Below, one piece after another: positions 1 through 64,000 of a stretch of 64,000 bases of DNA. The first letter of the stretch is position 1. The number at the start of each line of letters is the position of its first letter. Below the pieces are notes generated by a model that saw only the letters and a list, made by a program, of their open reading frames with translations, ran no database searches and was not told the origin of the DNA. The position numbers were made by a program, and so were the translations under genes. The stretch is taken from assembly GCF_001758425.2 (NCBI RefSeq), contig NZ_MDSS02000003.1:1-64000 (forward strand), given 5' to 3'. The DNA is from Nesterenkonia sp. PF2B19. GTDB taxonomy: Bacteria > Actinomycetota > Actinomycetes > Actinomycetales > Micrococcaceae.

Positions 1-99
1 ATCGCGACTCGCTATGACAAGCACGCGCTGACCTATCGCGCTGCTGTCGTCCTCAACGCGGTGATCGCCTGGACCGCACATTTGTCAGACATGCCCTAG
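1..99 (+). mobile_element. IS5-family transposase, C-terminal end only
   Basis: The forward frame open from position 1 encodes IATRYDKHALTYRAAVV and ends MP-stop at 97-99. The RYDK..A..Y motif is the usual C-terminal end of IS5-family DDE transposases. The rest of the gene lies left of the window. The last bases before the stop resemble an IS terminal repeat, and the stop TAG seems to be completed by the target sequence CTAG, as expected for the IS427 subgroup, which inserts at YTAR sites. That subgroup assignment is inference. The insertion truncates the oxidoreductase gene that follows on the other strand. Confidence 0.75.
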
Positions 100-564
100 G
101 CCGCCACCGAGGATCAGGACCCGCACCGGGTGAGTAGTGGCGAGGAAGTCGCGCACGCGGACGGCGTCGGCGAGGGAGTGCAGGGTCGTCAGGCGGCCTG
201 CGTCGGTCGCTTGGTCGCGCCCGATGATCGTCTCGTCCAGGTGGCGGGGCCGGCTACCGGTGGCGATGATCACTGCTTCGAATTTCTCGCTTCGACCGGA
301 GTTGAAGTGGACTCGTCGCGAGCGGGGGTCGAGACCACGTGCGGTGTCGGCGCGGAGGGGGACGGCGGCGTCGGGCAGTGCGATCTGATCGGGGTCGAGC
401 AGTCCGATGGCCACACCCTTGTTGACCAAGGTTCGGTTGTACGGCCGTTCTCCGGTACGTGTGAATACTTGGACCGCGACATCAACACCGGAGGCGTGCA
501 GGGTACGGGCAGCGGCGGTCCCGGCCGCACCGGCACCAATGACGGCGACCGTGAGGGGACTCAT
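85..564 (-). pseudogene. FAD/NAD(P)-dependent oxidoreductase, truncated by the IS
   Basis: The protein starts at an ATG (564-562) overlapping the stop of the upstream tetR gene as ATGA, so the two are translationally coupled. The N-terminus shows an FAD-binding Rossmann motif (AVIGAGAAG), a PYNR segment typical of ferredoxin or rubredoxin reductases, an ATGSRPR motif, and then the start of the second nucleotide-binding motif (LILGGGL). Reading is cut there, at about residue 156 of a family usually near 400 residues, where the IS sequence begins; the final residues GHV come from the IS. The NAD-binding half is gone and the product is probably inactive. It may once have worked with the regulator and exporter beside it. 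Confidence 0.7.
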
Positions 565-1208
565 TGCGGGTCGACCTCGTTGGTGGTCGCGGTGAAGGCG
601 GGCAGCAGGATCGCCTCGATGAACCACGGGGCGTCATCGGGATCAAGGCGCCCGGTGCGCACCTCCTCGGCGGCGCCGTTGAGCACGACGTGGGTGGTGG
701 TGAGTAGCCACGTCACTGGCAGGTCGCTGCGGAAGGCACCCTCGCGCTGGCCGCGTAGCAGCAGGCCCCGCATGCGCGCCTCGGCCTTCTCGTGCAGCTC
801 GCGGATCCGAGCTGCCGACAGCTCCTTCTGCGCAGTGGCCAGCAGGGCTCGGGACTGGTCAACGAACACCCAGCTGGAGGAGACGAGGCGCTCGAACGCC
901 GCCCGCGCATCGCCGTCCAGTGGCACTTCGCTGAGCACGTCTTCGGCGCGTTCGAGGCTCTCGACAAGCGCGGCCTCGATCAGTTCGGCTCGGGTCTGGA
1001 AGTGCCCGTACAGCGTCATCCTGCCCACTCCCGCCTCGGCGGCGATGTCGGCGACCGAGGCGTCGGGATTCTTGCGGATCGCGGTCACGGTCGCGGTCAG
1101 GATCTTCGCCCGGTTGCGCTGCGCGTCCGCGCGCTGATTGGCCGCGCGCGGCGTCGGCGCAGAACCAGGTTGACGGCTGTGGGCCTCGGTGTCCCTCTTA
1201 GTCGGCAT
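561..1208 (-). CDS. TetR/AcrR-family transcriptional regulator
   Basis: A 215-residue protein with an N-terminal TetR-type helix-turn-helix at about residues 53-72 (VADIAAEAGVGRMTLYGHF) and a helical ligand-binding C-terminal domain. It is divergent from the MFS exporter gene at 1366, with a 157-bp intergenic region holding mirrored inverted motifs, so it most likely represses the exporter and itself. The first 30 residues are polar and disordered; a later start is possible. It is coupled by ATGA to the truncated oxidoreductase. The inducer is unknown. Confidence 0.85.
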   Translation of the reverse strand: MPTKRDTEAHSRQPGSAPTPRAANQRADAQRNRAKILTATVTAIRKNPDASVADIAAEAGVGRMTLYGHFQTRAELIEAALVESLERAEDVLSEVPLDGDARAAFERLVSSSWVFVDQSRALLATAQKELSAARIRELHEKAEARMRGLLLRGQREGAFRSDLPVTWLLTTTHVVLNGAAEEVRTGRLDPDDAPWFIEAILLPAFTATTNEVDPQ

Positions 1209-1218
1209 GCTCCACCTT

Positions 1219-1284
1219 ATAACTCGTACGGGAATGCATGAGATAGTGTAGCCGTTGTATCTCGTACATGCATGACTGAGTTAC
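1219..1284. promoter_or_regulatory. Divergent promoter with mirrored operator-like motifs
   Basis: Two 27-bp stretches (1219-1245 and 1258-1284) are approximate inverted copies of each other: one begins ATAACTC and ends GAGATA, the other begins TATCTC and ends GAGTTAC. Both contain CGTAC and ATGCATGA cores. Their place between tetR and the exporter fits binding by the TetR protein. No experiment is implied; this is read from symmetry and position. Confidence 0.5.
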
Positions 1285-1365
1285 GGAGACCGCGCCAGGA
1301 GAGGCGTCGGCCGAGAGGAGTGGCAAGACCATGACGACGACACGCGCAAGCATCGGAGGCGAGTC

Positions 1366-2922
1366 ATGACCGGTGCACCAGCCCAGGCGCCCAGAGCGAG
1401 CGCACGACAGTGGTGGGGCCTGGCGGTCCTGGTGACGCCTTCGACGCTGCTGTTCATGATGTTGACGATCTTGTTCCTCGCGGCGCCGCAAATGGCCGCG
1501 GACCTGAACCCATCGAGCACCCAGCTGTTGTGGATTCTCGATATCTACGGGTTCGTGATGGCCGGGTTCCTGGTCGCGATGGGTGTGCTCGGTGACCGGG
1601 TGGGCAAGCGCCTACTGATGGTCATCGGTGCGATCTTGTTCGCAGTAATCTCTATTGCCGCATCGCTCACCACGGTTCCTGAGCTGATGATCCTCTGGCG
1701 GGCCATCTTGGGTCTGGCGGCGGCGATGATGATCCCCGCCACCCTGGGTCTGATCTTCGTACTGTTCGCGGACGCGAAACAGCGCGGCATGGCGATCGGA
1801 GTGTGGGCCGGCGGCATCTCCGCCGGCGTCGCCCTCGGACCGTTGCTCTCCGGTCTGCTGTTGGAGGGCTTCGGCTGGCAGGCCACCTTCCTGGTCGCGG
1901 TGCCGATCATGGCGTTGGTGGTCATCGGCGCTCCATTGCTGCTGCCCGAACACAAGGACTCCTCCGCGCGCATCGATCTGTTCTCGGCTCTCCTGCTGGT
2001 CGCAGGGCTGCTTGCGATCATCTACGGCATCAAGCGCTTCGCCGCCCAGGAGCCGGCCGGGCCCTCGATCGCCTTGCTGGTGGTCGGCGCAGTGGTCGGA
2101 CTGTGGTTCGTGGTCCGTCAACTGCGAGCTGAGAAGCCGCTGCTGGATGTGCGGCTGTTCGCCAACCGCACCGTCTCCGGAGCGCTCGCGGTGTTCTTGC
2201 TCTCCGCTGCTGCCCTGGGCGGGGTGTACTCGCTGTTCACCCAGTACCTCCAGCAGGTCCAAGAGCTGTCGCCCTTGCAGGCAGGGTTCTCGATCCTGCC
2301 CGCCGCCGCCGTGTTGATCGTCGTAGCGACGCTCTCCCCGGTCCTGGCCCGCAGATTTCGCCCCGGCAATGTGATCGCCGTCGGCCTGCTGACCCAGGTG
2401 GTCGGCTATGTGCTGTTCACCCAGCTCGACGCCGGCACGGGTCTCGCGCTGGTGATCGCCAGCTTCGCGATCACCTATCCCGGCGTCGCACCTTCGATGG
2501 CCCTGACGACCGACCTGGTGGTCAGCTCAGTGCCACCTCAGAAGGCCGGCGGAGCCTCTGGGCTGGCGACCACCGCGAACGACCTGGGCATCTCCCTGGG
2601 TGTCGCAGTCATCGGCAGCGTGGGAATCGCCGCCTACCGAAGCCAGATCGGCGCTCTACTGCCCGATGGGCTGCCGGCCGATTCTGCCGCGGCGGCATCG
2701 GACAGCGTCGATGGCGCGATGGCAGCGGCAGCCGACCTCCCCGGAACCCTCGGCGAGTCGCTGGTGAATGCGGCCCAAGAGGCCTTCACCGGCGGGCTGA
2801 ACACCGCCGCGATCGTCTCAGTGGTCATCGCCGCGCTGGCCGCGATCATCGCCGCCACCCGGCTGCGTCATGTGCGCCCCACGGGTGAGGCGCCACAAGA
2901 GGCCGCAGCCACATCCGATTGA
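1366..2922 (+). CDS. MFS drug exporter, DHA2 (14-TM) family
   Basis: A 518-residue integral membrane protein with about 14 predicted transmembrane segments. It carries the DHA2 signature after TM1 and TM2 (WILDIYGFVMAGFLVAMGVLGDRVG) broken here as motif A, GVLGDRVGKR, and a motif C-like glycine/proline-rich segment near residues 145-165. The family exports cationic biocides, dyes and drugs using the proton gradient (QacA, SmvA, EmrB). A Shine-Dalgarno GGAGG lies just before the ATG. It is divergent from tetR, which probably controls it. The substrate cannot be told from sequence; a copper-linked role is not supported although the copper operon follows. Confidence 0.85.
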   Translation: MTGAPAQAPRASARQWWGLAVLVTPSTLLFMMLTILFLAAPQMAADLNPSSTQLLWILDIYGFVMAGFLVAMGVLGDRVGKRLLMVIGAILFAVISIAASLTTVPELMILWRAILGLAAAMMIPATLGLIFVLFADAKQRGMAIGVWAGGISAGVALGPLLSGLLLEGFGWQATFLVAVPIMALVVIGAPLLLPEHKDSSARIDLFSALLLVAGLLAIIYGIKRFAAQEPAGPSIALLVVGAVVGLWFVVRQLRAEKPLLDVRLFANRTVSGALAVFLLSAAALGGVYSLFTQYLQQVQELSPLQAGFSILPAAAVLIVVATLSPVLARRFRPGNVIAVGLLTQVVGYVLFTQLDAGTGLALVIASFAITYPGVAPSMALTTDLVVSSVPPQKAGGASGLATTANDLGISLGVAVIGSVGIAAYRSQIGALLPDGLPADSAAAASDSVDGAMAAAADLPGTLGESLVNAAQEAFTGGLNTAAIVSVVIAALAAIIAATRLRHVRPTGEAPQEAAATSD

Positions 2923-2924
2923 CC

Positions 2925-2943
2925 TATACCCCCCATGGGTATA
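2925..2943. promoter_or_regulatory. CsoR-type copper operator
   Basis: The inverted repeat TATACCC-N5-GGGTATA matches the GC-box architecture known for CsoR operators, with a TATAC edge that can serve in the promoter. It lies 2 bases after the exporter stop and 41 bases before the copZ start. A csoR gene with the full Cu-binding C-H-C set closes the operon at 9817-10134, so copper-responsive autoregulation of the whole operon is expected. Confidence 0.75.
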
Positions 2944-2984
2944 CGGTGGACATCAAGTCGTACACGAGTGAAGGAGTTACAAGC

Positions 2985-3197
2985 ATGGCGACCACGACCG
3001 AGTACCAGGTGACCGGGATGACCTGTGGGCACTGCGAGGGTGCGATCCGCAGCGAGGTCTCGGAGATCGACGGCGTCATCGGCATCGACGTCAGCGCTCA
3101 GACCGGCCGTCTAGCGGTTACCGCCGACCAGCCGGTCGACGATGCTGCGGTGATCGCCGCGGTCGATGAGGCCGGCTACACGGCCGTCAGGAGCTGA
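2985..3197 (+). CDS. copZ: Copper chaperone CopZ-like (HMA domain)
   Basis: A 70-residue single-domain protein with the heavy-metal-associated motif GMTCGHC near residues 11-17 and the usual beta-alpha-beta-beta-alpha-beta length. CopZ proteins bind Cu(I) in the cytosol through the two cysteines and pass it to CopA. The ATG at 2985 is chosen because AAGGAG sits 9 bases upstream and the domain begins right after it; an upstream in-frame start would add 22 unrelated residues and overlap the operator. First gene of the copper operon. Confidence 0.88.
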   Translation: MATTTEYQVTGMTCGHCEGAIRSEVSEIDGVIGIDVSAQTGRLAVTADQPVDDAAVIAAVDEAGYTAVRS

Positions 3198-3199
3198 GC

Positions 3200-4187
3200 A
3201 TGAAGGCCCCTGCGCGACTCGGCCTATACGGGCTGATCCTCGTGACCCGTGTTCGCCGTGGCTGGATTCACGGCGAACGCGGTCATCGACGAGGACACCG
3301 TGCAGGCGTGGGTGGAAGAGACACCCGAAGATCACCACGGAGCGGACGGACACAGCACAGGAGGAGATGACATGAGCAGCGGCGGCCACGCTGGCCACGA
3401 GGCTGCTACGGCCTCGCTAGGCCTCGGCCTGGCCCAGGACGGATATCAACTCACACAGGTATCCGCCCCGACTCAAACCGGTGCCGAGGGCGAGCTGTCG
3501 CTAACGGTGACTGGACCCGATGGAAACCCGGTGACCGATTTCACCCTCGACCACGAGCAAGAGATGCACCTGATCGCCGTCCGGACTGATGGGCAGCAGT
3601 TTCGCCACGTCCACCCCGAACGGGATGAGGCTGGCAGGTGGTCCATCCCTTGGCAGTGGGAGACCGCAGGCAGCTACCGCGTCTTTGCTGACTTCGTACC
3701 CGAAGAGACCGGCGAAGGCATGACGCTGTCGACCACAGTTCAGGTTGCCGGCGACTACGATCCGGTACCCGCGGAGCAGCCGGTCACCCAGACCACTGTC
3801 AACGACTTCGATGTCGAGGTGACAGGCGATCTGGTGGCCGGTGAAGCCTCCGAGCTGACCATGACCATCAGCCGTGACGGTGATCCAGTCACCGAACTGG
3901 AGCCCTACCTGGGAGCCTTCGGCCACTTGGTGGCCCTGCGCGACGGCGACCTGGGCTACCTGCACGTCCATCCGCACGGCGATGCGCCCGAGGCCGGTGA
4001 GACCTCCGGGCCGGAGATCGTCTTCGAGGCCACCGCGCCCACACCAGGTCGGTACCTACTGTTCCTGGACTTCCAGGTCGACGGCGACGTGCACACGGCC
4101 CCGCTGGTCGTCGAGACCACCAGCAGCACCGACTCCGGCGACGCTGGCCAGGCCGACAACGAGGAAGGAGAGGACCATGACCACTGA
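3200..4187 (+). CDS. Membrane-anchored/secreted copper-cassette protein, frameshifted near N-terminus
   Basis: The natural start is the ATG at 3200, two bases after copZ, encoding a short hydrophobic anchor ([16 protein letters not shown]). The frame then shifts at the CCC run 3246-3248; dropping one C restores a continuous hydrophobic segment ([13 protein letters not shown]) and a protein of about 328 residues. The rest is extracytoplasmic, with a His/Asp-rich linker, two beta-rich halves each containing an HVHP motif (residues around 130 and 260), and a DHDH C-terminus. Proteins of this kind recur next to copZ and copA in actinobacterial copper cassettes; the biochemical role is not established, though periplasm-side copper binding is plausible. 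The last bases overlap the copA start by 11 nt. The shift may be a sequencing error. Confidence 0.7.
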
Positions 4188-6519
4188 GAACTCCAGCGCA
4201 CACGACATCAGCACTGGCGTGAACCTCACTGGTGTTGAGTTGAAGATCGGTGGCATGACCTGCGCCTCATGCGCGAATCGGATCGAGAAGAAGCTCAACA
4301 AGCTCGACGGCGTCGAGGCCAGCGTGAACTACGCGACCGAGAAGGCCAGCGTCACCGCCCCCGCCGACTACGACCCGGGCCTGCTGATCGCCGAGGTCGA
4401 GAAGACCGGCTACACCGCTGAACTGCCCACGCCCAAGGGCGGCAAGCCCAGCACGGCCGATGAGGGTGAGTCGCGTGAGGATGCCGAGATCCGGGTGCTC
4501 AAGCAGCGATTGATCGGTGCGGCGATCCTGGCGGTGCCGGTGATCCTGATGGCGATGATCCCGGCCCTGCAGTTCGACTTCTGGGGCTTTGCCTCTCTCG
4601 CGTTGGCCGCCCCGGTGGTGGTGTGGGCCGGCTGGCCTTTCCATAAGGCTGCCTGGGCGAATTTCAAGCATGGCGCGGCGACCATGGACACCTTGATCTC
4701 GGTGGGCACCAGTGCCGCGCTGATCTGGTCACTGGTCGCGCTGTTCTTCGGCACCGCCGGGGACCGCGGGGTGGTCCACCCCTTCGAGCTGACCATCTCC
4801 CGCACCGACGGACTGGGGCACATCTACCTGGAGGTCGCCGCCGGGGTGATCACCTTCGTCCTGCTGGGCCGCTACTTCGAGAAGACCTCCAAACGTCAAG
4901 CCGGAGCAGCCCTGCGGGCCCTGATGGAGCTGGGCGCCAAGGAAGTCTCGATCCTGCGCAACGGCAACGAAGAGCGCGTCTCCATCGACGAGCTCAACGT
5001 TGACGACGAGTTCGTGGTCCGCCCGGGCGAGAAGATCGCCACCGACGGGGTGATCAGCTCCGGCAGTTCCGCCATCGATGCCTCGATGCTCACTGGTGAA
5101 TCCGTGCCCGTGGAAGTCTCCGAGGGCGTCGCTGTCGCCGGTGCCACGGTCAATGCCGGCGGTCGGCTGGTGGTGCGGGCCACCCGGGTGGGCTCGGATA
5201 CCCAGCTGGCGCAGATGGCCAAGATGGTCGAGGACGCCCAGTCCGGCAAGGCCGAGATCCAGCGCCTGGTCGACCGGGTCTCCGGTGTGTTCGTGCCGAT
5301 CGCGATCGCGGTGGCCGTCGCCGCCCTGGGCGCATGGCTGATGGCCGGGTTCCCGGTCAGTGCAGCCTTCACCGCCACCGTGGCCGTGCTGATCATCGCC
5401 TGCCCGTGCGCCATGGGACTGGCCGCACCGACCGCACTACTGGTCGGCACCGGACGCGGAGCCCAGATGGGTGTTCTCATCAAGGGCCCTGAGGTGCTGG
5501 AATCCACCCGGAAGGTCGACACCATCGTGCTGGACAAGACCGGCACCGTCACCACCGGGAAGATGACCCTGACCGATGCCATCACTGCCGACGGGGTGAG
5601 TCGCGAAGAGCTGCTGAGGATCGCTGGCGGCTTGGAGGACTACTCCGAGCACCCCATCGCCCAGGCCATTGCCGCCGGGGCCACCGCCGAGGTCGGCGAC
5701 CTCCCCACCCCGGAGTCTTTCGAGAACATCGAGGGCAAGGGCGTGCAGGGAGTCGTCGATGGTCATGCCGTGGTTGCCGGTCGCGAAACGTTGCTGGCTG
5801 ACTGGTCGATGCCCCTCGATGAGGACCTTAAATCTGCCAAGCGGGCCGCTGAGACGGAGGGCAAGACTGCGATCACGGTCGGCTGGGACGGCCAGGCGCG
5901 AGGCGTGCTGGTGGTCTCCGATCAGATCAAGCCCACCTCTGCTGAGGCGATCAGCCAGTTCAAGGACCTCGGCCTGACCCCGGTGCTGCTGACCGGAGAC
6001 AACCAGACGGTGGCCGAGCAGGTCGCCGCCGAGGTCGGCATCGACCAGGTGATTGCCGAGGTGCTCCCCAAGGACAAGGTCGACGTGGTCGCCCGCCTCC
6101 AAGGTGAGGGAAAGGTGGTGGCGATGGTCGGTGACGGCGTCAACGACGCCCCCGCCCTGGCCCAGTCCGATCTGGGCCTGGCGATGGGCACCGGCACCGA
6201 TGTCGCCATCGAGGCCGCCGATATCACCTTGGTCCGCGGCGACCTGCGGGCTGCGGCGGATGCGATCCGCCTGGCACGCCGGACCCTGCGCACGATCAAG
6301 CAGAACCTGTTCTGGGCCTTCGGCTACAACAGCGCTGCCATCCCGATCGCCGCCTTCGGCCTGCTCAACCCCATGCTCGCCGGTGCCGCCATGGCCTTCT
6401 CCAGTGTCTCGGTGGTCTCCAACAGCCTCAGGTTGCGCAGGTTCAAGGCGAAGGCTGACAACCAAGCGGCCCCCGCCGCCAGTGCTGCCACACCTGCACG
6501 TGAGCCAGCTCGCGTGTGA
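4177..6519 (+). CDS. copA: Cu(I)-exporting P1B-1-type ATPase CopA
   Basis: A 780-residue P-type ATPase. One N-terminal HMA domain carries GMTCASC (Cys29, Cys32). The membrane metal site is CPC at Cys409 and Cys411, diagnostic of the Cu(I)/Ag(I) P1B-1 class. The actuator LTGES, the phosphorylation site DKTGT (Asp453) and the hinge GDGVNDAP are all present. It pumps Cu(I) out of the cytosol using ATP. The ATG at 4177 has GGAAGGAGAGG just upstream and overlaps the previous gene by 11 nt, so translation is probably coupled. Confidence 0.95.
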
Positions 6520-6564
6520 GAAGAACCCAACTGTCATCAACCCCCAGAAAGGACACCATCCACG

Positions 6565-6831
6565 ATGACTGCACACGACAACCACAACCACGGAGTTGAA
6601 CCCGCCTCGGGCGGCTGCGGCGGGCACGCACCAAAGGCTGACGACTTGGCCACCGCGAACAGCGACGATGTCACCGAGTGCCTGGTGATGCCTGGTACCC
6701 CGGTCATCAAGACCCAGGCCGAAGAGGCGGGCCTCTACCGCGATTATCGCGGTGAACGCTACTGGTTCTGCTGTGCGGCCTGCGGACCCTTGTTCGACGC
6801 AGATCCGGACCGTTACGCCAACGCCGCCTAG
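6565..6831 (+). CDS. YHS-domain metal-binding protein
   Basis: An 88-residue protein. Residues 35-85 form a YHS/TRASH-like module with the pattern C-x-VMPG, a GERYWFCCAACGP segment and a terminal F-x-DPDRYAN. The N-terminus is His/Gly/Cys-rich (HDNHNHG, GGCGGH). Such small proteins accompany copper ATPases and probably bind or buffer copper in the cytosol. It follows copA by 45 nt with AGAAAGGA as ribosome binding site. Confidence 0.8.
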   Translation: MTAHDNHNHGVEPASGGCGGHAPKADDLATANSDDVTECLVMPGTPVIKTQAEEAGLYRDYRGERYWFCCAACGPLFDADPDRYANAA

Positions 6832-6847
6832 GTAACCACCACCAAGA

Positions 6848-6891
6848 GGTTCCGCGCCCGCGTGAGCACACCTCGGAGCGGGCGCGGAACC
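6848..6891. terminator. Strong hairpin between the YHS and lipoprotein genes
   Basis: A perfect 14-bp inverted repeat, GGTTCCGCGCCCGC (6848-6861) and its complement (6878-6891), with a 16-nt loop and no T run. It may act as a partial terminator or RNA stabiliser that lowers expression of the distal genes, since the operon goes on in the same direction. Confidence 0.6.
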
Positions 6892-6978
6892 GACACCTCC
6901 ATACCACCGCAGACGCGCCGGAGGTCAGACCAGAGTCCACACATGGCGCCCGTGCGATGTGAACCGAAGGAGAACCCC

Positions 6979-7575
6979 ATGACCAAACGGCTAACACTCA
7001 CCCTGGGGACAGCAGTCTTCAGCGCAACACTTTTCCTGGCTGGCTGCGCCACTGACAGCGAGCCTGACCCGAGCGACACCTCGGCCGAACATCAGGATCA
7101 CGGTGAGAACTCCGAGGAAGCCGAGGACGGTCACGAGCACATGGACCACCCCGCAGACGGCGGCCCCGTGCCCGAAGGCATGACCGAGGCCACCGACCCC
7201 GAGTACCAAGTCGGCGACGAGGTCACGCTGACGGCTGACCATATGCCCGGCATGGACGGAGCTACGGCGACGATCGTCGGGGCCTACGACACCTACACCT
7301 ACTCCGTCGATTACACCCCCACCACCGGAGGCGACCCGGTCACCGATCACAGGTGGGTTGTTCACGAAGAGATCGAGGACGTCGGTGACCAGCGACTCGA
7401 GGACGGCACCGAAGTCACGCTGGCTGCCGCTCACATGGAAGGCATGGACGGAGCCACCGCCACGATCTTCTCCTCGACCGAGGAGACCGTCTACGTCGTC
7501 GACTTCGAAGCTGACGGCATGACCATGACCAACCACAAGTGGGTCGTCGAATCCGAGATCGAACCCACTAGCTGA
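6979..7575 (+). CDS. Lipoprotein with two DUF1541 (YdhK-like) repeats
   Basis: A 198-residue lipoprotein with a signal peptide and lipobox LAGC (Cys23). A linker rich in His, Asp and Glu follows, then two tandem DUF1541 repeats (about residues 63-128 and 132-195), each with a (D/A)HM(P/E)GMDGATAT core and ending in (H/N)(H/K)(R/K)WVV. The family is found beside copper ATPases in Gram-positive bacteria; the Met/His-rich cores suggest copper binding at the outer face of the membrane, which is inference. The ATG at 6979 has GAAGGAGAA upstream. Confidence 0.82.
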   Translation: MTKRLTLTLGTAVFSATLFLAGCATDSEPDPSDTSAEHQDHGENSEEAEDGHEHMDHPADGGPVPEGMTEATDPEYQVGDEVTLTADHMPGMDGATATIVGAYDTYTYSVDYTPTTGGDPVTDHRWVVHEEIEDVGDQRLEDGTEVTLAAAHMEGMDGATATIFSSTEETVYVVDFEADGMTMTNHKWVVESEIEPTS

Positions 7576-7627
7576 CCAGCCCCACGATCAGCCGAAGGTA
7601 GAACCGAGCAGGAGACCCGAGACCGGT

Positions 7628-9787
7628 ATGAACAACACACACAATGCCCACCATCATCATGGCCACGCCGGCGGGCACATCAAGCAGGAGGACCGGTCGA
7701 CGCACCACCAGCCTGACAAGCACGATGGTCACCACGACCACCACGGGCATGGTGGACATGACCATCACGCCGGCCACGGCGGGCACGAGGGTCATGGTGA
7801 TCACGTCGGTCAGTTCCGCCGCCTGTTCTGGATCATGCTGGTCCTGGCGGTCCCGGTGGTGGGGTTCAACGAGATGTTCGCCCACCTGGTCGGCTACCAC
7901 CTGCCCGACGCCGAGTGGGTGTGGTGGGTCTCCCCGATCCTGGGCACCGTCATCTACTTCTGGGGCGGATGGCCCTTCCTGACCGGCGCGCTCTCAGAGA
8001 TCCGCTCTCGCAAGCCCGGGATGATGCTGCTGATCGGGCTGGCGATCACGGTGGCGTTCATCGCCTCGTGGGGCGCGAGCCTGCACATCCTGGATCATGA
8101 GCTGAACTTCTGGTGGGAGCTGGCCCTGCTGGTGGTCATCATGCTGCTGGGCCACTGGATCGAGATGCGCTCCCTGGCCCAGACCACCTCGGCACTCGAT
8201 TCGCTGGCCGCGTTGCTGCCCGACGAGGCGGAGAAGGTCGAGGGCGAGAACGTCGTCAAGGTCGCTCCTGCCGATCTGGCGGTCGGCGATGTGGTGATCG
8301 TCCGTCCCGGTGCCTCGGTGCCGGCCGACGGGAAGATCGTCGATGGCAGCGCGTCCATGGACGAGTCGATGATCACCGGTGAGTCCAAGCCGGTGCGACG
8401 CGACACCGGGGACCACGTGGTGGCGGGCACCGTCGCGACCGATTCCGGGCTGCGGGTCGAGGTCTCGGCCATCGGTGAGGACACCTCTCTGGCCGGTATC
8501 CAGAAGCTCGTCGCCGATGCGCAGGCCTCCTCGTCGCGGGCCCAGCGCATTGCCGATACCGCAGCTGCCTGGTTGTTCTGGTTCGCCCTCGGGGCCGCGG
8601 CGATCACCGCGGTCGTCTGGACCCTGCTCGGAGTCCCCGATGCCGCGGTGGTGCGCACCATCACCGTGCTGGTCATCGCCTGCCCCCACGCCCTGGGGCT
8701 GGCGATCCCACTCGTCGTGTCCATCGCTACTGAGCGTGCAGCCCGCGGCGGCGTGCTGGTCAAGGACCGGCTCGCCCTGGAATCCATGCGCACCGTCGAT
8801 GCGGTGCTCTTCGACAAGACCGGCACCCTGACCAAGGGCGAACCCACTGTCACCGGCATCGAACCCGTCGCGGGCTGGGAGGAAGACCAGGTGCTCGCAC
8901 TGGCCGCGGCCGCCGAAGCCGACAGCGAACACCCCCTGGCCCGCGCCATCACCGGAGCCGCCAGCACCAAGGACCTCCGGGTGCCGCCGGCTCAGGACTT
9001 CTCCTCCTCCCCGGCCGTCGGGGTCAGGGCCACGGTCGACGACATGACCATCGAGGTCGGTGGTCCCTACCTTCTCGAGCAGCACTCCAACGCAGAGTTG
9101 CCGATCGCCGACCAGTGGCGCGAGGAAGGCGCAATCATCCTGCATGTCCTGGCTGATGGGCAGATCATCGGGGCGCTGCGCCTCGCCGATGAGATCCGGC
9201 CAGAATCCCGTGATGCCGTGGATGCACTGCACGCAGCAGGAGCTCAGGTCGTCATGATCACCGGCGACGCCCAAGCCGTCGCCGACACCGTGGCTCTTGA
9301 ACTGGGCATAGACCGTGTCTTCGCTGGTGTTCGTCCCGAGGATAAGGCTGCCAAAGTCGCCGAACTCCAAGACGAAGGGAAGAAGGTGGCCATGGTCGGC
9401 GACGGCGTCAACGACGCCCCGGCCCTGGCCCAGGCGGACGTCGGCATCGCCATCGGAGCCGGCACCGATGTGGCCATCGGCTCAGCCGGGGTCATCCTCG
9501 CCTCCTCAGATCCGCGCTCGGTGCTCTCAGTCATCGACCTGTCCCGAGCCAGCTACCGCAAGATGAAGCAGAACCTCTGGTGGGCCGCCGGATACAACCT
9601 CGCCGCCGTGCCCCTGGCCGCAGGAGTCCTCGCACCCATCGGGTTCGTGCTGCCCATGAGCATCGGCGCGATCCTCATGTCAGTTTCCACGGTCGTCGTG
9701 GCGCTCAACGCCCAACTGCTACGCCGCCTCGACCTCGCACCCAAAGCGAGCACCAGCAAATTCCTCGACCGCTCCGCCCAGGGATAA
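7628..9787 (+). CDS. copB: Copper-translocating P-type ATPase CopB (CPH type)
   Basis: A 719-residue P1B-type ATPase with a very His-rich N-terminus of about 60 residues instead of an HMA domain. The transmembrane metal motif is CPH (Cys352-His354), the P1B-3 signature. ITGES, DKTGT (Asp396) and GDGVNDAP are intact. CopB-type pumps export copper (Cu(I)/Cu(II)) or silver. Having both CPC and CPH pumps in one operon suggests tolerance of high copper. It ends 29 nt before csoR. Confidence 0.92.
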   Translation: MNNTHNAHHHHGHAGGHIKQEDRSTHHQPDKHDGHHDHHGHGGHDHHAGHGGHEGHGDHVGQFRRLFWIMLVLAVPVVGFNEMFAHLVGYHLPDAEWVWWVSPILGTVIYFWGGWPFLTGALSEIRSRKPGMMLLIGLAITVAFIASWGASLHILDHELNFWWELALLVVIMLLGHWIEMRSLAQTTSALDSLAALLPDEAEKVEGENVVKVAPADLAVGDVVIVRPGASVPADGKIVDGSASMDESMITGESKPVRRDTGDHVVAGTVATDSGLRVEVSAIGEDTSLAGIQKLVADAQASSSRAQRIADTAAAWLFWFALGAAAITAVVWTLLGVPDAAVVRTITVLVIACPHALGLAIPLVVSIATERAARGGVLVKDRLALESMRTVDAVLFDKTGTLTKGEPTVTGIEPVAGWEEDQVLALAAAAEADSEHPLARAITGAASTKDLRVPPAQDFSSSPAVGVRATVDDMTIEVGGPYLLEQHSNAELPIADQWREEGAIILHVLADGQIIGALRLADEIRPESRDAVDALHAAGAQVVMITGDAQAVADTVALELGIDRVFAGVRPEDKAAKVAELQDEGKKVAMVGDGVNDAPALAQADVGIAIGAGTDVAIGSAGVILASSDPRSVLSVIDLSRASYRKMKQNLWWAAGYNLAAVPLAAGVLAPIGFVLPMSIGAILMSVSTVVVALNAQLLRRLDLAPKASTSKFLDRSAQG

Positions 9788-9816
9788 CCGGCAGAACCGA
9801 GAAGGCAGGCACGACA

Positions 9817-10134
9817 GTGACAACCACACCGCAGACACCACCGCTCGCAACCTCGCGCGGCTACATCAGCGACAAAGACCGCTACCTCGCCCGGCTCAAA
9901 CGTATCGAGGGGCAAACCCGGGGTATCAACCGGATGATTGCAGAAGATACCTACTGCATCGAAGTACTCACCCAGATCAGCGCGGTCACCGCTGCGCTGG
10001 AGAACGTCGCCCTCGGACTGCTCGACGAACACCTGAAACATTGCGTAGTCGGAGCGATCCAAGACGGCGGCACAGGAGCCGAGGGAAAGATCCGCGAGGC
10101 GTCTGCGGCCATCGCGCGCCTGGTGCGCTCCTGA
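9817..10134 (+). CDS. csoR: Copper-sensing repressor CsoR
   Basis: A 105-residue all-helical CsoR/RcnR-family repressor. The Cu(I) ligand set is complete: Cys47, His72 and Cys76 (in EHLKHC). The start is GTG with GAGAAGGCAGG upstream; an upstream in-frame start would run through copB. CsoR binds GC-rich inverted repeats and releases when it binds Cu(I); its likely target is the repeat at 2925-2943. It closes the copper operon. Confidence 0.9.
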   Translation: MTTTPQTPPLATSRGYISDKDRYLARLKRIEGQTRGINRMIAEDTYCIEVLTQISAVTAALENVALGLLDEHLKHCVVGAIQDGGTGAEGKIREASAAIARLVRS

Positions 10135-10380
10135 CAGGGCCACTCACATGGGAATTGTGATCCAGAACCTTAAGACACTTCTTGGACCAAGCGAAACAGA
10201 GCTTGTGGTCCATCGCTGCTGTCGAGCGATCCGGTGGACAGTAAAACTCCGAATTTTTCACGGAACTCGAAGCCGATGAAGGACGGCGCGGTGATGAACG
10301 GTCGTTCCACCATCGGCCAACCTACGCGAGGTGTGCCAGCGGTAGCGACGAGCTGACCGTCAGGCGAAACGAGACACGGC
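10135..10380. other. Gap between the copper operon and the AraC-type gene
   Basis: This 246-nt stretch is locally AT-richer (around 10150-10265) than its neighbours. A minus-strand open frame of 87 codons covers 10170-10433 but overlaps the 5' end of the AraC-type gene and has no recognisable domain. I see no clear terminator. It may hold the promoter of the next gene. Confidence 0.4.
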
Positions 10381-11283
10381 ATGAGTCTGTACGGTCCGTT
10401 GGTAGCACGCACGAAGGCCGTGCATGCTCCCATCGCGCCGGTGGCTTACGACTGTGTAAAGCTGATCTTCGTTCGAGATGGTTCAGCGGTGCTGCTCAGC
10501 GAGTTCGGCGAGAAGCCCGTCAGGGTGGGCGACGTGATCGCGCTCGGCGCCAGCACCCTGTGCGGAAGCGAACCCGAAGGATCGGCGACCGTCACCACTC
10601 TCTACCTCGACCGCGACTACGTTGTGGATCAGATTTTCTGGCAGCACGCGGCCTTGTTGTCCGACCGACTGGACGCAAAAGACCTCGCCGAGGACCTGTA
10701 CTCCGAGCCGGCGCAGATACTACGACTCGGCGAGAACCGGGCGGGGATGCTCACGCCATGGCTCGATGAGCTGGTCTGCCTTACTCTCGATGGTCCTTGC
10801 CCAAAGCGGTTCTACCGAATGCAGGCACTGCTGTTCGCAATCCTCGATGTGGTGATGCCGTATGTGAGTACGACACCGACACGACGCTCACACTCACAGC
10901 GAAGAACCACCATTTCCTCCCGACCGGGCGAGCAGCGGTTCGCACCACTGAGGGACGAGGCCCGACAGGCCGCAGAACTGCTGCGCAGCGCACCAGCCGC
11001 ACGGTGGACCTTAAACCGGCTCGCGGAGTCGGTGCACCTATCACCCTCACAGCTGGGCCGTGTCTTCGCAGAGGCCTACGGCAAGAGCCCCATGTCCTAT
11101 CTCGCCACAGTACGCGCCGAGGGCCTGGCGAGGCTGCTGCGCGAGACAGACCTGCCAATCACAGAGGCGATGGAACAGGTCGGTTGGCGCAGCCGGGGAC
11201 ACGCTGCCCGGACGTTCAGCCAGGCCCTCGGCGTCACCCCCTCGCGCTATCGCGAACTGGCCCGTCAGAGAGCTGCCGCCTGA
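10381..11283 (+). CDS. AraC-family transcriptional regulator
   Basis: A 300-residue protein with a cupin-like N-terminal sensing region (about 1-100) and a C-terminal AraC double helix-turn-helix (about 190-295: WTLNRLAESVHLSPSQLGRVF, read as HTH 1, and ITEAMEQVGWRS as the start of HTH 2). It is placed at the head of the replication and transfer module and could control it. The ATG at 10381 has a weak ribosome binding site; homologous N-termini usually begin near this point, but the start is not certain. Confidence 0.8.
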   Translation: MSLYGPLVARTKAVHAPIAPVAYDCVKLIFVRDGSAVLLSEFGEKPVRVGDVIALGASTLCGSEPEGSATVTTLYLDRDYVVDQIFWQHAALLSDRLDAKDLAEDLYSEPAQILRLGENRAGMLTPWLDELVCLTLDGPCPKRFYRMQALLFAILDVVMPYVSTTPTRRSHSQRRTTISSRPGEQRFAPLRDEARQAAELLRSAPAARWTLNRLAESVHLSPSQLGRVFAEAYGKSPMSYLATVRAEGLARLLRETDLPITEAMEQVGWRSRGHAARTFSQALGVTPSRYRELARQRAAA

Positions 11284-11384
11284 TTCTCGAAGATTCAGAT
11301 CGCCGCATCGACGGTACGAGAATCCGCATCGTGACCCGTCGGAGTCCCCGCGGCAGGGAAAGTCTGGTAGTCCGGTGGGGACTC
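11282..11384. repeat. Two consecutive inverted repeats before ardC
   Basis: The first repeat is GATTCTCG (11282-11289) with CGAGAATC (11317-11324), overlapping the stop of the regulator gene. The second is GAGTCCCC (11342-11349) with GGGGACTC (11377-11384). Both are perfect 8-bp arms with 27-nt loops, so they may be protein sites or part of a transfer origin rather than simple terminators. Confidence 0.5.
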
Positions 11385-11456
11385 GTCGGGTTCACTGCTG
11401 TTCCTGACGGTCACCGTTGCTGTTCCGTTGTCCGTCTCGTCTTGCTGGTGATCCTG

Positions 11457-11474
11457 TCGCACCTGATAGGCACC
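11457..11474 (+). promoter_or_regulatory. GTGCACCTG-type leader motif ahead of ardC
   Basis: CGCACCTGATAGGCACC lies 50 nt before the ardC start. The core GCACCTG recurs ahead of five other transfer-module genes in the element. GCACCG just after it can pair with CGGTGC near 11492-11497 to form a hairpin. Confidence 0.4.
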
Positions 11475-11523
11475 GAGCCCGGTTGGTGGGTCCGGTGCTC
11501 AGGGTAACGGGAGGAGCCCAGCG

Positions 11524-12531
11524 ATGGCCACGGCACGTAAGGACGCGCAGGCTGCGCGTGAGGCGCGGCTCGATGAGCTGCACGAGCGCCTGACGGGTGC
11601 GGTGGAACAGCTCGTCTCGGGTGAGGACTGGGCCCGCGCGCTCGCGTTCGCCGCACGGTTCAGGACCAGATCGTTCTCGAACTCGGTGCTCATCTGGGAA
11701 CAACACCAAGGTGCCTATGGGGCCGGCCTGGTGTCCGCACCTTTCCCGTCCTATGTCGCGGGGTACCGGCAGTGGCAGGGGCTGAGCAGGCAGGTGCAGA
11801 AGGGGCAGCCGGGGTATCAGATTCTCGCGCCGGTCACCGGACGCTTCGCCTCATCGAACCCTGCCGATGCGGAGTCATGGCGGCGCCTGAGCAAGGGTGA
11901 GAAACCGCGTTCCGGTGAGGTCGTGCGCACCAAAATGGTCGGCGTCCGCCCTGCCTATGTATGGGACGCAAGCCAGACCGTCGGAGAGCCGATCCCCGAA
12001 CCTCCGTCGCCGACGCTGCTGGAAGGCCAGGCACCGGCCGGGCTCTGGGACGGTCTGGCCAAACAGGTCGAGGCTGCGGGGTTCTCCGTGGTGCGGGTGC
12101 CGCACGAGGGGCTGATTGATGGCGCGAACGGGATGACCGACTACGCGGCGAACACGGTCGCGGTACGGGAGAACATGGACGCGGCCGCGCAGGTCAAGAC
12201 CCTCGCCCACGAACTCGCCCATGTGGTCATGCACGGCCCCGATCAGGAAGATGCACGCCAGCATCGCGGGATCGGGGAGGTCGAAGCCGAGTCGGTCGCG
12301 CTGATGGTCGGGTCCGCCCACGGAATGGACACCAGCAGGTACACGATCCCGTACGTCTCAACCTGGGCCGCGCGGGTGGATGGTAAGGAACCGGTGGAGG
12401 TGGTCAAGGCCACCGGAGAGCGGGTCCGCAAGACCGCGCTGGCAATCCTGGATCAGCTCGACACGACCCAGGTCGGCAACGGCATCCCGCCAGGCTGGAC
12501 CGCGGCACCCCCGCACAGACGCCTCAGATGA
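11524..12531 (+). CDS. ardC: ArdC-like antirestriction protein with metallopeptidase domain
   Basis: A 335-residue protein. The N-terminal ArdC domain (about 10-150) shows the W-x(n)-NSVLI and G-x-P-SYVAGYRQW motifs of ssDNA-binding ArdC proteins. The C-terminal part is a zinc metallopeptidase with HELAHVVMH (His229, Glu230, His233). ArdC-type proteins help conjugative DNA escape restriction on entry. GGGAGGAG precedes the ATG by a few bases. The stop overlaps the next small ORF as ATGA. Confidence 0.85.
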   Translation: MATARKDAQAAREARLDELHERLTGAVEQLVSGEDWARALAFAARFRTRSFSNSVLIWEQHQGAYGAGLVSAPFPSYVAGYRQWQGLSRQVQKGQPGYQILAPVTGRFASSNPADAESWRRLSKGEKPRSGEVVRTKMVGVRPAYVWDASQTVGEPIPEPPSPTLLEGQAPAGLWDGLAKQVEAAGFSVVRVPHEGLIDGANGMTDYAANTVAVRENMDAAAQVKTLAHELAHVVMHGPDQEDARQHRGIGEVEAESVALMVGSAHGMDTSRYTIPYVSTWAARVDGKEPVEVVKATGERVRKTALAILDQLDTTQVGNGIPPGWTAAPPHRRLR

Positions 12532-12623
12532 CCGAACCACTTACTCGTGGTGAGCCGGCTCCACCACGGGAGCCAGCTGTCCGACCCGCCGCGACGCCAG
12601 CGTTCGAGGGGCGGGGCCTGTGA
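12528..12623 (+). CDS. 31-codon coupling ORF between ardC and the primase gene
   Basis: This mini-ORF starts at an ATG overlapping the ardC stop (ATGA, 12528-12531) and stops at TGA 12621-12623, which overlaps the ATG at 12623 of the primase gene. The product is Pro/Ala/Glu-rich and resembles nothing known. Its double overlap suggests a role in carrying ribosomes from ardC to the primase start, or simply a short peptide. Confidence 0.5.
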   Translation: MTEPLTRGEPAPPREPAVRPAATPAFEGRGL

Positions 12624-13534
12624 TGAGCGAACGCGGTGTCGTCTCTTCGGTGTTGCTGCGGATGAACGGCGCGTGGCCGCTCTCGACAGCGGCGCGTGAG
12701 TTCGCTCGTGCGGGCGTGCCAGTGTTCCCGTGCGCTTCGTTCGGGAAGCGGCCGGCTACCGGGCACGGGTTTCACGACGCCACCACGAACCTCGACCAGA
12801 TCGAGGCGTGGTGGCGACAGTCGCCGGGGGCCAACATCGGTGTGCCCACCGGTGCATCCTCCGGTGTCGTGGTGGTGGATGTTGATGTCCACGGACCCGT
12901 GAGCGGCTTTTCGGCGTTCGAGCGCGCCCACGACGCAGGCCTGGTGGGCGGCTGGCAACTCCTCGTGAGCACGCCTTCGGGTGGGATGCACGCCTACTAC
13001 CCAGCCACACCCAGCGCAAAGCAGCGGTCGTGGCAGGCCGCCCGAGCCGGTGTGGATTTCCGTGGCGACGGTGGCTACATCATCGTGCCGCCCTCGGTCA
13101 TCGGCGCCAACTCGGGCAGCGCGGGGTATCGGATGCGACGGATCAACACCGGCCGAGTCGAGTCGCTGGATTCGGATGGGTTGCGGGAGTTCCTCGACCC
13201 CCGGCCAGCGCCCGCTCCAAGACCAACCGGGCAGCTCACAGAAGTGAGTGCCGACCGGTTGGCGGCCTGGGTGGCTGATCGGGTGGAGGGTGAGCGTAAC
13301 CGTGGCCTGTTCTGGGCCGCTTGCCGCTTGGCTGAAAGCGGGACCCCACCGGCCGACACGTATGCCGTCCTCGGTCCTGCGGCCGAACATGTGGGGCTGA
13401 CGCAGCGGGAGGTCTCGGCGACGATCCGTTCGGCCTACCGCACCACACAGCCACAGCCGCGCACCTGGGCGAACAGTTACAACGAGGCGCCACGGCGAGC
13501 GCCGAGTCACACCGCGAAGCGGGTGTTGTCATGA
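12620..13534 (+). CDS. Bifunctional DNA primase/polymerase (Prim-Pol)
   Basis: A protein of 304 residues (GTG 12620) or 303 (ATG 12623). The N-terminal Prim-Pol domain spans about 20-200: AREFARAGVPVFPC, the acidic metal site VVDVDVHG, a histidine in STPSGGMHAYY and the GVDFRGDGGYIIVPPS motif. Plasmids and ICEs use such proteins for replication initiation or priming of the transferred strand. No helicase domain follows, so a host helicase would be needed. It overlaps the next gene as ATGA. Confidence 0.85.
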   Translation: MMSERGVVSSVLLRMNGAWPLSTAAREFARAGVPVFPCASFGKRPATGHGFHDATTNLDQIEAWWRQSPGANIGVPTGASSGVVVVDVDVHGPVSGFSAFERAHDAGLVGGWQLLVSTPSGGMHAYYPATPSAKQRSWQAARAGVDFRGDGGYIIVPPSVIGANSGSAGYRMRRINTGRVESLDSDGLREFLDPRPAPAPRPTGQLTEVSADRLAAWVADRVEGERNRGLFWAACRLAESGTPPADTYAVLGPAAEHVGLTQREVSATIRSAYRTTQPQPRTWANSYNEAPRRAPSHTAKRVLS

Positions 13535-14259
13535 CGGCGGCGAGTACTGCTGTGGTGCGGCGTCGTGGTGGTCGCCTGGCTGTGGTCACTGCGGTGGCCG
13601 GGACGGTGCTGATTGCCCTGGGGGCGTTCTGGCTGTCCTTCACGGCCTTGGCTGATCTGGCCCGGCGTTCGGGGATCGAGGAGGGTCAGGCGTGGGCATG
13701 GCCGCTGATCGTGGACGGCATCATCGTCGTGGCCACCGTCTCCGTGGTGGCGCTGGCTGGTCAACGTGGTGCCTGGTATCCGTGGGCACTTCTTGCGGCA
13801 GGTGCGATCGTCTCGGTCACCGCCAACGCCCTGCACGCGGTGGTCGCCGCCGACGCCGACGTGCCCGGTGTGCTGGCCGCCTCCGTCGCGGCCGTCCCGC
13901 CTCTGGTGCTGCTGGCGATCACCCACCTGACCGTGATCCTCACCCGGCCCGTCCCGGAGCACGAAGACCCTCAACCGCTTGCACAGAATGCGGATGAGAC
14001 CCGCAGCCAGGTCGAGCAAGAGTCTTTGCGGCCTGTTGCCTCCCGCGGGCGGGTGACGGTAGAGCAAGCCCGGACCGTTCCCGGCCCCCGGCGAGTCGAG
14101 CAGGACCGGCGTGACGTCGCCGCCGAATTGCGCGGACAGGGGTGGTCGAACAAGCGCATCGCCGGCCACCTCGGAGTGCATCCCTCCACGGTGGGCCGCT
14201 GGTTCACCACCGCGCACCTTCCCGATATCGACACCGTCGAGGAGGCGAAGAACCCATGA
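13531..14259 (+). CDS. DUF2637 membrane protein with C-terminal helix-turn-helix
   Basis: A 242-residue protein. Four transmembrane segments lie in residues 15-135 (DUF2637, found in actinobacterial mobile elements and related to Spd spread proteins), followed by a charged linker and a C-terminal Hin-like helix-turn-helix (WSNKRIAGHLGVHPSTVGRW, about 205-225). It may tether DNA to the membrane during replication or transfer; that is inference. Coupled by ATGA at both ends. Confidence 0.75.
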   Translation: MTAASTAVVRRRGGRLAVVTAVAGTVLIALGAFWLSFTALADLARRSGIEEGQAWAWPLIVDGIIVVATVSVVALAGQRGAWYPWALLAAGAIVSVTANALHAVVAADADVPGVLAASVAAVPPLVLLAITHLTVILTRPVPEHEDPQPLAQNADETRSQVEQESLRPVASRGRVTVEQARTVPGPRRVEQDRRDVAAELRGQGWSNKRIAGHLGVHPSTVGRWFTTAHLPDIDTVEEAKNP

Positions 14260-14675
14260 ACACCAGTACCGAACGCGACCGGCAGCACCAGGAGCAACCG
14301 CTTGATCGCAGACCGCAGCGACCAGCGCAGCCCGAGACCGACCGCACGACTGTGGAGCCCACGGAAAAGTCGGGAACGCCAGAGGCGGTGCGGGTCGCGA
14401 AGATCGGTCAGGACCAGAAGACGCCGAAGATTCGCGGCCATCGGGCACCGGGGGTGGACTGGGTTCGACCCACCGACCTCATGGCGCGGCACAGCGCTGC
14501 CCTAGCGGGGCGGGGTATCGACTTCGAGGTAGAGCTGGCCCGCCGCTCCCGTGCGCCAGTGGCCGCCGGCATGAGAAGCGTCAGTGACAGGGCGCGCCGG
14601 TTGCCGCCGGTGTCGGCTTTCGGCCGAGGTGGCACCGCCCGTGCACCTGCGCGTCCTGCGGTCGGGATGAGTTGA
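14256..14675 (+). CDS. Small basic hypothetical protein of the transfer module
   Basis: A 139-residue hydrophilic protein, rich in Arg, Pro and Gln, starting at an ATG that overlaps the DUF2637 stop (ATGA). The centre (PGVDWVRPTDLMARHSAALAG) looks folded while both ends look disordered. I do not recognise a family. Its place between replication and ParB-like genes suggests an accessory DNA-binding role. Confidence 0.6.
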   Translation: MNTSTERDRQHQEQPLDRRPQRPAQPETDRTTVEPTEKSGTPEAVRVAKIGQDQKTPKIRGHRAPGVDWVRPTDLMARHSAALAGRGIDFEVELARRSRAPVAAGMRSVSDRARRLPPVSAFGRGGTARAPARPAVGMS

Positions 14676-14740
14676 GCAGGTGAGTGGACATGGACACCCC
14701 GACAACCAACCGCACGCAGATCAGAGCCGGGGAGTGCGTG

Positions 14741-14763
14741 TGCACCTGTCTGCCAGGAGGTGC
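14741..14763 (+). promoter_or_regulatory. Leader motif that can cover the Shine-Dalgarno
   Basis: TGCACCTGTCTGCC is the shared leader motif. GCACCT (14742-14747) is the exact complement of AGGTGC (14758-14763), which overlaps the AGGAGG ribosome binding site (14755-14760) of the gene starting at 14771. The motif could thus mask its own ribosome binding site. Confidence 0.45.
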
Positions 14764-14770
14764 CAAGACC

Positions 14771-15679
14771 ATGACGACAACCACCGACACAGACACCGAC
14801 CAGCACAACCCCGACGCCGGGCGTGATGAGGACTTCACCACCAGCAACGGACTTCGCGCGCTGCTAGTCCGGCTCCACACGACAGGCCCCGGTGCGTGGT
14901 TCCGTGATCTTGTTGCCTCCGAGTTGATGGCCTACGTCGCGCAGAAGTATGAGCCTCTCGCGCGCAAGCACGGCCTGGACCCCTGGGAGGCCGCGTCAGC
15001 GGCGTTCGATGTGATGCGCACCCGCTCTGTCCGCGAGGCACGCGATCCGTGGGCGGTCATCACGCACGCGGTGCGAATCACCTGCATCTTCGAAGAACGC
15101 GCCCAAGGACTGCTCTGCTCGGTCCACCAAGCACGCCGCCCGCACGTCTCGGCCTTCCACGATCCCGAGCGGTTCTCCGACCGAGAGAACCCGCTGAGCG
15201 ACTACCACTCCGCCTTCCACGCAACGGACCACTCATCGGTCACCGATGACGAGGCAGACGTCGACGCGGACTCTCTGACGTCGCCAGCGTGCACCTCGAC
15301 AGCCTCGGCCGTGGAAGACGCGATCGCGCTGTTCACGCTGCTCGACTGGCCCCCGACCACCGCACGTGCCGGCATCGAGCATGTGTGCGGGGTGCTGACC
15401 AAGACCGGCACCCGCCAGGCCGCCTACGAGGCACTGCGCCGGGACAAACACGCCCGCGCCCTTCTCGACATCCCCGGCCGGTCCTGGTCGGCGTTGCTGA
15501 AAGCACTGCTGGGTAACCCCCACCCCGCCTACGCCGCCACGAGCACCGGGCGGGGTGTGTTGTTGCGGTTGCTGATCGGTGAGTCCCTGCCGGTGCTGCT
15601 GCGCGATGACGATCTCATCCTGACCATCTCTCTGGCCGCCCCCAGTAGCCGAAGGACTGACGGGAGTGATCGGTCGTGA
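14771..15679 (+). CDS. Conserved ICE protein of unknown function
   Basis: A 302-residue protein. The ATG at 14771 is chosen for AGGAGG 10 bases upstream; an earlier in-frame ATG at 14684 would translate the leader motif. Residues 20-110 are helical (WFRDLVASELMAYVAQKYEP, then GLDPWEAASAAFDVM) and faintly recall sigma-factor region 2, which is only an impression. The second half has a helical SALLKALLGNPHPAY segment. No catalytic motif is seen. The stop overlaps the ParB-like start as GTGA. Confidence 0.65.
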   Translation: MTTTTDTDTDQHNPDAGRDEDFTTSNGLRALLVRLHTTGPGAWFRDLVASELMAYVAQKYEPLARKHGLDPWEAASAAFDVMRTRSVREARDPWAVITHAVRITCIFEERAQGLLCSVHQARRPHVSAFHDPERFSDRENPLSDYHSAFHATDHSSVTDDEADVDADSLTSPACTSTASAVEDAIALFTLLDWPPTTARAGIEHVCGVLTKTGTRQAAYEALRRDKHARALLDIPGRSWSALLKALLGNPHPAYAATSTGRGVLLRLLIGESLPVLLRDDDLILTISLAAPSSRRTDGSDRS

Positions 15680-16689
15680 GTGCGACGGCGGGTTACATCG
15701 AGCTGGAACGCACCGTGGAGTCCATCAAAGTGGGGCGCCGGCATCGCACCGAGCTGGGCGACATCGAAAAGCTCGCCGTCTCCGTCGAGCGCGATGGCCT
15801 GTTGCAGCCGATCACGATCACCCCTGACGGGGTCCTGGTGTGCGGGGCACGCCGCTTGGCGGCCATTAGAGGGCTCGGCTGGCGCAAGGTCAACGTCTGG
15901 GTCCGCTCAGGGATCTCTGACCGCCTCGGGCACCTGTTGGCCGAGCAAGACGACAACGCTTTGCACAAGCCGTTGACTCAGACCGAGGCCGCCGCCCTCT
16001 ACCGCGAACTGAAGGCACTCCTGCACGAAGACGCTGCCCGTCGCAAAGCCGCGACGCAGTTCAGCGCCGACAACCAACCTGGATCGGACGGTCCTGCAAA
16101 TCTTGCAGGACCGTCACCCGGCCCTTTGGGCATAGCCCGCGAGCAAGCGGCGGCGATGATCCCCGGCGGTGCTTCCCATACCACGCTGGACAAGATCAGC
16201 TACCTGCAGAAGATCGCCGACGACCCAGCTCAACCCGCTGAGCTACGCGAAAGCGTCAACGCCGAGTTGCAACGCATCGATGCTGGCGCTCCGGTGCACC
16301 CGGTCTACGAAGCCATCCGCGCCGCGGCAAAGACAGCGCAGGAGAACCGGGAGGCGGACCTGCATCAGCTTGCCGCCGATGCCCTAACCCGCGCCAAGGA
16401 CGCGAGAACCAAGAAGCGTGCGCCTCGCCCGAGGCCGGTGACCGGTGACGACGGGGCGCCGAAGCGCTATCCGGTGCGGGCGTTCGTACTCACCTGGGGT
16501 GAGCTGGTGGAGTGGTGGAGGCACTACGACGCCGAACAGCTCGCTGCTGAACTCACCGATGAGCAGGTCGCCTCCTTTCTGACAACAGCCGCCGGGACCA
16601 GTCGTTTCGCCGAAGAACTGCGCACCGCCAACGAGCACCAAGCCGACGACAAAGCGGTGCCTACACGCGGACATCTGCGCGCCCTCTGA
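15676..16689 (+). CDS. ParB/Srx-domain protein (partition-like)
   Basis: A 337-residue protein. The ParB N-terminal nuclease-like domain (about 8-95) has the GDIEKLAVSVERDGLLQPITI and CGARRLAAIRGLGW segments of box I and box II. A middle helix-turn-helix region (about 100-200) is broken by a Gly/Pro/Ser-rich linker holding a perfect DNA palindrome, and the C-terminus has a basic stretch and a tryptophan-rich helix (WGELVEWWRHY). Probable role: stable inheritance of the element or regulation. No ParA is seen in the window. Start GTG, coupled to the preceding gene. Confidence 0.8.
   Translation: MSATAGYIELERTVESIKVGRRHRTELGDIEKLAVSVERDGLLQPITITPDGVLVCGARRLAAIRGLGWRKVNVWVRSGISDRLGHLLAEQDDNALHKPLTQTEAAALYRELKALLHEDAARRKAATQFSADNQPGSDGPANLAGPSPGPLGIAREQAAAMIPGGASHTTLDKISYLQKIADDPAQPAELRESVNAELQRIDAGAPVHPVYEAIRAAAKTAQENREADLHQLAADALTRAKDARTKKRAPRPRPVTGDDGAPKRYPVRAFVLTWGELVEWWRHYDAEQLAAELTDEQVASFLTTAAGTSRFAEELRTANEHQADDKAVPTRGHLRAL
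16087..16115. repeat. Perfect 13-bp palindrome inside the parB-like gene
   Basis: GACGGTCCTGCAA (16087-16099), spacer ATC, then the exact complement (16103-16115). It falls in the low-complexity linker of the protein (GPANLAGP), where the sequence is least constrained. It could be a centromere-like binding site of the protein itself or an RNA hairpin. Confidence 0.7.
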
Positions 16690-16729
16690 TCACTCCGCGT
16701 AGCAACGCCGCTCGCTTCTGGTGGCGGTG

Positions 16730-16741
16730 GTGCACCTGACG
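16730..16741 (+). promoter_or_regulatory. GTGCACCTG leader motif ahead of the VirB8-like gene
   Basis: GTGCACCTGACGGG directly precedes the ATG at 16745. Here the motif is only a few bases from the start, unlike the other copies (about 20 to 55 nt), so it could overlap the ribosome binding region or be partly coding if the GTG at 16721 is used. Confidence 0.35.
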
Positions 16742-16744
16742 GGT

Positions 16745-17428
16745 ATGAAGACTCCCGATCTCACTGAGCCCGGCACGCGCCGCCGACTCATCGCCGCCGG
16801 AGCTGGCGCGTTGATCGTGCTGCATGTGATCGGCACCGGCATCTACGGCCTGATCACCGGACCACCCAGCCACGATCGTGACAACAACACGCCCTCCGAT
16901 CCGGTGGTGAGCGCACCGGCCGACCCGGCACCGACCGCGCCACCGCGACTGCCAGTGGTGCGTGCCTCAGCCGACCCAGAGTCCTTCGCCCGCAACGTCG
17001 CCACCTCGCTGTTCGCGTGGGACACCGCCTCGGGGTTCATGCTCCTGGACTACACCTTGGTGATCCTGGATGTCGGCGACCCCACCGGTGCCGAGCAAGC
17101 AGGTCTGGCGTCCGACGTTGCCGCCTACCTCCCGAATCAGCAGGCGTGGATCGAACTCAGGCAGTACGCCACCGCCCAGCACCTGACCATCGACAACGCG
17201 TTCGTTCCAGACGCGTGGGACACCGCCCTGGAACAGGCACAGCCGGGCCAGCTCGCCGAGGGCACGGTCGCGTACACGATCGAGGGCACCCGCCACCGCG
17301 AAGGCCTGTGGAACGACGAGCACGTCACCAGCGCCCATCCGGTCGCGTTCACGATGTTCATCGCCTGCCCACCAGAGCAGAACTGCCACCTGTTGCGGTT
17401 GTCCCAACTCGACAACCCCCTCCGATAG
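16745..17428 (+). CDS. Membrane-anchored transfer protein, VirB8/TcpC-like
   Basis: A protein of 227 residues if started at ATG 16745, or 235 from GTG 16721. One N-terminal transmembrane helix (about 15-40) is followed by a Pro/Ala/Asp linker and an extracytoplasmic domain of about 150 residues with the layout of NTF2-like TcpC/VirB8 domains (SFARNVATSLFAWDT, then repeated strands and a C-x-PEQNCH cysteine pair). It lies first in the secretion operon, where VirB8-like scaffold proteins are expected. Family assignment is inference from size, topology and context. Confidence 0.55.
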   Translation: MKTPDLTEPGTRRRLIAAGAGALIVLHVIGTGIYGLITGPPSHDRDNNTPSDPVVSAPADPAPTAPPRLPVVRASADPESFARNVATSLFAWDTASGFMLLDYTLVILDVGDPTGAEQAGLASDVAAYLPNQQAWIELRQYATAQHLTIDNAFVPDAWDTALEQAQPGQLAEGTVAYTIEGTRHREGLWNDEHVTSAHPVAFTMFIACPPEQNCHLLRLSQLDNPLR

Positions 17429-17446
17429 GCGCCGGAGGTGTGACTG

Positions 17447-19102
17447 GTGAAGAAGGCACTGCTCGTTCTCCTCGCTGCGACCGTGATGCTTGGCCCTTCC
17501 GTTGTCTTCCTCGGGGTCGGGGTGTTGTTGAACCCGGCCTCCAGGGCCGATGCCACCGTCTGCGCACCCGCAGACGCCGAGCTGAATGTCGAGGAGGTCC
17601 CCGACTCGCTGACCGCGACCACCCGCGACGGCGAGAGCATCACGCTGGTGCGGTTTCAGTTGGAGCACGCGGCCACGATCATCGACATCGGCTCACAGAC
17701 CGAGGGCATCGATGACCGGGGCGTGCTGATCGCGCTGATGGCCGCGCTGACAGAATCTGGTCTGCGGCAACTGTCCAACAGCACGGCCTATCCAGACTCG
17801 ATCCTCTATCCCAGCGACGGCGACGGCGCCGACCACGACAGCCTGGGCCTGTTTCAGATGCGCCCCGAGACCGGCTGGGGCACCGTCGCTGAACTCATGC
17901 GCCCCGAGTACCAGGCCAGGGCGTTCTACGGCGGCCAAGAAGGCCCCAACCATCCCGACCCACCAGGCCTGCTGGACATCGCGAGCTGGCGAGACATGGA
18001 CCCTGGCGAAGCCGCCCAAGCCGTCGAACGCTCCGCGCACCCCGACCGGTACCAGAACTATCAGCCGGTGGCCCAGACCATCCTGACCACCCTGACCAGC
18101 ACCGGCGGCAGCAGTGGGGACGGCACTGGTGACACCTCGGTGCCGGAGACCAACAGAGTGGTCTTCCCGCTGCCCGAAGGAACCTGGGTCAAGACCAGCG
18201 ACTGGGGCTGGCGCACCGACCCCTTCACCGGCGAACGGAGCTTGCATGCCGGTACCGACTGGGCTGCTCCTGACGGCACCGCTCTGTTCGCGCTGGCCGA
18301 TGGTCGCGTTGTTTCCGCGTCGTACAACGAGGCCCGCGGCGGGGTCATCGTCCTGGAACACACCGCGGCCGGCGAGACGGTGACGAGCACCTACGTCCAC
18401 ATGTGGGAAACAGGTATCCACGTGTCCGACGGAGACACTGTGAGCGCCGGTGAGCACATAGGTGACGTCGGTTCCTCGGGCCGCTCCACCGGGCCGCATC
18501 TGCATCTGGAAATCCGCCCCGGCGGCCAGGACGCAGAGACCGTCGATGCCGAGCAATGGCTGCTCGACCAGGACGCCGAAGGCATCACCGGCGGCGACCA
18601 GAACCCGCCGCCGAACTCACCGGAGCCCGGGTGCACGCCCGAGCACGGCGAGGCTAGTGATCCGGAGCCGTTCCCCGGCGATGACCCCGACGCGCTCGTG
18701 GACGACCCCACCAGCAACGGGCAGATCACCGCCCGCACCGCGCACATCCTCGACCAAGTCCACACCGCCTTCCCCGATTCGGACTGGGTCTGCTACTCAC
18801 CGCGCCCCGGTCAAGCCTCCGATCACCCGCTCGGACGAGCCTGTGATGGCACCTTCGGCAACGCCATCGGCGAACCCGCCACCGGGCAAGCGCTCGAACT
18901 CGGCTGGGCCGTGACCAACTGGCTCCAAGAACACGCCGAGCCCCTCGGCATCGACTACCTGATCTGGCAAGGACAAATTTGGTCAGCCGGCCGCGCCGAC
19001 GAGGGATGGCGGCCCTATAACGGCGGCGGCATGCACGACCCCGAGGACATCACCGGCGGCCACTACGACCATGTCCATCTCTCAGCCGTCGAGGGGCCGT
19101 GA
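17447..19102 (+). CDS. M23-family peptidase of the secretion system (cell-wall hydrolase)
   Basis: A 551-residue exported protein with an N-terminal signal or membrane anchor (5-30). Residues 60-210 form a lysozyme-like region (GVLIALMAALTESGL, SLGLFQMRP). Residues 235-380 are an M23/LytM domain with zinc ligands His267 and Asp271 (HAGTD) and the HLHLE motif (His351, His353). After an acidic linker, a C-terminal domain (about 430-550) ends GGHYDHVHLS. It should open peptidoglycan for the conjugation channel. Start GTG at 17447 with GGAGGTG upstream. Confidence 0.85.
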   Translation: MKKALLVLLAATVMLGPSVVFLGVGVLLNPASRADATVCAPADAELNVEEVPDSLTATTRDGESITLVRFQLEHAATIIDIGSQTEGIDDRGVLIALMAALTESGLRQLSNSTAYPDSILYPSDGDGADHDSLGLFQMRPETGWGTVAELMRPEYQARAFYGGQEGPNHPDPPGLLDIASWRDMDPGEAAQAVERSAHPDRYQNYQPVAQTILTTLTSTGGSSGDGTGDTSVPETNRVVFPLPEGTWVKTSDWGWRTDPFTGERSLHAGTDWAAPDGTALFALADGRVVSASYNEARGGVIVLEHTAAGETVTSTYVHMWETGIHVSDGDTVSAGEHIGDVGSSGRSTGPHLHLEIRPGGQDAETVDAEQWLLDQDAEGITGGDQNPPPNSPEPGCTPEHGEASDPEPFPGDDPDALVDDPTSNGQITARTAHILDQVHTAFPDSDWVCYSPRPGQASDHPLGRACDGTFGNAIGEPATGQALELGWAVTNWLQEHAEPLGIDYLIWQGQIWSAGRADEGWRPYNGGGMHDPEDITGGHYDHVHLSAVEGP

Positions 19103-19105
19103 TCG

Positions 19106-19375
19106 ATGATGGGGGTCTTTCCTGATTTCGAGGGCCTGGAAGGCATCGGTGAGCTGCGCGAGGTCATCGGCGCGCTGCTGACCTTCGTGCTGATCATCGC
19201 GGTGCTGATGCTGATCGTCTGCGCCATCGGCTGGGCACTGGCCTCATCCAACGGCCACCACGCGGCTGCGACCAAAGCACGCGTCGGCGCCTGGACCGCC
19301 CTGGGAGCCGCCATTCTGGCCGGGGCCGGGGTGGCGTGGATGAACTGGCTGATCGACCTCGGCCAACAACTCTGA
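19106..19375 (+). CDS. DUF6112 small membrane protein, first copy
   Basis: An 89-residue protein with two transmembrane segments (about 20-47 and 60-85) and a short polar loop, the layout of VirB2-like pilins. It is followed by a second, related gene at 19482; both share an I-G-L-R-x(2)-IGA start region, an A-W-x-(L/F)-x-S loop and the final (I/W)-x(2)-GQQ. Likely a structural subunit of the transfer channel. The start is ATG 19106 or 19109. Confidence 0.7.
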   Translation: MMGVFPDFEGLEGIGELREVIGALLTFVLIIAVLMLIVCAIGWALASSNGHHAAATKARVGAWTALGAAILAGAGVAWMNWLIDLGQQL

Positions 19376-19428
19376 ACCCCTCAGTGCCTGTGGGCCCTCT
19401 CCTGCCAGCACAACCCTGGGGCGGGTGG

Positions 19429-19457
19429 TGCACCTGATCGGCGAGAACTCTCTCGCC
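19429..19457 (+). promoter_or_regulatory. Leader motif plus hairpin ahead of second DUF6112 gene
   Basis: TGCACCTGATCGG (19429-19441) is the shared leader motif. It runs straight into a perfect hairpin, GGCGAG (19440-19445), AACTCT loop, CTCGCC (19452-19457), about 25 nt before the start codon. Confidence 0.45.
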
Positions 19458-19481
19458 GAACACTGAAGGAGCACCCCCACG

Positions 19482-19811
19482 ATGAACACCCTGACCCTCG
19501 CCCTGGAAACCGTCACCGCCGTCGGTCCCGGCTTGCCGATGCAGGTCGACATCGACCCCAACGACTCGGGCCTGCCGGGCATCAGCCAGTTGCGCATCAT
19601 CGTCGGGGCGATCATGACCATTGGCCTGATCCTCTCCGTCCTGGCCCTGATTATCAGCGCGATCGTGTGGGGTTTCGGCGCCAACTCATCCAACCCGCAC
19701 CTGGCGGGTAGGGGGAAGGTCGGCGTCCTCGTCTCCTGTGGCGCGGCGATCATCTGCGGAGCCTCAGTGACGCTGATCAACTTCTTCTGGAACGTCGGCC
19801 AGCAGGTCTGA
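19482..19811 (+). CDS. DUF6112 small membrane protein, second copy
   Basis: A 109-residue protein with an N-terminal hydrophobic segment, two transmembrane helices (about 38-65 and 80-105) and the GQQV C-terminus. It parallels the 89-residue product just upstream, so the pair probably arose by duplication. VirB2-like channel or pilus role is inferred from size, topology and operon position. ATG with TGAAGGAGC upstream. Confidence 0.7.
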   Translation: MNTLTLALETVTAVGPGLPMQVDIDPNDSGLPGISQLRIIVGAIMTIGLILSVLALIISAIVWGFGANSSNPHLAGRGKVGVLVSCGAAIICGASVTLINFFWNVGQQV

Positions 19812-19854
19812 CCCCACCCACCATCTTCGACTCTGCGTGAAGGAGTGATCTGCG

Positions 19855-21267
19855 GTGGGTGTCTGCGATGTTCCCATCATCTCCTCGGTGTGCGATGTGG
19901 CGGGCGAAGCCGCCGCCACCCTCGTCTCCGCCCCCTTCGACTGGCTCGCCTCCGCCATGGGCGCCGCCGCCGGCTGGCTGTTCGAGGCCGTCTGGTCCGT
20001 GTTCGACACCACCACCCTGGTCGATGTCACCCGCGATGAGTACGTGGCGGTCTACAACATCCTGTTCGGCATCGCGATCTTCATCATGCTGATCTTCTTC
20101 TGCCTCCAACTCATCACCGGACTGATCAGACGCGATCCCACCGCGCTGTCCCGTGCCGCCCTCGGGCTAGCGAAGTCCGTCCTCGGGTCATTCGTGGTCA
20201 TCACCCTCACCGCGCTGCTGTTAGAGATCGTCGACCAGCTCTGTGTGGGGATCATCCACGCCGCCGGAGAGACCACCGAGTCCATGGGCGACAAGATCAC
20301 CCTGCTCGTCGCCGGCCTGACGGCGATCAACATCGCCGCCCCCGGCGTCGGAGCGATCATCACCATCTTCCTCGCCGGACTCGCCATCAGTGCGGCCGCG
20401 ATCGTCTGGCTGTCCCTGCTGGTGCGCAAAGCCCTGCTGCTGGTCGCCATCGTCCTGGCACCGTTAGCATTCTCTGGGGCGTCGTGGGATGCGACAAAGG
20501 GGTGGATCAGCAAGTGGGCGATGTTCGTCATCGCCCTGATCGTCTCCAAACTCGTGCTGGTGGTGATGTTCCTGGTCGCCATCACCCAAGTCTCCGCACC
20601 GATCGATGGGGACCTGGCCTCGGTGGCCGACCCGATCGCCGGGATCGTGCTGATGGCGATGGCCGCCTTCGCCCCCTACATGACCTACAAGTTCCTCAAC
20701 TTCGTGGGCTTCGACATGTACCACGCCATCGGCTCCGAACAAGACGCCAAGAGCGCCCTCAACCGACCCATGCCGACCTCGAATAAACCCCAGGGCGGGT
20801 CTGATCCGAAGAAGGTCCTTGATGAGGGCGGCGGCAAGTCCGGCGGCGACGGTGGCGGCGGTGGAAAGAAGCCGCCCGAGCCCAAGAGCGCTGCGCCCAA
20901 GACCTCGGGCACGACTGGGGCGAGCGGGAGCAAGGCGGTCGCGAGCAGCGGAGCAGGCGCCAAGGCTGGTGCCAGTGGCGGAGCTGGTGCCGGTGCGGCG
21001 GCTGGGCCGGCTGCGGCCGCGGTCGTGGCAGCCAAGGTCGCCAAAGACGCAGCCACCGCCGGACCCAAGTCCGGCCAGGCAGTCGGCAAGCAAGGTGAGT
21101 CCGCTGCCGACTCTGCGAGCCATACCGGCAACACACCTCCAGCCTCGCAGGCGCCTCCACCCTCGACACCAGCACCGAAGACACCCAGTGGAGGCCCATC
21201 GGCACCGGAGTCGCGTCCGCCGAAACAGCCGCCGCCACCAGCGCCGAAGCCAACCGGGAAGGAGTAA
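19855..21267 (+). CDS. TrbL/VirB6-like conjugal transfer membrane protein
   Basis: A 470-residue protein with a hydrophobic core of about 8 transmembrane segments (residues 25-290), including AVYNILFGIAIFIMLIFF and the conserved LLVRKALLLVAIVLAPLAF region typical of TrbL/VirB6. The last 170 residues are low-complexity Gly/Ala/Pro/Lys. VirB6 proteins form the inner-membrane channel. Start GTG at 19855 with AAGGAGTGA upstream. Confidence 0.82.
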   Translation: MGVCDVPIISSVCDVAGEAAATLVSAPFDWLASAMGAAAGWLFEAVWSVFDTTTLVDVTRDEYVAVYNILFGIAIFIMLIFFCLQLITGLIRRDPTALSRAALGLAKSVLGSFVVITLTALLLEIVDQLCVGIIHAAGETTESMGDKITLLVAGLTAINIAAPGVGAIITIFLAGLAISAAAIVWLSLLVRKALLLVAIVLAPLAFSGASWDATKGWISKWAMFVIALIVSKLVLVVMFLVAITQVSAPIDGDLASVADPIAGIVLMAMAAFAPYMTYKFLNFVGFDMYHAIGSEQDAKSALNRPMPTSNKPQGGSDPKKVLDEGGGKSGGDGGGGGKKPPEPKSAAPKTSGTTGASGSKAVASSGAGAKAGASGGAGAGAAAGPAAAAVVAAKVAKDAATAGPKSGQAVGKQGESAADSASHTGNTPPASQAPPPSTPAPKTPSGGPSAPESRPPKQPPPPAPKPTGKE

Positions 21268-21273
21268 CCCGTC

Positions 21274-22746
21274 GTGCCCACGAAACAGAACGAGCACACG
21301 ACCGGGTCGTCGGAGTTGGTGCCGGTCAAGTTCTCCCGCCTGACCCGCCGCGGCATCCTCCTGGGGCTCTCGCTCTCCCAGCTCATCACCCTCGCCACCG
21401 GCATCCTCTCGGTGGTCGGTGCGCTCTACGCCGGTGGCGGCATCCTGCTCGCCTACACCGCACCCATCTGGGTGATCGCCGCGGCCTTGACGTGGATACC
21501 AATCGCCGGCCGGCCGACGGTCGAATGGCTGCCGGTGGCTTTCTGGTGGCTCTGGCGCACCACCGGAGGCCAACTCCTGTATCGCCGTCGTGTGGTCGCG
21601 CCTCGTCCGGTCGGAACACTGGCGCTACCCGGTGACATGGCAAGGCTGCGGGAGTACACCGACCCCGAAACGCACGCGGGGATGATCCACGACCCCCACC
21701 AGCAGACGTTGACCGTGGTCTGCGAAGTGAACCACCCCGCATTCGTGCTTCTCGACCCCGGCGAGCAGGAACGCCGCGTCACCTCCTGGGGGCGCGTCCT
21801 CGCCACCGTCTGCCGCTCCGGCCACATCGCCACCCTCCAAGTCTTGGAACGCACCCTGGCGGACTCGGGCACCGGACTGGCCGAATGGTGGGCATCCCAC
21901 GGCACCCAAGACGACACCTGGGCCGCGACCACCTACGCCGAGCTGATCGACAGGGCCGGGCCCGCCGGCGAGAGGCATGCGACCACGCTGTCGTTGTCGT
22001 TGGACATGAAGAACGCCGCGCGGCAGATCAGGACCGCCGGCGGCGGTATTCGCGGCGCCGCCGCCGTGCTCCGCCAGGAGATGTCCACCCTCGTCGCGGC
22101 GCTGCGCTCAGCCGACCTCACACCCTCGGGCTGGCTGTCACCGGGTGAGATCGCCGTCATCCTGCGCAGTGCGTATGACCCGGCGATCGCCGCCACGTTG
22201 GAGCGCCACGGTGAACTCGGTCAATCCCTGGCCACCGCCGGTCCGGTCGCGGTGAATGAGTCCTGGACCCGCTTGCGCACCGATTCGGCCCATCACGCGG
22301 TGTTGTGGGTCTCCGAGTGGCCGCGCTCGATGGTCTATCCGGGGTTCCTGTCCCCGGTGCTGCTGTCCACCGGCATCCAACGGTCCTTTTCGCTGATCTG
22401 TACCCCGATGCGCTCGGACCAGGCCGCCAGGGACATCCGGAAGAAGAAGGTCGAGCACATCAGCGACCAGGCGCAGCGGGCGAAGATCGGGCAGATCGAG
22501 GACGCCGCCCAGACCGCCGAGTATCAGGACGTGCTCCAGCAGGAGGCAGACCTGACCGCCGGACACGGCGTGCTGCGCTACACCGGCCTCATCTCCATCT
22601 CCGCCGCATCGGTGGAGAAGCTAGAGGCAGGGGTGGCGGCGATCGAACAGGCCGCCATTCAGGCATCCTGCGAAACCCAATTGTTGGTCGGTCAGCAGGC
22701 CGCCGCGTTCACTGCCGCTGCGTTGCCGTTGTGCCGCCGCGTCTGA
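21274..22746 (+). CDS. SCO6880-family transfer protein (VirB3-like membrane domain plus VirB4 N-terminal part)
   Basis: A 490-residue protein. Two transmembrane segments lie at about 30-85 (PrgI/VirB3-like), followed by a soluble region with the look of the N-terminal domain of VirB4 (TLTVVCEVNHPAFVLLDPGEQ, RRVTSWGRVLA, ISAASVEKLEAGVAAIEQAA). It has no Walker motifs; the ATPase half is the separate gene at 25149. The order SCO6880 gene, small gene, VirB4 is typical in actinobacterial elements. Start GTG at 21274. Confidence 0.8.
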   Translation: MPTKQNEHTTGSSELVPVKFSRLTRRGILLGLSLSQLITLATGILSVVGALYAGGGILLAYTAPIWVIAAALTWIPIAGRPTVEWLPVAFWWLWRTTGGQLLYRRRVVAPRPVGTLALPGDMARLREYTDPETHAGMIHDPHQQTLTVVCEVNHPAFVLLDPGEQERRVTSWGRVLATVCRSGHIATLQVLERTLADSGTGLAEWWASHGTQDDTWAATTYAELIDRAGPAGERHATTLSLSLDMKNAARQIRTAGGGIRGAAAVLRQEMSTLVAALRSADLTPSGWLSPGEIAVILRSAYDPAIAATLERHGELGQSLATAGPVAVNESWTRLRTDSAHHAVLWVSEWPRSMVYPGFLSPVLLSTGIQRSFSLICTPMRSDQAARDIRKKKVEHISDQAQRAKIGQIEDAAQTAEYQDVLQQEADLTAGHGVLRYTGLISISAASVEKLEAGVAAIEQAAIQASCETQLLVGQQAAAFTAAALPLCRRV

Positions 22747-22749
22747 CCG

Positions 22750-23817
22750 TCACTCCGGGCTGGTTGGCTTGACGAGGATGGTTGCGGCCGGGTCGACATC
22801 GGGAGCCCAGGCCAGCGTCGGGAGCTCGGCACCATCGAGGCCGTCGAGTTCGAGGCGGACCTTCCCGGCCAGGTGGGCCGAGTTGACGGACTGACCGTTG
22901 GCGATGGAGGCGTAGAACTGGGCTGCGTAGTTGATCGCGTCGCCGTCGTCGATCTCATCGGCCATCCCGATGGCGAACGGCACCACTTGCTCCACGAGTG
23001 CATCGATCTGTGACGCGGAGTTGCAGGAGTTCAGCAAGACCAGCAGTGGCGGGTCGTCGGTGGCTCGGATGGCGTTCGCGAAAGCCGTGGCGGTGACGAT
23101 CACGCCGTCGTGGGGTTCATCTTGCTCGTCCTCGAACACGATGAGGTCATCGTCGCTGTGTCCGGAGAAGTGCACCACGTGTGGCCGGAACTTCGTGATG
23201 CCGTCGAGAAGGTCGGCTGTCGTGGCGGCGGGTCGCACGTCGAGGTCGATCTGGTCGCGATGCAAGGCCGACTCGACCGCGGATCGGATGCGCTTCTGCT
23301 CACGCCCCACGCGCAGGTCCCCTTCAGACGACGCCCCAAGGATGAGGACACGGAGCTTCTCGGGCTTGGGTGCGGGTAACTGTCGCAGAGCGTGATCCAC
23401 GGCGGATTCAGTCTGGCTGATGCGGGAGTCGAGCGCTGCCTTCTCGGTCGCGGCACGCCGCTCGGCCTGCTGCTGCTCTCGCTTACGCCGCCGCTCGGCG
23501 GCATCGGCTTCGGACCGCTCTGCACGCGTGAGCTTCGTCTGCAACGACGACTCTTCCTTCGCATAGCCGGTGGCCTTGGTCTGCCAGCGGCCCGCTTCCT
23601 TGCCCGCAGTCTCAGCCTCCTTGTCCTTGCGCTCGGCCTCACGAAGCTTGCTCTTGGCGGTGGACTCGCTCTTGGTCTTCGCCGCGGCCTGGCGAGCCTT
23701 GGCCGCCTCGGCACGCTTGGTGGACTCCTTGGATCGGTAGTCCCCGGCCTTCTTCTCCGCCTCGACCCGCTGCTTGCGCTTGCGTTCGAGCTGTCCTCGG
23801 TACTGACTCGCGCTCAT
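22750..23817 (-). CDS. Coiled-coil CHAT-domain (caspase-like) protease
   Basis: A 355-residue protein encoded against the direction of the secretion operon, its end 3 bp from the SCO6880 stop. Residues 1-140 are a long Lys/Glu/Ala/Arg coiled coil. Residues 152-350 form a CHAT domain with the predicted dyad His220 (HFSGHSDDD) and Cys265 (LLVLLNSCNSA). The last 20 residues are loose. A ribosome binding site GAGGAGAGG precedes the ATG. CHAT proteases are caspase-like peptidases that act in programmed cell death and phage defence when switched on by a sensor. No sensor or gasdermin gene is adjacent, so the coiled coil may sense or multimerise. Function is inference. Confidence 0.85.
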   Translation of the reverse strand: MSASQYRGQLERKRKQRVEAEKKAGDYRSKESTKRAEAAKARQAAAKTKSESTAKSKLREAERKDKEAETAGKEAGRWQTKATGYAKEESSLQTKLTRAERSEADAAERRRKREQQQAERRAATEKAALDSRISQTESAVDHALRQLPAPKPEKLRVLILGASSEGDLRVGREQKRIRSAVESALHRDQIDLDVRPAATTADLLDGITKFRPHVVHFSGHSDDDLIVFEDEQDEPHDGVIVTATAFANAIRATDDPPLLVLLNSCNSASQIDALVEQVVPFAIGMADEIDDGDAINYAAQFYASIANGQSVNSAHLAGKVRLELDGLDGAELPTLAWAPDVDPAATILVKPTSPE

Positions 23818-23892
23818 TGTTCCTCTCCTCGCCTCGCTACCCCCTCGGCTTTCACGCTACGCCGGACCGCCGACATCTCTGGTGGACCGCGG

Positions 23893-23905
23893 GCGCACCT
23901 GCCTG
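23893..23905 (+). promoter_or_regulatory. GCGCACCTG leader motif ahead of the gene at 23936
   Basis: GCGCACCTGCCTG lies 31 nt before the ATG at 23936, right after the CHAT gene's promoter region. Having the motif here suggests that the downstream genes keep the element's own leader and that the CHAT gene was inserted just before it. Confidence 0.4.
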
Positions 23906-23935
23906 ACACACATTCCGTGCCAGGGAGGCCCGATC

Positions 23936-25170
23936 ATGCCCACGTTCCACGACCCGCGCACCGATGCGTTCGAAGCCTCCGAGGCGCTGCGCGGTCTCGC
24001 TCACGCCTCCCGCGTGTTCGATGACCCGGCCGACACCTACACCGTGTTCGGTGAACTCGTGGCCGGAGTCCGGTCGCTGCGCCAGGTGCTCGACCAGCTC
24101 GCCACCACCCATCTGACGCCCGGGATCGCGTGTCCGACGACCACGGCGACCCCGCCGCGGGCTCGGCGTCCGCGTTGGCAGCCGCTGATGAGCTGCACCA
24201 GGCCGGCACCCTGCTCGATCAGGCCTACGACCGGCTCGCCGCGGCGTTCACCCACTCTGGGAGGGTTGCCTGGCACCCCGAACCGGTCGTCGACCGAGAC
24301 GCCGCGCGGGAGCGGCTGGCCGCCCGGCTCGACGGCGACCCCACCACCACGACTGTGCAGGCCGGGTCGCTGACGTTGGCGGTGTGGCCCGATGCCCCGG
24401 TGGGTGAGCATCAGCGCTACGCCTACCGGATAACCGACACCAACACAGGTCAGGAGCTGGACGGGCGGGACCTGTTCACCGGCGCCGGCCAGCCCGTCGA
24501 CCCAAACCGAGCCATCCGGGACCTGGCCGGGTATCTGGGCGCGGCAGGCGAGGCCCGCCAGTACGCACTCGATCATCCCGCCAGCAATCCGGAGAACGGG
24601 GGCCTGTTCCCCGCCTGGGTGGCCGAGGCCGCCCGCACCAACACCGACGCCCTGGCTGAACTGTCCGAGCACAGCCACATCGAACTCGGCGAGGGTGCGG
24701 TCTCACAACGGTGGATCAGCGTGGCCTTCCTCCAGGGCGAAGAAGCCGATCGGGTGCTCGACCTGATCGATCGCGACGGCCCTGACTCCGCCATCGAACA
24801 CCTGAAGAGCTGGGACTACGGCGAGGAGACCACCGACGCGGCGATGGAGAACGGCTACGTCTACGACGACCAGCCCCCAGCAAGCGGCACCGACCGGACC
24901 GCCACCAGCGGCGAGTACGCGGTGACCTACAACCACGCCCTCGGACACGTCGGCCTTTACCGACAGCTCGACACCCCACCCGACCCGGCACTCCTGGACG
25001 ACCCGCTCGTTCCAGCGAGCAACACGGCGGGAGCGACGCCTCGCGCGCAGCAGACGCCTCCGGTGCACGAGGGGCGTGAGCCACGACGTGCGGCGCTGGG
25101 GACGGAGCGCGACTGGTTCGCCCACCAGACCAGCACCTCCAACCGTCAATGGCAGGGGTTGTCGCTGTGA
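23936..25170 (+). CDS. Conserved ICE protein next to VirB4, apparent frameshift
   Basis: The ATG at 23936 opens a frame (MPTFHDPRTDAFEASEALRG, then a helical VRSLRQVLDQLATTHL). After about residue 63 the matching continuation lies in another frame, from 24130 on (SDDHGDPAAG, AADELHQAGTLLDQAYDRL). Adding one G to the GGG run at 24124-24126 would join them into a protein of about 411 residues. The second half holds a domain with DTNTGQELDGRDLF and a low-complexity C-terminus. GTG 24130 could instead start a separate gene. Function unknown; it sits between SCO6880 and VirB4 and overlaps the VirB4 gene. Confidence 0.6.
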
Positions 25171-26660
25171 GCGGCACCGAGCCGGAGCGGCTGCACACCT
25201 CGGTCCTGGTCGCACCCGCCGCCGAGCGCCGCCGGTTGCGCAAGCAGCGTCGCCAAGCGGCCACACGACTCCAGGCCGAACAACGCGCCACCGAGAAGGC
25301 CACCACACGAGCCAAGGTCGAGGCCGAGCGGGCCGAACGCCGCGCGACGAGGTATCTGCCTGCCGCGGGCGAGCCCGGTCCGGCGGCGCTCAGGTCACCG
25401 GGCCGATTCCGGCTCCCACGTCATCAAGACACGTCCGCGACGTTGGCGGGGGCGTATCCGTTCGTCGCCGAAGGCGGCCTGGGCTCCAACGGGGTGTTCG
25501 TGGGCCAAGACCTCTACTCCGGCGGATCGTTCGTCTACGACCCCTGGGTGCTCTACGCCCGCGGGATCATCACCGCACCCAACGTCGTGCTGGCCGGGAT
25601 CGTCGGGTCCGGCAAGTCCTCCCTCGCCAAGTCCCTCTACACCCGGTCTCTGCCGTTCGGGCGTCGCGTCTACGTCCCCGGCGATCCGAAAGGCGAACAC
25701 ACTGCCGTGGCTGAGGCAGTCGGCGGGAGGGCGATCGTCCTCGGCCACGGCCTCAACACCAGACTCAACCCCCTGGACGAGGGTCACCGTCCCGGCGGGC
25801 TCACCGATGAGCAGTGGAAGACGACCGTGGCTTCGCGGCGTCGTGACCTGATTGGTGCCTTGGCTGAGACCGTTCTGGCCCGCGGGTTGACGCCGTTGGA
25901 GCACACCGCGATCGACCTCGCCCTCACCACCGCGGTGCGCGAGAACGACGTGCCGATCCTGCCGATGGTCGTCGACCACATCCTCAACCCCGCCCACCAC
26001 GACAACGATGACGGGCGGCTGGCCGAGGACGGGCGCCTCGTCGGCCACGCCCTGCGGCGCCTAGTCGCTGGCGACCTCCAAGGCCTCTTCGACGGACCCA
26101 GCACGGTCCAGTTTGATCCGGCGTTGCCGATGATCAGCCTGGACCTCTCACGGGTAACGGAGAACTCCACGCTCATCAGCGTGTTGATGACGTGCTCCAG
26201 CGCGTGGATGGAGTCCGCGCTGCTCGACCCAGCCGGTGGGCAGCGGTGGGTGATCTACGACGAAGCCTGGCGACTCATGTCTCACCCGGCCTTGTTGAAG
26301 CGCATGGATGCGCACTGGCGGCTGGCACGCCATTACGGGATCGCGAACATGCTGATCTTCCACAAGCTCTCCGACCTCGACAACGTCGGCGACCACGGCT
26401 CGGCCATGCGCTCCCTCGCCAACAGCCTCCTGGCGAACGCGGAGACCCGGATTGTGTACCGGCAGGAATCCGACCAGCTCGGCCCTACCGCCACCGCGCT
26501 CGGGCTGACCGGCACCGAGCAGAAGCTGCTCCCATCGCTGGGGGTCGGGCAGGGGTTGTGGCGGATCAAGGATCGCTCCTTCGTGACCCAACACCAGCTC
26601 CACCCCGCCGAAATGTCGCTGTTCGACACCAGCTCCCGGCTCACAAAGGGGGTCGTGTGA
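25149..26660 (+). CDS. virB4: VirB4-type conjugation ATPase
   Basis: A protein of 503 residues from ATG 25149, or 497 from the GTG at 25167 that overlaps the previous stop as GTGA. It has a basic N-terminal helix, then an AAA+ ATPase domain with Walker A GIVGSGKSS (about 150-158) and Walker B WVIYDEAW (about 370-378), followed by a conserved ANMLIFHKLSDL segment. VirB4 powers channel assembly and substrate transfer. The short N-terminal part fits the split arrangement with the SCO6880 protein. Confidence 0.88.
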   Translation: MAGVVAVSGTEPERLHTSVLVAPAAERRRLRKQRRQAATRLQAEQRATEKATTRAKVEAERAERRATRYLPAAGEPGPAALRSPGRFRLPRHQDTSATLAGAYPFVAEGGLGSNGVFVGQDLYSGGSFVYDPWVLYARGIITAPNVVLAGIVGSGKSSLAKSLYTRSLPFGRRVYVPGDPKGEHTAVAEAVGGRAIVLGHGLNTRLNPLDEGHRPGGLTDEQWKTTVASRRRDLIGALAETVLARGLTPLEHTAIDLALTTAVRENDVPILPMVVDHILNPAHHDNDDGRLAEDGRLVGHALRRLVAGDLQGLFDGPSTVQFDPALPMISLDLSRVTENSTLISVLMTCSSAWMESALLDPAGGQRWVIYDEAWRLMSHPALLKRMDAHWRLARHYGIANMLIFHKLSDLDNVGDHGSAMRSLANSLLANAETRIVYRQESDQLGPTATALGLTGTEQKLLPSLGVGQGLWRIKDRSFVTQHQLHPAEMSLFDTSSRLTKGVV

Positions 26661-27220
26661 TGGCCCCGAAGAAGCAACGCCGCACCACCTGGCAGGACCC
26701 CGCCCAGACCCCGGTACTGCTGCCACACGTCGTCATAACGGTCGCCGAGAACGGCGCCCTAGACGTCACCGTCGACGGCGCACCATTCCCGCCACCACAA
26801 CAGGATTCCGCTTGGACGCGCGGCACCTTCGGTGAACTCATGGATGCCGTCACCTCCGACCGCACCATCACGGTGCGGATCGAGGTCCGCGAAAGCGACG
26901 GGACGGTGTTCACCGACCTCATCCGCGCTCGCAAACCCACCCCGGCAGAACGCGCAGAGACCAAGCCGCCCGAACCGCGTGGCAAGCACACCACGACCAA
27001 ACACACGGCGGAGCTGATGGAGGTCACCGGAGAGGGATTCATCCCCGGCGAAGACATCGCCGTCGCCGTCGTCGTCGCGCACACCGACGCCACCGGCACC
27101 GGCCACGCTCGCGCCCTAATCGACACCGGCCAACTCGCTCCTGTCCTGGCCGGCGGCACCGAGGAGGTCTTGCTGCTGGGGCGGGTCTCAGGCACCCTGC
27201 ACATCCGGCGGCTCTCATGA
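26660..27220 (+). CDS. Hypothetical protein between VirB4 and VirD4
   Basis: A 186-residue soluble protein starting at an ATG that overlaps the VirB4 stop (TGATG). A first domain of beta character (VVITVAENGALDVTVDG, then TITVRIEVRESDG) and a second (GFIPGEDIAVAVVVAHTDATGTG, ending EEVLLLGRVSGTLHIRRLS) are joined by a charged linker. I do not recognise it; its place points to a coupling-protein accessory. Its stop overlaps the TraG start as ATGA. Confidence 0.65.
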   Translation: MAPKKQRRTTWQDPAQTPVLLPHVVITVAENGALDVTVDGAPFPPPQQDSAWTRGTFGELMDAVTSDRTITVRIEVRESDGTVFTDLIRARKPTPAERAETKPPEPRGKHTTTKHTAELMEVTGEGFIPGEDIAVAVVVAHTDATGTGHARALIDTGQLAPVLAGGTEEVLLLGRVSGTLHIRRLS

Positions 27221-28989
27221 CGACCGGGCAACGGCAGACCGGGAGCATGGGCGATGAGCTGACCAACGCCGCCATCATCGCTCTGATCGGCGCCTTCGGC
27301 TTCACGCTCGTCCTACGCGCCGCAGGCAGCGTGGCGGCGTTCCTCACCGGCACACCCCAACCGGCTGCCGGGCCGGCGTCGGGGCTCGGTGTGCTGTTCA
27401 ATCCCGCCGAGCCCGCGATGGCATTGGATGCCGAGGGGTTGAGTCCCGTCGCGTACTGGATCACCACCTCTCTCCTGCTCGGCGTGCTTGTTGCGGCGGG
27501 TGTGTGGGTGTGGGTGCGTCTACGTCGTCACTCGCGGAAGGTCGAGACCGACCCGCGCCGCCTGGCCGGCACCGCCACCCCCCACGAGGTCACCCAAACC
27601 GCCTCGGCCAAGGCGCTACTGCGCCGGGCAGGGACACTGCGCCCCTCGCTGGATGATCCCAAGCCTTCCGATGTCGGCTACCTGCTGGGGCGCTCACGAG
27701 GCAAGCAGGTGTGGGCGAGTGTGGAGGACTCGATCCTGCTCATCGGCCCACCCCGCTCCGGCAAAGGCCTGCACGTGGTCATCAACGCCATCCTCGACGC
27801 CCCCGGCGCCGTCGTCACCACCAGCACCAGGCCGGACAACCTCACCGCCACCCTGCGTGCCCGACAGCGAGACGGTCGGCCGGTGGCGGTGTTCGACCCT
27901 CAGCATCTGGCCGAAGGCATCCCCGCTGGGATGCGCTGGTCACCCATCCGCGGCTGCCACGACCCGCTGACCGCGATGATCCGCGCCACCGGACTCGCCT
28001 CCGCCACCGGGCTCAGTGCTGGTGGGGTCGAATCCGGGGGCTTCTGGGAAGTCAAGACCCGCACAGCCTTGCAAGCCCTCCTGCACGCTGCCGCCCTCGA
28101 TGGACGCCCGCCATCGGAGCTGTTCCGGTGGACCCTCGACCCGACCGCCGCGGCCGAGGCCGTCGCCATCCTCACCAACAGCACCCAGGCAGCCACCGGG
28201 TGGGCGGACTCCCTCGGGGCGATGATCGATTCGGACCCCAAGACGCGGGACTCGATCTGGCAGGGCGTAGCCCTCGCCCTCGGCGCCCTCGCTGATCCTC
28301 GCGTGCTCGATGCGGTGTCGCCGGGTCCGGGTGAAGGCTTCGACCCAGAGACCTTCATCCGTCAGCGCGGCACCCTCTACCTGCTCGCCACCGGCGCCGG
28401 TGCCGGCGCCTCCGCCGCCCTCGTAGCCGCGTTCGTCGAAGACCTCATCGAGACCGCCCGCCGGATCGCCGCCCGCTCACCCGGCGCCCGGCTCGACCCG
28501 CCGTTATTGCTGGCGCTCGATGAGATCGGCAACCTCGCACCCCTGCCTAGCCTCCCCACGTTGATGGCAGAAGGCGGCGGCACCGGCATCACCACCCTGC
28601 CCGTCCTCCAGTCGTTGGCCCAGGCGCGGGAGAAGTGGTCCGACAACGCCGCCGGCGCCATCTGGGACGCCAGCATCGTCAAGGTCGTCCTCGGTGGCGC
28701 CTCCAACTCCCGCGACCTCCAAGACCTGAGCACTCTCATCGGCGAGAGGGACGAGTACACCGACTCGTTGACCCTCGGAGACCACGGCAGCCGCTCCAAC
28801 CAACGCTCCGTCCGCCGCGTCCCGATCCTGCCCCCAGACCGAATCAGAACCCTGCCATTCGGCACCGGCGTCACCCTGCTGCGCTCGGCACCACCGATCG
28901 TCACCGACCTGCGCCCCTGGCCGACCCGAACTGACGCAGCTCGGTTGACGGCCGATCGGGCCGAGGTCGAAGCGTTGCTTAAACGCTGA
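27217..28989 (+). CDS. VirD4/TraG-type coupling protein
   Basis: A 590-residue protein with two N-terminal transmembrane segments (about 20-45 and 80-107), a Walker A GPPRSGKG (Gly177 on) and a Walker B LLLALDEIGNL (about 428-438), followed by the conserved GITTLPVLQSLAQAREKW helix read in part. Coupling proteins link the DNA-relaxase complex to the type IV channel. ATGA overlap at the start. No relaxase gene was recognised nearby to serve as partner. Confidence 0.88.
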   Translation: MTTGQRQTGSMGDELTNAAIIALIGAFGFTLVLRAAGSVAAFLTGTPQPAAGPASGLGVLFNPAEPAMALDAEGLSPVAYWITTSLLLGVLVAAGVWVWVRLRRHSRKVETDPRRLAGTATPHEVTQTASAKALLRRAGTLRPSLDDPKPSDVGYLLGRSRGKQVWASVEDSILLIGPPRSGKGLHVVINAILDAPGAVVTTSTRPDNLTATLRARQRDGRPVAVFDPQHLAEGIPAGMRWSPIRGCHDPLTAMIRATGLASATGLSAGGVESGGFWEVKTRTALQALLHAAALDGRPPSELFRWTLDPTAAAEAVAILTNSTQAATGWADSLGAMIDSDPKTRDSIWQGVALALGALADPRVLDAVSPGPGEGFDPETFIRQRGTLYLLATGAGAGASAALVAAFVEDLIETARRIAARSPGARLDPPLLLALDEIGNLAPLPSLPTLMAEGGGTGITTLPVLQSLAQAREKWSDNAAGAIWDASIVKVVLGGASNSRDLQDLSTLIGERDEYTDSLTLGDHGSRSNQRSVRRVPILPPDRIRTLPFGTGVTLLRSAPPIVTDLRPWPTRTDAARLTADRAEVEALLKR

Positions 28990-29020
28990 GCCCGTCGCCT
29001 TCGGTCGGGGTGGTGCGCGT

Positions 29021-29058
29021 GTGCACCTACCTGTCCCAGCGGCCACCACTTCCGGTGG
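29021..29058 (+). promoter_or_regulatory. GTGCACCT leader motif and hairpin ahead of ssb
   Basis: GTGCACCTACCTG (29021-29033) lies about 50 nt before the ssb ATG. It is followed by CCACC (29043-29047), ACTTCC loop, GGTGG (29054-29058). One base of the core motif differs (A for G) from the other copies. Confidence 0.4.
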
Positions 29059-29081
29059 CTGCGTGAGCAGGAGCACTCGCG

Positions 29082-29597
29082 ATGAGTACCGATTCAACGA
29101 CTGGGCTGGAGACGAAGGACAGCATCTACGCCTTCGTGGCCTCCAAGCCCCAACTGACCTACACCGAGAACGGCGATGCCCGCCTGTACTTCAAGGCCGG
29201 CCAACGCCACCGCCACTACGACGCCGAAGCAGGCTGGCAGAACCAGCCGACGACCTTCCACGACGTGGTCGCGTTCAAGGGTGCCGCCCAGTTCGGCATC
29301 GAGCACCTGCGTGAGAAGGACCGGTTCATCGCCCAAGGCTCACTGCGCGAGTACACCAACAAGCACACCGGCGAGCGCGAGGAGCAGTTCGAGGCCACCC
29401 GGTTCCTGCCTGCGTCAGCGGCGTCGAAGAACGCCGGCGGCCGCGCGCCACGCAGGGCCATCGAACGCCAGGCCACGAGCCGGGACGCCGCCAGCGCGGA
29501 GGCACCCCAGGTCGAACAGAGTCAGCGGCGAGTGCCGCAGTTCCAGTCTGCCGAACCCGCCCGGCACCAGCCCGTCGGGCCGCATCTCGGCCTGTGA
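29082..29597 (+). CDS. ssb: Single-stranded DNA-binding protein
   Basis: A 171-residue protein with an OB-fold over residues 10-110 (TYTENGDARLYFKAG, TTFHDVVAFKGAAQFGIEHLREKDRFIAQGSL broken here at the strands) and a disordered Gln/Pro-rich C-terminus. It lacks the acidic DDDIPF-like tail of chromosomal SSB, common for element-borne copies. It should coat the transferred strand. Confidence 0.8.
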   Translation: MSTDSTTGLETKDSIYAFVASKPQLTYTENGDARLYFKAGQRHRHYDAEAGWQNQPTTFHDVVAFKGAAQFGIEHLREKDRFIAQGSLREYTNKHTGEREEQFEATRFLPASAASKNAGGRAPRRAIERQATSRDAASAEAPQVEQSQRRVPQFQSAEPARHQPVGPHLGL

Positions 29598-29617
29598 CCG
29601 CAATAGGAGACACGAGC

Positions 29618-30232
29618 ATGAACGACGACGCTCCGAACGAGCACACCTCCGACGAGGACTTCCACGACGCCGAGGACACGGCGGATGCTGACGAGACGCC
29701 GGGCGTCGAGGATGTGGACGGCTTCGATGACGCCGATGCGCCGGTCGTGCCGCATCCGGTGAACTGGAACCTGCTGAGCGCCGACGACCTGGAAGCCGAG
29801 TGGCTGGCACTCAACGATTGGGTCGCGTGGCTGCGCCGCACCTACGGGCTGCCCGTCAGCGTGCTGCCGCCGTTCTGGCACCGGCATCCCGAGCTGGTGT
29901 GGGAGCTGTCAGCGCTGCATCTGCACTGGCTGGGCGCCTATGACCCCGAGCAGAACGCCTCGGCTGCGATCGGCTGGCACCGTGACTTCGCCGACGCTCG
30001 CGCGAGGCTGCGCGACTGGGTGGCCGCCTCGGGCACACGCCTGGATCATGACCGGCCCACCCGGCAGGCGGTCTGGCCCGGCGAGGAGCCCGCACCCGCG
30101 ACCGAGCACACCACGATCGCCGACCGCGGTGAGGATTTCGTGCAGTACGTGTTCGAGCAGGTCCAGGCCCGCCGTGAAGCCGAGGACGCGTTCTTCGCCG
30201 GACTCGACCTCGACACCGGAGAGGTGCCATGA
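29618..30232 (+). CDS. Acidic hypothetical protein of the transfer module
   Basis: A 204-residue protein. The ATG at 29618 is chosen because AGGAG lies 8 bases upstream; a GTG at 29594 would overlap the ssb stop. Residues 1-50 are strongly acidic and disordered; residues 50-150 look folded (WNLLSADDLEAEWLALNDWV, then a PFWHRHPELVWELSALHLHWLG segment read in part). The pattern recalls DUF4913-type proteins seen near actinobacterial transfer genes, a tentative match. Its stop overlaps the next gene as ATGA. Confidence 0.65.
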   Translation: MNDDAPNEHTSDEDFHDAEDTADADETPGVEDVDGFDDADAPVVPHPVNWNLLSADDLEAEWLALNDWVAWLRRTYGLPVSVLPPFWHRHPELVWELSALHLHWLGAYDPEQNASAAIGWHRDFADARARLRDWVAASGTRLDHDRPTRQAVWPGEEPAPATEHTTIADRGEDFVQYVFEQVQARREAEDAFFAGLDLDTGEVP

Positions 30233-30435
30233 CCACCGGAGCCGAAAGCGCCGGTGGGCTGCCGGAGCGGATGCGCGACTACCGCGTGGAGGCCGAGTTG
30301 CGCTCCAGTCCTGACCTGCACAAGCTCGCCCAGGTGTTCATCGGCTTGGCCCAGGCCCGCGCCCGCCGAGAGCACCGGGAGACCGCCGGACAGGAGAGTG
30401 CTCCTGAGCACCCTGGTGGCCAGGGCGTAGAATGA
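30229..30435 (+). CDS. Small hypothetical protein
   Basis: A 68-residue hydrophilic protein with a probable helix (ELRSSPDLHKLAQVFIGLAQ). It is coupled by ATGA to the gene before it and is the last gene of the transfer transcript before the recombinase. No family recognised. Confidence 0.55.
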   Translation: MTTGAESAGGLPERMRDYRVEAELRSSPDLHKLAQVFIGLAQARARREHRETAGQESAPEHPGGQGVE

Positions 30436-30619
30436 TAAGCGTACGCATGCCAGCGGCCGCTCAGGTGGTCGTGGTGTGGCGTCTTGTTTATTAGCCTCGT
30501 GGCCTACCCAGCCCGTCCACGCCGGACGGCACGGGTCGTGTTTGTTTCCTACGTCGCACCGCACGAGCAGTCTCGCGCTCTCGTGTTGGCCCCACCCGTT
30601 GGGGAAGGAAACACGACCC
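30436..30619 (+). promoter_or_regulatory. Recombinase leader with RBS-sequestering stem
   Basis: GGTCGTGTTT and TTTCC (30534-30549) can pair with GGAAACACGACC (30607-30618), which overlaps the GGAAGG ribosome binding site two bases before the recombinase ATG. A second inverted repeat, CCGTCC and GGACGG (30513-30518 and 30524-30529), lies just upstream, and the 8-bp palindrome GCGTACGC lies near 30439. This leader could hold recombinase translation off unless opened. Confidence 0.5.
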
Positions 30620-32329
30620 ATGAGCACCACACACCCTCCGCTGGTGACGGCGCCCGATCAGATCGGTGCGACAACGACGTTGGCGGTGACCTACCTGCGC
30701 GTCTCGACCAAGGAGCAGGCGTCCAAGGGCGGCCAGGATGAGGGCTTCTCCATCCCGGCCCAGCGTCAGGCGAATCTGCGCAAGGCCCAGGAGGTCAACG
30801 CGGTCATCGTCGAGGAGTTCGTCGACGCCGGCGAGTCCGCTCGCCAGGCCGACCGGCCGGCGCTGATGGAGATGATCGAGTACGTCAAGACCCACCCTGT
30901 GGCCTACTGCATCGTCCACAAGGTCGACCGGCTCGCGCGCAACCGTGCCGACGATGTCGCCATCCACCTCGCCCTCAAAGAGGCAGGCGTCCTGCTGGTC
31001 TCAGCGACCGAGAACATCGATGAGACGCCCTCGGGGATGCTGCTGCACGGGATCATGTCCACCATCGCGGAGTTCTACTCCCGCAACCTGGCCAACGAGG
31101 TCTCCAAGGGCATGAACCAGAAGGCCGTCACCGGCGGCACCAACGGCAAGGCCCCGATGGGCTACCTCAACGTCACCCGGCGCGACGAACTCGGTCGCGA
31201 GGTCCGCACTATCGACATCGACCCACAGCGCGGCCCGATCATCCGGTGGGCCTTCGAGGCCTACGCCACCGGGAACTACTCGGTCGCCACGCTGCGCGAT
31301 GAACTCATCGACCGCGGCCTGACGACCGTGCCTACCCCGAAGCGGCCCGCCAAGGCTCCCGCGTTGTCCTCGATCCACCGGATGCTGGCCAGCCCGTACT
31401 ACAAGGGCAACGTGCAGTTCAAAGGCGCCACCTACGACGGCCTGCACGAACCCCTGGTCGCTCCCGAGGTCTGGTACCGGGTCCAGACCGTGCTCGCCGC
31501 CCACCAGGCCTCCGGGGAGAAGACCCAGGCCCACGAGCACTACCTCAAAGGCACCGTGTTCTGCGGCACCTGCGGCTCGCGGTTGATCCTGTCCAACGCC
31601 CGCAGCCGCAGCGGCGTGATCTACCCCTACTTCATCTGCGCCGGCCGGCACTCCAAGCGCACCAACTGCGACCGCAAGTCCATGTTCGTGCCCGACGTGG
31701 AGGCCGCCGTGGAGGACTACTACCGACGCGTGCAGATACCCGCCCACATCGTCACCGCGCTGCGCGAGCTGATCACCAGCGAGTTCGACCGGCTCTTCGC
31801 CACCGCCAAGACAGAACGCAAAGCCCAGGTCGCTGAACGCGAGCACCTCTCCGACGAGCGCACCAAGCTGCTCCAGGCCCACTACGCCGGGGCCGTGCCG
31901 CTGGACCTGCTCAAGACCGAACAGGACCGCATCGCCCGACAGATCGCGTTCCTCGACTCACGGATCGAGGCCAGCGAGATCGAGTACGACCAGGCCCGCG
32001 CCCATCTCGATGACTGCCTGGCACTGGCAGGCAACGCCCACGCGATCTACACGAGCATCGACGACTCACTGCGCCGCATCGCCAACCAGGCCTTCTTCGA
32101 ACGCCTCACCGTCACCGACGACGACACCATCGACGCCGAACCAGGAGTGCCCTTCGATACCCTGTTCAACCCCGAAGTCCAGGCCACCGCCCTCTCCCGC
32201 CAGACAGCAGGTGGAAAGGGGACGCCTCAAACCGGAAACGTCGCTGGTTTGAACAACGACGCTCTGGTGCCCCCGGCAGGATTCGAACCTGCGACACCCG
32301 CTTTAGGAGAGCGGTGCTCTATCCCCTGA
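30620..32329 (+). CDS. Large serine recombinase (integrase) of the ICE
   Basis: A 569-residue reading frame from ATG 30620. The resolvase-type catalytic domain carries the nucleophile Ser29 (TYLRVSTKEQ) and R-x-DRPAL and VDRLARNR motifs; a recombinase DNA-binding domain follows (about 190-300), then a zinc ribbon (FCGTCGS, Cys315 and Cys318, with the later FICAG and TNCDRK cysteines) and a coiled coil (about 375-470). The last 20 or so codons read antisense through the tRNA gene, so this C-terminus exists only in the integrated state. The enzyme should integrate and excise the element. Tyrosine recombinases are the usual choice for tRNA targets, so a serine enzyme here is less common. Confidence 0.88.
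   Translation: MSTTHPPLVTAPDQIGATTTLAVTYLRVSTKEQASKGGQDEGFSIPAQRQANLRKAQEVNAVIVEEFVDAGESARQADRPALMEMIEYVKTHPVAYCIVHKVDRLARNRADDVAIHLALKEAGVLLVSATENIDETPSGMLLHGIMSTIAEFYSRNLANEVSKGMNQKAVTGGTNGKAPMGYLNVTRRDELGREVRTIDIDPQRGPIIRWAFEAYATGNYSVATLRDELIDRGLTTVPTPKRPAKAPALSSIHRMLASPYYKGNVQFKGATYDGLHEPLVAPEVWYRVQTVLAAHQASGEKTQAHEHYLKGTVFCGTCGSRLILSNARSRSGVIYPYFICAGRHSKRTNCDRKSMFVPDVEAAVEDYYRRVQIPAHIVTALRELITSEFDRLFATAKTERKAQVAEREHLSDERTKLLQAHYAGAVPLDLLKTEQDRIARQIAFLDSRIEASEIEYDQARAHLDDCLALAGNAHAIYTSIDDSLRRIANQAFFERLTVTDDDTIDAEPGVPFDTLFNPEVQATALSRQTAGGKGTPQTGNVAGLNNDALVPPAGFEPATPALGERCSIP
32227..32252. repeat. Inverted repeat 12 nt from the tRNA end, candidate attachment-site arm
   Basis: TCAAACC (32227-32233) and GGTTTGA (32246-32252) flank a 12-nt spacer. 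Serine integrase attachment sites are imperfect palindromes of 40-50 bp, and this lies at the junction of element and tRNA. It could also be a weak bidirectional terminator. The crossover point itself cannot be set without the left end. Confidence 0.4.
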
Positions 32330-32340
32330 GCTACGGAGGC
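32265..32340 (-). tRNA. tRNA-Arg (anticodon CCT), CCA encoded
   Basis: Read on the minus strand, a full cloverleaf begins GCCTCCG and ends CGGGGGC-A-CCA. The acceptor stem pairs with one T-G wobble. The anticodon stem CCGCT/AGCGG encloses a CTCCTAA loop, giving anticodon CCT. The T arm has GGTTCGAATCC. A -10-like TAGGAT lies 12 nt upstream (32353-32358). The 3' end faces the ICE, the usual orientation when an element integrates into a tRNA 3' end and restores it. Confidence 0.95.
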
Positions 32341-32355
32341 TGGGACCCGACCATC

Positions 32356-33039
32356 CTACCGGTTGCCCAGCGGGCGCGCGGTCCGTTCCACGGAGCGTCG
32401 CACCATCGCCATGATCACCGCGATGATCAGCAGCGAGCCCACCACCGCGAAGAGCAGCCAGCTGCTCACGGTGAGGGCGGAGGCGGTGTGCACCAGGGAG
32501 GAGTCCACGCTCTCGGCGGTGAGGATCTCGTCGATCAGGAAGTTCTCGGCGATGTCCATGGCGCTGAACAGGCCCGCGGCGGCCAACAGCAGCCAGCGCA
32601 CCACGGATTCGCGCATCATCAGCCCCACCACCGCCCAGGCGGTGAGGAAGAAGGAGACGGGGAACAGGATCCCGGCGGTCTTGTGCACGAAGTTCAGCTG
32701 GCCGATCGCGGCGTCGTCCATCACGTTGCGCAGCCGCTCGATGTCGGAGGCGTCATAGCCGGTCAGCAGCGCATCCGGCATGGAGAAGCCGCCGGTGAAC
32801 TGCGTCATCTGCGGCAGGGCGATCAGGTGCAGATAGATGAACAGGAAGACGGTGGTGCCCAGCAGCGCGTAGACCAGCATCCGTGGATTGGACTGTGCCT
32901 CGTCGGCGGCCCGCTGGTCGGCGCCGGAGAGGAACCTGGGCCCCGCGGAGGGCCGTCTCCCGGAGGAGGGTCTGCGGCCCGACGTCGCCCCGGAGTCCGC
33001 GGCTGGGTTGCCGCGGGTGGCCTTCCGTCGTCTGGACAT
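32356..33039 (-). CDS. Conserved membrane protein of unknown function
   Basis: A 227-residue protein. The first 45 residues are basic and disordered; five or so transmembrane segments follow (at about 53-75, 115-140, 145-165, 175-195 and 200-215). No catalytic motif is seen. It is the first chromosomal gene next to the ICE and its stop overlaps the tRNA promoter region. Divergent from pcrA. Confidence 0.7.
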   Translation of the reverse strand: MSRRRKATRGNPAADSGATSGRRPSSGRRPSAGPRFLSGADQRAADEAQSNPRMLVYALLGTTVFLFIYLHLIALPQMTQFTGGFSMPDALLTGYDASDIERLRNVMDDAAIGQLNFVHKTAGILFPVSFFLTAWAVVGLMMRESVVRWLLLAAAGLFSAMDIAENFLIDEILTAESVDSSLVHTASALTVSSWLLFAVVGSLLIIAVIMAMVRRSVERTARPLGNR

Positions 33040-33159
33040 CCTGTTCCTTCCTGATGATCAGCGCAGGCGCTGCGGCCCTGCCGTGAGAGGTGGCGGGTCC
33101 GGGCTCCATTGTTGCAGAGCGCGGGATGCGGCCCGCGGGCGTCCGTCACAGCCCGCCCT

Positions 33160-33165
33160 TAGACT
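33160..33165 (+). promoter_or_regulatory. -10 box of pcrA, leaderless-type
   Basis: TAGACT ends 9 nt before the ATG at 33175, which would put the transcript start almost at the start codon. No good Shine-Dalgarno is seen beyond GAGGG. Confidence 0.45.
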
Positions 33166-33174
33166 TGAGGGACC

Positions 33175-35746
33175 ATGGAGTTCCTCTTCACCCCGCCCTC
33201 AGAGCGTCCCTCCGAGACCGCCCGCGCCGCCAAGCGCCGACGACGGCGCCCCGGCCGTCCTGCAGGATCCCGCCGCCCTCGGCGGGTCCCCGGGATCCGC
33301 GACCGGTGCGGTCACCCCGGCCGACCCCACCCGTGGCCTGAACCCTCAGCAGAAGGAGGCGGTGCTGCACACCGGGTCCCCGCTGCTGATCGTCGCCGGC
33401 GCCGGCTCTGGCAAGACGAGCGTGCTCACCCGGCGCATCGCCCATATGCTCCAGGCCGGGGCGGCCCGCCCGCACGAGATCCTGGCGATCACCTTCACCA
33501 ACAAGGCCGCCCGGGAGATGAAGGAACGCGTGGTGAGCCTGGTGGGCCCTGCGGCGGAGCGCATGTGGATCTCCACCTTCCATTCCTCCTGCGTGCGGAT
33601 CCTGCGTGCCGAGGCGGCGAACCTGGGCCGGAAGTCCAGCTTCACCATCTACGACGCCGCCGACTCCCTGCGGCTGATCACCACCATCGCCAAGCTCCAT
33701 GACCTGGACCCCAAGCGGTTCGCCCCGCGGGCGATCAAGAACCGGATCTCCACGCTGAAGAATGAGCTGGTCGACGCCGAGGAGTTCACGGCCACCGCGC
33801 CGAACGAGCCCTTCTCCGAGGCCGTGGCCGCCGTGTATCGGGAGTACGCCCAGCGGCTGCGTCAGGCTAACGCCTATGACTTCGACGACCTGCTCGCCGA
33901 GACCGTCTACATGTTCGACGCCTTCCCCGGCATCCTGGACGGCTACCGGCGGCGCTTCCGCCATGTGCTGGTGGACGAGTACCAGGACACCAACCACGCC
34001 CAGTATCGCCTGGTCCGCCAGCTGACCGGAGGCCCCGGCGACGGCGTGCAGACCCCGGGGGCCGAGCTGACCGTCGTCGGCGACTCGGACCAGTCCATCT
34101 ATGCCTTCCGCGGTGCGGACATCCGCAACATCACCGGTTTCGAGCGGGACTACCCGGACGCCACCACCATCAAGCTGGAGCAGAACTACCGCTCCACCCA
34201 GACGATCCTCGACGCAGCCAACGCCGTGATCTCCCAGAACCCGGGACGCACCGAGAAGAAGCTGTGGACCGACGAAGGTTCCGGCGAGCCCATCACGTTG
34301 CATGTGGCGCCTTCCGAGTCTGACGAGGCCGAATGGATCGCCCGCACCATCGATGACCTCGGGGACCGGGAGGGCATCCGGCCGGCCGACGTCGCCGTGT
34401 TCTACCGGACCAACGCGCAGTCCCGCTCCCTGGAGGAGCGCCTGGTCAGCCGCGGCATCCCGTACCGGGTGGTCGGCGGCACGCGGTTCTATGACCGCAA
34501 GGAGATCAAGGACGCCCTGGCGTACCTGCACGCGCTGAACAATCCCGACGACGACGTCAACCTCCGCCGCATCCTCAACGAGCCCAAGCGCGGCATCGGA
34601 GACCGGGCCGAAGGTGCGGTCGCCGCGCTGGCCCAGCGGGACCGGACCACGTTCTTCGAGGCGCTGCGCCGGGCCGAGGAGGCCCCGGCCATGGCGACCC
34701 GCTCGCTGAAGGCCGTGGACTCCTTCGTCCGGATGATGGACGACCTCGCCTCCCTGCTGGAGTCCGAGAAGCCCTCGGTGGTGCTGGAGGCGGTGCTCGA
34801 ACAGACTGGGATGCTCGAGGCGCTGCGGCAGTCCAAGGATCTGCAGGACGAGTCCCGGGCGGACAACCTCGGTGAGCTGGTGGCCGTGGTCAAGGAATAT
34901 GAGGCCTCCACCGAAGGCGGCACGCTCGCGGACTTCCTGGAGCAGGTCTCTCTCATCGCCGACGCCGACGCCGTCCCGTCCGCCGGAGACGCCGAGTCCG
35001 AGAAGCTCGCCCAGGAGCAGGGTCAGGTCACGCTCATGACGCTGCACACCGCCAAGGGACTCGAATTTCCTGTGGTCTTCCTCACGGGCATGGAGCACGG
35101 GATCTTCCCGCATGCCCGCTCCATGTCCGACGGCGAACAGCTGGCCGAGGAGCGTCGCCTGGCCTATGTGGGGCTCACCCGGGCCCGGCAGCGGCTGTAC
35201 CTGAGCCGCGCGGAGTCTCGCCACCTGTGGGGCCAGCACCAGTACAACCCGCCCAGCCAGTTCCTCGGCGAGATCCCCGAGGACCTGCTCCATGTCGATG
35301 CGGCATCGTCATCAGGCCTCGGCGGAGGGTTCTCCGGGGGTCTGGGCGGCCATCACTACGGGACGCCCAGCTTCGGTGGTGGCCCGTCCTCACGCGGATC
35401 CGTGGGCGGCTCCGGCTGGTCCTTCAGCGGCGGCTCCGGCGGGGGTCGCTCCGGCGGAACCGGCCGGGCAGGGCGCTCCGAGCCCACCGTCTATGGGGCG
35501 GCGAACAGCGAGAAGACGTCATCTTCGCTGCCCGGGGCGACCGGCGGCGTCGCGCCCCGTCAGGTGGACCCCAGCCGGACGATCCCCACCCTGGCCCCCG
35601 GTGACAAGGTCTCTCACCAGAAGTTCGGTCGTGGCGAGGTCCTGGCTGTGGAAGGCACGGGGGACAAGACTGTGGCGAAGGTCAGCTTCGCAGGGACCGA
35701 GAAGCGTCTGCTCCTGCGATATGCTCCCCTGGAGAAGGCCGACTGA
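33175..35746 (+). CDS. pcrA: UvrD-family DNA helicase PcrA, apparent N-terminal frameshift
   Basis: An SF1A helicase of about 856 residues. The ATG at 33175 encodes MEFLFTPPSERPSETARAAK; one extra base near 33235 then shifts into the main frame (ADDGAPAVLQDPAALGG). All helicase motifs follow: GLNPQQKEAV (Q motif), GAGSGKTSVL (I), TFTNKAAREMKER (Ia), DEYQDTN (II), GDSDQSIYAFRGA (III), EQNYRS (IV), TLHTAKGLEF (V), VGLTRARQRLYL (VI). A Gly/Ser-rich tail and a C-terminal KVSHQKFGRGEV RNA-polymerase-binding Tudor-like motif end the protein. No in-frame ATG or GTG lies between the shift and the Q motif, so an error in the sequence is likely. It acts in DNA repair and replication. Confidence 0.9.
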
Positions 35747-35760
35747 GCCTTCAGGCTCAG
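35743..35760 (+). terminator. Hairpin overlapping the pcrA stop
   Basis: CTGAGCC, TTCA loop, GGCTCAG: a perfect 7-bp stem with a tetraloop that includes the TGA stop. No T run follows, so termination would be weak. Confidence 0.5.
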
Positions 35761-35868
35761 CGTTGCGCCCAGCGTGCAGCGTGGCCGCTCAGCCCGTGCC
35801 GGCGGGTCCCGCCGTCGACGTCGGGCTGAGGTTGTCAGAAACGACTTCGACGCAGAAGGACACCACCC

Positions 35869-37032
35869 GTGGACCTGTATGAGTACCAGGCGCGCGATCT
35901 GTTCGAGGCACACGGAGTTCCCGTGCTGGCCGGAATCGTGGCGCAGACCCCGGAAGAAGCGAAGGCAGCTGCTGAGCAGATCGGCGGCGTCGTCGTCGTC
36001 AAGGCTCAGGTCAAGGTCGGAGGGCGAGGCAAGGCCGGCGGCGTGAAGCTGGCCAAGACCGCCGACGAGGCCTATGAGCACGCCAAGGCGATCCTGGGCA
36101 TGGACATCAAGGGGCACACCGTGCACCGGGTGATGATCGCGCAGGGCGCGGACATCGCGGAGGAGTACTACTTCTCGATCCTTCTGGACCGCGCCAACCG
36201 CGACTACCTGGCCATGTGCTCCAAGGAGGGCGGCGTCGAGATCGAGCAGCTCGCCGAGGAGCGCCCCGAGGCGCTGGCGCGGGTGAACTTCGACCCCAAC
36301 ACCGGCATCGACGCCGGCAAGGCCGCCGAGATCGCCGAGCAGGCCGGCTTCTCCGCCGACGAGGTCCCCGCCCTGGCCGAGGTGTTCCAGCAGCTGTGGA
36401 CCGCGTTCTCCCAGGAGGACGCCACCCTCGTGGAGGTCAACCCGCTGGTCAAGACCGGTGAGGGCACGATCATCGCCCTCGACGGCAAGGTCACCGTGGA
36501 CGAGAACGCCGACTTCCGTCAGCCGGGCCACGCCGAGCTCGTCGACGAGCAGGCCGAGGACCCGCTGGAGGCCAAGGCCAAGGCCAACGACCTCAACTAC
36601 GTCAAGCTCGACGGCGAGGTGGGGATCATCGGCAACGGGGCCGGTCTGGTCATGTCCACCCTCGACGTCGTCGCCTACGCGGGCGAGGCCCACAACGGTG
36701 TGAAGCCCGCCAACTTCCTGGACATCGGAGGCGGCGCCTCGGCCGAGGTGATGGCCAACGGCCTCGACGTCATCCTCGGTGACGACCAGGTCAAGTCCGT
36801 GTTCGTCAACGTCTTCGGCGGCATCACCGCCTGCGACGCCGTGGCCAACGGCATCGTCAAGGCCCTGGAGATCCTGGGCGAGGCCGCCACCAAGCCGCTG
36901 GTGGTCCGCCTGGACGGCAACAGCGTGGAGGAGGGCCGCCGCATCCTGCGGGAGGCCGACCACCCGCTGGTCACCCTGGCCACCTCCATGGACGAAGGCG
37001 CCGACAAGGCCGCCGAACTGGCGAACAAGTAA
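35869..37032 (+). CDS. sucC: Succinyl-CoA synthetase (ADP-forming), beta subunit
   Basis: A 387-residue protein with an ATP-grasp fold at the N-terminus ([39 protein letters not shown] broken at the loop) and the CoA-ligase domain with [12 protein letters not shown] and VFVNVFGGI. It joins with SucD to interconvert succinyl-CoA and succinate with ATP synthesis in the TCA cycle. Start GTG at 35869 with GAAGGA upstream. It is followed by sucD after 16 nt. Confidence 0.96.
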
Positions 37033-37048
37033 GGACTGAGGATCGAGC

Positions 37049-37984
37049 ATGGCTATCTTTCTGAACAAGGACTCCAAGGTCATCGTCCAGGGCATCACCG
37101 GCGGCGAGGGCTCCAAGCACACGGCCCGCATGCTGCTGGCCGGGACGAACATCGTCGGCGGCGTCAACGCCCGCAAGGCCGGCACCACCGTCACCCACAC
37201 CGATCAGCACGGTGACGAGGTCGAGCTGCCCGTGTTCGGCTCCGTCTCCGAGGCGATGGAGAAGACCGGCGCCGACGTCTCGGTGGTCTTCGTGCCGCCG
37301 AAGTTCGCCAAGGACGCCGCCGTCGAGGCCATCGACGCCGGCATCGGCCTGCTGGTGGTCATCACCGAGGGCATCCCGGTGCAGGACTCCGCCGAGTTCT
37401 ACAACTACTCGCTGACCAAGACCGGCGCCGACGGCAAGCCCGTCACCCGGATCCTGGGCCCGAACTGCCCCGGCATCATCACCCCGGGCGAATCGCTGGC
37501 CGGCATCACCCCGGCCAACATCACCGGCAAGGGTGGCGTCGGGCTGGTCTCCAAGTCCGGGACCCTGACCTACCAGATGATGTACGAGCTGCGTGATCTC
37601 GGCTTCTCCACCTCCATCGGCATCGGTGGTGACCCGGTGATCGGCACCACGCACATCGACGCGCTGGAGGCCTTCGAGAACGACCCGGAGACCAAGGCGA
37701 TCGTGATGATCGGTGAGATCGGCGGTGACGCCGAGGAGCGTGCGGCCGAGTACATCAAGGCCAACGTCACCAAGCCGGTGGTCGGCTACGTGGCTGGCTT
37801 CACCGCCCCGGAGGGCAAGACCATGGGCCACGCCGGCGCCATCGTCTCCGGTTCCTCCGGCACTGCGGAGGCCAAGAAGGAGGCCCTCGAGGCCGCGGGC
37901 GTGAAGGTCGGCAAGACTCCGTCCGAGACCGCGCACCTGCTGCGTGAGGTCTACCCGGTCGCGGTGGAGCCCTCCGCGCTCTGA
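37049..37984 (+). CDS. sucD: Succinyl-CoA synthetase, alpha subunit
   Basis: A 311-residue protein with the CoA-binding Rossmann domain ([13 protein letters not shown]), the [12 protein letters not shown] motif and the phosphorylated histidine in [13 protein letters not shown]. It forms the enzyme with SucC. The gene follows sucC closely and is closed by a long hairpin at 37998-38048. Confidence 0.96.
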
Positions 37985-37997
37985 CGCTTCCCGCACG

Positions 37998-38048
37998 CAG
38001 CTGAGGCTCGCACCCACGGAGTTCGCTCCAGGGTGCGGGCCTCAGCTG
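37998..38048 (+). terminator. Terminator hairpin after sucCD
   Basis: An 18-bp stem (37998-38015 with 38031-38048; arms start CAGCTGAGGC and end GCCTCAGCTG) with a single T-G wobble and a 15-nt loop, 13 nt after the sucD stop. The T tract after it is weak. Confidence 0.75.
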
Positions 38049-38109
38049 TCTGTGGGGCGTGCTGTCTGCGGGCGTGCGGGTCCATTGCCCCGCCCTGACG
38101 GCCTCTGCG

Positions 38110-38198
38110 GTCGAGGGGTCATTTCCCCGTGGATCTCGCGCTGCTGAAGCGCTTCTAGTCCTGCGGAATGTCCGGGATTCTGACTCTTGGATGAGCGG
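38110..38198. repeat. Palindromic intergenic repeat, copy 1 (decayed)
   Basis: This stretch begins GTCGAGGGGTCATTTCCCCG, has GCTGAAGCGC in the middle and ends TGACTCTTGGATG. It aligns end to end with a stretch at 56453-56537, where the arms form a perfect inverted repeat. Here the right arm has changed. Confidence 0.55.
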
Positions 38199-38213
38199 GG
38201 CCCACGGGCGGTG

Positions 38214-39143
38214 TCAGGTCTCGTCGTCGCGCGCTCCGCTGACCCAGTCGATGTAGCGCCGGGCGGACCGTTCGACGGCCGCAGCGGCGTCGGCGGAGAT
38301 GTGCCGGGCGAAGTTGCCGTAGAGCCTGTCGTAGTCATGCTGCGCGGCATGATCGGCGAGGCGACGCACCACAGCAGGGGAGAGCGGGATCATGTTCGGG
38401 TAGGAGCGCATGAACGTGACCCACCCCTGGTCCGCCACGGGGAAGATGGCGTCACCGCTGAACAGCACGCCGCGCCCATCTGGAGCCCTCCAGCGGGCCA
38501 CCATGGAGCCGGGGAAGTGTCCGCCGATCTGGGTGGCCACCAGGTCTTCGGCGATCTGCACCCGATCGTCCCAGACCACGGTGCGGGCAGGGCGCAGAGC
38601 CAGCCAGTGCTCATCCGCGGCGGAGACGTACACGCCCGCGTCGCTGAACGCCTCAGCCCACAGCGACTGCACCCCGTACATATGAGGATGCGAGGCCAGG
38701 ATCGCCGCCACCCCGCCCACCGATGCGACGACGGCGACGGCGTCGTCGTCGATGTAGGCCGGGGGCTCGATCATCACGTTCCCGATGCTCGTGCGTACCA
38801 GGCTGGTCACCTGCCCGATGCCCGGGCCGTCGTGCAGGACCAGACCGTGCACCCCGGGCTCCCGAGTGATCAGCTCCAGGTGCGCCCCGGCCTGCGCGGC
38901 CTCCTGCGGGGAGGTCCATGCCTGGCCCTGGGGCGGCACGTGCTGTCGCTCGTCGGCGCAGATCGGGCAGCGGTCGGGGCGATCGTGAGGTGGGCGCTCC
39001 ACCCCGCAGGTACGGCACTGCAGCACCCGTCGACGCGGTGCGGTGGGAGCTCCGGAGGGAAGGGAATCGGCTTCGGCGGGTTGGCCGGTCGGCGGGCCGG
39101 AAACGCGATCGGCAGGGTCATCGGCAGCGTGATCGGTGGGCAT
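38214..39143 (-). CDS. Metallo-beta-lactamase-fold hydrolase with N-terminal zinc ribbon
   Basis: A 309-residue protein. Residues 40-65 form a rubredoxin-like Cys4 ribbon (CRTCG, then CPIC). An MBL-fold domain follows with an ASHPHMYG loop (in place of the classic HxHxDH), GGHFPGSMV and the metal-ligand aspartate in LFSGDAIF. The changed first metal motif leaves the reaction open. It stands alone between sucD and the PNPOx-like gene. Confidence 0.75.
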   Translation of the reverse strand: MPTDHAADDPADRVSGPPTGQPAEADSLPSGAPTAPRRRVLQCRTCGVERPPHDRPDRCPICADERQHVPPQGQAWTSPQEAAQAGAHLELITREPGVHGLVLHDGPGIGQVTSLVRTSIGNVMIEPPAYIDDDAVAVVASVGGVAAILASHPHMYGVQSLWAEAFSDAGVYVSAADEHWLALRPARTVVWDDRVQIAEDLVATQIGGHFPGSMVARWRAPDGRGVLFSGDAIFPVADQGWVTFMRSYPNMIPLSPAVVRRLADHAAQHDYDRLYGNFARHISADAAAAVERSARRYIDWVSGARDDET

Positions 39144-39292
39144 GGCCTCATGCTGATCCTGCGCGGCATCGGGGCGTCAAGAGTCGCGGGCCGACGGTGA
39201 GGACGCAGGCGGTGGTGCCGTCCCCCGAGGGGTCGGCCACTCGGGTGAGCAGTCAGCCTGACGGCGCAGCATGGAGGCGCGTTCGACGTGTG

Positions 39293-39309
39293 TTCTACGA
39301 GATGTAGAA
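39293..39309. promoter_or_regulatory. CTAC-N5-GTAG palindrome before the PNPOx-like gene
   Basis: TTCTAC-GAGAT-GTAGAA, 70 nt before the start. A second palindrome of the same CTAC-N5-GTAG form sits in front of the cytochrome c cluster (60825-60837). The shape resembles BlaI/MecI-type operators, and both copies run into a GTAGAA that may be a -10 box. Confidence 0.45.
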
Positions 39310-39378
39310 GAACGGTGGGAGGCGGAGTGGACTGCGAGCCCCGCGCACCTCCTGCGCGGCGGGAGAGAGGACCATCCC

Positions 39379-39834
39379 ATGATGTTCGATCATCCCGAAG
39401 ACACTCCGATCCTCACCCTCTCCTCTGACGAGAGCTGGCAGCTCCTCGAGGGGGTGCGGCACGGTCGGCTCGTCACCGTGGTGGCGGGCCGGGTCGACAT
39501 CTTCCCGGTCAACGTCGTCGCCGACGACCGCACCCTGGTGTTCCGCACGGGGGAGGGGTCCAAGCTGGCAGAGGCCACCATCAACGACGACGTCGTGTTC
39601 GAAGCCGATGGCATCCACGACGAGGAGGCATGGTCTGTGGTGGTGCGCGGTTCCGCCCGGGAGCTGCGCACCGATGCAGAGCTGACCGCAGCGCGTGAGC
39701 TGGACCTGCACCCGTGGACCCCCACGCCGAAGGAACACTTCGTGCGGATCGCTCCCACGGAGATCAGCGGTCGGCACTTTCGGCTCGGGGAGCAGCCCGA
39801 ACAGCAGCTCGACGACGGCACAGGGGCTGCCTGA
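39379..39834 (+). CDS. Pyridoxamine 5'-phosphate oxidase-like flavin-binding protein
   Basis: A 151-residue split-barrel protein with the family layout: ESWQLLEGVRHGRLVTVV, DIFPVNVVAD, TLVFRTGEGSKL, then VVFEADGIHDEEAWSVVVRG broken at the turn. Actinobacterial members bind FMN or F420 and many have no known substrate. ATG 39379 follows GAGAGAGG; ATG 39382 is equally possible. A BlaI-like palindrome lies upstream. Confidence 0.8.
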   Translation: MMFDHPEDTPILTLSSDESWQLLEGVRHGRLVTVVAGRVDIFPVNVVADDRTLVFRTGEGSKLAEATINDDVVFEADGIHDEEAWSVVVRGSARELRTDAELTAARELDLHPWTPTPKEHFVRIAPTEISGRHFRLGEQPEQQLDDGTGAA

Positions 39835-39884
39835 ACCGGTTGAAGCAGAAGGTTCGCCCGGCTGCGGCAGGAGCGCTCAGGCCA

Positions 39885-41039
39885 TCAGTCGAGCACGACG
39901 CCGAACGCTGACCCCAGCGCGTAGGTGATGGCCGCAGCTCCCATGCCGATGCCCAGCTGGCGCAGCCCCCGCAGCAGCGGGGAGGCGCCGGAGAGTAGGC
40001 CCACGATCGCACCGGTGCACAGCAGCGCGACCCCCACCAGGGAGAGGGAGAGTACGACGGCGGAGAGCCCGGCCATGCCGAACAGATAGGGCAGCACCGG
40101 GATCAGCGCCCCGGCGGCGAAGCAGCCGAAGCTGGAGAATGCGGCCGTCCAGGCGCTGCCGACCACGTCATGGTCGTCCTGGTCGCCCTCCTCCACGGGC
40201 TGCCAGGACTTCGACGGGTTGCAGTCGCAGTCGAAGACTCCCAGGCGTTCCATAGCGCGGTGTTCGGCGTCCTCCCGGCTGAGTCCTCGAGCCCGGTACA
40301 CCAGCACCAGCTCGTTCTGATCGAAGTCCAGATCCGGGGCGGCCTTCAGGGTGACCTGAGTGGGGCGGGTGGCGGCCAGCAGCTCCCGCTGGCTGCGTAC
40401 CGAGACGTACTCCCCGGCGGCCATGGACAGTGCCCCGGCGAGGAGTCCGGCGATGCCGGTGGCCAGGATGATCGAGGCCCCCACGCCGGTGCCGCCCATG
40501 CCCATGATGAGAGCCAGGTTGGAGACCAGGCCGTCATTGGCGCCGAACACGGCCGCGCGGAACCCACCGGAGAGCTTCTCCCGGCCGCGAGTGGCCAGCC
40601 CTCGGACGACCTCCTCGTGGATGGCCTCGTCGGCCGCCATGCCGGCGGTCGCATCCGAGTCCTTCGCGTAGGGGGAGTCAGATTCGGCCCGCTGGGCCAG
40701 GGCAAGGATGAACACGGAGCCGAAGATCCGCGCCATCCAGCCCAGCAGCACCCGGTGGGCCGAGGGGGAGGGCAGCTTCTCAGCCTGGGGGCCCAGCAGC
40801 TGCCGCCAGTGGTCGGCATGCCGTTGCTCCGCCTCGGCGAGCCCCAGCAGGATCAGGCGTTCCTCGCCCTGCTTGCGTTCGGCGAGGTCCGCGTAGAGCT
40901 TCCCCTCGGCGATCTCGTCGGCCAGGTAACGCCGCCATCGGCGGATCTGTCGGCTGGTGGGCGCGGGCGGGGCGCCGTCGTCGGTGGTCACACCACCATT
41001 GTTCCCAGCTTGAGCACGCGCCGACAGTGGGTCGGACAC
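39885..41039 (-). CDS. VIT1/CCC1-type transporter with N-terminal ferritin-like domain
   Basis: A 384-residue protein from GTG 41039 (a second GTG near 40991 may be the true start). Residues 30-160 form a rubrerythrin-like helical bundle with iron-ligand-like Glu/His (EIAEGKLYADLAE, EAEQRHADHW, DEAIHEEVV). The rest is a VIT domain with FGANDGLVSNLALIMGM and four or five transmembrane helices. Such fusions (MbfA-like) export or store iron or manganese. Substrate is inferred. Confidence 0.8.
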   Translation of the reverse strand: MSDPLSARAQAGNNGGVTTDDGAPPAPTSRQIRRWRRYLADEIAEGKLYADLAERKQGEERLILLGLAEAEQRHADHWRQLLGPQAEKLPSPSAHRVLLGWMARIFGSVFILALAQRAESDSPYAKDSDATAGMAADEAIHEEVVRGLATRGREKLSGGFRAAVFGANDGLVSNLALIMGMGGTGVGASIILATGIAGLLAGALSMAAGEYVSVRSQRELLAATRPTQVTLKAAPDLDFDQNELVLVYRARGLSREDAEHRAMERLGVFDCDCNPSKSWQPVEEGDQDDHDVVGSAWTAAFSSFGCFAAGALIPVLPYLFGMAGLSAVVLSLSLVGVALLCTGAIVGLLSGASPLLRGLRQLGIGMGAAAITYALGSAFGVVLD

Positions 41040-41091
41040 TGTGACGATTCTTCGGGATCCCTAAATCTCCCCGGTCCGCGCCGGCCTGCTC

Positions 41092-41631
41092 TCACCGCAG
41101 GAGTCGGTTGAGAGCCATTCCGGCCGCCGCCCCGCCCAGCAGTCCTCCGGCCAGGGCGAACCATGTTCGGTGCCCGGCCAGCCACATGGAGATCAGCCGG
41201 GTGGAGGAGATGCCGCCGATCTGTGTGAGCAGGGTCATCAGGTCCGAGCAGATCCACTCCTCAGCGATCCTGCCGTTCTCCACGCGGTAGATCTCATGGC
41301 TGAGGTAGTCGATGCGCTTGCCGGTGGGCTGGATCCCGAGGAACTCCCCGCGATGGGTCCCTGTGAATCTCACGCGCATCGCGACGAGGTTGCCCTCGGC
41401 GAAGATGTCCTGGATGTGGACTCTCAGGTCTGGAAAGGCGGAGAACATCATCTGGATGTTCCTCCTCCATGCGGGAATGCCTCGCTTCTGCGTGGGCATG
41501 CCGGCGATGTTGATGCGGAAGTCGTCGACCATCATGTCCACGACGGCGTCGAAGTCCTGTCGTTCCAGCGCGTCGAAGGCGGCGCGCAGCAGAGGGACGG
41601 GCTCGATGGTGGTGGGTCGTGATGTGGTCAT
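41092..41631 (-). CDS. SnoaL-like (NTF2-fold) protein with C-terminal membrane helix
   Basis: A 179-residue protein from ATG 41631, behind GAGAGGGGAG. Residues 10-135 match the SnoaL/ester-cyclase type (DMMVDDFRINIAGMPTQKRG, FSAFPDLRVHIQDIFAEGN, RVRFTGTHRGEFLGI, VENGRIAEEW). A C-terminal hydrophobic segment (about 150-175) would anchor it in the membrane, which is unusual for the family. A large palindrome precedes it and a TetR gene lies upstream. Confidence 0.75.
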   Translation of the reverse strand: MTTSRPTTIEPVPLLRAAFDALERQDFDAVVDMMVDDFRINIAGMPTQKRGIPAWRRNIQMMFSAFPDLRVHIQDIFAEGNLVAMRVRFTGTHRGEFLGIQPTGKRIDYLSHEIYRVENGRIAEEWICSDLMTLLTQIGGISSTRLISMWLAGHRTWFALAGGLLGGAAAGMALNRLLR

Positions 41632-41662
41632 GGGGTGCTCCCCTCTCCGAGGCAACATCTTG

Positions 41663-41709
41663 TACATTGCATCTGCATTGCATTCTAGGTGCAATGCAGA
41701 TGCAATGTA
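41663..41709. promoter_or_regulatory. Perfect 20-bp inverted repeat operator
   Basis: The left arm TACATTGCATCTGCATTGCA (41663-41682), a 7-nt spacer and the exact complement (41690-41709). ATTGCA recurs within each arm, suggesting two protein dimers. It sits between the TetR gene and the SnoaL-like gene, both on the minus strand, and ends 31 nt before the latter's start. Confidence 0.8.
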
Positions 41710-41753
41710 AAACAGGGGCGTCGACGAGTGGCGACAGCGGTCAGACAGCGGCG

Positions 41754-42362
41754 TCAGGCCAGGACGGCCGCGATGTGGAGGCGGAGGATGCTCTCGGCAT
41801 CGTCGACGTCGAGGCCGGAGCTGAGCACCTGGATCGCCAGGCCGTCGGTGAGGGCCAACAGGGCGGCTGCGGCGGAGGGGGCATCGCTCTCGGACTCTGC
41901 GGTCGCCGCAGGGCCGGACGCATCCCGAGCGCTCCGAATCCAGTCGGCCAGGAGCATGCGCATGCCGTCGTTGCCCTCTCGCAGATATTCAGCGGCGGAG
42001 GAGTCGAGCGAGGCATGAGACATGAAGGCCAGCGCCACCCGGCCGTCCGCCCGTTCCTGCTCTGACCGGGGGAGAAGCGCGGTGAGGACGGCTTCCAGGG
42101 CGGCGGTGGGCTCCGGGGCCTCGCCGAGGGTGGAGAGCGCCTTCTGCATCCGCTCCCCGTACTGAGCGCTGGCGGAGCGCATGGCGAAGTCCAGCATGGC
42201 CTCCTTGGTGGGGAAGTAGTGCTGGACCATGCCGCCGGTGACTCCCGCTTCGGCGGCGACGCTGCGGAGGCTCACCGCTCCGAGGCCGTGGTCGGCCACC
42301 ACTCGTCTCACGGCGTGTGCCAGCAGCTCCCGGCGCTGGTGGTGGTCGACCTTCTTCGGCAT
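41754..42362 (-). CDS. TetR-family regulator
   Basis: A 202-residue protein with an N-terminal helix-turn-helix at about residues 30-50 (SLRSVAAEAGVTGGMVQHYF) and a C-terminal TetR_C_6-like ligand domain. It lies just upstream of the palindrome at 41663-41709 and is its probable binding protein. Its own promoter falls in the 53-nt gap after the phosphatase gene. Confidence 0.85.
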   Translation of the reverse strand: MPKKVDHHQRRELLAHAVRRVVADHGLGAVSLRSVAAEAGVTGGMVQHYFPTKEAMLDFAMRSASAQYGERMQKALSTLGEAPEPTAALEAVLTALLPRSEQERADGRVALAFMSHASLDSSAAEYLREGNDGMRMLLADWIRSARDASGPAATAESESDAPSAAAALLALTDGLAIQVLSSGLDVDDAESILRLHIAAVLA

Positions 42363-42415
42363 GGTGACATCGTGCCACAGGGCTCCCGCCGAACTTGCCG
42401 GACAGCTCGGCGTGC

Positions 42416-43356
42416 TCAGCCCCCGCGGCGGGCCGCCACGCCCGCCAGGAGGCGCCGGGCGGTGGGGGAGTCCACGCCGGGGGCGAGGCCCAGATAGTGC
42501 GGCGCCAGGTGGTCTGAGGTGCCTCCGTCGCCGGAGGCGTCGTCGGCCCCGTCGGGCAGTCCCACGTAGGTGCCGCCGGCGCGGCGGAGGATGTGCATCC
42601 CCGCCGCCACGTCCCAGGGACAGGTGTCCACGCCGAGGACGACGTCGGCCCAGCCGGCGGCCGCATGGCAGAGCTCCAATGCCCCGGACACCAGCCGGCG
42701 CACCGTCGCGAAGGTCGTCACCGCTTCGGCGAAGGTCACCAGGGCCGCCTGGCCGTCACGCTGCAGCGCCTCGGCGGAGGGGTAGCTGGTCGCCAGGTTC
42801 AGCCGACGGTCGTCGGGGCCGAGAGCTCCCTGGGTGCTCTGCCGGCCGGTGAGGGCGCGTTCGACGCCGGCCGGGCCGCCCTCACGCAGCCAGGCGCCGT
42901 CGTCGTCGGCGGAGAAGGTCACCTGATTGACCGGATCATGGACCACTCCGGCGACCACGACGCCGTCGACGGCCGCTGCGATGGACACGGAGAACATCGC
43001 GAATCCATGGGCGAAGTTCGAGGTGCCGTCGATCGGGTCCACGATCCACTCCACCGCGCCGGAGCCCTGGGAGCCGCCCTCCTCGCCGGTGATCCGCGAA
43101 TCCGGCACGGCTGCTGTCAGCAGCTCCACCAGCCGGACCTCCGTGGCGGAGTCGTAGTGGGTGACGAGGTCGTGGGCGCTGGTCTTCTCCTGGGTCTCCA
43201 CGGCCGTGCGGAAGCCGCGGCCAGGGCCGGGCCGACGTCGTCGGCGGCGCGCATCGCCGCATGGCGCAGCAGCGCGGGGGTGAGGCGCGAGTCGCCGTCG
43301 CGGTGCGTGGCGGTCGCATCGGCAGAGGAATCAGGGCGGGGCGAGGAGTGCGTCAC
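42416..43356 (-). CDS. Inositol monophosphatase family protein, apparent frameshift
   Basis: About 313 residues when one missing G is restored near 43214 (the start frame MTHSSPRPDSSADATATH and the main frame TSAHDLVTHYDSATE then join). The main part has the family's metal sites: GEEGG, WIVDPIDGTSNFAHG broken at the turn, and the C-terminal WDVAAGMHILRRAGG. It dephosphorylates inositol phosphates or related sugars or nucleotides. The GTG start at 43356 lies 7 nt after a TAGGCT -10 box and looks leaderless. Confidence 0.78.
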
Positions 43357-43363
43357 GGCGTTC

Positions 43364-43369
43364 AGCCTA
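43364..43369 (-). promoter_or_regulatory. Leaderless-type -10 box before the phosphatase gene
   Basis: TAGGCT on the minus strand, 7 nt before the GTG at 43356. No Shine-Dalgarno precedes the start. Confidence 0.45.
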
Positions 43370-43415
43370 GCTCTCCCTGCCGCGTCTGCCCGTCCGATGG
43401 GCCCGGGACGGCAGA

Positions 43416-45260
43416 TCAGCCGGTGTGGTGCACCTCCGCCTGCCCGTACACCGGGGTGTCGATCTGCTCATACCTGGCCTTGAGCTGCAGCGCCAGGTAC
43501 AGGGAGTAGTGCCGAGACTGGTGCAGGTTTCCGCCGTGGAACCACAGGGCCTCCTGCGCGGTCGGCTTCCACATGTTGCGCTGCTCGCCCTCCCAGGGCC
43601 CCGGATCCTTGGCGGTGTCCGAGCCCAGGCCCCAGCATTTCCCGACCCGATCGGCCACCTCTGGGGAGATCAGGTCCGCTGCCCACCCGTTCATGGAGCC
43701 GTACCCGGTCGCGTAGACGATCAGATCCGCCGGCAGAGAGGTTCCGTCGGCCAGCACCACCGAGTCCTCGGTGAGGTGACTGACCTCCCCGTGGGCGAGG
43801 CCCACCTTCCCGTCGGCCACCAGCTCGGCGGCGCCGACGTCGATGTAATAGCCGGAGGCCCGGCGCAGGTACTTCATGAACAGTCCGGAGCCGTCCTCTC
43901 CGAAGTCCAGCTGGAACCCGGCGGCCTCCAGCCGCTGGTAGAAGTCCCGGTCCTTCTCGCGGATCCGGTCGTAGAGGGGGATCTGGAACTCGTGCATGAT
44001 GCGGTACGGGATGGAGGCAAAGATCAGATCCGCCTTCTCCGTGGTGACTCCGGCGGCCAGGGCCCGCTCTGAGTACAGGTCGCCGAGTCCGATCTCCATC
44101 AGACTGTCCGACTTCACGATGTGGGTCGAGGAGCGCTGCACCATGGTGACGTCAGCGCCGGTCTCCCAGAGGGCCCCGCAGATGTCGAAGGCGGAGTTGT
44201 TGGACCCGATGACCACCACACGCTTGCCCGCATAGGCGTCCGGGCCAGGGTGCTCGGACGAATGCTGCTGCTCGCCCGCGAAGACCTCCATCCCTGGGAT
44301 CTCGGGGACGTTGGGCTTCCCCGACATCCCGGTGGCCAGCACCAGCTGGGTGGGCCTCAACGTGACTGTTCGCCCGTCACGGGCCGCCTGCACCGTCCAT
44401 CGACCCTCGGCCTCGTCGAAGGCCGCGTCGCGCACCTCGGTTCCGCCCCACCAGGGCACCTCCATGATGGAGGTGTAGGCCTCCAGCCAGTCGGCGATCT
44501 TGTCCTTCGGGGCGAAGACCGGCCAGTTGTCCGGGAACTTCAGGTAGGGCAGGTGGTCGTACCAGACGGGATCGTGGAGGCACAGCGACTTGTACCTGCT
44601 GCGCCACTGGTCGCCGGGCCGGGCATGCTTGTCGACCACCAGGCTCGGCACGCCCAGCTGCCGGAGCCGGGCTCCCAGCGCGATGCCGCCCTGCCCTCCG
44701 CCGACCACCAGTACGTAGGGCTGCTGCGACTCGCCCAGATCACGCCGCTCCTGCTCGCGCCGCTCCGACCAGGTCTGCCGATCCGGATTGATCCCGTGCT
44801 CCGCTCCCTTCGGCCGACGTGTCCCGCGCGGCTCCTCATGACCCCGGAGCTCCTGCAGCGCGGTCATCATCGTCCAGCACCGCAGCTCGTCCCCCTGGCC
44901 GCGCAGCCGGGCCAGGCCCTTGCCGCGACCCGCCGCGGTCTCGAAGGTGAACCAGGCGGTGACGACGTCGCCGTCGTCCTCGGCCGGTTCGGCGAGCCTG
45001 AAGCCGCCCGGTGCTGTGGTGGACACCGCGTGACGGAGCATGTCGGCCACTCCGTCGGGGTTCTCCACCGTGGCCATGTTCCAGGTGAGGGAGACCAGGT
45101 CACGCCAGAAGCTGCGAGTCTCGAAGAGACCTGCGGCGGTCTCGGCGTCTCTGGCCCGCAGGGCGGCGTTGAGCTGGTCGAACCAACGCTGGGCGCGTCC
45201 GCTGGGGTCGCTGGTCCCGGACGGTGCGGCGACGTCCGGGCGGTTGATCGTCTCGGTCAT
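43416..45260 (-). CDS. Flavin-dependent monooxygenase with N-terminal NTF2-like domain
   Basis: A 614-residue protein. Residues 20-145 form a SnoaL-like NTF2 domain. Residues 175-600 form a class B flavin monooxygenase core: FAD motif VVGGGQGGIALGARL, a GDQWRSRYKSL segment, ATGMSGKPNVP and NADPH motif VVVIGSNNSAFDI, then VYATGYGSMNGW. Related actinobacterial enzymes act on small ketones, aldehydes or indole-type compounds. The gene is divergent from a GAF-domain regulator that probably controls it. The substrate is unknown. Confidence 0.85.
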   Translation of the reverse strand: MTETINRPDVAAPSGTSDPSGRAQRWFDQLNAALRARDAETAAGLFETRSFWRDLVSLTWNMATVENPDGVADMLRHAVSTTAPGGFRLAEPAEDDGDVVTAWFTFETAAGRGKGLARLRGQGDELRCWTMMTALQELRGHEEPRGTRRPKGAEHGINPDRQTWSERREQERRDLGESQQPYVLVVGGGQGGIALGARLRQLGVPSLVVDKHARPGDQWRSRYKSLCLHDPVWYDHLPYLKFPDNWPVFAPKDKIADWLEAYTSIMEVPWWGGTEVRDAAFDEAEGRWTVQAARDGRTVTLRPTQLVLATGMSGKPNVPEIPGMEVFAGEQQHSSEHPGPDAYAGKRVVVIGSNNSAFDICGALWETGADVTMVQRSSTHIVKSDSLMEIGLGDLYSERALAAGVTTEKADLIFASIPYRIMHEFQIPLYDRIREKDRDFYQRLEAAGFQLDFGEDGSGLFMKYLRRASGYYIDVGAAELVADGKVGLAHGEVSHLTEDSVVLADGTSLPADLIVYATGYGSMNGWAADLISPEVADRVGKCWGLGSDTAKDPGPWEGEQRNMWKPTAQEALWFHGGNLHQSRHYSLYLALQLKARYEQIDTPVYGQAEVHHTG

Positions 45261-45369
45261 GGTGTCCTCCTGGGCTGATTCTCAGGATCTGCAGGTTGCT
45301 GCCGATAGGATTGTGGTGACCATCACACCGCGCGCCGTGGGGGTGCACTACCGTTGCAGGAGGTTGCAC

Positions 45370-46542
45370 ATGTCGGACCTTCGGCCGGAGATCGCTGCCT
45401 CATGGCGCCGGCTTCAGCACCTCGGTCTCGACCGTGACGGTCCTGCCGTGCTGCGGCACCTCTCTCAGGAAGAGGTGGCGGAGCGGCGTTCCCGTCACCC
45501 TTTCGCCTCCTGTCTGGAGCAGTTCGCCGAGCTGTTCCGGCCGGTGGTGGACTGTGGTCATCTCGTCGTCCTCTCCGACGCGGAGGGGCGCGTCCTGTGG
45601 CAGTACGGGCATTCCGGTGTGCGCAGCCGGGCAGACAGGCTGGGATTCGTGGGTGGTGCCGACTGGACCGAGACCAGTGCGGGGACCAATGCCATCGGTA
45701 CTGCCCTGCAGCTGGGCCGGCCGGTCACCATCCGCGGCGGCGAGCATTTCGTCGCCGCGCACGCCGCCTGGGACTGCACTGCCGCTCCCGTCTGTGATCC
45801 CGACACCGGTCAGACGCTCGGAGTCCTGGACGTCAGTGCGCACAGCCCAGGCCGCCATGCCGTCCATCCGGCGGAGGCCTCTCTGGTCCAGGCTGCCGCT
45901 CGGATGGTCACCATGGAGCTCGCTCAGGCCCGCAGCCATCGCCTCGAGAGACTCCGCGCTCAGGCTTCGCCGCTGTTGGCGCGAGTGGGTGGACGTGCGC
46001 TTGTCACCGATCCGGACGGCCGGGTGGCCGCAGTCGTCGGGATGCCCGCCCCCGCCGCTGTGTCGCTGCCTTCGGTGCCGGCTCATGGAGTGGCGCAGCT
46101 GCCCGGCCACGGGCTCGCTGCACTGGAGCCGGTGCCGGGAGGGTGGCTGATCCGTCTCGACGCCGATGGCTCCGCTCCTGCCGCGCCCTCAGCTGTGGTG
46201 CTGGATCTGCGGGGTGCGCCGCGACTGTGCGTGCGTGACGGAGAGGCTCCGTGGGAGCACGACCTGACCCCTCGGCACGCGGAGCTTCTGTTGGCTCTGG
46301 CTCAGTCCGGCCCCGAAGGGTGTACAGCGGAGGAGCTGTCCTGCGCGGTCTTCGACGAGCCCTCATCGCGCGTGACCGTGCGGGCCGAGATGTCCCGGCT
46401 CCGTCGGGTGCTGGGACCGCTGGTGCTCTCCCGGCCCTATCGACTGGCAGTGCCCTGCGAGATCACGTGGCCCGCAGATCGGGCGTTGCTGCTGCCCCGC
46501 TCGGTGGCGCCGGTGGTCCGGGAGCTGCGTGGCCGGACCTGA
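45370..46542 (+). CDS. GAF-domain transcriptional regulator
   Basis: A 390-residue protein from ATG 45370, with AGGAGG 6 bases upstream. Residues 1-180 are AcoR-like: EIAASWRRLQHLGLD, a GAF domain with FVGGADWTETSAGTNAIG and HAAWDCTAAPV. There is no AAA+ domain, so it is not a sigma-54 activator; the C-terminus (about 300-375) is a winged-helix DNA-binding region (LTPRHAELLLALAQ, VRAEMSRLRRVLG). This form is common in actinobacteria next to monooxygenase and aldehyde dehydrogenase genes. It probably senses the monooxygenase substrate. Confidence 0.85.
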   Translation: MSDLRPEIAASWRRLQHLGLDRDGPAVLRHLSQEEVAERRSRHPFASCLEQFAELFRPVVDCGHLVVLSDAEGRVLWQYGHSGVRSRADRLGFVGGADWTETSAGTNAIGTALQLGRPVTIRGGEHFVAAHAAWDCTAAPVCDPDTGQTLGVLDVSAHSPGRHAVHPAEASLVQAAARMVTMELAQARSHRLERLRAQASPLLARVGGRALVTDPDGRVAAVVGMPAPAAVSLPSVPAHGVAQLPGHGLAALEPVPGGWLIRLDADGSAPAAPSAVVLDLRGAPRLCVRDGEAPWEHDLTPRHAELLLALAQSGPEGCTAEELSCAVFDEPSSRVTVRAEMSRLRRVLGPLVLSRPYRLAVPCEITWPADRALLLPRSVAPVVRELRGRT

Positions 46543-46571
46543 GCCGCCTGCGCAGATCTGAACTTCTGATA

Positions 46572-46601
46572 TTGGCGCTTCCGCCCCGCGGCGACTAAGC
46601 T
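46572..46601 (+). promoter_or_regulatory. Promoter of the second MFS gene
   Basis: -35 TTGGCG (46572-46577), 18-bp spacer, -10 TAAGCT (46596-46601), 9 nt before ATG 46611. No Shine-Dalgarno lies between, so the transcript is probably leaderless or nearly so. Confidence 0.55.
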
Positions 46602-46610
46602 CGTTGACGG

Positions 46611-48095
46611 ATGCAACTAAAGTCAGCGAGTTCCCGTCCCCGACGGCGCCCGCCGCAGACCACGCCAGAGGGCATGTCGCGGCGCGATGTCGGCTGGGCG
46701 ATCGCGGGGATCCTGATCGTGTTCTTCGCCGCGATGCTGGCGATGAACATCGTGGTCACGGCGCTGCCGGTGATCGTCGGGGACCTCGACGGCACCCAGA
46801 TCCAGTACAGCTGGGTGGTCGCCGCGACCCTGCTGGCCAACGCCTCCTCCACCCCGGTGTGGGGGAAGCTCGCCGACATGGTCTCCAAGAAGCGGCTCTT
46901 CCAGCTGAGCAACATCATCTTCGTGCTCAGCTCGCTGGCCGCAGGGTTCGCCGTCTCCATGGAGATGCTCATCGCGGCACGCTTCGTCCAGGGCATCGGT
47001 CTCGGCGGCCTCGGAGCGCTCGCCATGGCCATCATGGCCTCGATCGTCTCGCCGCGGGAGCGGGGCCGCTACGCCGGATACATCGGTGCGGTGCTCACCA
47101 CCGCCACGGCGGCAGGGCCGCTCATCGGCGGCCTGACCGTGGACACCATCGGCTGGCGCTGGTGCTTCTTCGTCGGCGTCCCGCTCTCCCTGGTGGCCCT
47201 GGTGCTGGTGCACCGGACGCTGAAGCTGCCCCATGTGCGCCGGAAGGTGCGCATGGACTACGTCGGGGCGCTGCTTCTGGTCACTGCGTCCTCGCTGCTG
47301 CTGATGTGGCTCTCCTTCGCCGGGACCCCGGAGTTCTTCGACTGGGTGTCCTGGGAGTCCGGGCTGCTGCTGGCCGGCGTCGCGGTCATTCTCACGGCCT
47401 TCGTCCTGGTGGAGCGGCGCAGCGGCGAACCCGTGGTGGCCCTGCGCATGCTCATCAGCCGCACCACGCTGCTGGCGGTGATCTCCTCGGCCTCCATTGC
47501 GGTGTGCCTGTTCGGCATGCCGGCCTTCCTGGGGCAGTACTTCCAGATCGGCCGCGGGCTGAGCCCCACCGCCTCCGGGATGATGATCCTGCCCCTGGTG
47601 GTCGGCAACCTCATCGGCTCGCTGACCTCCGGGCGACTCATCACTCGCTACGGGCGCTGGAAGATCTACCTCGTCATCGGCTCGCTGCTGCTCTCCTCGG
47701 CCATGTTCGGGCTCTCCACGGTGGACTCGCACACCGATCTGCGCCTCGTCATGGGGATCATCTTCATCGTCGGGCTGGGCTTCGGGGCGCAGATGCAGAA
47801 CCTCATGCTGGCGGTGCAGAACACCGTGGCGGTCACCCGTGTCGGTCAGGCCAGCGCCCTGGTGGCGTTCTTCCGAGTCTTCGGCGGCGCCGCCGGGACC
47901 GCCATCCTGGGCTCGGTGATGGCCCTGCAGGTGGCCGGCATCTCGGTGGGGCAGGTCAACGGGGCGGCGGGCACCGCCACCCCTGAGTTCGCCGACGGGT
48001 CCGGGACGATGTTCCTCGTGGCCGCCTGTATGACCCTGCCGGCCGTGGTCGCGAACCTGCTGATCCGCGAGACGCCGCTGCGGACCACCATCTGA
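46611..48095 (+). CDS. MFS drug exporter, DHA2 family
   Basis: A 494-residue protein with about 14 transmembrane segments. Motif A appears as GKLADMVSKKRLF, motif C as GYIGAVLTTATAAGPLIGG. The first 25 residues are basic and polar; ATG 46674 (MSRRDVGWAI) is an alternative start with AGAGGG before it, but the promoter lies right at ATG 46611. It is distinct from the exporter at 1366. The substrate is not predictable. Confidence 0.85.
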   Translation: MQLKSASSRPRRRPPQTTPEGMSRRDVGWAIAGILIVFFAAMLAMNIVVTALPVIVGDLDGTQIQYSWVVAATLLANASSTPVWGKLADMVSKKRLFQLSNIIFVLSSLAAGFAVSMEMLIAARFVQGIGLGGLGALAMAIMASIVSPRERGRYAGYIGAVLTTATAAGPLIGGLTVDTIGWRWCFFVGVPLSLVALVLVHRTLKLPHVRRKVRMDYVGALLLVTASSLLLMWLSFAGTPEFFDWVSWESGLLLAGVAVILTAFVLVERRSGEPVVALRMLISRTTLLAVISSASIAVCLFGMPAFLGQYFQIGRGLSPTASGMMILPLVVGNLIGSLTSGRLITRYGRWKIYLVIGSLLLSSAMFGLSTVDSHTDLRLVMGIIFIVGLGFGAQMQNLMLAVQNTVAVTRVGQASALVAFFRVFGGAAGTAILGSVMALQVAGISVGQVNGAAGTATPEFADGSGTMFLVAACMTLPAVVANLLIRETPLRTTI

Positions 48096-48252
48096 GGAGG
48101 AGGGGCCGCCAGTGCACCGCGCTGGTCGGGCAGGGCTGCCTGCAGCGCCCGGGGCGTGGTGGACGGAGCGCTGTGCCGGGGAGGGGTGGGCCTCCTGCGG
48201 CACTGGTGCGCGTTGGTGCGGGGGCCCGCGCCGACCATGGCAGGATGGGAGT

Positions 48253-49377
48253 GTGACCGAGGTGGCCCAGAACGACGATGCCGTGCGCCGTCAATACTCC
48301 GACCCGCACCGGAACCCGGCCATGAAGGCCGAGGACCGGTGGCATCGGTTCCGCCTCCGGATGGCCCAGCGCCGTCGGCAGCACGTCACGGTCCTCTCCC
48401 TGACCGGGTACGGCACCCAGCGCTGGGTGCGGGTCTTCTCGCGCGTCGTGATGGCCCCGGACTCGCACTTCGAGAACGGCCGCCGCGTGGCCAAGGTGAT
48501 CGCCGACGGCGTGCGCGGCTGGCGGAACTTCATCTCCGCCCCGGTGCCCTTCGCCGAGGTCAGCATCACCGTGGGAGGCCAGACGGTCGACGTCGTCGCC
48601 GACCGAGGCGGGATCGTCGACGCCGTCATCGACGTCGACCTCGAGCCCGGCTGGCAGCCTGTCACGCTGCGGGCCCACGGCGCCCAGCCCACCCGCGCCG
48701 AGGTGCAGATCATCGCCGAGACCGCCCGCACCGGGGTGGTGTGCGACATCGACGACACCGTGGTGGTCACCAAACTGCCCCGTCCGGTGCTCGCCGCCTG
48801 GAACTCCTTCGTGCTCGATGAGCACGCACGCACCCCGACCCCCGGCATGGCGGTGATGATGGAGCGGCTGCTCCACCGGCACCCGGGGGCGCCGGTCATC
48901 TACATCTCCACCGGTGCCTGGAACGTCGCCCAGACGCTCACCCGGTTCCTCACCCGCAATCTGTACCCGCACGGGCCGCTGCTGCTCACCGACTGGGGCC
49001 CCACCGAGGACCGCTGGTTCCGGTCCGGCAAGCAGCACAAGGAGGAGCAGCTCGAGCGCCTCGCCCAGGACTTCCCCGACGTCTCCTGGGTCCTGATCGG
49101 CGACGACGGCCAGCACGACCCCACCATCTACGCCGACTTCGCCCGTCGCCACCCGCAGGCGGTCACCGCGGTGATCATCCGGCAGCTCACCTACTCGGAG
49201 GCTCTGCTGGCCGGTGGACGCGCCAACGACCCGGACAGTGAGACGCTGCTCGGGGCCGGCGGAACCCACCCGCCGACCGGCTACCAGGAGGTGGAGGGGC
49301 GCAGCATCCCGTGGATCTACGGCCCTGACGGCAAGGACATCGTCGCCAAGCTGCAGGCCCACGGGCTGATGGACTGA
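48253..49377 (+). CDS. App1-family phosphatase-like protein (DUF2183)
   Basis: A 374-residue protein from GTG 48253. The C-terminal half is a HAD-like App1 phosphatidate phosphatase domain with VCDIDDTVVVTKLP (the DxDxT nucleophile), YISTGAWNV, LLTDWGPTEDRWF and GDDGQHDPTIY. The N-terminal half is a beta-rich region. The fungal family dephosphorylates phosphatidic acid; in actinobacteria the substrate is not established. Start and stop are intact. Confidence 0.85.
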   Translation: MTEVAQNDDAVRRQYSDPHRNPAMKAEDRWHRFRLRMAQRRRQHVTVLSLTGYGTQRWVRVFSRVVMAPDSHFENGRRVAKVIADGVRGWRNFISAPVPFAEVSITVGGQTVDVVADRGGIVDAVIDVDLEPGWQPVTLRAHGAQPTRAEVQIIAETARTGVVCDIDDTVVVTKLPRPVLAAWNSFVLDEHARTPTPGMAVMMERLLHRHPGAPVIYISTGAWNVAQTLTRFLTRNLYPHGPLLLTDWGPTEDRWFRSGKQHKEEQLERLAQDFPDVSWVLIGDDGQHDPTIYADFARRHPQAVTAVIIRQLTYSEALLAGGRANDPDSETLLGAGGTHPPTGYQEVEGRSIPWIYGPDGKDIVAKLQAHGLMD

Positions 49378-52300
49378 TCAGCCCCGGTTCTTCGGCGCTC
49401 CCAGCGACGGCGGGGTCGCGGCCGGGGTCTGCCGCAGCCGCTCCAACGCCTCGGCCACCGCACGGTCCAGCTGCGGATCGTCCTCGGAGAACCAGACGCT
49501 CGGGTCGTGGACGACTTCGATGTCCGGGTCCACGCCGTGGTTCTCCACGCCCCAGCCGTAGCCGTCGATCCAGAACGAGTACTTCGGCTGGGTGACCGTG
49601 GTGCCGTCCACCAGGGTGAACCGGCCGTCGATCCCGATCACCCCGCCCCAGGTGCGCTCGCCGATCACCGGACCGAGGTCCATGGCCTGGGCGGCGGCGT
49701 TGACGATGTCCCCGTCGGAGCCCGACCATCGGTTGGCCACGAACACCACGGGGCCGCGCGGCGCCGAGGACGGGTAGGGCTCCACGCCGGTCTCCCAGCG
49801 GGCGGTGGCCCAGGCCACCAGCTGTTTGGAGAGCCGCTGCAGCACCATCTGCGAGGTGTGGCCGCCGCGGTTGTAGCGCACATCCACCACGATGCCCTCA
49901 TGCTCCGCGGCCAGACGCAGGTCCCGGTGAAGCTGCGCCCACCCGGGGGAGGACATGTCCGGCACATGCACATAGCCCAGCCGCCCCTGGGACGCCTGCG
50001 CCACATACTCCCGGCGGGAGCGCACCCAGTCCTGGTAGCGCAGCTCCTCCTCGCTGGCCAGCGGCACGACGACGACGCGGCGGGTCACCCCGCCGGCGGC
50101 TCCGACCGCACCGTCCTCGCCCGAGCCGCGTCGCAGGTCCAGCAGCACCGGCTTGCCCGCGGCCCCGGCCAGCTGCGCGTTCGGCCCGGCCACCGGGTCC
50201 ACGGGGCGGCCGTCCACCGCGGCGATCAGGTCCCCTTCGCGGGCGTCCACGCCGGGGGCGCGCAGCGGGCAGCGCGCCTCGGGCTCGCTGGACTCCGAGG
50301 GCAGGATGCGGGTGATGCGCCAGCCCTGCGCTCCGGCGGGCTCGAGGTCCGCCCCCAGCAGTCCCAGCTTCCGTGCGGAGCCGGGGGCGTCGCCCTCGGC
50401 CGGCATCACATAGGCGTGGGAGGTGTTCAGCTCACCCACGGTCTCCCAGAGGACGTCGTGCAGGTCGTCGTCCGTGCGGACCTTCGCCACCACGGGGCGC
50501 CAGCGGTCCACCACGGCATCCCAGTCGACGCCGTCCATGTCCTCGCGCCAGAACTGCTGACTCATCAGCCGGCAGGTCTCCTCGAACATCTGGGCCCATT
50601 CGGCGGAGCGGTCCACGGTGAGCCGCAGTCGCTCCAGGTCGACGGTGACGCTCTCGGCGTCGTCGTCCTTCTCCACCTTCCGGGTGGACGGCACCGCGGT
50701 CACCTTCTCCCCGGCGCGGACCACCAGCCGGGATCCGTCGCCGGAGACCGCATAGGAGTCCACCTTGTCCACCAGGGTGGTGGCCTTCCGGGCGGCGACG
50801 TCCCACCGGATCAGCTCGTCCCCGGCGGCCTCCCCGGAGACCCCGGCCCGCCGGGTGCCCAGCTCGCCGGTCTCCTGGGCTGATCTGATCCACAGCACGC
50901 CGCCTTGGGCTGTCCGCAGGTCGCGGTATGAGGCTGACGGCACGGGGAACGGCACGATGCGCTGTTCGGCGTGCTCGGCGTCCAGATCCGGGCTGGCCGG
51001 GGCGTCCGTGCCGCCGGTGCCCGCCGTGGCAGTGTCTGCGGCGTCGCCGGTGCGTCCTCCGGAGACCGGCCAGCCCTCAGCGCTGGGGCCGAACGGCGCC
51101 GGCTCCGCGGCCGAGAGCGGCAGCAGCCAGGGCCGCACCGACCCGGCGAAGGACAGGTTGAACTCGTGGTCGTCATAGTGCGGATCCAGCGTCCGGGTGG
51201 ACAGGAACGCGATGTGCTTCCCGTCCGCGGTGAACGCCGGGGAGGAGTCATGGAAGACCCCTCCGGTCAGGGCCACCGGCTCGGACTCTCGGGACGTGTC
51301 AAGCACCATCAGCTGATGGACCTGCGACTCCACCACCGTCGGGGACGTCCACAGCAGGTAGCGGCCGTCCGGGGAGAATGACGGCGAAAGCATCTCCCCG
51401 TGCTCGGAGCGGTGGATCTGCCGCACCTGCGGCGAGGCGTCGCCTGCCGCGCCGTCCCCGCCCCAGGTGACCAGCCGCAGCGAACCGTCATGGGAGATCA
51501 CGGCCAGGCGCTCGCCGGCCGGGTCCGAGGCCAGGTGGAGCACTCGCCCCAGCTGCCCGCCCAGCACCCGCCGGTGCCCGCCGTCGCCGTCGATCGGGAT
51601 GATCTCCAGTGCATCCTCGCCCTCGGCATCGGTGGCCACAGCCACCCGCCGGTGCGGCCCAGCAGCACCGGCTCCCGGGTACGCACACCGGAGACGGCGG
51701 CCAGCGCGCGGGCCGGGCCCTCCCGGTGGGTGAGCCAGAACGTCGCGCCCCGCCAGGAGACCACCGAGGCGTCGCCGGTGTGGTCCGGGACGACGGCGTC
51801 CAGATTCTGCGTCGGTGAGACGGTCAGCGGCGCCGCGGAGGCACCCGGCAGGGTGACCTCCAGGCGGCGCGGCTCGGCGTCGAGGGAGTCGAGCACATGG
51901 ATCTCCCCACGCGAGTGCCAGGTGATGCGGGTGCCGTCCGTGGTGGCGTCGCGGACGTAGCCGGCGCCCTCGCCCTGGAATGTGAGCTGCCGGGGCTCAG
52001 CCTCGCCGGTGGGGGCGTCGTCGTAGATCCACAGGTTGGCCTGCTCCCGGGTGCGGTCCGGGAACGACGCCGCCCGGTCCGAGGAGAACACGAGCTTCCC
52101 GTCCACCCACATCGGGTCCAGCAGGCCGCCGTCGTCGTCGGGCAGGAGGCGCTGCCGGTCGCCGGCGGTCCCCGGGCCGTCGACGCCCTCGGTGCCGAGC
52201 CACAGCATCCCGGCGACTCCTCCGCGGTACCGCTTCCAGTGCCGGCCGGGCGGGTGGGTGGAGTCGCCAGCGCCACCGCACCGGTGGCGCTGATCGCCAG

Positions 52301-52711
52301 CCCGCCGGCGGATCCGAAGCGCAGCCGTTCGGTGCCGCCGTCGAGGGAGACCGCGTGGACCACCTGCTCGCGGATGCTCGCCTCCACGGCGTGCGTGGCC
52401 ACCAGCAGCCGGCCGTCCGGGGCCCAGCCGAGGACGGCCGCCTTGGAGGCGCCCCACCAGGTGAGCCGCCGGACCTCACCGGAGTCGATCGTGGCGGCGT
52501 ACACCTCGGGGTGCCCGTCGCGGGTGGAGATGAACGCCACCTGAGTGCCGTCGGGGGAGAGGCGCGGGGTGCGCACCGGTGTGCCGTCGCGGGTGAGCCG
52601 CCAGGCCCGGCCGCCGTCCGCGGGGGCGAGCCAGACGTCGTCGGCGGCCGTGAACGTGATGAGGTCACCCTGCAGGTGGGGGTGCCGCAGATATGGAGTG
52701 ATGGAGGTCAT
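49378..52711 (-). CDS. Tricorn-like S41 serine protease, two apparent frameshifts
   Basis: About 1,111 codons when two missing bases are restored, near 52265 and 51648. The start ATG 52711 encodes TPYLRHPHLQGDLITFTA, the first of the N-terminal WD/beta-propeller repeats (SPDGTQVAFISTRDGHPEVY, and so on, in three frames). The main frame then carries a second propeller, a tail-domain region, a PDZ domain (APGVDAREGDLIAAVDGRPVD read in part) and the S41 active region with RYNRGGHTS and ANRWSGSDGD (catalytic Ser). Tricorn proteases degrade peptides released by the proteasome. TAGGGT lies 6 nt before the ATG. Confidence 0.85.
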
Positions 52712-52717
52712 GACTCC

Positions 52718-52723
52718 ACCCTA
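52718..52723 (-). promoter_or_regulatory. Leaderless-type -10 box of the tricorn gene
   Basis: TAGGGT on the minus strand, ending 6 nt before ATG 52711; no ribosome binding site fits in between other than GGAG within the spacer. Confidence 0.45.
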
Positions 52724-52763
52724 GGGAGGTTGCCTCAGGCAAGCATCAGCTCCGGATCGGCTG

Positions 52764-53956
52764 TCAGCGTAATCCTCCCGCGAGCCACGCCTGCTGCCGG
52801 ATGAAATCCTTGGCCTGCTGGCGCTGGAGGCGCTCAGTGACGTCGATCGCTCGGGCATAGTGGCCGATCAGCTGATTGCAGATCGCCTCCCACGTGCGGC
52901 CCTGCACCGAGGCGGCCGCGTCCCGGGCGAACCGGGCGCGGGCGCGTCGTCGGACACCAGGTGCGCGACCGCCGAACGCATACGGGCCAGGTCCCCGGGG
53001 CGGTAAAGCCACCCGGTGCGGCCCTCGTCCACCAGGTCCAACGGGCCGCCCCGCCCGACGGCGACCACCGGCACGGCGGCGGCCATCGCCTCCTGGATGG
53101 TCTGGCAGAAGGTCTCCGCCTCGCCCGGGTGGACGAAGACGTCCAGGCTGGCCACGTGCCGGCCGAGGTCGTCGCCGCTGCGGAACCCGGCGAAGTGGGC
53201 GCCCGGCAGGCGGCGGCGCAGCTGCTCCTCCGCCGGCCCGGAGCCGATGATCACCAGCCGACTGTCCGGCAGGCTGTTCAGCGCGGCCAGGTCCTCCACC
53301 TGCTTCTCCGCGGCCAGCCGGCCGACGAAACCGATCAGCCTCTGCCCGCCCGGGGCCAGCTCATGGCGCAGCGTCTCGTCCCGGCGCGCAGGGGAGAAGC
53401 GCCGGAGGTCGACGCCGCGCCGCCAGGTCTTCAGCCGCCGGATGCCCCGGCGGCTCAGCTGGTCCTTGCAGAAGCGGGACGGCACCAGGGTCAGGGTGGA
53501 GGAGGTGTGCATGCGGTCCACGTGCTGCCACAGCAGCTCCTCCGCCCAGGGCAGGCGGTAGCGGGACGCATAGGTGGGCACCTCGGTCTGGTAGACGGAG
53601 ACGGTCGGCAGGCCCAGCGACCGGGCCGCCTGGATGGCCCGCCAGCCCAGCACGAACGGAGAGGCCACGTGGACGACGTCGGGCCGGAGCTCCGCCAGCA
53701 GGTGCCGGATGCGCGGCACGAAGCCTGCCGCCACCCGCACCTTCGGGTAGTCCGGGAACGGCAGGGAGGGCACCCGCACCACCGGGAAGCCCTCGCACAG
53801 CTCGGCGTCCTGCCCGGCGTCCAGCAGGGAGGAGGACGGGGCGATCACCGTCACCTCGTCTCCGCGCCGGCGCAGGTGGGCGAGCACATGCAGCACGGAG
53901 TTCGTCACCCCGTTCATGTGCGGGAGGAATGATTCTGCGACCACCACGACCTTCAC
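52764..53956 (-). CDS. GT4-family glycosyltransferase, apparent frameshift near the C-terminus
   Basis: About 397 residues once a missing base near 52940 is restored. GTG 53956 begins MKVVVVAESFLPHMNGVTNS; GT-B fold motifs follow: VYQTEVPTYASRYRL, RRGVDLRRFSP, FVGRLAAEKQVE, IGSGPAEEQLRRRLPG, and HPGEAETFCQTIQEAMA (the EX7E motif). Similar actinobacterial enzymes (MgtA/PimB-type) transfer mannose to lipids. The last 45 residues (RARFARDAAASVQGRTWEAI) continue in the other frame. Confidence 0.85.
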
Positions 53957-54157
53957 GGCACCAGCGTGGCGGCTGAAGGTGCCCTGGCGCCGTCGTGGTC
54001 ATGGAGGGCAGGTGAACCCCCGAAGAACCCTGCCGGAGCGGGTCATCCGCGGGGTGAGACGGCAGTCACTGCATTCTGCAGGACTGTGGACCGCGGCGTA
54101 GAGTCTGCTGGTGGTCCTGGCAGCCGCGCGCGCGGCTGAGCGGAGGGGAGGAGCAGC

Positions 54158-54918
54158 ATGGGCATCGCGATGGCCGTCGGCGTGGTGGCATTCGTGCTGC
54201 TGGCCGCCACCATCCAGCGGATCGCCGGGCTCGGCTTCGGCATGATCCTGGCGCCGTTCCTCGTGGTGCTCATCGGTGCCCACGAGGGCGTCATGCTGGT
54301 CAACTTCCTCTCCATCATCGCCCCGGTGCTGGTGCTGCCGCGCATCTGGGACGACATCGAATGGCGCAAGGTCCTGTGGCTGGGCATCCCTGCGGTGCTG
54401 GTGATGCCGGCCGCCGCCTGGGTGTCCGTCGTCTCCCCGGCGGGCCCGCTGTACGTGGTGGTGGCCGCCTGGTGCTCTTCGGGCTGATCACCTCCATGCT
54501 GCTGAGCCGGATCAGCTCCGCCGTCGACGGCGACGGCCGCACAGCCCAGATCCTCACCGGCCTCGGCTCCGGAGTGGGCACTGTGCTCGGCGGGGTCGGG
54601 GGACCGGCGATGACCATCTACGCGGTGGTCTCCCGGTGGCCCGTGATGCGCATGGTCGCCACCCTGCAGCCGCTGTGGATCCTCATCTCCGCCTTCTCCT
54701 TCGGCATCAAATGGGCGTTCGACGACGGTCAGATGCCGGACATGCCCTGGTGGGCCTGGGCCGGGTGCGTGGTCTCCATCGTGCTGGGCATCTGGGTCGG
54801 CGAGTGGATCCAGCGCCGGGTGGACGACGCCACCGTCCGGAAGTTCGTGATCGCGCTGGCCATCCTGGGATCCCTGCTGGCGCTGGGCACCGGCATCCGG
54901 CTGCTGATCGGAACCTGA
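54158..54918 (+). CDS. TauE/SafE-family permease, apparent frameshift
   Basis: About 253 residues with eight predicted transmembrane helices if one missing C near 54468 is restored (GCCGCC-TGG to GCCGCCCTGG joins VVVAA to LVLFGLITSML). The first half has the family's GLGFGMILAPFLV motif and the second GTVLGGVGGPAMTIY. Members export sulfite, sulfoacetate or related anions; the substrate here is unknown. ATG 54158 follows GGAGGGGAGGAGC. Confidence 0.82.
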
Positions 54919-54973
54919 GAGTTCCGTGGACGCCGGTCTGTTGCGGCGCTGATCCGTGCCCCCGGCTGGCACG

Positions 54974-56390
54974 ATGGACCCGATGACCCCCTCCGAAGCC
55001 GACACCCGCACCCCCGGCGACCCCGGAAGCGCCGACGACGGCGGCGACCGCCCTCCGTCCGCCGGTTCCGCCTCGCCCGCTCCGCCCTGTGGCTGCTGGG
55101 CCTGCTGGAGGCGGTGCAGGCGCTGCTGGCCACCGTGCTGCTGGTGGCGCTGCCGGTGCTCGCCGTGGGGCTGGCCGGAGGGTTCACCCGGATCGACCTG
55201 GAGTTCGTGGCGAGGTTCTCCGCCCAGGTGTGGCTCATCCTGCATGGAACCCCGGCGGAGCTCGCGGTGCCGGTGCCCGGGGACGTGCTCGGCGAGGGCG
55301 TGACGCTGGCGGAGGGCTGGCTCCACCTGCTGCCCATGGGGCTGACTCTGGTGCCCCTGGCCTTGGGGTGGCGGGCCGGAGGGCGGCTTGCCGCGGCGCC
55401 TGGTCCGATCAGCTCTGGCAGGGACTGCTCGCCCTCGTGGTGGCCTACGCGGGCGCCGGCGTCGGGATCGCGCACCTGGGGCAGGCGGAGGGTTTCACCG
55501 CGCAGCTGCACTGGGCGGGGCTGTGCGCCGCCGGGGTCATGGCGGTCGGGGCGCTGGCCGGCAGCTATGCGGAGGCCCGCTCGTGGGCCCGGCTCATCGG
55601 GGTGGACCTGGAGGACCGGGTGGAGCGGCTCTCCCAGCGGCTGAAATGGGCGGGAAGCTACCTGTGGGGTGTGCTGCGTGGCGGGCTGATCGCCGTCGTC
55701 GCCGCCGTGGGCCTCTCCGCCGTGCTGCTGGCTGTTCAGCTGGGGGTCTCCTGGATGGAGATCGCCAACACGTACCAGCAGCTGGACCCCGGGGTGTGGG
55801 GAGTGGTCGGCCTGACGCTGCTTCACTTGGGGCTGCTGCCCAACATGGTGCTGTGGACGCTGTCCTACACCACCGGTGCCGGGTTCGCACTGGGCACCGG
55901 CACCACCGTGGCCCCGCAGGCCGTGGAGCTCGGACCGGTGCCGGCCCTGCCCGTGCTCGGCGCGCTGCCGAGCGGCGCCGGGGAGGCCTTCCTCGCGGTG
56001 CTGGCCGTGCCGCTGCTGGCCGGGATCATCGCCGGCTGGTGGCTCATGCGGGAAGGGGAGAACCACCTGGACGATTGGTTCGTCCTGCGCATCTCCTGGC
56101 GCCCGATCTCCCTGACGCTCTCCACCCTGGTCCTCGGGCTGCTCACCGGAGTGGTGGCTGCCGGCGTCGCCGTGCTGCCGCTGTGGCTCTCGCACATCTC
56201 CCTGGGCATCGGCCGGCTCACCGACATCGGCCCGCATGCGCTGCTGGCGGCCGGGCTGCTGGGCGCGTGGGTGTGCGTCGGGACGATCCTCGGCTATCTG
56301 ATCGCCCCGGCGGCGCATTCGGCGCGCCGCCGACGGTCCGCGGAGGACCCTGCGGAGCCGGGGGAGGGGCCGGACGGTACCGAGGAGTGA
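54974..56390 (+). CDS. DUF6350 membrane protein, two apparent frameshifts
   Basis: About 473 codons once two missing bases are restored, near 55050 and at the CC of 55399-55400. The joined product has a short polar N-terminus, then about ten transmembrane segments (LWLLGLLEAVQALLATVLL, and later VGLTLLHLGLLPNMVLWTLSY read in part). The start is ATG 54974 or 54983. The family lies between sucD and purN in many Micrococcales, where its role is unknown. Here about 17 kb separates it from sucD. Confidence 0.8.
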
Positions 56391-56453
56391 GGGCCGTGGC
56401 GGGACTTCCGCTCTCCGCGCCCCGGGGTGCCGTTCAGCACTTCGCGTCGCGCG

Positions 56454-56534
56454 TCGAGGAGTCATTGTCCCGTGCATCATCCCGAGCTGAAGCGCATCAC
56501 CCGAGGAGAGATGTGCCGGAGAATGACTCCTCGA
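56454..56534. repeat. Palindromic intergenic repeat, copy 2 (intact)
   Basis: TCGAGGAGTCATT (56454-56466) and its exact complement (56522-56534) enclose 55 nt that include GCTGAAGCGC. With one wobble the stem extends to about 17 bp. The same unit, partly decayed, lies at 38110-38198. It sits between the DUF6350 stop and the DUF4031 gene's 3' end. Confidence 0.7.
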
Positions 56535-56577
56535 TGCGGGGTTCCAGGGAGCGGGTGCCGACGCCTGGGGCAGCCGC

Positions 56578-57477
56578 TCAGGCGGACCGCAGCTCCGCCA
56601 GCTCGGCGGTGAGGTTCGCCCGGGCGGCGCTCTCCCAGAGCTGCTGCCCCGCGGGGGTGTGGAACAGGCGGGGCCGTTCCAAGAGGGTGGCCAGCACGCG
56701 GGCCCGGCCCTCGCGAAACAGGGGCTCGGGCACGTGGTCGAAGTCCCTGCGCACCTGGGCGGTATAGCGCCGGTAGGCCGCCGGGGCACGCCCCAGCACC
56801 TCCAGATCGGCGTCCACCAGGACGGCGCCTGCGGCATCCCCGGGCTCCGGGGCATGGGTGGCGGTCAGGCGCACCAGGCGGGCCACCTCGGTGACCTCCT
56901 CGGCGGGGAGCAGGCCAGCCAGTCGCTCCTCCGCCAGTCGGGCGCTGTCCTCCTCGTCCTGGCCCGCGGCCCCGGCGTCGACGGCGTCGTGGAACCAGGC
57001 GGCCAAGCGGGCCGGGCGGCGCCGCTCGGCCGGCAGCTCTCCGGCGCGTTCCAGCACGCCCACGGCGTTGAGCACCGCGGCCAGATGGGCGGGCGAGTGG
57101 TAGTGGCGGTGCGGCTCCGCCCAGCGATCCAACAGTTCCTCGCCCAGCACGGCGGCGTCGGATGTGTCCAGCAGCCGCTCCCAGGCGCGCAGCAGCCGGG
57201 CACGGACCTTCGTCGGGCGCTCGACGCTGCGCACCCTCAGCCCGCAGGAGGCCAGGATCCTGGCCAGCTCGGTGCCGCTGACCGGTGTGGCGCCGGCGGC
57301 GATGAGGTCACGGTGCCGGTGCTCCGGGACGTCGTAGTGGTCCTCGTCGAAGGCCTGGCGCCGGATGCCGGTCCGCGCGGCGAAAGTATGCAGCTCTTCC
57401 AAGGAGGAGTCGGAGATCAGGTGCGCGAACACCGTCCCATGGGCGGGCCACACGGGCGGGTCGATGTAGATGGTCAC
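56578..57477 (-). CDS. DUF4031 and HD-type phosphohydrolase fusion
   Basis: About 299 residues from GTG 57477 (MTIYIDPPVWPAHG). The N-terminal DUF4031 domain covers residues 1-85 with HLISDSSLEELHTFAARTGI read in part and DEDHYDVPEHRHRDL. A linker follows, then an HD-like region (about 115-250: HRHYHSPAHLAAVL, LAAWFHDAVDAG with the HD pair, and LVRLTATHAPE). Such proteins are thought to hydrolyse nucleotides or phosphoesters. An upstream in-frame extension overlaps purN and is not used. Confidence 0.78.
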   Translation of the reverse strand: MTIYIDPPVWPAHGTVFAHLISDSSLEELHTFAARTGIRRQAFDEDHYDVPEHRHRDLIAAGATPVSGTELARILASCGLRVRSVERPTKVRARLLRAWERLLDTSDAAVLGEELLDRWAEPHRHYHSPAHLAAVLNAVGVLERAGELPAERRRPARLAAWFHDAVDAGAAGQDEEDSARLAEERLAGLLPAEEVTEVARLVRLTATHAPEPGDAAGAVLVDADLEVLGRAPAAYRRYTAQVRRDFDHVPEPLFREGRARVLATLLERPRLFHTPAGQQLWESAARANLTAELAELRSA

Positions 57478-57487
57478 GAGGCGGCGT

Positions 57488-58072
57488 TCACGAGCTCGGC
57501 AGTCCGATCCGGCCGTCGGCGATGCCGGCGATGGTCTCCACGAGCAGTCGGCGCTCCTCGACCTTGATCCGCTCGTGCAGCGTGTCGACGTCGTCATCCG
57601 GCAGCACCCGCACCGCCTCCTGCGCGAGGATCGGACCGGTGTCCACCCCGGCGTCCACCTGGTGCACAGTGCAGCCGGTGATCTTCACCCCGTGCTCGAC
57701 GGCGTCACGGACCGCGTGAGCCCCGGGGAAGCTGGGCAGCAGCGCCGGGTGGGTGTTGATGATCGGGACCCCGACGCCGTCGAGGAACTCCGCGCCGAGG
57801 ATCCGCATGAAACCGCTGGAGACCACCAGGGCCGGGCTGAAGCCGCGGACCTCGTCCCGCAGCCGGGAGTTCCATGCGGCACGATCGCCCCCGCGCGCCA
57901 GCGGCACCGCGAAGGTCGGGATCCCGGCCCGCTCGGCCCGTTCCAGGCCGCCGCAGCCGGGGACGTCGGAACCGACGGCGGCGATCTCCACGGGCAGGGA
58001 GCCGGCGGAGACGGCGTCGATGACGGCTTGGAGATTCGTCCCCGAGCCGGAGACCAGAACCACGATGCGCAT
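57488..58072 (-). CDS. purN: Phosphoribosylglycinamide formyltransferase
   Basis: A 194-residue protein from ATG 58072 (MRIVVLVSGSGTNLQAVID). The catalytic Asn-His pair lies in NTHPALLPSFPGAHAV and the Asp in CTVHQVDAGVDTGPI. It transfers a formyl group from 10-formyl-tetrahydrofolate to GAR in purine synthesis. TAGGGT (58080-58085) lies 7 nt before the ATG, pointing to a leaderless message; a GTG three codons earlier overlaps that box and is unlikely. Confidence 0.93.
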   Translation of the reverse strand: MRIVVLVSGSGTNLQAVIDAVSAGSLPVEIAAVGSDVPGCGGLERAERAGIPTFAVPLARGGDRAAWNSRLRDEVRGFSPALVVSSGFMRILGAEFLDGVGVPIINTHPALLPSFPGAHAVRDAVEHGVKITGCTVHQVDAGVDTGPILAQEAVRVLPDDDVDTLHERIKVEERRLLVETIAGIADGRIGLPSS

Positions 58073-58079
58073 GGACTCC

Positions 58080-58085
58080 ACCCTA
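58080..58085 (-). promoter_or_regulatory. Leaderless-type -10 box of purN
   Basis: TAGGGT on the minus strand, 7 nt before ATG 58072. Confidence 0.5.
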
Positions 58086-58111
58086 CTTCCCCGGGCGGGG
58101 CCCGCGCCGCG

Positions 58112-58117
58112 TAGGCT
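58112..58117 (+). promoter_or_regulatory. Leaderless-type -10 box
   Basis: TAGGCT, 8 nt before ATG 58126, with no Shine-Dalgarno between. Confidence 0.45.
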
Positions 58118-58125
58118 GGTGGGCT

Positions 58126-58614
58126 ATGAGCGTCACTCCACCTCAGCAGCAGCCCCCGCAGAACGGGTCCGCGAGCGGCGGGCCCGACGGCGGCAAGCCG
58201 GGCCGCCGTCGGGCCGTGGATCTGGAGCCGGAGACCTTCCGTCGGTACGCCCGCTTCACCGGGTGGCTGGTGCTCGCGCTGATCGTGTCCTACATCGGAC
58301 TGCAGACGCCACTGCCCTACCGGCTGCTGGCCGTGGTGGCTGGACTCGTCGGGACGACGGGCGGGGTGATCCTTCTGGTGCAGGCCATCCGGAAGAAGCT
58401 GCCGGCCCTCATGCATGTCAGTGCGGCGGCGGCGATCGTGTGCTGCGGTCTCTTCGCGGCCACAGCCACCGCCCAGGCGCTGTTCTGGGGTGCCACCGTC
58501 GAGTTCGACCAGTGCCGCACCCACGCGCTCACGGAGCGCTCCATGACGCAGTGCTACCTCGATTACGAGGACGACATGCTGACCACCATCCCCGGACTCC
58601 CGGGAAGCCGCTGA
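58126..58614 (+). CDS. Small conserved membrane protein
   Basis: A 162-residue protein with three or four transmembrane helices (about 45-65, 67-88, 98-122) after a Pro/Gly/Gln-rich cytosolic N-terminus. The C-terminal tail has CRTHAL and QCYLDYEDDM with two cysteines outside the membrane. Its ATG lies 8 nt after TAGGCT (58112-58117), again leaderless in type, and is divergent from purN. Confidence 0.7.
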   Translation: MSVTPPQQQPPQNGSASGGPDGGKPGRRRAVDLEPETFRRYARFTGWLVLALIVSYIGLQTPLPYRLLAVVAGLVGTTGGVILLVQAIRKKLPALMHVSAAAAIVCCGLFAATATAQALFWGATVEFDQCRTHALTERSMTQCYLDYEDDMLTTIPGLPGSR

Positions 58615-58834
58615 CCGTTCAGAGGCCGGGAGGCTGCTGGATGGTCTGACCCAGGTTGCTGGACGGCACCCGGGGATTGGACATCGCGTGGGCCGGGCTC
58701 CGGTCGCCACGTGCCGCGGCGCGATGCGACCGCACATAGGCCGACGCCGAGCGCGTCCACAGGGACGACGACGGCCGGCCCGGCGCCTTCGAACAGGCGC
58801 CCGGCCGGCCGTCGTGACAGGTGGTTCTCCCGGC

Positions 58835-59906
58835 TCAGGAGGAGTAGGGTCCACCCGGCTGCTGACCCGGCTGTCCGGGGTGCTGACCGGGCTGCTGGCC
58901 GTAACCGCCCTGGGGAGGCTGACCGTAGGGATTCTGCCCGTAGGATCGGGCCCGGCTGACCCGGCTGACCCGGCTGACCCGGCTGACCCGGCTGCTGCCC
59001 GGGCTGGACGTACCCGCCGGTGCCGTATCCGCCCGTGCCATACGTCCCTGGTCCCTGGCCCGGAGCGCCCGATCCCTGCTTCGCCCCGCGCACCTGCTGC
59101 ACATAGGTGTTGCTGGCGGGCAGCCACAGCAGCACCAGGGCCACCAGGCTGGGCAGGACGACCAGCAGCAGGTTCAGCAGGCCGAAGAACACGGAGAAGA
59201 TGCTCAGCGCCAGGTAGATCGTGGCCAGGATGCGGCCCACCTGGGAGCCCCGGGTGCTCAGGAAAGCCAGGGCGAAGTACGGGAGGGCCAGGACCACGGC
59301 ACCGATGATGAGGGCGACGCCGAAGATCGCCATGAACTCCTGCGCCTCAGCGATGGAGACGTCCGCAATCTCCTGCCACTCCTGCTCAGGCAGCAGCTGG
59401 GTGGGGTGGGCTCCCATGATCCTCACGCCGGAGATCACCCCGGCGACCGCCAGCAGGAGCCCGGCCAGCAGCTGGAAGACCATGGACAGCGTCATCGTCA
59501 GTGGACGGGTCGGCTTCTCTGTCGTGACCGTCGGCTGACCGGTCGGGCCCGGCCCGGCAGGCGGCTGGCCGGGCGCCCCGTAGGGGCTCTGACCTGCCGG
59601 CTCATAGGGGCTCTGCTGCCCGTACTGGCTCTGCTGCCCGTACTGGCTCTGCTGCCCGTACTGGCTCTGCTGCCCGTACTGGCTCTGCTGGCCGTACTGG
59701 GGCGGCTGTCCATAGCCGGCGCCATAGGCCGGAGCGCCGGGCGCAGACCCGGCGGAGGGCGCCGAGCCGTGCTGGCCCTGCTGCTGGCCCTGCTGCTGCC
59801 CGTACTGCTGCCCGTGCTGGGGCTCCTGCGGTGGCTGGCCCTGCGGCTGCTGCGCCCCGTCAGGATCCTGCGGCCCGCCCTGGTTCTCATCACCGGTGGT
59901 GCTCAT
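58835..59906 (-). CDS. Gln/Gly/Pro-rich membrane protein with tandem repeats, apparent frameshift
   Basis: About 357 residues if the frame is corrected near 58948 (the repeat-rich tail then reads SYGQNPYGQPPQGGYGQ and ends GGPYSS). Residues 1-130 are low complexity with five YGQQSQ repeats; three or four transmembrane helices follow (about 140-165, 200-220, 230-265). The C-terminus again is PGQ-rich. Proteins with this build are common membrane proteins of unknown role in actinobacteria. Without the correction the frame runs on to 58563 in unrelated sequence. Confidence 0.7.
58953..58989. repeat. 9-bp tandem repeat, about 4 copies
   Basis: Unit CGGCTGACC, coding for PGQ-type residues in the C-terminal tail. 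Slippage here may have produced the adjoining frameshift, in nature or in the assembly. Confidence 0.7.
59611..59700. repeat. 18-bp tandem repeat, 5 copies
   Basis: Unit CTCTGCTGCCCGTACTGG on the plus strand, which on the coding strand gives QYGQQS-type hexapeptides. The last copy has one changed base (GGCC for GCCC). Such arrays vary in copy number between strains. Confidence 0.85.
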
Positions 59907-60018
59907 CGTCGTCGATACCTCTCGCCGTCGGGGTCGTTCAGCGCTCGTTGACAGAACCTATCGCTCTGAGCGGGGGAAAGGCAGGGTGCGGCTCCGTGAC
60001 TCTGCGACACTGGTGCCC

Positions 60019-60701
60019 ATGGCATCCAGCACCACCGCGCAGACCACGGCCACCGTCCACCTCGTCCGTCACGGGGAGGTCCACAATCCTGAGAAGGTCC
60101 TCTACGGCCGCCTGCCGGGGTTCGGGCTCTCCGAGCTCGGCCATCGCATGGCCGCCGGCATCGCGGACCATTTCGCCGCGCGGGCGGAGGCCGGGCATCC
60201 GGTCCACCTGCTCGCGGCCTCGCCGCTGCAGCGCGCGCAGGAGACCGTCGCCCCGCTGGCCGAACGGCTGGACATGCCGGTGCTCACCGAGGAGCGGGTC
60301 CTGGAGGCCGAGAACGCCTTCGAAGGACTCTCCCGCGTCAAGCAGCAGCTGCGCAGTCCCCGCTGGTGGCCCCTGCTGGTCAACCCCCTGCGCCCCTCCT
60401 GGGGCGAGCCGTACGCCCAGCAGGTCAGCAGGATGCTCGCCGCGGCCAAGGACCTCTCCGAGCTGGCCGTCGCCGAGCATGGCGACGGCGCTGAGGTCGT
60501 CGTGATCTCCCACCAGCTGCCCATCTGGGTCACCCGTCTGTGGCTGAGGATCGCCCGCTGTGGCACGATCCGCGACGCCGCGAATGCTCCCTGACCTCCA
60601 TCACCGGCCTGCACATCGGTCCCGACGGGGTGGAGTCGGTCAGCTACGCGGAGCCCAACAAGGAGCTCCTCAAGGACGCCATCGCCCTGCCCGGCGCCTG
60701 A
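60019..60701 (+). CDS. Histidine phosphatase family protein, apparent frameshift
   Basis: About 227 residues when one missing G near 60546 is restored (joining WVTRLWL to EDRPLWHDPRRRECSLTSIT). It has the RHG motif with the phospho-accepting His (HLVRHGEVHNPEKVLYGR), SPLQRAQET and VVISHQLPIW. It belongs to the MSMEG_4193-type actinobacterial phosphatases that lie next to TlpA and Ccs genes. The ATG at 60019 has a GACACT -10-like box 7 nt upstream. Confidence 0.82.
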
Positions 60702-60824
60702 TCAGGCGGACGCCCAGGTTCGGCTGATACCTTTCCCGACGGCGCCGGACCGTTCCCGGCGTCGGCCCGCAGGGTCGGTGCGGGTGGCGTGGTCATATGA
60801 CGACGCCGCCAGCGACCAGGATTA

Positions 60825-60840
60825 CTACACGCTGTAGAAT
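60825..60840. promoter_or_regulatory. BlaI-like palindrome over the promoter of the cytochrome c cluster
   Basis: CTACA-CGC-TGTAG (60825-60837), directly overlapping a -10-like TAGAAT (60835-60840). The tlpA-like ATG lies about 80 nt downstream. The same CTAC-N5-GTAG form appears at 39293-39309. Confidence 0.5.
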
Positions 60841-60920
60841 TATGCCGACGTCCGCGTCAGCGCCCCTGCGCGCCGCCGAACAAGCGACACCACCACGCGT
60901 CACCCCGTAAGGACCGCCCC

Positions 60921-61571
60921 ATGAGTTCACCTGACTCCGCCGCGCATCAGCCGGACCGTCTCCGGCCGGTGATGGGACGCCGTGCCCTGATCGGTGCCTC
61001 CGGGCTGATGGCGGGGCTGCTCGCGCTGACCGCCTGCAGCTCCGAGAACGACCGGCTCGCCGAGCAGGCCGCCAACGACGGCAGCAACTACGTGGCCGGC
61101 GACGGATCCGTCCAGGAGTTCGCCCCCGAGGAACGCGGCGAACCCGTGCACTTCGAGTCCACCCTCTTCGACGGCTCCACGGTGGAGCCCTCCCGCTGGG
61201 AAGGTGAGGTGGCCGTCATCAACTTCTGGTACGCCGCCTGCGCACCCTGCCGCGTGGAGGCCCCCGACCTCGCCGAGATCCACGAGGAGTTCGCCGACGA
61301 CGGCGTCCAGTTCTACGGCGTCAACACCCGCGACACCCAGCCCACCGCGGAGGCCTTCGAGCGACGCTTCGGCATCGGCTACCCGTCCATGGAGGACCGG
61401 GACGGGCAGGTCATGCTGGCCATGACCGACTATGTCCCGCCGTCGGCGGTGCCCACCACCCTCGTGCTGGACCGCGAGGGTCGGGTCTCCGCACGCATCC
61501 TCGGCATCGCCGAGCCGGGCACCCTGCGCGCCCTGATCACCACCGCGCTGGAGGAGTCCGCGGAGGCATGA
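60921..61571 (+). CDS. TlpA/ResA-like thioredoxin lipoprotein
   Basis: A 216-residue lipoprotein with the lipobox LTAC (Cys39) after a hydrophobic segment. The AhpC/TSA-thioredoxin domain (about 70-210) has the active CAPC pair (Cys107, Cys110) in YAACAPCRVEAPDL, and a cis-Pro in AVPTTLVLD. It should reduce apocytochrome c thiols outside the cell membrane using electrons from CcdA. Its stop overlaps the ccdA start by 4 nt. GTAAGGA is the ribosome binding site. Confidence 0.88.
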   Translation: MSSPDSAAHQPDRLRPVMGRRALIGASGLMAGLLALTACSSENDRLAEQAANDGSNYVAGDGSVQEFAPEERGEPVHFESTLFDGSTVEPSRWEGEVAVINFWYAACAPCRVEAPDLAEIHEEFADDGVQFYGVNTRDTQPTAEAFERRFGIGYPSMEDRDGQVMLAMTDYVPPSAVPTTLVLDREGRVSARILGIAEPGTLRALITTALEESAEA

Positions 61572-62374
61572 TCGCCGACGTCGGGCACGCGACCCTCAGC
61601 GCGGCCAACCCTCTGGGTGCGGTCAACAACCGGTTCGCGGAGATCGTCTTCGACGGCTCTCTGCTGATCTCTGCCCCGGTGGCGCTGCTCGCCGGGCTGG
61701 TCTCCTTCCTCTCGCCCTGCGTGCTGCCCCTGGTGCCCGGCTATCTGGGCTACGTCACCGGGCTCTCCGGGGTGGACCTGGCCGCCCGGCGTCGATCCCG
61801 CATGGTGCTGGGCGCGACCCTGTTCGTGCTCGGCTTCTCCGTGATCTTCGTGCTCATCGGCGTCCTGTTCACCCAGGCCACCGTGTGGCTGCGGGTGGAG
61901 GGAGGCTGGCTGACCCAGCTGCTCGGCGCCGTCGTCGTGCTCATGGGCCTGATCTTCATGGGCGCGTTCAGCATCTTCCAGCGGGAGCGGAAGATCGAGC
62001 GCCGCCCGCCCGACGGTCTGCTCGGCGCCCCGCTGCTGGGCGCGACCTTCGGCATCGGCTGGGCTCCCTGCATCGGTCCCACCTTGGCCGCGGTGCTCGC
62101 CCTCTCCACCCCGGTGGGCGGGGACCCCGCCCGCGGTGCCCTGCTGATGCTGGTCTACTCCCTCGGCCTGGGCATCCCCTTCATCCTCATCAGCTTCGGC
62201 ATTCAACGGGGCATGAAGGCGGTGTCCTTCTTCCGGAAGCACCGGGTGGCCGTCATGCGCATCGGCGGCGGTGTGCTGATCGTCGTCGGGCTGCTGATGC
62301 TCTCCGGCGTGTGGAACATGTGGGTCTACGCGCTCCAGGACTGGTTCGCCAATGAGGTGAGGATGCCGATCTGA
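61568..62374 (+). CDS. ccdA: Cytochrome c biogenesis protein CcdA
   Basis: A 268-residue membrane protein with six transmembrane segments and the two redox cysteines in SPCVLPLVPGYL and GWAPCIGPTLAAV. It moves electrons from cytosolic thioredoxin to TlpA/ResA. The stop overlaps the ResB start (62374). Confidence 0.92.
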   Translation: MIADVGHATLSAANPLGAVNNRFAEIVFDGSLLISAPVALLAGLVSFLSPCVLPLVPGYLGYVTGLSGVDLAARRRSRMVLGATLFVLGFSVIFVLIGVLFTQATVWLRVEGGWLTQLLGAVVVLMGLIFMGAFSIFQRERKIERRPPDGLLGAPLLGATFGIGWAPCIGPTLAAVLALSTPVGGDPARGALLMLVYSLGLGIPFILISFGIQRGMKAVSFFRKHRVAVMRIGGGVLIVVGLLMLSGVWNMWVYALQDWFANEVRMPI

Positions 62375-64000
62375 TGACTCAGCCCCCTCAGCCGTCCGCA
62401 CACCGGGACAACGCCCGGGAGGACGCACTCCACGAGGCCACCGGGGACGCGCCCCGCCAGGAGGTCGCCCCGCCGGCCCTGGGGCTCACCGGCATGCTGC
62501 GCTGGGCCTGGACCCAGCTGACCAGCATGCGCACCGCGCTGATGCTGCTGCTCCTGCTCGCGGTGGCGGCCGTGCCCGGCTCGCTCTTCCCGCAGCGGGT
62601 CCAGGACGCCTTCGCCGTGCAGACCTGGATCGACGACAACCCCACTGTGGGTCCGATCCTGGACACGTTCCAGGTCTTCGACGTCTACTCGTCGGTCTGG
62701 TTCTCGTCCATCTACCTGCTGCTGTTCATCTCCCTGATCGGCTGCATCATTCCGCGGGCCCGCAAGCACATCCAGCAGATGCGCTCGGCCCCGCCGCGCA
62801 CCCCCGCCCGGTTGGAGCGGCTGCCGGAGTACGGAGCCCTGGAGCTCGACGACGGCGGCCCCACCCCGGAGCGGGCCCTGGAGGACGCCGCGGACGTGCT
62901 GCGGAAGCGCCGCTACCGCGTAGACGTGCGGGAGGCCGGTGAGGACTCCCGCGGGCGTCCTCGGCGGGCGTCGATCGGCGCGGAGAAGGGGTACCTGAAG
63001 GAGATCGGGAACCTCCTGTTCCACGTGGCGCTGGTGGGTGTGCTGATCTGTGTGGCGCTGGGTCGATGCTCAGCTACCGCGGGCAGAAGGTGATCATCGA
63101 GGACGAAGCTTCGTGAACTCGCTGGTGGCCTACGACAACTTCTACCCGGGCACGTGGTTCGACGAGTCTCGGCTGCACCCGTTCTCCATCCGCTTGGACA
63201 GCTTCGAACGGGTCTTCGACCGCGACTCCGCCACTCACTACGGCCAGGCCCTGGACTTCACCGCCGACGTCACCACCCAGGAGGGTGCCGACGGCGAGCC
63301 GCAGTCCGATGAGCTGAAGGTCAACCACCCGCTGACCCTGGGCGGGGCCCGGGTGTTCCTGGTGGGCAACGGCTACGCCCCGGTGGTGACCATCCGCGAC
63401 GGCGAGGGGGAGGTGGCCTTCTCCGGCCCGGTGATCTCCCGTCCGGACGACCAGGTCTACACCTCCATGGCCGTCATCAAGGCACCGGACGCCCAGCCCG
63501 AGCAGCTCGGCTTCGTCGGGCTCTTCCTGCCGACCGCCCATGAGGCGGAGGACGGCGGACCCGCGATCTCGGTGGACCCCGAGCTGTACAACCCGCAGCT
63601 GCAGCTCAACTCCTACTACGGGGACCTCGGCCTGGATGAGGGCATCCCACAGAACGTCTACGTCCTGGACACCGACAGCCTCGAGGTGCTGAACTCCCGG
63701 GAGGTCGACGCCGGTGGCATCGTCCTCGACCCGGGGGAGACGCAGGAGCTCCCCGAGGGGATGGGGTCCATCACCTTCGAGGAGGTCCAGGACTACATCG
63801 CGATCGACATCCACTACAATCCCGCCCAGGGCGGGGTGCTCGTCTTCGCGCTGATCGCGCTGGGCGGACTCATCCTGTCCCTGTTCCTGCGCCGCCGTCG
63901 CGCCTGGGTGACCGTGGAGACCACGGAGGCCGGACGCACTCTGGTGCGCTACGGCCTGCTGTCCCGGGGCGAGGACTTCCGCCTGCGGGATGAGAACATC
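62374..64000 (+). CDS. resB: Cytochrome c biogenesis protein ResB (Ccs1), runs off the window; two apparent frameshifts
   Basis: The N-terminus is proline-rich and polar; transmembrane segments lie at about 45-65, 110-130 and, after correction, 205-225. One missing G at 63060-63062 and one at about 63108 break the frame; with both restored, GSMLSYRGQKVIIEDE joins FVNSLVAYDNFYPGTWFDE. A large extracytoplasmic domain and a last transmembrane segment (LVFALIALGGLILSLFL) follow. ResB works with CcsA to deliver heme and ligate it to cytochrome c. The gene is incomplete at 64000. Confidence 0.9.

Follow-up and report, generated by a model that had tools for sequence, protein, structure and literature searches.

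Among CHAT proteases, SAVED-CHAT is the output arm in type III CRISPR. Its structure has been solved as an activated filament, according to the title of entry 8tl0, and TPR-CHAT (Csx29) of Craspase is described as belonging to the same class of proteases. A different output is found in SpbK of the element ICEBs1, described as a protein whose helical N-terminal domain binds to the portal of the phage and brings the TIR NADase into clusters (PMC12847820). The DUF4062 proteins (Swarozyc) are likewise described as portal-triggered antiphage NADases (PMC13174449), and PDC-S66 is a phage-defence candidate of PADLOC that is called uncharacterized in PMC12482510.

We have analyzed a window of 64,000 nucleotides of Nesterenkonia sp. 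PF2B19 (contig NZ_MDSS02000003.1) that carries, within an ICE, a gene for a protein with a predicted helical hairpin followed by a CHAT domain (22750-23817, minus strand, 355 aa counted from its ATG in the ORF list). Like SpbK, it is a single ICE-carried gene with no partner among ORFs of at least 60 aa and joins a helical N-terminal domain to a catalytic one; by analogy with the published description of SpbK, this catalytic domain may also work on clustering, with abortive infection as the proposed outcome. The architecture differs, since SpbK is described as a 4-helix bundle plus TIR and the window protein has a long helical hairpin plus CHAT, and Pfam detected no TIR NADase of the SpbK type. 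The N-terminal module of PDC-S66 is found in register in three CHAT proteins (the window protein, the distant relative L101 and one of Shewanella), but the C-terminal half of PDC-S66 is a TIR. Because the TIR is replaced by CHAT, the window protein would work like SpbK or PDC-S66 but belongs to neither. As to Swarozyc, a DUF4062 gene fills the same ICE slot in a sister element (L067), although the described catalytic domain is a TIR-like NADase and not a CHAT. SAVED-CHAT (8tl0) has the closest CHAT domain both by sequence and by fold; however, the window protein has no SAVED domain by Pfam, has a hairpin N-terminus and is encoded with T4SS genes at both sides instead of CRISPR. It also differs from Craspase, with no TPR by Pfam and no gRAMP among the surrounding T4SS genes. 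Among titles and abstract openings we found no publication that deals with a hairpin-CHAT protein or with a module common to TIR and CHAT proteins. On balance we favour the reading that this is a stand-alone mobile immune effector, cargo of a variable slot of actinobacterial ICEs, i.e., a candidate defence protease boosted by DNA damage and similar to SpbK but with a CHAT output. Judging from sequence, it probably combines alarm and killing in one self-contained defence gene.

Position within the transfer operon

The CHAT gene is placed tail-to-tail with a SCO6880-family T4SS gene (21274-22746, plus strand; NF042935, E 4e-135) that forms the left edge of the slot, their stop codons being 3 bp apart. 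At the other side it is head-to-head with a conserved gene (23936-25170, plus strand, start set by likeness to L063), the right edge of the slot, which leads into genes for a VirB4-like conjugation ATPase (25149-26660) and a VirD4/TraG coupling protein (27217-28989). The large serine recombinase of the element is found at 30476-32329; these last three genes, all on the plus strand, were assigned by sequence matches. The CHAT gene has its own ribosome binding site, a GGAGAGGAA box at 23820-23828 (minus strand), 2 nt ahead of the ATG. The initial annotation had described a lone CHAT gene with its own ribosome binding site, on the opposite strand inside an ICE secretion operon and 3 bp from the SCO6880-like stop, and the coordinates confirm this picture.

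Two minor observations concern the surroundings. The right-edge gene appears in the window (23882-25170) as two overlapping frames (ORFs 23882-24373 and 24130-25170) and as a single continuous ORF in three other loci (L062, L063 and L138), so that the split either is genuine or stems from an error of assembly. Two P-type metal ATPases (3874-6519 and 7628-9787) precede the transfer genes and are possibly metal-resistance cargo of the element.

The CHAT domain

The Pfam scan of the window protein detected CHAT (PF12770) over residues 141-309 (E 5e-8, 33.1 bits against a gathering score of 24) and no other domain. From the Pfam match and the likeness to 8tl0, the only solved structure related by sequence (E 2e-16), the caspase-like domain was delimited to residues 155-337 (22807-23355, minus strand). 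The predicted catalytic residues His220 (codon 23158-23160, minus strand) and Cys265 (23023-23025, minus strand) align with the HFIGH and NAC stretches of 8tl0, respectively. Both are invariant in 27 of 27 aligned rows, the window protein among them (alignment A1, compiled without broken or truncated copies and without some of the near-identical ones). The dyad proposed before is correctly numbered and retained in the homologs. An AlphaFold2 model built on the 27 rows had a mean pLDDT of 80.8 and a pTM of 0.54, the latter making the arrangement of the domains uncertain. In the model, an N-terminal helical hairpin (residues 3-47 and 51-144) is followed by an alpha/beta domain in which two loops, 163-169 and 224-238, are of low confidence. 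Foldseek comparison of the predicted model gave SAVED-CHAT as the best match (E 5e-13) and caspases next (E 5e-5). A caspase-like fold closest to SAVED-CHAT is thus predicted for the CHAT domain, the core being kept in the structure prediction that had been proposed as a check. The gene is under purifying selection, with dN/dS values of 0.044-0.159 in the ten pairs computed. These values were higher in the hairpin half in 8 of the 10 pairs, the exceptions being two close pairs (L017/L077 and L003/L005).

An N-terminal hairpin common to TIR proteins

The N-terminal module (residues 1-144; 23386-23817, minus strand) is predicted as two helices with the turn at a conserved TxSxST-like motif. The 140-residue coiled coil described initially is thereby refined to a predicted two-helix hairpin. 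The PADLOC profile PDC-S66 matched the window protein at E 1.7e-9, with residues 1-134 on profile positions 1-134, and the same register was found in L101 (1-138 on 1-138) and in the Shewanella CHAT protein (4-135 on 3-134). Proteins matching the profile at full length (L085-L087) terminate in a TIR domain, and the window protein does not, Pfam giving CHAT only. Comparison by hhalign of the CHAT N-termini with the TIR N-termini, the latter represented by 3 sequences only, gave a probability of 95.4 and E 1.8e-8 over residues 13-80, the turn included.

The match is specific. When 340 class genomes were searched with a profile of the CHAT N-termini, four reached 1e-5; in three of these the matching proteins were CHAT proteins, and in the fourth the protein contained an AAA ATPase region, with Pfam scores under the gathering scores. 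A protein of 1005 aa in a same-class genome (L104:46-3063) has the hairpin module before an AAA/STAND-like ATPase region. The joint profile of CHAT and TIR N-termini matched in 8 of 396 genomes, of which five had supplied rows, one was the window itself and two were new: another hairpin-TIR protein (L110, its TIR read by likeness to L085) and a short ORF (L111). As far as sequence comparison can tell, the hairpin is one module, common in register to CHAT and TIR proteins, which would be alternative effectors. The initial annotation had pointed out that no known sensor is adjacent; by analogy, sensing would most likely fall to the N-terminus of the protein itself.

Among the variants, the hairpin-TIR genes L175:5585-7071 and L173 have a PIN-like gene immediately behind them and a DNA-methylase-like gene adjoining (labels read from sequence). 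The distant hairpin-CHAT gene L172:8906-10221 and a DUF1883 gene have 4 bp in common, and DUF1883 is fused to TIR in L178, which suggests that DUF1883 is a second exchangeable partner domain.

A variable cargo slot

A contig scan retrieved 34 relatives of the CHAT protein, 65-95% identical in the best segment, and the gene is therefore not a chance ORF. In 19 of them it is found at the same interval between SCO6880 and VirB4 and on the opposite strand, making 20 ICEs with the window; the other 15 are located elsewhere. Four of the 20 slot copies are broken, by an insertion (L018) or by frame breaks (L026, L027 and L035). The same ICE is also present on L008, a contig from a MAG assigned to Armatimonadota. 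Its CHAT protein hardly differs from those of the Propionibacteriaceae L006 and L007, and the contig is probably misbinned. The distribution is patchy: the whole-genome search gave any match in 10 of 98 relative genomes, that of the window included (four were strong, five were weak matches to CHAT and one was a fragment), and at 1e-20 the protein was found in 4 of 345 genomes of the class, again counting the window's own.

We surveyed the slot using VirB4 as bait rather than CHAT. VirB4 was present in 12 of the 98 relative genomes, and none of the 14 fetched slots with both edges contained a CHAT gene (L076 and L081 were dropped for not having both edges, and an insertion near the VirB4 start in L074 was not counted as cargo). 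Other genes were found in six of the 14: an ORF of about 140 real residues (L064), a 620-aa protein (L065) and a 197-aa one (L068), both with no PADLOC match, a group of four genes including an ATPase and a hydrolase with weak PADLOC matches only (L066), a DUF4062/PDC-S60 gene with a convincing PADLOC match (L067, the sister ICE) and a metal-uptake binding protein read from sequence by eye (L069). Over the order, VirB4 was detected in 30 of 297 genomes, including that of the window, at 33 places. From these, 28 new slots were fetched, after setting aside that of the window, three seen before and one lying at the edge of a contig. CHAT was present in one, as a frameshifted copy (L152, probably the same genome as L026), and absent from 27, and at least five had other genes, namely L140 (an ABC transporter), L143, L149, L153 and L154; the cargo of L143, L149 and L154 had no PADLOC match. 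In total, the 42 slots found by VirB4 contained one frameshifted CHAT and at least 11 cases of other genes, the rest being empty or unresolved by the gene caller.

The CHAT gene is an accessory gene, carried as cargo by an actinobacterial ICE in a slot of variable content. A core function in transfer (T4SS) was rejected, the slot being usually found with no CHAT gene (0/14 and 1/28). Nor are homologs restricted to the secretion module, with 15 of the 34 relatives located elsewhere and sister slots having no CHAT. We speak of a cargo slot and not of a defence slot because no cargo other than DUF4062 gave a convincing match in PADLOC.

Exchange in and out of the element

When location in the ICE slot is mapped on a tree built from 30 CHAT proteins, 5 changes are required, at least 3 of them forced by well-supported branches. 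One case is L009, a 97% identical protein encoded outside the ICE and near a BREX locus (the start of brxA is 2.7 kb downstream). L009 and the ICE L003 have 1514 bp in common at 92.7%, extending past both ends of the gene, as if the L009 copy had been cut from an ICE slot, to judge from these flank scars. Further copies sit on plasmids. The idea of a phage-borne gene was rejected, as no copy was found in phage records and no close relative in IMG/VR.

The annotation had also considered an exclusion factor or a guard against loss of the element. More broadly, the gene might serve the ICE itself, by excluding related elements, controlling transfer or killing cells that lose the element. Carriage at the same slot in 20 ICEs, the window included and 4 broken copies among them, is in line with such a role. 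So is the correlation of CHAT identity with SCO6880 identity over 171 pairs of ICEs (Pearson r 0.87), which speaks against free mobility and indicates that many copies stayed with their own element but fits an ICE-linked role as well. However, sister ICEs do without the gene, and in L018, L027 and L035 it is broken while SCO6880, VirB4 and VirD4 are matched nearly end to end. No antidote-like partner was found among the neighbour ORFs of at least 60 aa, other copies are on plasmids, and the near-identical L009 copy with its ICE flank scars sits beside BREX. The 97% identical protein outside an ICE disfavours ICE-specific exclusion or anti-loss roles, and we consider a gene at the service of the ICE very improbable. 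Of the options in that earlier proposal, a single-gene defence stands as the best reading.

Neighbours outside the ICE slot

Recurrence of hairpin-CHAT proteins at other cargo spots had been suggested as a check, and we have examined 22 loci outside the slot, plasmid copies included. A recognised defence gene was found near seven of the 22 (about 5 independent), a raw count, uncorrected for background, of loci picked after viewing. These were BrxA/B/C near L009, a type II R-M system in L077, AbiV in L077 and L017 (by Pfam, not by PADLOC), a type III R-M system in L078 and in L079, which cluster together, an AbiJ-like gene lying 108 bp ahead of the copy in Shewanella (L166), and R-M genes near the Curtobacterium plasmid copy L167. 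L078 has in addition an OLD-like gene 7 bp upstream, and the members of the pairs L017/L077 and L078/L079 share neighbours. None of the other 15 loci yielded a neighbour singled out as a defence gene; a PADLOC scan of their 135 pooled neighbours gave few matches in 29 families, which among the matches listed had mostly one member each and included Cas7e, Cas6e, PDC-S07, PDC-M58A (L022) and RmrA.

Among 288 neighbour ORFs (at least 60 aa) from 29 loci, 6 of them ICEs, no recurring partner family was found beside the copies outside ICEs, where the only recurrences were recombinases, transposases, R-M genes and pairs common to two loci. A toxin-antitoxin or other multi-gene system was rejected on these grounds, and the gene either works by itself or has partners that are unlinked. 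The second option would make the protein the output arm of a multi-gene system, with a sensor or second-messenger synthase encoded elsewhere, as with SAVED-CHAT. The closeness of SAVED-CHAT to its CHAT domain speaks for this, together with the match of the PADLOC model SAVED_CHAT to the distant relative L101, whose gene and a DUF1883 gene have an overlap of 4 bp. But CHAT is the only Pfam domain of the window protein, and the copies outside ICEs have no recurrent neighbour and no common company. We regard such an output arm as distinctly unlikely. A single-gene defence is the best reading because of the defence neighbours at 7 of 22 loci, the DUF4062 gene in a sister slot, the lack of a recurrent partner and the hairpin common to a family of candidate-defence TIR proteins.

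A promoter motif of the DNA-damage type

Aligning the DNA upstream of the CHAT genes revealed a conserved block. It resembles the LexA-independent DNA-damage promoter, for which the consensus tTGTCRgtg-8 nt-TannnT is given in PMC5656591; this RecA-NDp (P1) motif is described as the route through which PafBC acts (PMC6789036). We scored it as TGTCNGTG-N8-TANNNT within 150 bp of the gene start. The window site (23854-23875, minus strand) ends 36 bp before the ATG and matches the upper-case positions of the consensus and the spacing, with a single mismatch to the searched pattern in its lower-case part. In the first set, 24 of 42 copies had the exact motif and 28 had it with at most one mismatch, against 0.00 and 0.11 copies expected from dinucleotide shuffling. 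Five plasmid homologs were added later: the four full-length ones (52-77% identical, two being near-identical S. anulatus copies) all had it exactly, and the fifth, L191 of Streptomyces clavuligerus, has the CHAT domain with neither hairpin nor motif. Over the 46 copies the motif was exact in 28 and within one mismatch in 32.

With the copies clustered at 85% identity, the motif is present in 12 of 21 groups (14/26 at 90%, 7/15 at 80% and 4/8 at 70%). The nine groups lacking it are L021/L027, L024, L028/L029, L030/L167, L031, L078, L166, L170 and L172; of these L166 is the Shewanella copy, outside the actinobacteria, and L078, 7 bp behind the OLD-like gene, may be read through from it. Single copies with no motif (L014 and L020) also occur inside groups that have it. 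As a control, at most one mismatch was found before 5 of about 519 other genes of the same loci (seven matches minus the CHAT genes of L025 and L035), with gene starts from a simple in-house caller and many of the loci related. The exact pattern is present 7 times in the host genome and once when reversed, and the seven sites had no tie to repair genes; within 400 bp of the host recA there is one site with one mismatch and identical spacing. A scan for the sigma-70 consensus upstream found nothing, and the hairpin-TIR variants had the motif in 0 of 4 cases. By its sequence, the block carried by many CHAT copies is a promoter motif of the PafBC/RecA-NDp DNA-damage type.

The same motif could instead mark a protease of the DNA-damage response or of cell death that is induced by PafBC and would cleave proteins of the host so as to stop or kill cells with heavy damage, phages not being its purpose. 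The promoter type in 12 of 21 groups, resembling the site of the host recA, would be expected of it, and no phage trigger is known. The patchy distribution (the 4 of 345 class genomes above), the mobile locations, the defence neighbours at 7 of 22 loci and the same N-terminal module on TIR proteins argue against it, and we hold it to be fairly unlikely.

For the defence protease that we favour, the following course can be proposed, with sensing, activation, substrate and cell fate taken from analogy. The gene would be kept low and its expression boosted by PafBC upon DNA damage, e.g., by an invading phage. The hairpin would then sense, or be clustered by, a component of the invader. Clustering might order the loops around the active site (163-169 and 224-238) and so switch on the CHAT protease, which would cleave one or more host or invader proteins; the infected cell would stop or die, and the element and the sibling cells would survive. 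If this is right, a protease-armed counterpart joins the single-gene defences armed with TIR, a mobile gene is tied to the PafBC damage response and the cargo slot of actinobacterial ICE transfer operons is a place to seek accessory or defence genes. More tentatively, and with less than even confidence, we suggest that one hairpin sensor module might serve single-protein immune receptors with interchangeable outputs (TIR, CHAT and, in one actinobacterial protein, AAA/STAND-like) and that the actinobacterial CHAT version might be switched by the LexA-independent PafBC. One N-terminal module would then serve several kinds of killing enzyme, as is the case for immune receptors of animals and plants, and PafBC, a chromosomal repair regulator, would be the control point for a mobile defence gene.

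The idea that actinobacterial defence genes generally carry the P1 motif was dropped, the other 8 slot-cargo loci tested having none. Among the later plasmid cases, at most one mismatch was found in 1 of 3 for brxA and in 0 of 3 for DUF4062. Individual cases do exist: a P1-like motif precedes brxA of L009 (upstream of L009:11746, with 1 mismatch) and the type II methylase of L077 (upstream of L077:7138, exact), and the DUF4062 (Swarozyc-type) gene L067:2745-3602 is preceded by an exact motif of the P1/RecA-NDp type, 6 bp from the ATG.
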